Virus record (IMG/VR): IMGVR_UViG_3300028364_000148 | Location: 1 to 23,680 of that record | Source of the DNA: a virus | Direction: 5' to 3' (one strand) | Length of the DNA: 23,680 nucleotides | Made by a program: the position numbers and the translations under genes | Part shown: positions 1 through 23,680 of the stretch, in pieces | Position numbering within the stretch: position 1 is the first letter of the stretch | How the letters are laid out: each line of letters opens with the position of its first letter | The notes under the pieces: generated by a model | Database searches by the model: none | The model's input: only the letters and a program-made list of their open reading frames with translations | Told to the model about the DNA's origin: nothing

Positions 1-679
1 GCTTGACTTCACTCCACTCTCCCCTACGGATTGCCTTGAGTATCCCGCCATTTCTCTGAAGATTGAGATCGTGTTCAGTTAAAATCTGCTCACATTGCAA
101 TAAAAGCCTGACAACATGCATCCCAAACTTTACGTCATATCCATATTTGTCAATGGAATCTTGGCGTTTGGGGTTTGCACTATTTGCCTTGGTACCAATC
201 TTATGTAATTGGGCATAGGAATACCCCCGAAGTTTCTGATATGAGCCACTGTGGAGGAAGATCTTTCGGTTGTCTCTGATTATTTGGCCAACCTGAGATG
301 CAAAAAGAACACATTGTTGTGGGGTAAACAGAATATCAACAATATTTGGATTGTTTTCCATTGCAAGGTTAAAGAATTTGACAATAGAATAAAACGTAAA
401 GTCATATTCTTTACCAGTGTCATTGTCATTGACGTGGTGTTCCTGATACTGTTCAAACTTCTTGATTTGCCTACCGAATCCTGGGATTTCACCCTTCAAG
501 TGGGGGAATATGTCTTCTTTGGGCGGGATGACAACTCCCACAATGTCCATATCAGATGAATCATTCGAGGCACCGTAGCTCACCGATCCCGTGATTACTT
601 CGTAATGTACATTTTGTGGTAACCATCTTGGTGGATGAACAAGTCCTTTCTTGTTCATCATTTGAAGTCTACTTGCCAT
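1..679 (-). CDS. RlaP-like nucleotidyltransferase, C-terminus cut by window edge
   Basis: The leftward frame is open from an ATG at 679 to the window edge (226 codons), so the C-terminus is missing. An AAAGGA ribosome-binding site precedes the start. Residues 31-45 carry GSVSYGASNDSSDMD, the GS(x)nSDxD active-site signature of the polymerase-beta nucleotidyltransferase superfamily, with D43 and D45 as likely metal ligands. The continuation (E-Y-D-F-T near residue 88, N-P-N-I-V-D near 106, R-R-G-E-W near 220) resembles the phage/bacterial family found beside RNA ligases (RlaP, PF10127-like). Such proteins are predicted to transfer nucleotides to an RNA or other acceptor; the substrate here is unknown. 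It is the last gene seen of the leftward run. The superfamily call is firm; the RlaP subfamily rests on recalled similarity. Confidence 0.8.
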   Translation of the reverse strand, partial: MASRLQMMNKKGLVHPPRWLPQNVHYEVITGSVSYGASNDSSDMDIVGVVIPPKEDIFPHLKGEIPGFGRQIKKFEQYQEHHVNDNDTGKEYDFTFYSIVKFFNLAMENNPNIVDILFTPQQCVLFASQVGQIIRDNRKIFLHSGSYQKLRGYSYAQLHKIGTKANSANPKRQDSIDKYGYDVKFGMHVVRLLLQCEQILTEHDLNLQRNGGILKAIRRGEWSEVK

Positions 680-691
680 TGCGTTATTCCT

Positions 692-943
692 TTAATTTTT
701 TAGTGAAATCATGCTGCCTTCGCACCAAGTGCCACTGCACATATTACCCAAATCGGGCTGAATATCCATGCTTTGTATGCCGCAGGATGAACAAACAGAC
801 TTGATACGAAAATATTCTCGAATTCTAGCAGTTTCTCGGTCTCTAGTTGTTTTCATAGATTGGTATTCATTATACTCTGTGCGGGTAATTGTCACAGGTG
901 AAGTTTCATCTATTTTATCAAGAATTGAAAAATTAATCCTCAT
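692..943 (-). CDS. Small Cys-rich protein, possible zinc ribbon
   Basis: This encodes 83 residues of unrecognised family. The C-terminal half has four cysteines spaced CxxC-x14-C-x4-C (C51, C54, C69, C74), a plausible treble-clef or zinc-ribbon site. The N-terminal half is charged and probably helical (residues 22-47). Its ATG overlaps the TGA of the upstream gene in an ATGA junction, which implies translational coupling and supports both genes. The stop lies 12 bases before the nucleotidyltransferase start and overlaps its ribosome-binding region. Zinc binding is inferred from spacing only. Confidence 0.6.
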   Translation of the reverse strand: MRINFSILDKIDETSPVTITRTEYNEYQSMKTTRDRETARIREYFRIKSVCSSCGIQSMDIQPDLGNMCSGTWCEGSMISLKN

Positions 944-1152
944 GCTTCTTTAAATATCACTTGGGAGCCCGTATATTGTGCCGCTATTTTATTCGCCATG
1001 ACAATGTCATAAAACTTACGCAACAACATTTCGCCAGAATGACTGGTAACAGTGAGATATGTCCACAGTCCCTCGTCTGGAAATGGGACTCGTACAATAT
1101 AATACCCAGTTTCAATATTTCTCTTGGCTTCATTTGTTTCTTGTGATGTCAT
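940..1152 (-). CDS. Hypothetical small protein (70 aa)
   Basis: This is an unrecognised 70-residue soluble protein. A short polar N-terminus is followed by a core that looks like alternating strands (YYIVRVPFPDEGLWTYLTVT) and a C-terminal helix. It overlaps the upstream 57-residue gene by 23 bases and the downstream Cys-rich gene by the four bases ATGA, the spacing expected of coupled phage genes. A weak AAAGAA site precedes the start. Confidence 0.55.
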   Translation of the reverse strand: MTSQETNEAKRNIETGYYIVRVPFPDEGLWTYLTVTSHSGEMLLRKFYDIVMANKIAAQYTGSQVIFKEA

Positions 1153-1303
1153 TACTTTGTTCTTTCAATTTATCATAATCAATTTGTGTAAGGTACATAG
1201 TACGTCCGTTCGTAGCAGGCGATCCATGTGTTACAGTTATGTCATCTGTTAGTTTATGATCATTTACAACAATACGCAAGTCAATTCCACTAAGTGACTT
1301 CAT
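1130..1303 (-). CDS. Hypothetical mini-protein (57 aa)
   Basis: This short leftward frame encodes 57 residues, starting MKSLSGIDLRIVVND and ending NDITRNK. Its ATG overlaps the TGA of the 203-residue gene upstream in an ATGA junction (1300-1303). Its 3' end runs 23 bases into the next gene. It fills what would otherwise be a 150-base gap inside a tightly packed operon, which is the main reason to accept it. No family is recognised. Confidence 0.5.
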   Translation of the reverse strand: MKSLSGIDLRIVVNDHKLTDDITVTHGSPATNGRTMYLTQIDYDKLKEQSNDITRNK

Positions 1304-1911
1304 GTAACTAAAACCAAATCAGATTCATATATAATACGATTGGTTTCTTGTGCAATCATTTCGGCCCTATACTCTTCATTATTCAACCATTTACCATTAT
1401 GATAGAATTCATGTATTCCAACCAAATCATATTCATCACAAAAATTTGAATATTCAAGATAAATGCCTGCTGCAATTTGTCTGGCCAATAGATCCCAAGA
1501 TCGGACATAGTAATCTGGATGCATGTATCTGTTACTCAGGAAAGAGTATGAAACGAAAATTCTAGCAGTCACTGTATCAACATGTTGAGTCTCGATTTTT
1601 TCAACGATTTGAGACTGTGCCGTTGCCTGTGAAGGTAATACAGTAACCTGGGGGAAAGTCGTCGGCGGTGATATATATTTGATAACCTTCTGTGATTTTA
1701 GGCTGATGAGTTTTATAATTTCATCATTATCAGCCTCACCGTCTACCCGTACGTCAATCTCTAGATCCAGTGAATCATTCAGAGAACTGGACTGCAATTG
1801 ATCAAGGTATCCAATTATTTTTGAATCCAGTCTATATTCATGAGCAAGTACAGTGAACTGTTCCCTAAATTCTCTCGCCGGTACATTATAAGTAATAACA
1901 GGGGATTGCAT
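1300..1911 (-). CDS. Hypothetical protein directly downstream of gp44 (203 aa)
   Basis: The product has 203 residues and no recognised family. Visible parts are a charged N-terminal region (about 1-75), a Ser/Thr/Gln-rich linker (about 80-105) and a C-terminal region rich in Tyr, Trp and acidic residues (about 115-203). An AAAGGA site lies upstream, and the start is two bases after the gp44 stop, so translation is probably coupled. In T4 the gene in this position is 62, the small clamp-loader subunit of similar length (187 aa). I see no residue-level likeness to T4 gp62, so that identity is only a positional hypothesis. Confidence 0.65.
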   Translation of the reverse strand: MQSPVITYNVPAREFREQFTVLAHEYRLDSKIIGYLDQLQSSSLNDSLDLEIDVRVDGEADNDEIIKLISLKSQKVIKYISPPTTFPQVTVLPSQATAQSQIVEKIETQHVDTVTARIFVSYSFLSNRYMHPDYYVRSWDLLARQIAAGIYLEYSNFCDEYDLVGIHEFYHNGKWLNNEEYRAEMIAQETNRIIYESDLVLVT

Positions 1912-1913
1912 GA

Positions 1914-2840
1914 TTAGACAATCCTTTCGAGTTCAATTAGAGTAGCTGACAAGTTGATTTCAGGGTCAGCACATTGTGAATGTTTTACAAGTCCATTCCT
2001 GATCACCAAAACTGCTTCGTCTTGTTGATCCTGGGTTGAACCATAGAATTCCAGATTATTATATAAGAATGTAAATGTGTCGATATATTCATCTGGCCTA
2101 ATGGTTTTAGTAATAAATTTTCTGGCCTCAGTCATCTTGCCTTCTCTGAATAATGCAATCATTGTCAATCGCCAATCACTTGATGAATCATCCTGTTCTG
2201 GCAATTTTAATTTACCAGAAGTGGAATGCAATTGAATATTGTTAATGGCTTTTCGGAGATCAGGGTATGACGCCTTGGTGAAAGAATCCAACGTTTCAAT
2301 TTCAAATTCAACTGACTCTGCCATTAGAATCTCGGCCAATCTCACGGTGAAATCTGTCATGTCCAGTTGGTCAAGGTATACTACTTGGCTTCGACTATGG
2401 ATTGCAGGAATCATCATGTTTGGGTAATTACATGTCATGATAAATCTCACGCCTGCTGCATATTGTTCCATGACTCCTCGAAACGCAGCCTGTGCTTCCT
2501 TACTGAGGTGGTCACTTTCGTCGAGTAGAACAACCTTGTAATCGCCCCATGGCATAGTTTCACAGAATGATTGCACTTTTTTACGGAATAGATCAACGCC
2601 ATTATCCCTAGAGGCGTTGATATATAGTCTATCCGCTTCTTCAACTTCAAACTCATTCATTAAAACTTTAGCCAGACTGGTTTTACCAGTGCCCGGGGGG
2701 CCTGCTAACAGTAGATGACCCGACATATCCTTGTCAGCAATCCATCTATCAACTTGGTTTTTCAATGCTGAATTTTTAAATACATATTCTGTAATTGCTT
2801 TTGGTCGGTATTTTTCAAACCAAAGTTTCTGAATGGCCAT
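1914..2840 (-). CDS. 44: Sliding-clamp loader large subunit, AAA+ ATPase (gp44-like)
   Basis: This is the AAA+ ATPase of a T4-type clamp loader, which opens the sliding clamp and loads it at primer-template junctions using ATP. Its 308 residues are close to T4 gp44 (319). Visible motifs are Walker A GPPGTGKT at 47-54, Walker B LLDESD at 105-110, sensor-1 Asn in TCNYPN (N138) and an SRC-type arginine motif HSRS at 148-151. The C-terminal third is the expected helical collar. The ATG has an AAAGGA site overlapping the end of the co-chaperonin gene. The clamp (gp45) is not in this window. Confidence 0.95.
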   Translation of the reverse strand: MAIQKLWFEKYRPKAITEYVFKNSALKNQVDRWIADKDMSGHLLLAGPPGTGKTSLAKVLMNEFEVEEADRLYINASRDNGVDLFRKKVQSFCETMPWGDYKVVLLDESDHLSKEAQAAFRGVMEQYAAGVRFIMTCNYPNMMIPAIHSRSQVVYLDQLDMTDFTVRLAEILMAESVEFEIETLDSFTKASYPDLRKAINNIQLHSTSGKLKLPEQDDSSSDWRLTMIALFREGKMTEARKFITKTIRPDEYIDTFTFLYNNLEFYGSTQDQQDEAVLVIRNGLVKHSQCADPEINLSATLIELERIV

Positions 2841-2842
2841 TC

Positions 2843-3157
2843 TTAGTCCTTTACAATTGGGTATTCATCTGATTTACACAGAATTTCATCGTTGTCCAAG
2901 TGATAATACTTGGTATCATCTGATTTATCAATTGGAAATCCTCGACTCCAACGCCCATGGGAAACATATACCCAATCACCCACTGATACTGCGATAACAT
3001 CTGGGCCAACGTGGGTTATTTCAAACCATCTGGCGCGGATGGCTTCTTCGGTGCCGTCGTGTTCATTGACAATCAGTCCACCTGATGTCTTTTTAATTCC
3101 AAAGCCGTCTATCATTTTACCAATGACTTTATCGCGTATTGCTGTTAATGTTCTCAT
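2843..3157 (-). CDS. GroES-like co-chaperonin
   Basis: The 104 residues match the GroES/Hsp10 layout: an N-terminal RDKVIGKMI strand, a flexible stretch rich in Lys, Ser and Gly (about 20-32) in the mobile-loop position, a central G-x-D-V-I-A-x-SVGDWVYVSHG segment corresponding to the GroES VGD-V-x-F-x-G region, and a C-terminal D-N-D-E-I-L-C resembling the GroES E-D-I-L-A end. T4 phages use gp31 in this role to help GroEL fold the major capsid protein; the same role is inferred here. A strong TAGGAGAG ribosome-binding site overlaps the stop of the upstream gene. Fold confidence is good; the partner is inferred. Confidence 0.75.
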   Translation of the reverse strand: MRTLTAIRDKVIGKMIDGFGIKKTSGGLIVNEHDGTEEAIRARWFEITHVGPDVIAVSVGDWVYVSHGRWSRGFPIDKSDDTKYYHLDNDEILCKSDEYPIVKD

Positions 3158-3158
3158 T

Positions 3159-3536
3159 TTACTCTCCTATATCAGCGTCTGGTAGTACGTCAATCACTTC
3201 CATGCTGCCATCACTGTATTCAATTTCTTCCGATATGGTCTTGCCTTCATCATTGAAGACGGGATTCCGTGAAACCTCATGTGATGTTTTCTTTAATTTT
3301 TTGCCTGTCTTAGACGGGGTAACAGTATCGCTCATTTTGGCCTGCCGTGGTTGGTTTGGTATTGTGGCTTGTTCTCTGACAACTTCTTGAACCGTATATT
3401 TCACGTCTCCTTGTGAATCCAGTCGGTCGCCGCGCGAGTTCATTTTGACATTGCCCACTGCTTCTATTTCTTCATGTTGTCGTCGCAATGCATCCATGTC
3501 AAGTGTTTTGCCCATGGCAGTTTTAATCACAGTCAT
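3159..3536 (-). CDS. Conserved-type phage hypothetical protein (125 aa)
   Basis: This is a highly charged, low-complexity protein of 125 residues. It starts MTVIKTAMGKTLDMDALRRQ, followed by GNVKMNSRGDRLDSQGDV, a basic/polar linker and an acidic C-terminus. The opening resembles an unnamed protein I recall from other T4-like phages, which is not a function. The start overlaps the Pol III-alpha-like gene stop in an ATGA junction. Composition suggests a largely disordered protein, perhaps structural or nucleic-acid associated. Confidence 0.65.
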   Translation of the reverse strand: MTVIKTAMGKTLDMDALRRQHEEIEAVGNVKMNSRGDRLDSQGDVKYTVQEVVREQATIPNQPRQAKMSDTVTPSKTGKKLKKTSHEVSRNPVFNDEGKTISEEIEYSDGSMEVIDVLPDADIGE

Positions 3537-4042
3537 CTTAAAAATTCTCCTACGTCCAAATTATATTTTAGTGAATCGATTTTGTGAATGCCAATCAAGT
3601 AGAGTACATAACTGGCCACGCTGGATCCTCTGCCTACTCCCCATACTATATTATTTTTGCGCATATTTGCAACAAAATAAATCATAAATTTCAACACTGG
3701 CATCATTTTTCTAGACTCAAACTCACCAAGTTCATATGTTACTCTGTCAATTTGCGCAGATGTAATACATTTGGCAAGTATATATTCATGCACATCGAGT
3801 ACTTGATATTCCGTTGGAATATGCCATTCATTTACGCATGAATCTAAAAAATCACTGTTTTCATCTGATTCAGTATAAACCAGCGGGTCATGCAGATCGA
3901 ACAACCTACTGGTTTGATTATATTTTTCCGCCCAATTTTTATCAATCGTAACAATTTCATGTAGTCGCATATCAGATAATAACGCCCTTATTGCATCTTC
4001 TTCAGTTATTACAACTTGATGATTTGAGTTTATTGTGGGCAT
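3533..4042 (-). CDS. Mini protein with a DNA polymerase III alpha-like GRGS segment
   Basis: Of the 169 residues, the C-terminal 60 closely follow the bacterial replicative polymerase (DnaE/PolC) palm segment: a helix (KFMIYFVANMRKNNIVW), then GVGRGSSVASYVLYLIGI, then IDSLKYNLDVGEFLR. In DnaE the equivalent is PGRGS-x-A-G-S-L-V-A-Y-x-L-x-I-x-x-x-D-P-L-x-x-x-L-x-x-x-x-F-L-N. In DnaE the catalytic Asp-x-Asp follows within about 10-15 residues, but here the protein stops at FLR. The catalytic acids are absent, so it cannot be a conventional polymerase. The N-terminal 100 residues are unrecognised. It sits among replication genes. Homology is likely; function is unknown. Confidence 0.7.
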   Translation of the reverse strand: MPTINSNHQVVITEEDAIRALLSDMRLHEIVTIDKNWAEKYNQTSRLFDLHDPLVYTESDENSDFLDSCVNEWHIPTEYQVLDVHEYILAKCITSAQIDRVTYELGEFESRKMMPVLKFMIYFVANMRKNNIVWGVGRGSSVASYVLYLIGIHKIDSLKYNLDVGEFLR

Positions 4043-4045
4043 AAA

Positions 4046-4291
4046 TTAGACAATCAATCCCTCGTCGTCATCGTCTTCATTGTTTTGTTCATTGATCAGT
4101 GATTTCTTGGCATTATAGTAAAGAATGTCATATTCCATGGCCTCAATGATATTATCCAATTGACTGGTGATGCCCCTACTTAGGCCCATACTGTATGCCT
4201 GCAATCTACGCTTTTCAGCCGCTTCTTTCTTAGTGAAGATTTTGGCCAAATATACATTGATTTCATTGACATCTGTTATTTCATCAGACAT
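4046..4291 (-). CDS. Small helical protein with acidic tail
   Basis: This is an 81-residue, mostly helical protein (KEAAEKRRLQAYSMGLSRG in the first half) ending in an acidic tail E-D-D-D-D-E-G-L-I-V. Family and function are not recognised. The start overlaps the end of the MazG-like gene by eight bases, and the stop is three bases before the next gene. That spacing makes it a confident member of the operon. Confidence 0.65.
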   Translation of the reverse strand: MSDEITDVNEINVYLAKIFTKKEAAEKRRLQAYSMGLSRGITSQLDNIIEAMEYDILYYNAKKSLINEQNNEDDDDEGLIV

Positions 4292-4697
4292 CTGTCGCAG
4301 GCTTATTCTCAGAACGTGTAGTGCTGAACCCTTCTGGATAGCGGTTGCTGAGCTTGAATTGATTCTTGGCTATCACAGCATAGGGATCCACGCTCAGAGC
4401 CATACATGCAGTTGTCCAATAAAAGAAAATGTCTCCAAGTTCTTTTTCCAGATGGGTGCGTGTCTCGTCAGTAATTGGTTTACCCTGAAACATGATCTTT
4501 TTTACAAGATCATTGAATTCGCCACTTTCGCCAGCTAGGCCAATTGCGCCGGTTTGCAAAAGGCTGGGCTCAATACCTGTGCTCATGATTTCTCGAAGTC
4601 TATCAATATAGACCTCAGTGTCCAGACTAGTGGAGCTCATAACTGATTCCACAAATTCAGAATAGTCGTTTAGAAATTTTTCATTGTTGGTTGTCAT
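4284..4697 (-). CDS. MazG-like nucleotide pyrophosphohydrolase
   Basis: The 137 residues fit the all-alpha MazG/dUTPase-like NTP pyrophosphatase fold. The magnesium-binding pattern is visible as E57-x-x-E60 (GLAGESGEFND) followed by E86-x-x-D89 (EKELGDIFFY). The later N-Q-F-K-L-S-N-R-Y-P-E-G-F-S is also typical of phage and bacterial MazG proteins. Such enzymes hydrolyse nucleoside triphosphates to monophosphates plus pyrophosphate. In phages they may clean up nucleotide pools or alter (p)ppGpp signalling; the substrate here is unknown. An AAAGGAAAA site precedes the ATG. A second, different MazG-type gene lies at 5234-5590. Confidence 0.87.
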   Translation of the reverse strand: MTTNNEKFLNDYSEFVESVMSSTSLDTEVYIDRLREIMSTGIEPSLLQTGAIGLAGESGEFNDLVKKIMFQGKPITDETRTHLEKELGDIFFYWTTACMALSVDPYAVIAKNQFKLSNRYPEGFSTTRSENKPATDV

Positions 4698-4714
4698 TTG
4701 TTTTCCTTTGTTTA

Positions 4715-5218
4715 TTATTCGAACAGATTTTCATTCCACTCGCGATGGCCGGTTCGATATGCCATATTGGCCTGTGTTTCCCTGACTTCCACTTTGAAGC
4801 ACCATATTCTATCTGATTCAGATTGTCCCCAAAGATCAGGGATATAAACCCCATTCACATATTTGTACAATTGATCAGCAAGTGACTCACAGCCTAGGCT
4901 TGGTAGAATTGTGAGTTTGGCCAGTTTTCGATTTTGCATTTCCTTGTAGAATTCAAGTTCCGGGTCATCCTCAGCCACTAATGTAGTATGATCAAATTGA
5001 TCTTCGAGTATCTTCTTGAGTTCACGAAGGCCCCCATAGTCAGCGGCCCAGTTTCGTGCATCCAAACTGTCAGTACCAAAATAAAACTTCATGGAAAAGG
5101 AATATCCATGATTTTTGTTACAATGACTGTCTGCACGCCATTGGCGATATGCACATGGAAAGGCATCCACGTATTCTTTTGTTGAAACATATTTATATGC
5201 AACAGGTTGATTGGTCAT
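4715..5218 (-). CDS. 6-pyruvoyl-tetrahydropterin synthase / QueD-like protein
   Basis: The 167 residues follow the T-fold PTPS/QueD pattern. SHCNKNHGYSF at 31-41 contains the catalytic Cys33 in C-x3-H-G spacing. D60-Y-G-G, FDHTTL (D76, H77), E111-S-L-A-D and V-E-V-R-E146-T complete the catalytic and pterin-binding set. QueD makes 6-carboxytetrahydropterin in the route to queuosine and 7-deazaguanine. Two of the three usual zinc ligands appear changed: the canonical A-A-H reads A-Y24, and H-G-H reads H37-G-Y39; H32 might compensate. No other deazaguanine gene is visible here, so the pathway role is uncertain. An AAGGAAA site precedes the ATG. Confidence 0.85.
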   Translation of the reverse strand: MTNQPVAYKYVSTKEYVDAFPCAYRQWRADSHCNKNHGYSFSMKFYFGTDSLDARNWAADYGGLRELKKILEDQFDHTTLVAEDDPELEFYKEMQNRKLAKLTILPSLGCESLADQLYKYVNGVYIPDLWGQSESDRIWCFKVEVRETQANMAYRTGHREWNENLFE

Positions 5219-5233
5219 ATATGTAATTTTTCC

Positions 5234-5590
5234 TTATTGTGGCAGTGGTGAAAATTTTGGCTTATTTGCCTGTTTGGTTCGAATTTTTTCAATGTTCATA
5301 AAACATCTTTCCAATTCAATATCGCCTGCATGTTGCATGTCAATGCCATGGGACAAACATAGCGCAGTTAATGTGTTCATTACACCACCAACTTCCTGTT
5401 CAATTTCGCCAATTTCTCTGGAAAATACATAGTCAACCAGTAGGAGAACTTCTTCTTTGGTGCATCCAGTGGACTGCACTAGTTCCAAACTCTCTTCCAT
5501 GAACCTATGATTGCGTTCAACTTTGTCTCGGGCAATTTTCTCACCAAAACACGCGATGAGCCATCGATCTACGCTTTCTTGATATTTCAT
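5234..5590 (-). CDS. Second MazG-type pyrophosphohydrolase-like protein
   Basis: The 118 residues form a helical protein with R-N-H-R-F-M-E32-E33-S-L-E36-L-V-Q and E-I-E-Q-E66-V-G-G-V-M-N-T-L-T-A-L-C, and a C-terminal A-x-K-P-K-F-S-P-L-P. This is the pattern of a small MazG-like family common in phages and proteobacteria. The acidic cluster in helix 1 and E66 could bind magnesium. It differs from the neighbouring MazG protein in length and motif arrangement, so it is not a recent duplicate. It lies between the QueD-like and exonuclease genes with gaps of 15 and 7 bases and has an AGGA site. Confidence 0.8.
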   Translation of the reverse strand: MKYQESVDRWLIACFGEKIARDKVERNHRFMEESLELVQSTGCTKEEVLLLVDYVFSREIGEIEQEVGGVMNTLTALCLSHGIDMQHAGDIELERCFMNIEKIRTKQANKPKFSPLPQ

Positions 5591-5597
5591 ATAATTC

Positions 5598-6137
5598 CTA
5601 TTTTAATTTTACACCAAGGTGCTTGAGTGTATCTTGTAATGCCCGTGCCTGAACTTTTGCATCTTCAAGTGCATTGTGGGCGGCGAAAGTGTACTTTTTA
5701 CGTGGATCACTGGGCATAACCTTGAATACTGATCGACAGTTGTCAATTTGCCAAAATGCCCATGGGATGGGAATATTCCACTGTCGATACATATCCTCAA
5801 GGATTACATTATCAAATGATCCTTGACACCAGATATTATCCACACCCACTAACCACTTTCTTAGTGATAGTAGCACGGATTCCACAGTCTGTCTATCTTT
5901 ATCTGAAAAAGCTTCTTCTACAATTTCAGGTGATTGTACTGCCCAGAACTCATCTAGAGTGCTCTGGGATATCGTCCGGCCCTTGGCGTCCTGTTCATCA
6001 ATATTAATTCTATGGTAATAATCACTGTGAGGAGCCGTCGACGAATTTGGGTCAAATTTTACTGCACCAATAGTCAAGACTTGACCCGTTGGCAGAGTAC
6101 AAAGGGTCTCTAAGTCAATCATGGCATGAGTTGTCAT
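5598..6137 (-). CDS. dexA: DEDDh 3'-5' exonuclease (DexA-like)
   Basis: The 179 residues carry all three DEDDh exonuclease motifs: Exo I M-I-D8-L-E10-T, Exo II G-S-F-D109-N, and Exo III H154-N-A-L-E-D159-A. The layout matches the T4 DexA / exodeoxyribonuclease VIII-like group, which degrades single-stranded DNA from the 3' end. T4 DexA is somewhat longer (227 aa). A likely role is host DNA breakdown or trimming of recombination intermediates. The start has an AAGGAAT site. It sits in the leftward replication operon just before the nucleotide-metabolism genes. Confidence 0.88.
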   Translation of the reverse strand: MTTHAMIDLETLCTLPTGQVLTIGAVKFDPNSSTAPHSDYYHRINIDEQDAKGRTISQSTLDEFWAVQSPEIVEEAFSDKDRQTVESVLLSLRKWLVGVDNIWCQGSFDNVILEDMYRQWNIPIPWAFWQIDNCRSVFKVMPSDPRKKYTFAAHNALEDAKVQARALQDTLKHLGVKLK

Positions 6138-6149
6138 GTAAATTCCTTG

Positions 6150-6509
6150 TTATGTTGATCGGCGCATATTGGCCAAATCTTTAGCTGATTGGGGGTTGTC
6201 TTTTCTAATGGGGGCATATCCACTTTTATGGACCAGGCCTATTCCCATAAGTTCGTCGCCTGTATATCTATTTATACATTTTGCAATACCATGAGTGGCA
6301 ACTTGATTACCCATGTCCACACCATTTGATTTGACTTTGAGATTGGGCAATGAATTTACTTGAGATTTTATTTTTGGTTTTTTAGTCCCATCAATCCCAT
6401 ATCTAGCAAGCCAGAGCACGTGTTCTGCTCTGGCTTGCTGTAATCTAATGGATTTGGATGCCTTTGCCTTAGGCACCTTTCTTGAATTCTTTGGTCTTCC
6501 AGTTTGCAT
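6150..6509 (-). CDS. Conserved-type phage hypothetical protein (119 aa)
   Basis: A basic, Lys/Arg-rich N-terminus (MQTGRPKNSRKVPKAKASK) leads into a helix R-L-Q-Q-A-R-A-E-H-V-L-W-L. The C-terminal part contains G-I-G-L-V-H-K-S-G-Y-A-P-I and ends A-K-D-L-A-N-M-R-R-S. This ending resembles an unnamed phage family with a G-I-A-T-M-H-K-S-N-x-x-P-V C-terminus. The ATG at 6509 is preferred over one 13 codons upstream because its N-terminus is the natural G-R-P-K start; both lack a well-spaced ribosome-binding site. It overlaps the upstream gene by 41 bases. Function is unknown. Confidence 0.6.
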   Translation of the reverse strand: MQTGRPKNSRKVPKAKASKSIRLQQARAEHVLWLARYGIDGTKKPKIKSQVNSLPNLKVKSNGVDMGNQVATHGIAKCINRYTGDELMGIGLVHKSGYAPIRKDNPQSAKDLANMRRST

Positions 6510-6741
6510 CCTTGGCCGACACCCGAATGAACAATTTATTAGTCTCATTGGGATTTGGATTTGGAATGGTTACCATGACACGCTTACCAGAGTCAAACGC
6601 ATTGCGTTGGTTAGTGACTCGTTCACCACTGGCGCGATATCCTTCGCGGACCAATTGAGTAGTTGCACGGGATACTCCGCGATGGATACCAGCTGACTGA
6701 ATGCCTTTTGAACTGGAACTGGATGATTTACCTTTGGCCAT
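6469..6741 (-). CDS. Small basic hypothetical protein (90 aa)
   Basis: The 90 residues start MAKGKSSSSSSKG. A probable helix (V-S-R-A-T-T-Q-L-V-R-E-G-Y-R-A-S) is followed by KRVMVTIPNPNPNETNKLF and a Lys-rich end. A good TAGGAGA ribosome-binding site lies seven bases before the ATG. The strong basic charge suggests contact with nucleic acid or a virion role, but no family is recognised. It follows a 62-base gap after gp52 that contains a short inverted repeat (GTTGAT/ATCAAC). Confidence 0.6.
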   Translation of the reverse strand: MAKGKSSSSSSKGIQSAGIHRGVSRATTQLVREGYRASGERVTNQRNAFDSGKRVMVTIPNPNPNETNKLFIRVSAKDANWKTKEFKKGA

Positions 6742-6803
6742 TGAAGTTCTCCTAAATTACAATGTAAAGTTACTTTAGTTGATTTGTGATCAACCCGCAA
6801 GTG

Positions 6804-8132
6804 TTATTTTATTTCTTTGAGGTCTGAAAGGAATTGTGCCTTTACTGTGGTTGCTTGCCAAAACAACAGACTCTGGCCTGCGGTTTTTTGCTGAGCCATG
6901 AGATCTTTTACCATTTCATCAGTCAAGCTCATGATGTTAATTCTCAACAATCGGTCACAATCCGCATCAATTGCATCAGTGACTGCAATGATCTGATCCA
7001 CTACCAACTGTTTCTTTTTATTCTTGAAAATAATTTTGTTATCAATTACTGCCTGAATAAATTGCATTTTAACTGTTAGCCATCTGACTTCTTCCAGTAA
7101 TTCTTTGATCCGTAAGTCGATACGTTTTTGTAGAATTCCATTTCTAAAATTGCAGAAATCCTTGACCAAGTCTCGGGCATCAGAATATGATCTAAGCTTG
7201 TTATTCTCATCAATTACATTCAAGTTTTCACTGTGTGTCTTGGTAAGCTTGAAATGCTTAATGATGTCTTCATGCTTCCAGGATGTGTTTACATTTTTGA
7301 GTTTGACATCAAACCCAAACCCACTGCTGTCACATAAGTCATCATACCCAACGATCTCGCCCGCATCTTCCAGCTTGTCTAAAATCTTGATATACCCTTC
7401 TCGGTCAAACCCATATGGTACCTCCTCAATTACAATCCTGGTTTTTGATGGTCGTGTATAAATTCCTTCTGAAACGTAACGATCAGCTTCTACATCATAT
7501 ACCGTAGTTCCCGAGAACTCAGGAAAACTAATTGGTAATGATTGATTAATTTTACCTGTCTTCACATATTCTTCACATGCCGCAACAATATGCTTGACAC
7601 TACGGGGTAGAATGTTTGTGGCGAAGCCCGTGGCAATACCTTTGGTGCCATTTACAAGAACAAGTGGAATAACAGGCAAATAGAATGCAGGAGGTTCATG
7701 CTCCGGATCAGAGTGCGTTGGACTAAGATCCAAATCCTTGACGTATTTGTTGAAATTTGGATGAACTCTGGTATACACATAACGATCCGCGCCTTGGGAT
7801 TGAATGAGCCTAGTACCAAATGCCCCTCTGCCTTCGACTAGGCAAATATTATTATACCATTTTGCCGCCATGAGTTTACCAGCAGACGCCCCACTTGCTT
7901 CAGCATGGTTATAACCATGGTTACTGAGTGAACCTGATATACTCGACACTTTCTTGAATTCTTTCATTGAGCTAATCAATGATGAATATAAATAGAATCG
8001 CTGCACTGGTTTCAGTGAATCGTACATATTTGGTATGGCTCGATGAGCAATAGTGTATAATGCAAATTCTCGCCATTCATTATTAGTCAAATCGGATAGT
8101 TTGTAGGGCCGCGAGGTTTCTTGATATTTCAT
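6804..8132 (-). CDS. 52: DNA topoisomerase II medium subunit (gp52-like)
   Basis: This is the DNA-cleaving subunit of the phage type II topoisomerase, homologous to GyrA/ParC; it is 442 residues, the same length as T4 gp52. R-A-I-P-N-M-Y-D-S-L-K-P-V-Q-R-F (31-46) matches the GyrA R-A-I-P-D-x-x-D-G-L-K-P-V-Q-R signature. The active-site tyrosine is Y118 in A-D-R-Y-V-Y-T-R. The glycine-rich G-R-G-A-F-G segment lies at 101-106, and the C-terminal half is a coiled-coil-like helical region. Its start overlaps the large-subunit stop in an ATGA junction, so the subunits are translationally coupled. Confidence 0.96.
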   Translation of the reverse strand: MKYQETSRPYKLSDLTNNEWREFALYTIAHRAIPNMYDSLKPVQRFYLYSSLISSMKEFKKVSSISGSLSNHGYNHAEASGASAGKLMAAKWYNNICLVEGRGAFGTRLIQSQGADRYVYTRVHPNFNKYVKDLDLSPTHSDPEHEPPAFYLPVIPLVLVNGTKGIATGFATNILPRSVKHIVAACEEYVKTGKINQSLPISFPEFSGTTVYDVEADRYVSEGIYTRPSKTRIVIEEVPYGFDREGYIKILDKLEDAGEIVGYDDLCDSSGFGFDVKLKNVNTSWKHEDIIKHFKLTKTHSENLNVIDENNKLRSYSDARDLVKDFCNFRNGILQKRIDLRIKELLEEVRWLTVKMQFIQAVIDNKIIFKNKKKQLVVDQIIAVTDAIDADCDRLLRINIMSLTDEMVKDLMAQQKTAGQSLLFWQATTVKAQFLSDLKEIK

Positions 8133-9958
8133 GTTAGGTATTCTTTCCTGAGTTCTGGATCATTGCCAAACATAATTTGAAAGCATTGTGCATCATCCAT
8201 GTTGACTACATCATTGATTGGATTATTAATTATTTTTTCATATTCATCATTGACTAGACTGGCCAGTCCCTTGATGTATCTGTGACTATATCCTTTTGAT
8301 GTTGCCTTGAATGCTTGTGCATCATTGTAAGTGTAAAACCATTCTGTGTTCTTACCATTAGTGGATATCATAATCGGAGTCCGAGTTATCTTTATCCTAC
8401 CATCCAGGATCAATCCAGGCCAGAATTTATAAAAGAATGCAATAAGTAGTGGACAAATATGGCCTCCTCCATCATGATCTGGGTCTGCAAAAATTGCCAC
8501 GTCTTGGTATGACATGTCTTTGTAGCTGTCTGGATGGGTTATGTCAAGATTTAATACTGACACTAATTCACTCAGTTCTTTGTTCTTTAGTACTTCGGCT
8601 GGTTTCATATCCCATGTGTTCATCACTACGCCACGAAGAGGATACCCCCCCAACATATCTTTGTTTCTTACTTCTAAAAATGAAGAAATAGCTGAATCCC
8701 CCTCGACTAACATACATGTGGCATTTTTGCCATTGGCAGCAACATGCTTGGGCACTTTGACTTTCTTGAGTTTCTTCTGAGCCAATGTTGCTGCTCGTTT
8801 ATCTGCTGCCAACTTCTTTGCAAGTTGTGCCTCCACAATGGGGCCAATGATATCTTCGGATGCCATGATCTTGCGACCCATTGCCACAAAGTCCATGGCG
8901 CCGGATGACTCATAATGCTCCTTGACTGATCCCACTGTGTTAGTCAACCGTTCTTTGGTCTGGCTGTCAAACTTTGGATTTGTAAAGTTTCTGGCAAACA
9001 GCACAAAGGTCAGGCCACTCTTGATGGTGCTCTTGGTAACTTCAATCTTGAATTTTCGTTTAATCATGCTGGTGAGTTCATCCACTAAAGAATTTGTCAT
9101 CCAGTCCACATATGTACCACCTTGTCGAGTATTAACCCCATTTACAAAACTGTTACTTCTAAATCCATCCTCGGATGAAGTAATGAAATATGACACAGTG
9201 TCAGTTTGTACCACGACCACAGAATCATTTTCATTGGTTCTAAACAACTCTGAATACTTTTTCAAGGTATTCACTTGTACTCGTTTACCATTTAAACTGA
9301 ATGTAATTTCCGGAAATGCCAGTTGTAAACTCATCACGCGATCTTCGACTAAATTCCAAATGTCATGTTTGACAAGACTATCAGTTTCAAACAATTCAAA
9401 GTCTGGAGTAAATGATACTTTGGTCCCTGATCCTGACTTGGGCATTTCAATGACTTTGACTTCAAGACCACCATCAGTACAATAAACTTTCACCATGGTG
9501 CCCTTACACCATGTTTCGCCCTGGAATTCAGAACTTAAAAAATTTGTGACCGCGCTTCCCAATCCATTCGAGCCGATTGTGGTTCTATTATCTGTGAAAC
9601 TAGTACCTGCATTGGTTCGAGTCCACGCAGCCACTGGTCGCTTGATATATTCGTCAGTAGTTGAGTCATGGATTTCGTCCTGTGGGATTCCCCTACCATT
9701 GTCAGTCACTGAAATCCAGTCATCTGATATGGATACATCAATCTTATTGGCATGTTTAAATTTAGTCCTAATGGCTTCATCCAGACTGTTGTCAATGATT
9801 TCATCAATCATTTTGGCAATGGCAGGCACATATTCAACTGTACGCCATTTGCCAATACAGAAACGCTCCACTTGTTCAAGTGAAACTGACCCCATATACA
9901 TGCCAGTTCTTTCTCTGGCGTGCGCTCTCGCGGACAGGATTTTAAATTCTTCACTCAT
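8129..9958 (-). CDS. 39: DNA topoisomerase II large subunit, ATPase plus TOPRIM (gp39-like, fused)
   Basis: This is the ATP-driven subunit of the phage topoisomerase, homologous to GyrB, 609 residues. GHKL ATPase motifs are E-I-I-D-N-S-L-D-E-A (53-62), D-N-G-R-G (86-90) and G-S-N-G-L-G-S-A (129-136). A transducer Q-T-K-E-R-L-T-N lies at 333-340. The TOPRIM domain has E-G-D-S-A (419-423) and D-P-D-H-D-G (492-497) for magnesium. T4 splits this protein into gp39 and gp60; here both parts lie in one uninterrupted frame, as in most T4-like phages. A TTGACA-type promoter lies 40-65 bases upstream of the start. Confidence 0.96.
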   Translation of the reverse strand: MSEEFKILSARAHARERTGMYMGSVSLEQVERFCIGKWRTVEYVPAIAKMIDEIIDNSLDEAIRTKFKHANKIDVSISDDWISVTDNGRGIPQDEIHDSTTDEYIKRPVAAWTRTNAGTSFTDNRTTIGSNGLGSAVTNFLSSEFQGETWCKGTMVKVYCTDGGLEVKVIEMPKSGSGTKVSFTPDFELFETDSLVKHDIWNLVEDRVMSLQLAFPEITFSLNGKRVQVNTLKKYSELFRTNENDSVVVVQTDTVSYFITSSEDGFRSNSFVNGVNTRQGGTYVDWMTNSLVDELTSMIKRKFKIEVTKSTIKSGLTFVLFARNFTNPKFDSQTKERLTNTVGSVKEHYESSGAMDFVAMGRKIMASEDIIGPIVEAQLAKKLAADKRAATLAQKKLKKVKVPKHVAANGKNATCMLVEGDSAISSFLEVRNKDMLGGYPLRGVVMNTWDMKPAEVLKNKELSELVSVLNLDITHPDSYKDMSYQDVAIFADPDHDGGGHICPLLIAFFYKFWPGLILDGRIKITRTPIMISTNGKNTEWFYTYNDAQAFKATSKGYSHRYIKGLASLVNDEYEKIINNPINDVVNMDDAQCFQIMFGNDPELRKEYLT

Positions 9959-9995
9959 ATGTGTGTTCTTTCCGATATTGTTTGTTTACAGGTTG

Positions 9996-10023
9996 TTTGT
10001 AAAGTTTAGTTATGCATTGTCAA
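9996..10023 (-). promoter_or_regulatory. Sigma70-like promoter before topoisomerase genes
   Basis: On the minus strand TTGACA (10018-10023) is followed after 16 bases by TACAAA (9996-10001), 37 bases before the gp39-like ATG. The -35 box overlaps the last codons of the metallophosphoesterase gene. The arrangement matches the class seen before several other leftward genes in the window. Confidence 0.55.
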
Positions 10024-10651
10024 CTGAAAACATTTCAGGAAGCACTCTATATTTGTCAACTGGCCAAGAATTCTCTGCATAATTTCCAGCAATAACTGCA
10101 ATATCTTCCATATTCACCGGAGTATAATCAATCATTTCAACAGAAACATTCATATATGGTCCCAGAGGTGATTTGTTTTGATGGATATGCCCGTGAACAT
10201 TCATCAAAACATCAGTATCGTCTGGCCAAACAGCAGTTGATCCCCTGGGTTGTTTGAGTAATCCACTAGTATGAATTGGTACATGTGTCAATACACAAGA
10301 AAACTCTGGGAACATTCGCCACATGGATACTTTCTTGAACCACCCTCCCATGGAAAGCATCTTGACATCGTCATGGTTGCCCACAATCAATCTCTTACTG
10401 CCATTCAATCTACCCCAATTGAGTTTCATCCAATTTTCTGAATTGGCGCCCATGACTACATCTCCCAAGTGATATACAGTATCGCCCTGTTTGACAACTG
10501 AATTCCAACGTTCAATCATGTGCTCGTTCATTTCTTCAACTGATGAAAATTTACAACCACGTATCATCTGCCCAGTAGTTCGATCAGTGAACTTTAGCAT
10601 AGACGCATGATTGAAATGAGTATCTGATATCACCCAAATTGATTTAGACAC
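10010..10651 (-). CDS. Calcineurin-like metallophosphoesterase
   Basis: The 213 residues contain the full set of two-metal phosphoesterase motifs: D10-T-H12, G-D64 in Y-H-L-G-D-V-V, G-N92-H93-D-D, H123 in L-T-H-V-P-I-H, and the C-terminal H153-G-H155-I-H157. The fold hydrolyses phosphomonoesters or diesters; related phage proteins are of unknown substrate, and 2',3'-cyclic phosphate or nucleotide substrates are both possible. Its ATG overlaps the end of the dNMP kinase-like gene by eight bases, so it belongs to the first transcription unit left of the intergenic region. Enzyme class is firm, substrate open. Confidence 0.9.
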   Translation of the reverse strand: MSKSIWVISDTHFNHASMLKFTDRTTGQMIRGCKFSSVEEMNEHMIERWNSVVKQGDTVYHLGDVVMGANSENWMKLNWGRLNGSKRLIVGNHDDVKMLSMGGWFKKVSMWRMFPEFSCVLTHVPIHTSGLLKQPRGSTAVWPDDTDVLMNVHGHIHQNKSPLGPYMNVSVEMIDYTPVNMEDIAVIAGNYAENSWPVDKYRVLPEMFSVDNA

Positions 10652-11141
10652 TGTTCAGTTCCTCCATTAGATTGTCCACTTGTATTACCAAGTCACTCAG
10701 TGAACCATTGTTATTGACAATATAGTCTGCATGATCAACTGTCAAGCCCATACTTGCAAATGGCTCAGGAGGCAAATGGTGACTTCTATCCACCCAGACG
10801 CACCAATCAAATACCTTTTGTTCTTTCATGGCCGCGAATTCTCTGGGATTGCGTAGACCACCGTAGATGTCATATTCTGAAAATATCTCTCTGCCCAACC
10901 TAGCTGCATCAATTTCACAATATTCACTGATAATATTGAACCATTCTGTTCTATGGTTGTGCCTATCATCAAAACATTGCATGAAGTTTGAATACCCATA
11001 TAATTCACTTAGCACTGGGAATACCACATGTTCAGCACAGAATGCACTCGACGACTGAAATGACATGTGGTACTTGTCAGCTAGAATATCACATACAGTG
11101 TCCTTGCCATGTCTACCATGGCCTATTATTAATAATTTCAT
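10644..11141 (-). CDS. Deoxynucleoside monophosphate kinase-like P-loop protein
   Basis: The 165 residues start M-K-L-L-I-I-G-H-G-R-H-G-K-D-T, a P-loop at 7-15. D-I-Y-G-G-L-R-N-P-R-E-F (about 91-102) is like the substrate-binding L-R-N motif of phage dNMP kinases (T4 gp1 type), and D-Y-I-V-N-N-N-G-S-L-x-x-L resembles their C-terminal portion. Such enzymes phosphorylate dNMPs to feed phage DNA synthesis. At 165 residues it is shorter than T4 gp1 (241 aa), so substrate specificity is uncertain. A clear AAGGAAAA site precedes the ATG. It is the promoter-proximal gene of the long leftward block. Confidence 0.78.
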   Translation of the reverse strand: MKLLIIGHGRHGKDTVCDILADKYHMSFQSSSAFCAEHVVFPVLSELYGYSNFMQCFDDRHNHRTEWFNIISEYCEIDAARLGREIFSEYDIYGGLRNPREFAAMKEQKVFDWCVWVDRSHHLPPEPFASMGLTVDHADYIVNNNGSLSDLVIQVDNLMEELNSV

Positions 11142-11168
11142 ATATTTTCCTTGTTAGTCATGAGTTTA

Positions 11169-11197
11169 TATTTATATTCATATGCAAATGAATTCAA
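11169..11197 (-). promoter_or_regulatory. Promoter for the leftward dNMP kinase block
   Basis: On the minus strand TTGAAT (11192-11197), 17 bases, then TAAATA (11169-11174) fits the window's promoter class. The same bases contain TATAAATA (11169-11176), the T4 late promoter octamer, 28 bases before the ATG. The octamer is expected about three times by chance in this AT-rich window, so the sigma70-like reading is preferred. Confidence 0.45.
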
Positions 11198-11272
11198 GTT
11201 TTATTCACAAGTGTGTTTTGAATATTGGTTGGACATAGACGTTCATTATATAGTATAGTCATCTAGTCTTTT

Positions 11273-11288
11273 GTGGCTTTCAAGCCAC
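11273..11288. repeat. Perfect short hairpin in intergenic region
   Basis: GTGGCT TTCA AGCCAC forms a perfect six-base-pair stem with a four-base loop. No T-run follows on either strand, so it is not a standard intrinsic terminator. Read leftward, it lies between the structured RNA candidate and the dNMP kinase promoter. It may be a processing site or part of a longer RNA. Confidence 0.5.
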
Positions 11289-11414
11289 TTCATATATACT
11301 GCTATCACCTATTACCTTCGCTCTGCTTCAGTAATCGTTCTATTGTATATATTCATTTCATTTAGTATTACGGTTTTAAAGTTTAATTATTATATAATCT
11401 ATTGTACTAATTCT

Positions 11415-12027
11415 TAGGTCTTCATGTAGAGTGTCGAGTCATGAGTCACCCTATAACAGGTGGATGACTCAATGATTATGCGTATCTTCATGTGAGGTGC
11501 GCGTCGTCACTCTATCAGCGGTCTTTCAAGCGTTGTCCTTGGGCTCTGTACCTTACCCTGCCGCTACGATTTTTAAGGATGATTTTCAGGTGACTGTATC
11601 ATCTCATAGGACTCAAATGCTTCTTGGCGAGTGAAAAACCTCCTCTGTATCAATTGTTTTCTTCGATCATCTAGCATGAAGAAAACCACTCACCGTCCAA
11701 TTGAATACCCTTAATAACAAGTGACACAGCTATAGCATCTCTCTGGGATAAACAATCAGGATTCTTTATGCTAGGGAGAAACCAGGCATTACCCTGATCG
11801 GCGTCCTGTTAAGGATAGTCTCCGTAGCCTCACAAACAGATAGTGAGAATTGCCCAGTTGCCACCTTATTGCCGTGGTCTTTGACGATGCATAACTATAA
11901 TCGGCGCATCAACCTTTATATTCTGTTTTTTGATTGAAAGTCGGTGCAAATGTATACCTGCACGTTTCATCGCTGTCTTCGGATACAATCACACATTAGT
12001 GAACAGCGTGGTCCGATATCAAGCTTA
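11415..12027 (-). ncRNA. Candidate large structured RNA, class unknown
   Basis: About 610 bases without a credible reading frame hold at least ten local complementary pairs. Among them: 11436-11441/11465-11470; 11517-11521/11561-11565; 11626-11633/11687-11694 enclosing the nine-pair stem 11656-11664/11678-11686; 11755-11760/11793-11798 enclosing 11768-11771/11786-11789; 11829-11833/11843-11847; 11886-11890/11906-11910; 11944-11948/11959-11963; and a pseudoknot at 11971-11976/12003-12008 with 11979-11983/12012-12016. The outer stem of 11626-11694 has a G-U pair if read leftward but a C-A mismatch if read rightward, which favours the minus strand. A TTGACT/TAGAGT promoter would start the RNA close to 12027. 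Large phage RNAs such as GOLLD or ROOL have this scale; I cannot match one by eye. Confidence 0.55.
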
Positions 12028-12033
12028 ATTATT

Positions 12034-12062
12034 ACTCTACTATATATCTAATTAATAGTCAA
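12034..12062 (-). promoter_or_regulatory. Sigma70-like promoter for the structured RNA candidate
   Basis: On the minus strand TTGACT (12057-12062), a 17-base spacer and TAGAGT (12034-12039) match the promoter class of the leftward genes. The predicted start near 12027 falls just before the pseudoknotted first helices of the RNA candidate. No protein start follows for nearly 900 bases, so the immediate product would be a non-coding RNA or a very long leader of the dNMP kinase gene. Confidence 0.45.
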
Positions 12063-12161
12063 GAAAATAATTCAAACTGTTGAAAAGATCATTATTTTCC
12101 ATGATAACTATCAGTATGAACTCAATACTCAATTGAATAAATTGAACTCATAGGAAAATCA

Positions 12162-14789
12162 ATGAAAATCGCAATAATAGACACCATGGGACTGTCATAT
12201 GACGGCTACACCCTAAAGACACGTGGGCTGGGTGGATCAGAATCAGCAGTAATTCTCATGGCGGATGAGTTATACAAGCTAGGGTTTGAGGTCACAGTCT
12301 TCAATAATTGCCAATCCGGCGAAGACTGTTCACCCGGCATGTACTCTGGGGTTGAATATATAGACAACTCACAGGCAAAAGAACACAATGAGATATATGA
12401 CGTAGTGGTTGTATCAAGGACTGTAATTCCGTTTATTGCTGATTCTCATCCTTTTGTAAAGTTTGCAACCAAACGAATGTTATGGTTGCATGACACGTTT
12501 ATTCAAGGTGACCATTTAATGGAACAGTTGGTTGTGGATGGCACAATTGATCATGTACTTACCCTTTCGGACTGGCACACTTCATATATTTTGAACGCAA
12601 ATCACAAAGGCCCACGTAGAAATTATGAAGTCTTGAAGAAATCCATATTTCAAACGAGGAATGGGGCAGTCAAGTACTCCAATGATGTACGCATTGCAGA
12701 CAAGGACCCCAATCTATTTGTGTATAATTCCAGCGCCACCAAGGGAATGATCCCTCTGGTACACAAAATTTGGCCAGAAATTAAAAAACAGATACCAGAG
12801 GCACGATTATTAATAATCGGAGGGTACTATGAATTTCCCACTGGACCTGATGCACAAGAACAAACAGTTCGTGAACTCATGAACGCAACGGATAATGCCC
12901 AGTCTGGTATTGAATTTACTGGGATCATCTCACAGCAGAAAGTGTCTGAAATTTTAGCCAAGGCCAACATGATGCTGTATCCATGTGCATTTCCAGAAAC
13001 GTTTGGAATATCAAGTCTTGAATCATTATTGTACAATACTCCAATTGTCACGACTAGATTTGGTGCACTGGAAGAAACCGCAGTTGACATGGCATGTTAT
13101 AAAATCAATTATGCAATTGAACCAAATTCTTTATTCCCTGACATTGACCATGATGAACAGGTCGCTAAATTTGTTGAGCAAGTCATGACTGCATATCATA
13201 CCCCATATTTACATCAACAAAAACAAAATTATTGCTCAGTCGTGCATGATATTGCCACATGGGACACCGTTGCACTACAATGGAAACAATTCATATATGA
13301 CATCATGGGAGAATTCTTGTCAAGGTCAGAGTATCGAACAGTATCTAAGATTAACGATAAAGTGGCCCGCGTGTTCGGTAGATGTAATACTATGCCCGCG
13401 TACACAAAATACCACTCATACGTTTCTGAGAAGCCTCTGTTGGTGATAAGCCCCTTCTATAATGCAGCCGATTTCATTCAAAAGAATATCCTGTCAGTTG
13501 CCCAACAGAATTATGAATCTTACCAACATGTATTGATAGACGACAATTCCACTGATGAAGGGTGGATCATCGCCAAAGACACCATCGCCGCTCTGCCCAA
13601 AGAAATACAAAATAAATTCATATTGATTAAAAATAATAAAAGGCAAGGAGCAGTTTACAATCAATTGATCACTGTAAACCACATGGTGTCAAGTGGTAGA
13701 ACGACTGAAGATACTCTGGTGATGTTATTGGATGGGGACGACTGGCTGGTCAACAATAACACATTATTTCATTATTACAATGATCTATGTGATCAGGGGT
13801 ATGAATACACTTATGGCAGTATGTTTAGTCTTGCAGACCAGATCCCATTGATTGCACAAGAATACCCAGACGAGGTTAAGCAGAATAAAACATATAGAGC
13901 ACATCTTTTCAATTGGAAAATACCTTACACTCACTTGAGGACATGTATTGCCAAGTATTTTCAAACCTTGGATCATGTAAAATTTATGACTGAGTCAGGA
14001 GAGTACATGCAGGCGGGAGCAGATAATCCATTGTTCTATGAATTAATCGAACAAGTATCCTCTGACAAAATATACTGCAATAAAGAAATAGTATGCATAT
14101 ACAATGACATCAACCCCATTAATGATTATAAAATAAATGGCCAGGAGCAAAATAAAAACGCAATGACATCATATCATCCCATCACGAAGAAAAAAACCAT
14201 ATTGATAGCAATTCCCACTAATAGATATATTGAGCCTGAAACTATGAAATCAATATATGATCTGGAAATTCCAGATGGATACTCAACCGACTTTCAATTT
14301 TTTCATGGATATCAGATTGACCAAATTAGAAATCTAATTGCCAAATGGGCGTTGGATTATGATTATCTGTTGTCAGTTGATTCTGACATTGTATTACCAA
14401 AGGACTGTCTGACCAAAATGATCTCAGCAGACAAAGACATCATATCCGGATTGTATATACAACGAATACCAAATACTCACACATTGGAGATATATAAGAG
14501 AACTCAGACTGGAGGATCCATTAACATCCACCTTGATGAATTACCCAAGGATACACAGTTTGAAATAGTAGGATGTGGGATGGGATGCTGTCTGATAAAA
14601 TCAAAGGTCTTTCAACTTATAAAGTATCCTCATTATCTATATAAAAGTGCATTGACTTCAGAGAATACCATAAGTGAGGACATATATTTTTGTGAAAAGG
14701 CACTCGAACAAGGATTTAAAATATGGGCTGATAGCTCTATTAGATGTGATCATATCGGATCTACAATGTATAGAGTCAACGATAGATAG
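12162..14789 (+). CDS. Three-domain glycosyltransferase (GT4-like plus two GT2-like)
   Basis: The 875 residues form three glycosyltransferase modules. Residues 1 to about 400 are a GT-B, GT4-like domain: the G-G-S-E-S-A nucleotide-loop start near 24, D-H-V-L-T-L-S-D-W-H, and the late P-E-T-F-G-I-S-S-L-E-S-L donor-binding motif. About 420-640 is a GT-A, GT2-like domain (V-I-S-P-F-Y-N, D-D-N-S-T-D-E-G, L-L-D-G-D-D-W near 523). About 685-875 is a second GT-A domain (I-A-I-P-T-N-R, S-V-D-S-D-I near 738, late S-E-D-I-Y-F-C and H-I-G). Likely roles are modifying phage DNA bases or virion glycoproteins, or making a surface glycan; the sequence does not decide. An AGGA site precedes the ATG. The 3' end overlaps the convergent helicase gene by 14 bases. 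Confidence 0.9.
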   Translation: MKIAIIDTMGLSYDGYTLKTRGLGGSESAVILMADELYKLGFEVTVFNNCQSGEDCSPGMYSGVEYIDNSQAKEHNEIYDVVVVSRTVIPFIADSHPFVKFATKRMLWLHDTFIQGDHLMEQLVVDGTIDHVLTLSDWHTSYILNANHKGPRRNYEVLKKSIFQTRNGAVKYSNDVRIADKDPNLFVYNSSATKGMIPLVHKIWPEIKKQIPEARLLIIGGYYEFPTGPDAQEQTVRELMNATDNAQSGIEFTGIISQQKVSEILAKANMMLYPCAFPETFGISSLESLLYNTPIVTTRFGALEETAVDMACYKINYAIEPNSLFPDIDHDEQVAKFVEQVMTAYHTPYLHQQKQNYCSVVHDIATWDTVALQWKQFIYDIMGEFLSRSEYRTVSKINDKVARVFGRCNTMPAYTKYHSYVSEKPLLVISPFYNAADFIQKNILSVAQQNYESYQHVLIDDNSTDEGWIIAKDTIAALPKEIQNKFILIKNNKRQGAVYNQLITVNHMVSSGRTTEDTLVMLLDGDDWLVNNNTLFHYYNDLCDQGYEYTYGSMFSLADQIPLIAQEYPDEVKQNKTYRAHLFNWKIPYTHLRTCIAKYFQTLDHVKFMTESGEYMQAGADNPLFYELIEQVSSDKIYCNKEIVCIYNDINPINDYKINGQEQNKNAMTSYHPITKKKTILIAIPTNRYIEPETMKSIYDLEIPDGYSTDFQFFHGYQIDQIRNLIAKWALDYDYLLSVDSDIVLPKDCLTKMISADKDIISGLYIQRIPNTHTLEIYKRTQTGGSINIHLDELPKDTQFEIVGCGMGCCLIKSKVFQLIKYPHYLYKSALTSENTISEDIYFCEKALEQGFKIWADSSIRCDHIGSTMYRVNDR

Positions 14790-15861
14790 TCACACGCTCA
14801 GATGCCCGAGTAATAGCAGTATATAGCCATCTGAACTTGTCGTCTCTGAAGCAATAACTTTCATCAAATACCAGTACTGAATCCCACTGTGAACCTTGTG
14901 ATTTGTGCGCTGTAATACAGAATCCAAAATCAAATTCTTGAGATCCAGCAAGAGTCTTCCAATTTGGCTTTTCGGCCCCAGTAAAGAATGAATCATGTAC
15001 TTTGACCTGAAACGCTGCTTGGGTGGGGGTGTCCAGATTCTTAATGGTATATTGCTTGAACATCTTGGATTTGGTTTTGGTTGTTTTTAGAACTTCAAAC
15101 ATTCCGCCATTGAACAGTCCCATCTTTGGTTTGTTTTTGAGACAGATCAGTCTATCTCCAGTTACTGGAAATACGGATTCCCTGCCCAATGCTTCACGGT
15201 GCATGGCATTCAAAGACGACCGTGTGATGTTCCTACCGGCAATCATTTGGTCATACTGCATGAACTCATCAGCTGACACGTCATTGACGATCTTACTGGT
15301 GCCGTACTCGCCCAATTTGGGGATAACACCGTTTCTCACACTAGTGGCAAGATGAATAATTGGGGAATCTTCTGCTTGGCGATGGATTTCTGTCAACATG
15401 ACGTCTCCCTCCCCCTCAGTAAAGAAACCAGTTCCACCAGGGGGAGGTAGTTGTGCAGGGTCTCCCAGTACAAGAATGGGAATACCAAAACTCAATAGAT
15501 CCTTGCCTAATTCATCATCCACCATACTGCATTCATCCACGATCAATAGTGCGGCATCTTTGAGTGATGAATTTCTATTGATAGAGAATTCCAGTATACC
15601 CAACTCATTCTTTACGGGCTTGTATATCAAACTGTGGATGGTAGTTGCGCCATGGCATCCGGCTTTTCTCAATACCAACGCAGCCTTGCCAGTGAATGAT
15701 GCATAAAGCACTTCACCATTAATCAAGGATGCAAAATGCTTGGCCAAAGTAGTTTTGCCTGTTCCTGCGTATCCCAGAACCTTAAATACCTGTTTGCGAT
15801 CAAGCGAATGATACCATTCGCCTACCCTTTTCAAGCCAAGTTCTTGCTGCGGTGACCACAT
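14776..15861 (-). CDS. dda: Dda-like SF1 DNA helicase
   Basis: The 361 residues form a superfamily 1 (RecD/Dda-type, 5'-3') helicase. Visible motifs are Walker A G-Y-A-G-T-G-K-T-T (30-38), Walker B L-I-V-D-E-C-S-M-V-D (D109, E110), motif III G-D-P-A-Q-L-P-P (133-140), motif V T-A-H-K-S-Q-G-S-Q-W-D (about 318) and motif VI Y-T-A-I-T-R-A (about 347). T4 Dda (439 aa) helps initiate replication and removes proteins ahead of the fork; this version is shorter but has all core motifs. The gene is monocistronic, with its own promoter region upstream and a convergent overlap with the glycosyltransferase gene. Confidence 0.9.
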   Translation of the reverse strand: MWSPQQELGLKRVGEWYHSLDRKQVFKVLGYAGTGKTTLAKHFASLINGEVLYASFTGKAALVLRKAGCHGATTIHSLIYKPVKNELGILEFSINRNSSLKDAALLIVDECSMVDDELGKDLLSFGIPILVLGDPAQLPPPGGTGFFTEGEGDVMLTEIHRQAEDSPIIHLATSVRNGVIPKLGEYGTSKIVNDVSADEFMQYDQMIAGRNITRSSLNAMHREALGRESVFPVTGDRLICLKNKPKMGLFNGGMFEVLKTTKTKSKMFKQYTIKNLDTPTQAAFQVKVHDSFFTGAEKPNWKTLAGSQEFDFGFCITAHKSQGSQWDSVLVFDESYCFRDDKFRWLYTAITRASERVTIYR

Positions 15862-15936
15862 TACGATTGTTTCCTTGTGTGATTTTTTATCTGACTGGTT
15901 CTTGAACTCGCCAAGATGATATATGGAGTCAAATAC

Positions 15937-15945
15937 ATTATAACA
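15937..15945 (-). promoter_or_regulatory. Extended -10 promoter element for dda
   Basis: On the minus strand TGTTATAAT is a TG-extended perfect -10 box located 75 bases before the helicase ATG. No good -35 box is seen at the usual distance, as is common for extended -10 promoters. Early, independent expression of the helicase would fit T4 Dda behaviour. Confidence 0.45.
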
Positions 15946-15959
15946 CTATTTATCAGTTT

Positions 15960-16035
15960 GAATCGAGCAATGAATTGGAATTCAAACTCGATTCTGTTCT
16001 TGGAACCAGGACAGAGCCCGCTTGTTATAATGTCC
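15960..16035. repeat. Nested inverted repeats upstream of dda
   Basis: GAATCGAG (15960-15967) pairs with CTCGATTC (15987-15994) and encloses GAATT-GG-AATTC (15972-15983). Next to it CTGTTCT (15994-16000) can pair with AGGACAG (16008-16014), and GGACA (16009-16013) can alternatively pair with TGTCC (16031-16035). No T-run follows. It could be an operator, a transcription-end structure for the membrane-protein genes, or a small RNA. Confidence 0.45.
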
Positions 16036-16064
16036 TTTAAATTGCATTTCTGAATATTTCTTTA

Positions 16065-16080
16065 ATATTTGTACAAATAT
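16065..16080. promoter_or_regulatory. Perfect 16-base palindrome, possible operator
   Basis: ATATTTGTACAAATAT is an exact palindrome in the gap between the dda promoter region and the 82-residue membrane protein gene. A dimeric regulator could bind it. AT-richness makes shorter palindromes common here, but 16 exact bases are unusual. Confidence 0.35.
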
Positions 16081-16112
16081 GCATATGACATGCACATATT
16101 ACTTGGTATATT

Positions 16113-16361
16113 TCAACGATACCCCATAATACACTGATACCAAAATGCAGAGGCAAAGACAGTAATTATTAAATTAATGATTATAATAATTGTAGTAATT
16201 ATAGTCAGTATGAGTTGTGAATGAATGACTAACTGTAAAAACAAGAGAAAAACATAACTGTAAAATCCAATAAGTGCCAATCCTACTACCAAGAATTTTA
16301 TACTGATGGCAATGATTAACGCTCGATTGAATGAATCTAGAAAATTTGTATCACTGGGCAT
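16113..16361 (-). CDS. Small membrane protein (82 aa)
   Basis: A short polar N-terminus (MPSDTNFLDSFNR) is followed by two long hydrophobic stretches (about 14-44 and 50-73, the second with an Ile/Thr-rich core) and a short tail ending Y-Q-C-I-M-G-Y-R. The product is almost certainly an inner-membrane protein with two or three spans. The family is not recognised. It is the first of three similar-sized membrane proteins in a row. A TTGACA/TATAAT promoter lies directly upstream. Holin-like or superinfection-exclusion roles are conceivable but unsupported. Confidence 0.65.
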   Translation of the reverse strand: MPSDTNFLDSFNRALIIAISIKFLVVGLALIGFYSYVFLLFLQLVIHSQLILTIITTIIIIINLIITVFASAFWYQCIMGYR

Positions 16362-16401
16362 GTCATGTATCCTATTTCATTGAGTAATGTCCACATACTA
16401 T

Positions 16402-16431
16402 ATTATATTATAATCAATAACGTGGTGTCAA
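16402..16431 (-). promoter_or_regulatory. Sigma70-like promoter before 82-aa membrane protein
   Basis: TTGACA (16426-16431) and TATAAT (16402-16407) on the minus strand are both perfect hexamers, separated by 18 bases, 41 bases before the ATG at 16361. This is the closest match to consensus in the window. Confidence 0.65.
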
Positions 16432-16467
16432 GTAATAATATAGTAGTAACCGTCAGTCATTGATAAT

Positions 16468-16731
16468 TTAACCATCCCAATGAACGAAAAGCTTGTACCA
16501 AATCACAAATGCATTTACGCCAATGAACAAACTGATGACTCCCGTCACTATTTTAATCATGAGAACAGGCATGGTTGGCACAAGCCACGTGGCCAGCACC
16601 CATACTACGACAAAGATAAAAAGTGAAACGAACCATAGAAAAATTAGAAGCATCAGTAATACCAAAACCCCTAGGACAGGCAAAAAGGACCTTTCAAGCG
16701 CGGCTCCAACTTTACACCAATTAATTATCAT
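16468..16731 (-). CDS. Small membrane protein (87 aa)
   Basis: The product has a short N-terminus with a basic residue and an Arg (M-I-I-N-W-C-K-V-G-A-A-L-E-R), then a long hydrophobic region of about 34 residues (17-50), a Pro-containing turn and a second hydrophobic region (56-78) ending in an aromatic I-W-Y-K-L-F-V-H-W tail. It has at least two membrane spans. An AGGAAAA site precedes the ATG. Size and layout resemble the 82-residue neighbour, including an aromatic W-Y-(Q/K) near the C-terminus, so the two may be distant paralogues. Function is unknown. Confidence 0.65.
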   Translation of the reverse strand: MIINWCKVGAALERSFLPVLGVLVLLMLLIFLWFVSLFIFVVVWVLATWLVPTMPVLMIKIVTGVISLFIGVNAFVIWYKLFVHWDG

Positions 16732-16783
16732 GTCATTTTTCCTATTAATACCAAGCCATCACTGACTAGACGCACAATGTCAA

Positions 16784-16996
16784 CTATAGTCCCTCAAAAA
16801 TGTCGAAAAGTGTGAGGATACATGCAAAAATATAACCAATTGATAGGCTGAGTTGCAGCAACCACCAGAACACCGGATTGTATAGAGGAAGACTCAATTT
16901 AATTACTGAAAGCACGACGGCGGCCATCAATACTAACACGGCTGCGACAGCAGCACTTGTCGCCCACCGTTTTAGAAACTGCAATATTTTACTCAT
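16784..16996 (-). CDS. Small membrane protein (70 aa)
   Basis: The predicted start M-S-K-I-L-Q-F-L-K-R-W gives a basic N-terminal helix followed by two hydrophobic segments (about 13-32 and 41-63) and a short acidic end. Several in-frame ATGs exist. The one at 16996 is chosen because it overlaps the TAA of the preceding reading frame in the form ATGAGTAA, and a GAGGAAG site lies upstream; starts at 16999, 17008 or 17029 are possible. It is the third small membrane protein of the cluster. No family is recognised. Confidence 0.6.
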   Translation of the reverse strand: MSKILQFLKRWATSAAVAAVLVLMAAVVLSVIKLSLPLYNPVFWWLLQLSLSIGYIFACILTLFDIFEGL

Positions 16997-17065
16997 CATC
17001 TGATTCATCTTCCTCTGCCCACTGATCAAAATAGTCCATGGGTGAAATCCCAGAAATATGCGAAC
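16989..17065 (-). other. Out-of-frame continuation of the upstream gene
   Basis: A reading frame shifted by one base relative to the 69-residue gene at 17066-17275 encodes T-I-D-E-M-F-A-V-L-G-S-H-I-S-G, then S-P-M-D-Y-F-D-Q-W-A and an acidic end E-E-D-E-S-D-D-E-stop. It looks like a genuine acidic protein C-terminus, and its stop overlaps the next gene's start. It has no start or ribosome-binding site of its own. The two pieces join if a -1 shift occurs near 17080-17095. Confidence 0.45.
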
Positions 17066-17275
17066 CTAGCACTGCGAACATCTCGTCAATTGTAGTTTGA
17101 CTTCTGTGACGGTGGTTTTGTCAAAGTCAAGTTGGACTTGTGAATGTTTGCCGAGAATGTCATTTTCCCAGATTGTTTTACCCATGAAGTAAGTGTATTC
17201 ATCATCTGTTGCAAAGAACATGCCGTCCAAGGACCCCATTCTTCCAAAATCTTCTTCGTATCTATACAGTTTCAT
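17066..17275 (-). CDS. Hypothetical protein, 3' end possibly frameshifted (69 aa)
   Basis: The 69 residues start M-K-L-Y-R-Y-E-E-D-F-G-R-M-G-S-L-D-G, with an alpha/beta-looking core (GMFFATDDEYTYFMGK) and T-T-V-T-E-V-K. The last residues in this frame (L-T-R-C-S-Q-C) look unnatural, while the alternative frame continues for about 27 acidic residues to 16989. The original protein was probably about 95 residues. Programmed frameshifting, mutation and sequencing error remain open; no classic slippery heptamer is seen. Its ATG overlaps the upstream gene by 14 bases. Confidence 0.55.
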   Translation of the reverse strand: MKLYRYEEDFGRMGSLDGMFFATDDEYTYFMGKTIWENDILGKHSQVQLDFDKTTVTEVKLQLTRCSQC

Positions 17276-17621
17276 TTTTTCTCTTTCTTTTAAATTCAGT
17301 CACGTCGTTTGATGCTGAAGTGAGAGCAGCAGAATAATTAATTGCAGTCCGTTGGTTCATGATAGTAGTGGTTTGGTATTCTGCATATCCCTTTGTGAGA
17401 ATTTGCCAGATCTGTGACCACCGTGATTTCTCCCAAAATTTGGTACGATGATTAGTGTAGATGTACACAGTGACTGAATGGTCGTCTGCCTCAACCTCAA
17501 CTGAGTGTGAGCAATCATCATCCGTACATTCACATACAACATGATACGATATGGAATCTCCCCAATCACCAGTTTTTAGAATTCCCTCTGCGGGCGGCTG
17601 TGGTGTCATTTTATTGTCCAT
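17262..17621 (-). CDS. Conserved-type phage hypothetical protein (119 aa)
   Basis: The start is taken at M-D-N-K-M-T-P-Q-P-P because the ATG overlaps the stop of the 64-residue gene and follows a GGGG-rich site; an upstream extension in frame would run antiparallel to normal gene packing. The body has H-V-V-C-E-C-T-D-D-D-C-S-H (Cys/His cluster, possibly metal binding), beta-strand-like V-T-V-Y-I-Y-T, then a helical W-S-Q-I-W-Q-I-L-T-K-G-Y-A-E-Y-Q and a N-Q-R-T-A-I-N-Y stretch. I recall similar unnamed proteins in other phages. The C-terminus is very basic. Function is unknown. Confidence 0.65.
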   Translation of the reverse strand: MDNKMTPQPPAEGILKTGDWGDSISYHVVCECTDDDCSHSVEVEADDHSVTVYIYTNHRTKFWEKSRWSQIWQILTKGYAEYQTTTIMNQRTAINYSAALTSASNDVTEFKRKRKNETV

Positions 17622-17805
17622 ATTCAACCCCAAAGAATTCAAAGATTTCAGTGCCATCTTGTGAAAGGTCAACCAACACAACAAACCCGGGCGACTGTCC
17701 TTTGGAATTGAATTTAAAGTATGTGCCAGTTTTTGATTCGCCAGGAATGATATCATAAGTTCTACTATAAACTGCATAACTAAAATCTGCTTTGGCTTTA
17801 TTCAT
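17611..17805 (-). CDS. Hypothetical protein (64 aa)
   Basis: This small protein is predicted to be mostly beta strands (F-S-Y-A-V-Y-S-R-T-Y-D, T-G-T-Y-F-K-F, G-F-V-V-L-V-D). It starts after a TAGGAGATAG ribosome-binding site and overlaps the following gene start. No family is recognised. It belongs to the run of leftward accessory genes between 16989 and 18513 and probably shares their promoter. Confidence 0.55.
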   Translation of the reverse strand: MNKAKADFSYAVYSRTYDIIPGESKTGTYFKFNSKGQSPGFVVLVDLSQDGTEIFEFFGVEYGQ

Positions 17806-17815
17806 GTGCTATCTC

Positions 17816-18052
17816 CTATTCTTCAAAGTTCGGAACAAACATCTCGATATTCGCAATGATATAGTCTAGAACTGCATCTTCTGGCGCAGAATAATCAAAA
17901 TCATCGTCAGAATCTGACAGATCCCGTGCAATGTCTTCAAACTCCGAATTGGATAGTGCTTCGAGAATGTTCATTGCATCATCGGCCACAGTGGTTTGTG
18001 CATAATGGGCATCTGCTGCAATTGCATTGCCGTCCAAATAGTGCCTATTCAT
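17816..18052 (-). CDS. Small acidic hypothetical protein (78 aa)
   Basis: The start M-N-R-H-Y-L-D-G-N-A is chosen for its well-placed GGAG site; an upstream in-frame ATG would overlap the previous gene. The protein is strongly acidic (D-L-S-D-S-D-D-D-F-D-Y and E-D-A-V-L-D-Y-I-I), mostly helical, ending F-V-P-N-F-E-E. Acidic small phage proteins are often DNA mimics or host-protein inhibitors, but nothing here proves that. It is 11 bases downstream of the possible peptidase gene. Confidence 0.6.
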   Translation of the reverse strand: MNRHYLDGNAIAADAHYAQTTVADDAMNILEALSNSEFEDIARDLSDSDDDFDYSAPEDAVLDYIIANIEMFVPNFEE

Positions 18053-18063
18053 ATTATTCTCCA

Positions 18064-18513
18064 TTAAAGTTTTGACACAACCCAAGCTGATGTCACATAT
18101 TTGTTAAGGTGTGGGAATTTATCAATTGTTACGGGCTTCATAGTATGATTGTCCGCGGCATATCCATAATGGCTTGCAATCATATGACAAAAACCTTTGG
18201 AATCCTCAACTTGAATCATTAGGGGCATGACCTTCTCCCATGATGTACGCCCTTCGAGAAATTTCTTAAGCCTAGGAGCATCATTGTACCGGCTGCTGAG
18301 ATCAACTCTCTCGCCTTTGTATCCCTGTTCTCTGAGCATCAACAGTGCCTCCGCCGCGTATACGCCCTTAACTTCCTTTAATGTCTTGTCTTGGATAAAA
18401 GCGGCGCGAGAGTGAGAATGAATCAGAGGAATCCCAGAAAGAAAACTGATCACTGTTGGGACACACCAAGATGTGAATGTGTCCCAGCCTGTTGAATCAA
18501 TCGCATGCAGCAT
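18064..18513 (-). CDS. Hypothetical protein, possible papain-like cysteine peptidase fold
   Basis: The 149 residues have an early helix-starting cysteine (S-W-C17-V-P-T-V-I-S-F-L-S-G-I-P), a central Y-A-A-E-A-L-L-M-L-R-E-Q-G-Y, and G-F-C-H110-M-I-A-S-H-Y-G-Y-A-A-D121-N122. An N-terminal Cys, a late His in a G-x-x-H-x-x-A context and a following Asp/Asn is the order of papain/C39-like peptidases and transglutaminases. The match is by pattern only. Its start lies 22 bases into a transcript from the promoter at 18540-18569 and has a CAGGAGA site. It heads the leftward accessory operon reaching 16989. Confidence 0.6.
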   Translation of the reverse strand: MLHAIDSTGWDTFTSWCVPTVISFLSGIPLIHSHSRAAFIQDKTLKEVKGVYAAEALLMLREQGYKGERVDLSSRYNDAPRLKKFLEGRTSWEKVMPLMIQVEDSKGFCHMIASHYGYAADNHTMKPVTIDKFPHLNKYVTSAWVVSKL

Positions 18514-18539
18514 ATCACGTTCTCCTGTATTTCAACTAA

Positions 18540-18569
18540 TGAATAACACAACTTGCAACATGTTGTCAA
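18540..18569 (-). promoter_or_regulatory. Sigma70-like promoter before 149-aa gene
   Basis: On the minus strand a perfect TTGACA (18564-18569) is followed after 18 bases by TATTCA, preceded by TG to give an extended -10 (TGTTATTCA). The element sits in the 63-base gap between two genes and points into the accessory operon. Confidence 0.5.
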
Positions 18570-18576
18570 GTGCAAT

Positions 18577-18870
18577 TTAGAAAAGATTCAGATCATTCTG
18601 CCAGACATCCAAGAAATCGTCATCATTCAATGTGCTATGGTGTGTCATGTTCATCAATTTCACCATGGCCGCTTTGGCCTGATCCATGGTGATAAACAGG
18701 TCAGTCTCCTTTGCATCCTCTAGTTCATCCGGGTCTGTGATAATCCCGCCCCAGTGAGCAAGTTCATCACTGCCTGCCATTGCACTAATCCTTGCAATGA
18801 GATCTGCGGTTTCCATATAATCAATTTCAATTACAGAAACACCGTCTGATGTGCTAATTCCAATTTTCAT
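18577..18870 (-). CDS. Acidic hypothetical protein (97 aa)
   Basis: An N-terminal beta hairpin (M-K-I-G-I-S-T-S-D-G-V-S-V-I-E-I-D-Y) is followed by helices (E-T-A-D-L-I-A-R-I-S-A-M; M-D-Q-A-K-A-A-M-V-K-L-M) and an acidic, aromatic C-terminus (D-D-D-F-L-D-V-W-Q-N-D-L). An AAAGGAAAA site precedes the ATG. It follows the DUF2786-type gene by 37 bases and probably shares its transcript. No family is recognised. Confidence 0.6.
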   Translation of the reverse strand: MKIGISTSDGVSVIEIDYMETADLIARISAMAGSDELAHWGGIITDPDELEDAKETDLFITMDQAKAAMVKLMNMTHHSTLNDDDFLDVWQNDLNLF

Positions 18871-18906
18871 ATTATTTTCCTTTTTGAATGAAAGTGTTGT
18901 CTATTT

Positions 18907-18940
18907 ATTACACAAGTGACTTGGTCGACCCTTGTGTAAT
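18907..18940. repeat. Inverted repeat at the end of the DUF2786-type gene
   Basis: ATTACACAAG (18907-18916) and CTTGTGTAAT (18931-18940) pair perfectly over ten bases, and the loop holds the eight-base palindrome GGTCGACC. The repeat overlaps the stop codon region of the gene. No T-run follows on the minus strand, so it is more likely an mRNA-stabilising or regulatory hairpin than a standard terminator. Confidence 0.5.
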
Positions 18941-19717
18941 TGCGCGGCCAAGGTTTACACGATCGCCTGCTGTTCGACCTGCGCCATGTGCTGTTGAGTT
19001 AGTGGAACGACTAACTGTCCGAACAGTGCGAAGACGGGGGTGTGCCATTTTGAATTCAGACTCTACTTCTTTGGCTTTCTGCTCTGCAATATCAGACACC
19101 ATAATGGCAGTTGACGTTGAGGTTGCTGCATTCTCAATCTTCAGACGCTCTGCTTTGATTTTGTTTGCTTGGCGTTCACGAACACGCTCCTCTGCCATTT
19201 CACGCAAGCGACCACTTACTCGGTATGTCATTGCTGTTTGGAATGAGTTCTTTGCACCATTGCCAACTGTCCCCATGCGAGCACGGTAGTTATGATATTC
19301 ACGATCCATTGCTTCCTTGATTACTGCAACCAGAAAGTCTGCAAGTTCAATGTCTGGGCGGTGCCCTGTGAATGTTGCCGCCCCAGTATGTTTGGTATAT
19401 ACAGCCCGCGTTTCAGTAAATTCAGCAATTGCATTCAGACAATTCAATACTTTGTGAAGCTGACTTTTGCCCTTGCGCAAAGAAGTACTGGCTTCTTTGG
19501 TGATCACGTCCAATTTGATCTCACCACTGGCTTCTGCAATTGCCAACTCTGCTTCTTCGATGCCATATGAATCCATCAGCTTCATACACAAGATAAAACA
19601 GTTATGCATTTCGGCTTCAGAAGATGCAGGATCTTCTGCTTTTGCTCGAAGATTCAGAACACGTTGCAACATCTTGGTCCGACCATCTGTTTTTTCTAGT
19701 TGAATTTGGATATTCAT
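18908..19717 (-). CDS. DUF2786-type protein
   Basis: Residues 1-60 (M-L-Q-R-V-L-N-L-R-A-K-A-E-D-P-A-S-S-E-A-E-M, then L-M-D-S-Y-G-I-E-E-A-E-L) fit the DUF2786 helical domain, and the middle (T-G-H-R-P-D-I-E-L-A-D-F-L near 120-132) resembles the domain that commonly follows DUF2786. The C-terminal third is a charged, coiled-coil-prone helix (E-M-A-E-E-R-V-R-E-R-Q) and a Thr/Arg/Gly-rich tail. The molecular role of the family is unknown. It has its own TTGACA-type promoter. A diverged second copy of its first 41 codons lies at 20755-20895 beyond a homing endonuclease gene. Confidence 0.75.
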   Translation of the reverse strand: MNIQIQLEKTDGRTKMLQRVLNLRAKAEDPASSEAEMHNCFILCMKLMDSYGIEEAELAIAEASGEIKLDVITKEASTSLRKGKSQLHKVLNCLNAIAEFTETRAVYTKHTGAATFTGHRPDIELADFLVAVIKEAMDREYHNYRARMGTVGNGAKNSFQTAMTYRVSGRLREMAEERVRERQANKIKAERLKIENAATSTSTAIMVSDIAEQKAKEVESEFKMAHPRLRTVRTVSRSTNSTAHGAGRTAGDRVNLGRAITQGSTKSLV

Positions 19718-19744
19718 GTTTATTTCCTACTATTAATAATTATG

Positions 19745-19773
19745 AATTTATGACATAGTAACAAATATGTCAA
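19745..19773 (-). promoter_or_regulatory. Sigma70-like promoter of the DUF2786-type gene
   Basis: TTGACA (19768-19773), 17 bases, TAAATT (19745-19750) on the minus strand, 28 bases before the ATG at 19717. Confidence 0.6.
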
Positions 19774-19782
19774 CATTTATTT

Positions 19783-19790
19783 TATAAATA
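19783..19790 (+). promoter_or_regulatory. Possible T4-type late promoter for the endonuclease gene
   Basis: TATAAATA on the plus strand, 73 bases before the endonuclease ATG, equals the T4 late promoter octamer. About three such octamers are expected by chance in the window, so position is the only support. Late expression would be usual for a free-standing homing endonuclease. Confidence 0.35.
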
Positions 19791-19862
19791 TCGGTGTAGT
19801 TCGCGGTGACGGCCAAGACACCCAACTACTCTATGTTTAACAACTTTAAAAGGAACACAGCC

Positions 19863-20774
19863 ATGTCTATTTATACACCGTATTTCTACGTCATCCAAGA
19901 TTCTCGCAATGGTACATATTATGCCGGAGCAAGATGGAGGAAAGAATGTAACCCATCTGAATTGTTACAGAAGAATGGATATCTAACTTCATCGAAAAAG
20001 GTAAAGGATATTATTACCGAGTCAGGCGAGGGGATATTCATTATACGAAAAATAAAAACATTTACTACTGCGGATGAGGCATATGATTATGAGACTCGTT
20101 TCTTAGAAAAGGTAGATGCAAAAAATAATGAAAAATTCTATAATGGACATAACAATAACAGACCCGCGCCTTATGGTACTCAAGAGTTCGCTGATCTTAT
20201 GATGGCCAAACACGGCGTCACTCATGCAATATACTCGACAGTATCTGACGCAAAAAGAAAAGAAACAAATATAAAAAGATACGGAGTAGACCATTATTCA
20301 AAGACTGACGAATATAAAGTCAAGTACAATAGCACATCTAGGAATAAATATGGGGTAGATCACCCTTTGCAATCTCCCAAAATCAGAGAAAAGGGCAAGA
20401 AAACAAATTTAGAGAGATATGGTGTGGAACACGCCATACAGAACAAGTCTATCCGAGAAAAAGGCAGTAAAACAAATCTTGAAAGAAACGGTAGCGAAAA
20501 GTACAATAATAGAGATTTGGCTAGAGAAACATCTGTTAAAAACTATGGATTCGATCATTATACCAAAACACCAGAAAATAGAGCTACTCTATCAAAACGG
20601 GCTATAGAAAGAGAACAAAATTATAGGAATAGACCAAATGTTATACTTCTAAAAAAGTATATTGAAAAATATGGACGAGAGAATATAGGGTGTGGCAATG
20701 CGTGGTGGAGAAAACCAGATCCTTATCTGAAAACTCTAATTGAAAATGCAGTCCTTAATTATGGTGAATTGTGA
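19863..20774 (+). CDS. Putative GIY-YIG-like homing endonuclease with 23-residue repeats
   Basis: The ATG at 19863 with an AAAGGA site is preferred over an in-frame GTG at 19806. The 303 residues begin with a GIY-YIG-like domain: F-Y-V-I-Q-D-S-R-N-G-T-Y-Y-A-G (8-22), G-Y-L-T-S-S-K (39-45), Y-E77-T-R-F-L (candidate catalytic Glu) and K-F-Y-N94. A tail of repeats follows, with (K/R)-Y-G-V-(D/E)-H cores at about 139, 162, 185, 208 and 228, spaced 23 residues and probably contacting DNA. This is the only rightward gene in the accessory region. Its 3' end abuts a duplicated gene start, the mark of a mobile cassette. The exact nuclease class is inferred. Confidence 0.75.
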   Translation: MSIYTPYFYVIQDSRNGTYYAGARWRKECNPSELLQKNGYLTSSKKVKDIITESGEGIFIIRKIKTFTTADEAYDYETRFLEKVDAKNNEKFYNGHNNNRPAPYGTQEFADLMMAKHGVTHAIYSTVSDAKRKETNIKRYGVDHYSKTDEYKVKYNSTSRNKYGVDHPLQSPKIREKGKKTNLERYGVEHAIQNKSIREKGSKTNLERNGSEKYNNRDLARETSVKNYGFDHYTKTPENRATLSKRAIEREQNYRNRPNVILLKKYIEKYGRENIGCGNAWWRKPDPYLKTLIENAVLNYGEL

Positions 20775-20895
20775 ATGCAGTATGCATTTCGGCTTCTGAA
20801 GATCCTGCATCTTCTGCACGGTTGCGCAAGTTCATAACACGCTGGAGAATCTTCATACGACCATCTGTTTTTTCAATTTTAATTGCAGTTGTCAT
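20755..20895 (-). pseudogene. Truncated second copy of the DUF2786-type gene 5' end
   Basis: The 46-codon leftward frame reads M-T-T-A-I-K-I-E-K-T-D-G-R-M-K-I-L-Q-R-V and then M-N-L-R-N-R-A-E-D-A-G-S-S-E-A-E-M-H, clearly homologous to the first 41 codons of the gene at 18908-19717. Likeness also shows in DNA, including the 16-base block GACCATCTGTTTTTTC. Homology stops at about 20773, exactly where the endonuclease gene ends (20774); six unrelated codons and a stop follow. It keeps a ribosome-binding site (CAAGGA) and a promoter, so a short peptide could still be made. Confidence 0.8.
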
Positions 20896-20929
20896 TGTGT
20901 GTATCCTTGTTTGTTTATTTGTTAATAAG

Positions 20930-20958
20930 TTGATACACTATGCACATCCACGTGTCAA
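20930..20958 (-). promoter_or_regulatory. Sigma70-like promoter before the truncated copy
   Basis: TTGACA (20953-20958), 17 bases, TATCAA (20930-20935) on the minus strand. It is the counterpart of the promoter at 19745-19773, retained in front of the fragment. The -35 box overlaps the stop of the upstream gene. Confidence 0.55.
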
Positions 20959-21227
20959 ATACTATTTGCATACCTGATGGCATTTTCCAAAGTTGACCCA
21001 TATACTTTATATGAACCAATCGGGGTATCAGGGTACCAGTGAATTTCCCAGAGTTCGTTGGTTTCTATAGCAGTGTCGTACTCAGACTGAGAATACCATT
21101 CGTGTTCATTGAAGTCACCGAACGCAGACAAATAGCATTCAACCGTTTCGTACGTGTTCAAGTGGTCATTGTGAATAATAGTAAGCGATGATTTATGTTT
21201 GGGCAGTAGTGATGTTAAATCAGTCAT
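20955..21227 (-). CDS. Hypothetical protein (90 aa)
   Basis: This 90-residue soluble protein is rich in Tyr, Glu and Trp (E-H-E-W-Y-S-Q-S-E-Y-D-T, W-E-I-H-W-Y-P-D-T-P). The C-terminus (Y-K-V-Y-G-S-T-L-E-N-A-I-R-Y-A) looks like a strand-helix end. It overlaps the upstream gene by eight bases. No family is recognised. Confidence 0.55.
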   Translation of the reverse strand: MTDLTSLLPKHKSSLTIIHNDHLNTYETVECYLSAFGDFNEHEWYSQSEYDTAIETNELWEIHWYPDTPIGSYKVYGSTLENAIRYANSI

Positions 21228-21459
21228 GATATTCTCTCAAATATGCAGAATCAAATATCAGTTCCACTGCCAACTTTTCAAGCTCGTTGAGTTCATCGAG
21301 TCCAGCTGCACATATAATTGCTCTCTTTTCCATACAATCCAATACCCTTCTAATCTTGTCACCTGGAACATATCCCATATTAGAATGCCATTCTAATTTT
21401 ACTGTGTCTCCTGGCATCTGTGAAAACAGTACATTTCCGATCTCATCAGTCCATTGCAT
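21220..21459 (-). CDS. Hypothetical protein (79 aa)
   Basis: The start M-Q-W-T-D-E-I-G-N-V-L is taken because it falls one base after the stop of the upstream gene and a GGGA site precedes it. The upstream in-frame extension overlaps that gene heavily. A beta-looking N-terminal half (D-T-V-K-L-E-W-H) and a helical C-terminal half (L-D-E-L-N-E-L-E-K-L-A-V-E-L-I) can be seen. No family is recognised. Confidence 0.5.
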   Translation of the reverse strand: MQWTDEIGNVLFSQMPGDTVKLEWHSNMGYVPGDKIRRVLDCMEKRAIICAAGLDELNELEKLAVELIFDSAYLREYHD

Positions 21460-21460
21460 A

Positions 21461-21655
21461 TTAATTTCCCACTGCCCATGTCTTTTTGATGACCCAAAAA
21501 TCACCATGTATTCCACCACTCGCGAATTCTTCAAGTGCCCAATATGTTTCCCATACTACCGTGTTGCCATCACCAAGTTCTTTTGTAAAGAACGCAAACA
21601 ATTTTCTTGTTCGTTGGTCGCCCGATTTCATTTTAGGCTTGGTTTTCCATTTCAT
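21461..21655 (-). CDS. Hypothetical protein (64 aa)
   Basis: The start M-K-W-K-T-K-P-K-M-K-S-G-D is chosen for its AAGGAGA ribosome-binding site and a modest 23-base overlap with the upstream gene. A basic N-terminus leads to a compact strand-rich body (T-V-V-W-E-T-Y-W-A-L-E-E-F, G-D-F-W-V-I-K-K-T-W) with many aromatics. No family is recognised. Confidence 0.55.
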   Translation of the reverse strand: MKWKTKPKMKSGDQRTRKLFAFFTKELGDGNTVVWETYWALEEFASGGIHGDFWVIKKTWAVGN

Positions 21656-22082
21656 TCTTTGTCTTCTCCTTGTTATTTCGGTCATTCTGTTTGAATACTT
21701 CAGCCTGCCATGTCGCATACTGAAGGGTCAAGTGAGGGTGTGATTCAAATATTACCATACCGGCATCATATAATTCTTTTACTCGAAGTAAATTTATAAT
21801 GGATTCTTTATAGACAGTAACAAATCTAGGTTGAAGTCTGGGAATCTTCAATGCTTCCTGCATTTCTAGGTATTCCTGCTCCCAAGACTTTAAATATTGT
21901 GAATCAACAACAGGCCCAACATACCCCATTTCTCGATATTTAACAGTGACTGGATGAGAGTTCATGACATATTTCAAATGCTCAGGAGAGTGATGAGAAG
22001 GATTGTATGCCATTTCAAAGAACACACATTCCCCGCCGCTGTTAAAAGAATTATTTTCCATCTTTAGAATCATCATTGTCAT
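21633..22082 (-). CDS. Hypothetical protein (149 aa)
   Basis: The 149 residues begin at the ATG nine bases after an AGGA site; ATGs a few codons in are alternatives. The central region contains Y-R-E-M-G-Y-V-G-P-V-V-D and a helical S-W-E-Q-E-Y-L-E-M-Q-E-A-L-K, and the C-terminus is a charged Lys/Asn/Glu tail. No family is recognised. It heads a four-gene overlapping set (20955-22082). Confidence 0.55.
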   Translation of the reverse strand: MTMMILKMENNSFNSGGECVFFEMAYNPSHHSPEHLKYVMNSHPVTVKYREMGYVGPVVDSQYLKSWEQEYLEMQEALKIPRLQPRFVTVYKESIINLLRVKELYDAGMVIFESHPHLTLQYATWQAEVFKQNDRNNKEKTKNEMENQA

Positions 22083-22099
22083 AATAATACTTCCTATAA

Positions 22100-22342
22100 T
22101 TAAATTGCAATTGCGCCAGCAAGGTGTTTGAAGAAGTGCATGATATCGCCATTCTTGAAATCAATTGCAATCAATACGTTCTTGATCTGTGCCTGTTCGT
22201 GCTTGGGCGCCTGTTTGATGGCGTCAATTACAACTTCCAATGGCATGTGATTGGTACCGCTGGCACCTTGAATTTCAATTGTCCGTCCAGTAATACCTTT
22301 TTCGGAAACAAGTGCGTCAATCCACTTTGCGAAAGTTGTCAT
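22100..22342 (-). CDS. Hypothetical protein (80 aa)
   Basis: A helix (F-A-K-W-I-D-A-L-V-S-E-K-G-I) is followed by a loop with G-A-S-G-T-N-H-M-P-L, then helices L-E-V-V-I-D-A-I-K-Q-A-P and a final F-F-K-H-L-A-G-A-I-A-I. An AAAGGA site lies in the repeated leader. It is transcribed from the first copy of the duplicated promoter cassette, which drives an unrelated protein at its second copy. No family is recognised. Confidence 0.6.
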   Translation of the reverse strand: MTTFAKWIDALVSEKGITGRTIEIQGASGTNHMPLEVVIDAIKQAPKHEQAQIKNVLIAIDFKNGDIMHFFKHLAGAIAI

Positions 22343-22349
22343 GCTATCA

Positions 22350-22411
22350 ATTCCTTTGTTGCTGTTAATATAGTTTTACAGTCTACAAAGCATGATGTCA
22401 ACTGTTATTGT
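22350..22411 (-). repeat. 62-base direct repeat, copy 1 (promoter and leader)
   Basis: These 62 bases are identical to 22763-22824. Read leftward, they hold TTGACA (22396-22401), 17 bases, TAAAAC (22373-22378), a short leader and an AAAGGA site eight bases before the ATG at 22342. Just upstream (22412-22440) lies a remnant ending P-I-E-R-F-stop, matching the tail of the fragment at 22872-23060. Confidence 0.9.
22373..22401 (-). promoter_or_regulatory. Sigma70-like promoter in repeat copy 1
   Basis: TTGACA, 17-base spacer, TAAAAC on the minus strand, 31 bases before the 80-residue gene. Confidence 0.6.
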
Positions 22412-22446
22412 TTAGAATCGTTCGATTGGATGTGATCAATATTCAC

Positions 22447-22755
22447 TCAAAGAGCATTTACCAATTTGTTAATTTCAGCATCTGTTTGTGGATAACCCTT
22501 GGCTTGTCTTGCTTTGAGAGATGCACGATACTCAGTCTTTGCTGACGCAACCTCAAAAAATCCTTCACCGTCAAAGGCACCCTTCTGAGACACAACCTGT
22601 ACATGTTTACGGCCGATCTGCTTGATAGTCAGCCTGGACTTGTGCAAGGTGTCATATGCACAGGCAGTTGGTACAAACCCCAAGATTTCTGAATAGCTGC
22701 CAAATACATATTCTTTACCAACTACCAACTTGCTCAAATGTACGTTCTTTGTCAT
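22447..22755 (-). CDS. Hypothetical protein (102 aa)
   Basis: An N-terminal beta-rich half (L-V-V-G-K-E-Y-V-F-G-S-Y, T-I-K-Q-I-G-R-K-H-V-Q-V-V) suggests a small SH3-like or OB-like barrel, followed by a basic helix (A-S-L-K-A-R-Q-A-K-G) and an acidic-helical end. The fold is a guess from residue pattern. It is driven by repeat copy 2 and carries the same leader as the unrelated 80-residue gene. Confidence 0.6.
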   Translation of the reverse strand: MTKNVHLSKLVVGKEYVFGSYSEILGFVPTACAYDTLHKSRLTIKQIGRKHVQVVSQKGAFDGEGFFEVASAKTEYRASLKARQAKGYPQTDAEINKLVNAL

Positions 22756-22762
22756 GTTACAT

Positions 22763-22824
22763 ATTCCTTTGTTGCTGTTAATATAGTTTTACAGTCTACA
22801 AAGCATGATGTCAACTGTTATTGT
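22763..22824 (-). repeat. 62-base direct repeat, copy 2 (promoter and leader)
   Basis: This copy is identical to 22350-22411, ending seven bases before the ATG at 22755. Flanks on both sides differ from copy 1: a terminator hairpin is present upstream here but absent at copy 1. Confidence 0.9.
22786..22814 (-). promoter_or_regulatory. Sigma70-like promoter in repeat copy 2
   Basis: TTGACA (22809-22814), 17 bases, TAAAAC (22786-22791) on the minus strand, 31 bases before the 102-residue gene. Confidence 0.6.
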
Positions 22825-22862
22825 CACAAAAATAGTCCAAGTAGACAACCACTTGAACTATT
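22825..22862 (-). terminator. Intrinsic terminator after the truncated gene
   Basis: Read leftward, AATAGTTCAAGT and ACTTGGACTATT form a 12-pair stem with one G-U pair around an eight-base loop, followed by TTTTG. It lies 10 bases after the stop at 22872 and just before the promoter of repeat copy 2, separating two transcription units. Confidence 0.8.
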
Positions 22863-22871
22863 AGGTTTTGT

Positions 22872-23060
22872 TTAGAATCGTTCAATTGGTTGTGGATTAT
22901 ATTCTGATTCTTTCAGACCTGCCCGTGTGCGAACAGTTTCAAAATCATCGTCAATCAATTGCACACCATTCCGGTACACTGTACGTAGGATATTACCTTT
23001 TTCGTCTGCAATTAATTTACGATCAATCCCAGACAACAAATCACCTTCTTCATCAAACAG
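22872..23060 (-). pseudogene. C-terminal gene remnant (62 codons, no start)
   Basis: The leftward frame is open from just after a TGA at 23061-23063 to a TAA at 22872. It reads L-F-D-E-E-G-D-L-L-S-G-I-D-R-K-L, later L-I-D-D-D-F-E-T-V-R-T-R-A-G and finally P-Q-P-I-E-R-F. It has protein-like composition and its own terminator, but no ATG, GTG or ribosome-binding site at its 5' end. It is probably the surviving C-terminus of a deleted gene. A shorter, more damaged copy of the same tail lies at 22412-22440. No family is recognised. Confidence 0.6.
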
Positions 23061-23071
23061 TCAATGTTATA

Positions 23072-23518
23072 TCAATATTCTTCCACATGTATCACCTTGG
23101 CTGCCGGAGTCAAATACTCCCATAGTGACTCATCATGATGTGGCACTCCTGCCCAATAGTTATTCGCCGCGTTTTGGATTTCATCACTGTCAATGTCGTA
23201 ACCATCCGATACCAACATGCTGATTTCACTGCTCCAATTCATATCATGCTTCTGAACTTTACCTATAGGAACCACGGTGAACAGCCAGACCGCGCCACCA
23301 CCTGCTGCATCGACATCATCTTCATTGTCACACATGAATATTGATTGAGAGTGTGATAGCATGTTTGTGGGTCTATATTGTTCCAGTGGTGCATAGAAAT
23401 CAGTTTGTGACCATTCTGAATGATACTGATCCCCGCGCGCTTTCAACACTGTGCCAACATCAAGTTCTGTCATGCTGCCATGGTAGAATTTTATCTGTGA
23501 TATTTCTGAAAGTCTCAT
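23072..23518 (-). CDS. Possible ADP-ribosyltransferase-fold protein
   Basis: The 148 residues show F-Y-H13... in K-F-Y-H-G-S (the Y-H-G opening of H-Y-E class ADP-ribosyltransferases), G-T-V-L-K-A-R near 22-28, S-I-F-M-C-D-N-E-D-D-V-D-A-A-G-G (about 59-74, the S-x-x-F/V-x-T strand-helix), W-L-F-T-V-V-P-I-G and a late Y-W-A-G-V-P-x-x-x-E-S-L-W-E-Y. Phage proteins of this pattern are often annotated as ADP-ribosyltransferase-like. T4 uses such enzymes (Alt, ModA, ModB) on host RNA polymerase and translation proteins. Assignment is by pattern and needs structural comparison. An AGGA site precedes the ATG. Confidence 0.6.
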   Translation of the reverse strand: MRLSEISQIKFYHGSMTELDVGTVLKARGDQYHSEWSQTDFYAPLEQYRPTNMLSHSQSIFMCDNEDDVDAAGGGAVWLFTVVPIGKVQKHDMNWSSEISMLVSDGYDIDSDEIQNAANNYWAGVPHHDESLWEYLTPAAKVIHVEEY

Positions 23519-23586
23519 GTTGCTGATCCTGATATGTGAGTGTGTTCATATTTACCAATATTGAGTATGATGTCAGCAAATGCACA

Positions 23587-23680
23587 TCATTGATCACGCA
23601 TCAAAACTTCCATAATTTCTTTGTTGATTTCAGTTTGTATTTCTTCAGCTAGGATTTCATATAAATCATCTTCCAGTGTC
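23587..23680 (-). CDS. C-terminal end of a gene entering from the right
   Basis: The leftward frame is open from the window edge to a TGA at 23587, giving 30 residues: T-L-E-D-D-L-Y-E-I-L-A-E-E-I-Q, then T-E-I-N-K-E-I-M-E-V-L-M-R-D-Q. It is an acidic amphipathic helix. The A-E-E-I-x-x-E-I-(N/D)-x-x-(I/V) pattern resembles the end of T4-like capsid-type proteins, but 30 residues are too few for a call. The 68 bases between it and the next gene hold a weak promoter-like CTGACA/TAAATA on the minus strand. Confidence 0.5.
   Translation of the reverse strand, partial: TLEDDLYEILAEEIQTEINKEIMEVLMRDQ

Follow-up and report, generated by a model that had tools for sequence, protein, structure and literature searches.

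What lies in a gap of about one kilobase between two divergent genes of a phage genome? The gap is found in an IMG/VR virus record (IMGVR_UViG_3300028364_000148), of which a stretch of 23,680 nt, positions 1 to 23,680, was analysed as a whole and is called here the window. A sequence-only reading had noticed a kilobase free of protein genes and proposed a large structured phage RNA, transcribed leftward, that may be a new class. From homology and covariation, we conclude that the minus strand encodes a structured RNA, which spans at least 11928-11417 and comprises two domains that are conserved and covary. The existence and identity of this RNA, as judged by sequence comparison, we regard as nearly certain.

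The gap and its genes

The gap spans positions 11142-12161 (1,020 nt) and separates two divergent genes (Table 1). In the list of ORFs of at least 50 aa, just one plus-strand ORF falls within it, with its end at 11191, which confirmed the absence of protein genes. A Dda-like helicase and topoisomerase II subunits are encoded near the gap; the large topoisomerase subunit has its nearest counterparts in Vibrio phages (~48% identity). From this likeness and from what is known of these Vibrio phages, we take the contig to be presumably T4-like. Within the 165-aa gene, the kinase likeness is limited to the first ~28 residues, and the remainder hits a phrog that has no assigned function, as well as part of a thymidylate synthase profile. 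Farther on, positions 19806-20774 (plus strand) code for a 322-aa homing-endonuclease-like protein with DUF7487 matches.

ARAGORN found no tRNA and no tmRNA in the window, and a scan of the window with Rfam produced zero families at the gathering cut-off. A BLASTN search of the gap against INPHARED produced merely a 34-base match (E 0.09), present in nine Lak phages.

Could the region be AT-rich filler that folds by chance? The folding energy of 11415-12027 was not clearly lower than that of shuffled sequences on the minus strand (z -0.82, 4 of 20 shuffles as good) or on the plus strand (z -1.37, 2 of 20), as such filler would have it. However, the homology and covariation described below (covariance models R1 and R2, alignments A3, A4 and A5) refute chance folding for the conserved part, though not for 11929-12027 or for the insertion specific to the window. 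We put the chance of this explanation at practically nil.

Structure shared with the nearest relatives

The window was aligned with four relatives (L137, L138, L162 and L304) by plain MAFFT; we refer to this alignment as A5. The near-identical twin L136 was left out, and so were L096, L090 and L156, whose 3' parts lack the block common to the others. The structure written for A5 has 56 pairs in 11 helices, with 91.8% of the cells paired. We observed that 21 of the 56 pairs changed on both sides, compared to 9.1 ± 2.0 in shuffled alignments and 0-5 in slid controls. Compensatory changes were thus present in the conserved part when looked for in homologues. Helix P3 was paired in 52% of the A5 cells, and its strands as chosen by eye pair in all five RNAs.

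Picked by eye, the strands of pseudoknot PK2 in the window are GUCCU/AGGAC; L137 has AUCCC/GGGAU and L304 has GCCCU/AGGGC. Pseudoknot PK1 is counted as 3-4 pairs because its last base also belongs to P7; its changes were one-sided only in A5, and in the type-J relatives described below one of its four pairs had both bases changed. The 5' edge of the conserved part is AAACAGAATATAAAGG, aligned with the relatives, and the 3' edge comes from the R2 match at 11617-11417. When the insertion of ~135 nt is subtracted, the shared RNA has a length of ~375 nt.

Table 1. Features of the gap and of the predicted RNA. Positions are those of the window; "both sides" refers to pairs in which both bases changed.
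Feature	Position	Strand	Remark
Downstream gene, 165 aa	10644..11141	-	N-terminus weakly like deoxynucleoside monophosphate kinase
Divergent upstream gene, 875-aa glycosyltransferase	12162..14789	+	
Conserved part of the structured RNA	11417..11928	-	512 nt including the window-specific insertion; ends are the limits of conservation
5' domain (P1, P3, P4 multiloop)	11775..11910	-	related to RF01718 Polynucleobacter-1
Conserved core ACUAUCCUUAACAGGACG, hairpin P4a	11802..11819	-	common, together with flanks, to 114/120 pattern loci
P4 outer stem	11820-11823/11775-11778	-	both sides: 3/4 pairs in A5
P4b	11793-11799/11780-11786	-	both sides: 4/7 pairs in A5
Window-specific insertion, ~135 nt, holding the 17-pair stem	11625..11759	-	missing in L137, L138, L162, L304 (A5)
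3' domain: helices Ha, P7, P7b, P8, pseudoknots PK1, PK2	11417..11617	-	R2 match
PK2	11608-11612 with 11535-11539	-	both sides: 2/5 pairs in A5, 5/5 in type J
PK1	11591-11594 with 11514-11517	-	pairing possible in the window and all four relatives
Helix Ha	11598-11603/11578-11583	-	both sides: 4/6 pairs in A5, 6/6 in type J
P8 hairpin	11443..11470	-	both sides: 3/9 pairs; 86.7% of cells paired (A5)
In-step direct repeat r, copy 1, ACAUGAA	11487..11493	-	
In-step direct repeat r, copy 2, ACAUGAA	11421..11427	-	
Candidate sigma-70-like promoter TTGACT-17-TAGAGT	12034..12062	-	not above chance

The proposal of a large leftward RNA was therefore backed by homology and covariation, and all significant model matches fell on the minus strand, as proposed. 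The reasons originally cited for it fared less well. The 17-pair stem can be read as described (GGUGAGUG/CACUCGCC plus GUUUUCUUC/GAAGAAAAC, with one G-U pair on the minus strand), but it is part of the insertion and is shared with the near-identical twin only (L001/L136). Similarly, the promoter candidate exists at 12062-12034, but 11050-12250 has seven promoter-like matches against 4.8 ± 2.4 in shuffled sequences. The nested stems noted at 11755-11798 overlap with the covarying P4b (11780-11799). The 5' extension 11929-12027, which holds the promoter candidate and the proposed H-type pseudoknot, was found only in the twin (L001/L136); the pseudoknot candidate, at 11971-12016, sits 5' of the portion common to the other relatives.

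The 5' domain and its relation to Polynucleobacter-1

A cmscan of positions 10900-12500 (1,601 bases) with E-values up to 5 listed only one family, RF01718 (Polynucleobacter-1). The match covers the complete model (1-141 of 141) on the minus strand at 11915-11773, with 24.8 bits and E 0.0065. The score is below the gathering threshold of 37 bits; the alignment is full-length, and in its multiloop P4 outer, P4a and P4b all form. The core ACTATCCTTAACAGGACG is common to the window and to the above-threshold members of RF01718. A profile search with RF01718 of the window's own record at E 0.001 returned no match, and the score of the near-identical twin was not over the cut-off either.

Kinship with GOLLD or ROOL, of which the sequence-only reading had been reminded, was not borne out. 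The RNA of the window is like these two, as described in PMC12286853, in several respects: they have several hundred nucleotides and an elaborate pseudoknotted structure, are borne by phages or prophages and lack an assigned function. GOLLD and ROOL lie near tRNA islands in some cases, as do some relatives of the RNA described here; no tRNA was found in the window. The RNA of the window differs in that the covariance models of GOLLD and ROOL were unmatched, in its conserved sequence and, at 512 nt, in being somewhat smaller than GOLLD; the comparison made here was of sequence. Membership in either family, which a large structured phage RNA with tRNA islands near some relatives might suggest, is disfavoured by the unmatched models, both in the cmscan described above and in 57 scans of loci, where neither family reached its gathering score. 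We find such membership hardly credible.

A search with the core pattern ACTATCCTTAAN{0,2}GGACG returned at least 120 viral stretches. By eye, 114 of the 120 loci also share the flanks of the core, and six (L048, L057, L082, L086, L100 and L113) were discarded as chance matches. We refer to the RNAs of this group as core-type; this label and the labels window-like, J and M were coined in the present analysis. Among nine scanned loci, picked from the core hits and the twin, six reached the RF01718 cut-off, with a maximum of 101.8 bits. In the core-type RNAs, conservation runs at least ~300 nt past the 141-nt Rfam model.

For a mixed alignment of core-type RNAs (A2), RNAalifold returned just 8 pairs, those of P1 and of the core hairpin. 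The yield was poor because MAFFT had misaligned the sub-types. Therefore, we used an alignment of a single sub-type (A3), with 20 of the 40 non-redundant core-type loci and a structure written by hand. Its 29 pairs had 94.8% of the cells paired, compared to 29-42% in slid controls, and 17 of them changed on both sides (101 cells versus 31.7 ± 4.5 in shuffles).

The covariance model R1 was built from the 20 relatives of A3, with no window-like sequence in it. In the window, R1 matched the minus strand at 11823-11775 with 34.8 bits (E 5.7e-7), while the runner-up had 6.2 bits. The match covers the P4 part alone (model positions 89-137 of 153), and a part of the score is built in, since the core-type loci had been gathered by a 16-base pattern also present in the window. 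R1 also matched L138 (39.2 bits), L137, L156, L096 and L090 (20.6 bits).

We conclude from these comparisons that the 5' domain is a divergent relative of Polynucleobacter-1, with the same P1, P3 and P4 multiloop around ACUAUCC UUAACA GGACG. The known family differs in extent: its model ends at 141 nt, whereas the core-type RNAs add at least ~300 nt with helices, two pseudoknots and in-step repeats.

The 3' domain

The block located 3' of the core in the window, GCGGCAGGGTNNGGTACNG, was found in 28 stretches. Among the 25 new loci, 24 were dropped as chance matches and L162 was kept. The core sequence of L162 differs, yet R1 found a 5' domain immediately upstream (25 bits, E 0.0009), the sole R1 match among the 25. 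A second block, GGTNAGGTACAGAGCCC, was found in 78 stretches; 52 of these were anchored as type J, on contigs that reach 354 kb, and the other new loci were dropped as chance.

We aligned 21 of the 22 non-redundant type-J loci (A4), omitting the divergent L343. P8 was omitted from the A4 structure because MAFFT had misaligned its 5' strand. The remaining 25 pairs, including both pseudoknots, had 97.7% of the cells paired, compared to 36-45% in slid controls; 16 of the 25 changed on both sides.

The model R2, built from the type-J loci of A4 with 16 nested pairs and no pseudoknots, matched the window on the minus strand at 11617-11417 over its full length (1-190 of 190), with 59.8 bits and E 4.2e-13; the runner-up had 12.4 bits. 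As in the case of R1, a part of this score is built in, since the J loci were gathered by a 16-base block that the window shares. When 21 further loci were tested, R2 was strong in L138, L137, L162, L304 and L290 (67.8-90.2 bits). In eight type-M loci, five matches had E from 3e-6 to 0.002 and three were weak (E 0.1-0.6). The core-type loci L109 (E 0.003), L031 (0.03) and L012 (0.08) had weak matches located ~165-295 nt downstream of the core. No match up to E 1 was observed in L096, L156, L129 and L130, and the single match in L291 falls away from the RNA of that locus. No Rfam family matches the 3' domain of the window, and we conclude by sequence that this domain is common to further RNAs outside every Rfam family.

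The inverted repeats might instead act as DNA, in an origin, a packaging site or a recombination site. The intergenic position, the integrases close by in bacteria and the flanking direct repeats would agree with such an element. On the other hand, significant matches were on the minus strand only, and we observed invariant G-U pairs: GU in 20 of 20 sequences in helix 6 of A3 and UG in 21 of 21 in P7b of type J. The invariant G-U pairs, together with the pseudoknots, fit a single-stranded RNA. A DNA-level element is therefore very improbable, and we proceed with the RNA.

Branches and limits of the family

At least ~260 viral loci have one or both domains (114 core-type, 95 type M and 52 type J). 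Type M came from a pattern that included the window's copy of the repeat r; the pattern was found in at least 120 stretches, and the 95 loci were counted by an added AGAGCC-like block. Three further loci (L302, L303 and L305) were dropped as chance. No family reached the gathering score in an Rfam scan of 18 loci, i.e. 17 of the r-pattern set and L162.

Both domains, in order and on the same strand, were found in the window, L137, L138, L162 and L304; in L290, the R1 match was weak (E 0.04). R1 found no 5' domain in 14 type-J and 8 type-M loci tested, and a weak R1 match in L351 (E 0.35) falls away from the RNA of that locus. Types J and M therefore connect to the window through the 3' domain only, as the core-type RNAs do through the 5' domain, and the linkage of the branches rests on the window-like RNAs with both domains. 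The RNAs whose two ends could be judged have sizes of ~350-500 nt.

We also considered that the RNA might have a fixed position beside the kinase-like gene. This was rejected: in the fetched sequence of L002-L008, which carry relatives of the 165-aa gene, there was no R1 match and no recognisable comparable gap. Judging by these sequences, the RNA of the window is not bound to its position beside this gene.

BLASTN searches against INPHARED with the RNAs of L012 (core-type), L197 (type M), L137 (window-like) and L146 (Polynucleobacter) returned no credible match; one of the searches gave a 32-base match with E 0.7. The search of plasmids with the L146 RNA had no credible match either.

A direct repeat that changes in step

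The P8 hairpin is bordered by CTC-r and TCT-r, where r is a short direct repeat; in the window, r is ACATGAA, present twice, on either side of P8. Among 176 core- or J-anchored RNAs, we found a candidate r pair in 142 (34 were without one). The two copies were identical in 131 of the 142 RNAs, compared to 8.8% when partners were shuffled, and 16 variants of r were observed. This set includes related loci and some duplicates. The candidate pairs were picked from inside the individual RNAs, in the same way for the shuffle.

Pairing of r with a complement in the same RNA gained no clear support, the totals being without a clear excess. The observed numbers of complements versus the shuffled ones were 48/55.6, 41/47.5 and 78/68.8 in core RNAs, and 22/20.8, 11/17.1 and 28/23.8 in J RNAs; single position bins reached up to 14 versus 7.8. 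The lack of a clear excess suggests that the r copies probably contact an outside partner or form a symmetric non-Watson-Crick motif.

Neighboring genes and bacterial carriers

Neighboring ORFs (at least 80 aa) were determined mechanically for the 114 core-type loci; the fetched flanks were partial, and all neighbor counts apply to the fetched stretches. The upstream ORF was on the same strand as the RNA in all 107 loci possessing one. The next downstream ORF was on the opposite strand in 42 loci, shared the strand of the RNA in 55 and was absent in 17.

These counts bear on the question of whether the RNA is a cis-regulatory leader, i.e. a riboswitch-like 5' UTR of the downstream gene. The table of Weinberg et al. 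(2010; PMC2864571) lists Polynucleobacter-1 in Burkholderiales from fresh water or estuary and marks it 'y' as RNA, 'y' as cis-regulatory and '?' as a switch, and a same-strand ORF comes next in the window as well as in 55 of 97 core-type loci. However, the opposite orientation in 42 of the 97 means that the RNA is not generally a leader. Same-strand ORFs were 292 to 1507 nt away, in the window the conserved RNA stops ~275 nt ahead of the start codon of the kinase-like gene, and the adjacent genes vary by lineage. Thus the provisional cis-regulatory label of Polynucleobacter-1 does not fit the wider sample, and we give a leader little chance. The persistence of the RNA beside differing neighbors argues for a stand-alone RNA, and it is as such that we consider it further.

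In phages, the upstream neighbor is often a SegE-like GIY-YIG protein, with homologues in 102 of the 128 loci L001-L128 and in 93 of the 119 loci L183-L301. In L012 and L109, the SegE-like gene ends immediately ahead of the RNA, on the same strand; the one in L012 (7533-7976) is a stand-alone SegE-like GIY-YIG gene (PF19835). PHROGs labels this family as NAD synthetase. The other flanking genes of L012 (SbcC-like, baseplate hub, tape measure) fit a T4-like phage.

The core pattern was also searched in a collection of species genomes, where it occurred in seven stretches. Three were real, two in Polynucleobacter and one in a Methylococcaceae MAG; L131, L132, L134 and L135 were dropped as chance. 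Of 121 genomes sampled in the genus of the first Polynucleobacter, 13 had RF01718 (12 over the cut-off), as did 4 of 300 from its order (3 over the cut-off) and 2 of 151 from the order of the MAG; these samples overlap, and the seed genomes are among them. A copy from the Polynucleobacter genus sample (L156) has an RF01718 score below the cut-off (25.8 bits), lies beside a DUF6641 gene and has a 5' end similar to that of the window branch.

Among the 20 Burkholderiales copies found, 16 were examined. All 16 chromosomal copies (L129:4056-4493 and 15 others) adjoin a DUF6641 gene, and 11 of the 16 have a similar integrase in the fetched stretch. Possibly, the integrase, DUF6641 and the RNA form a small island in Burkholderiales. 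Neither DUF6641 nor a similar integrase was found at the three Methylococcales copies, and 353 phage sources searched had no match to DUF6641.

Does the RNA then act with a protein of the adjacent gene, as an RNP or a two-component module with the SegE-like protein in phages and DUF6641 in bacterial islands? The frequencies given above for both proteins are in line with this. The SegE-like protein, however, was missing from 73 loci (L306-L378) and from the window-like loci, DUF6641 was missing from the phage sources and the Methylococcales copies, and the neighbor varied with lineage. A module of this kind is improbable, and the RNA acting on its own is the reading that we retain.

tRNA and tmRNA genes near the relatives

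ARAGORN detected nearby tRNAs in 9 of 54 J loci, 2 of 7 window-like loci, 1 of 112 core loci, 0 of 95 M loci and 0 of 46 chance-match loci. It detected tmRNA in five of the 54 J loci (L310, L316, L335, L340 and L339) and in none of the other groups, so that the 95 type-M loci and 111 of the 112 core loci had neither tRNA nor tmRNA. In Rfam scans, a permuted or beta-tmRNA was found in 3 of 15 loci (L314, L290 and L341) and then in 2 of 15 (L309 and L339).

The tmRNAs share a contig stretch with a type-J or related RNA; they are located at L310:2967-3366 (-), L316:13250-13649 (+), L340:4127-4526 (+), L314:2864-3310 (+), L309:5802-6139 (-), L339:2656-3154 (-) and L290:3769-4155 (-), and have tags such as ATAITNEAYALAA. 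The loci L310, L316, L335 and L340 share one tag and are probably one lineage. In L310, L316 and L340, the tmRNA is ~300 nt from the 3' domain of the RNA. The permuted tmRNA (RF04321) is a separate RNA that adjoins some type-J relatives and is unmatched in the window. Islands of 7-18 tRNAs were seen in the fetched flanks of L061, L137, L138, L309, L320 and L348.

Large phages often carry tRNAs. As a link to translation, the proximity of tRNA and tmRNA genes is suggestive only.

Discussion

Overall, the best explanation of the gap, with a probability of roughly 0.8, is a two-domain, stand-alone trans-acting RNA with external contacts through r. It would be made during infection and would be no gene's leader; such stand-alone action we hold to be very probable. 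The RNA probably folds to a compact pseudoknotted particle. The two identical r sites, one on each side of P8, would form paired contacts with an outside partner, which could be another RNA or a dimeric protein. This mechanism of contact is tentative, and somewhat less likely to be right than wrong. As partner we would guess at the translation machinery, given that tRNA islands or a phage tmRNA lie beside some relatives; the link to translation itself is rather unlikely. GOLLD, too, is reported near tRNA islands, and ribosomes are reported bound to it in pull-downs, according to PMC12286853.

In a broader reading, which we put forward with reserve and would not favour at even odds, the RNA of the window represents one branch of a superfamily that has gone unrecognised, made up of pseudoknotted RNAs that act in trans via two identical, lineage-specific r sites, in a bivalent manner and possibly on translation. 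Its carriers would be integrase-bearing islands of Polynucleobacter and phages known only from environmental contigs; of these phages the two that were checked, those of the window and of L012, look T4-like. In the superfamily reading, the in-step evolution of the r copies would reflect the need of each to fit one shared partner outside the RNA.

We did not find the extended RNA in print in the open-access literature that we searched. By our comparisons, a 141-nt Rfam motif of unknown function covers just one end of a larger pseudoknotted RNA, which is found in at least ~260 viral loci (with one or both domains) and in bacterial mobile islands, with some branches outside Rfam. The RNA thereby ranks alongside GOLLD and ROOL among the large phage RNAs that still lack an assigned function, and adds to them named bacterial carriers, the Polynucleobacter genomes with chromosomal copies, as well as a precise testable feature, the direct repeat changing in step. 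With this RNA described, many empty gaps of phage genomes would become annotatable. If the proposed mechanism is true, phages would have a bivalent RNA, possibly working on translation alongside phage tmRNA or tRNAs.
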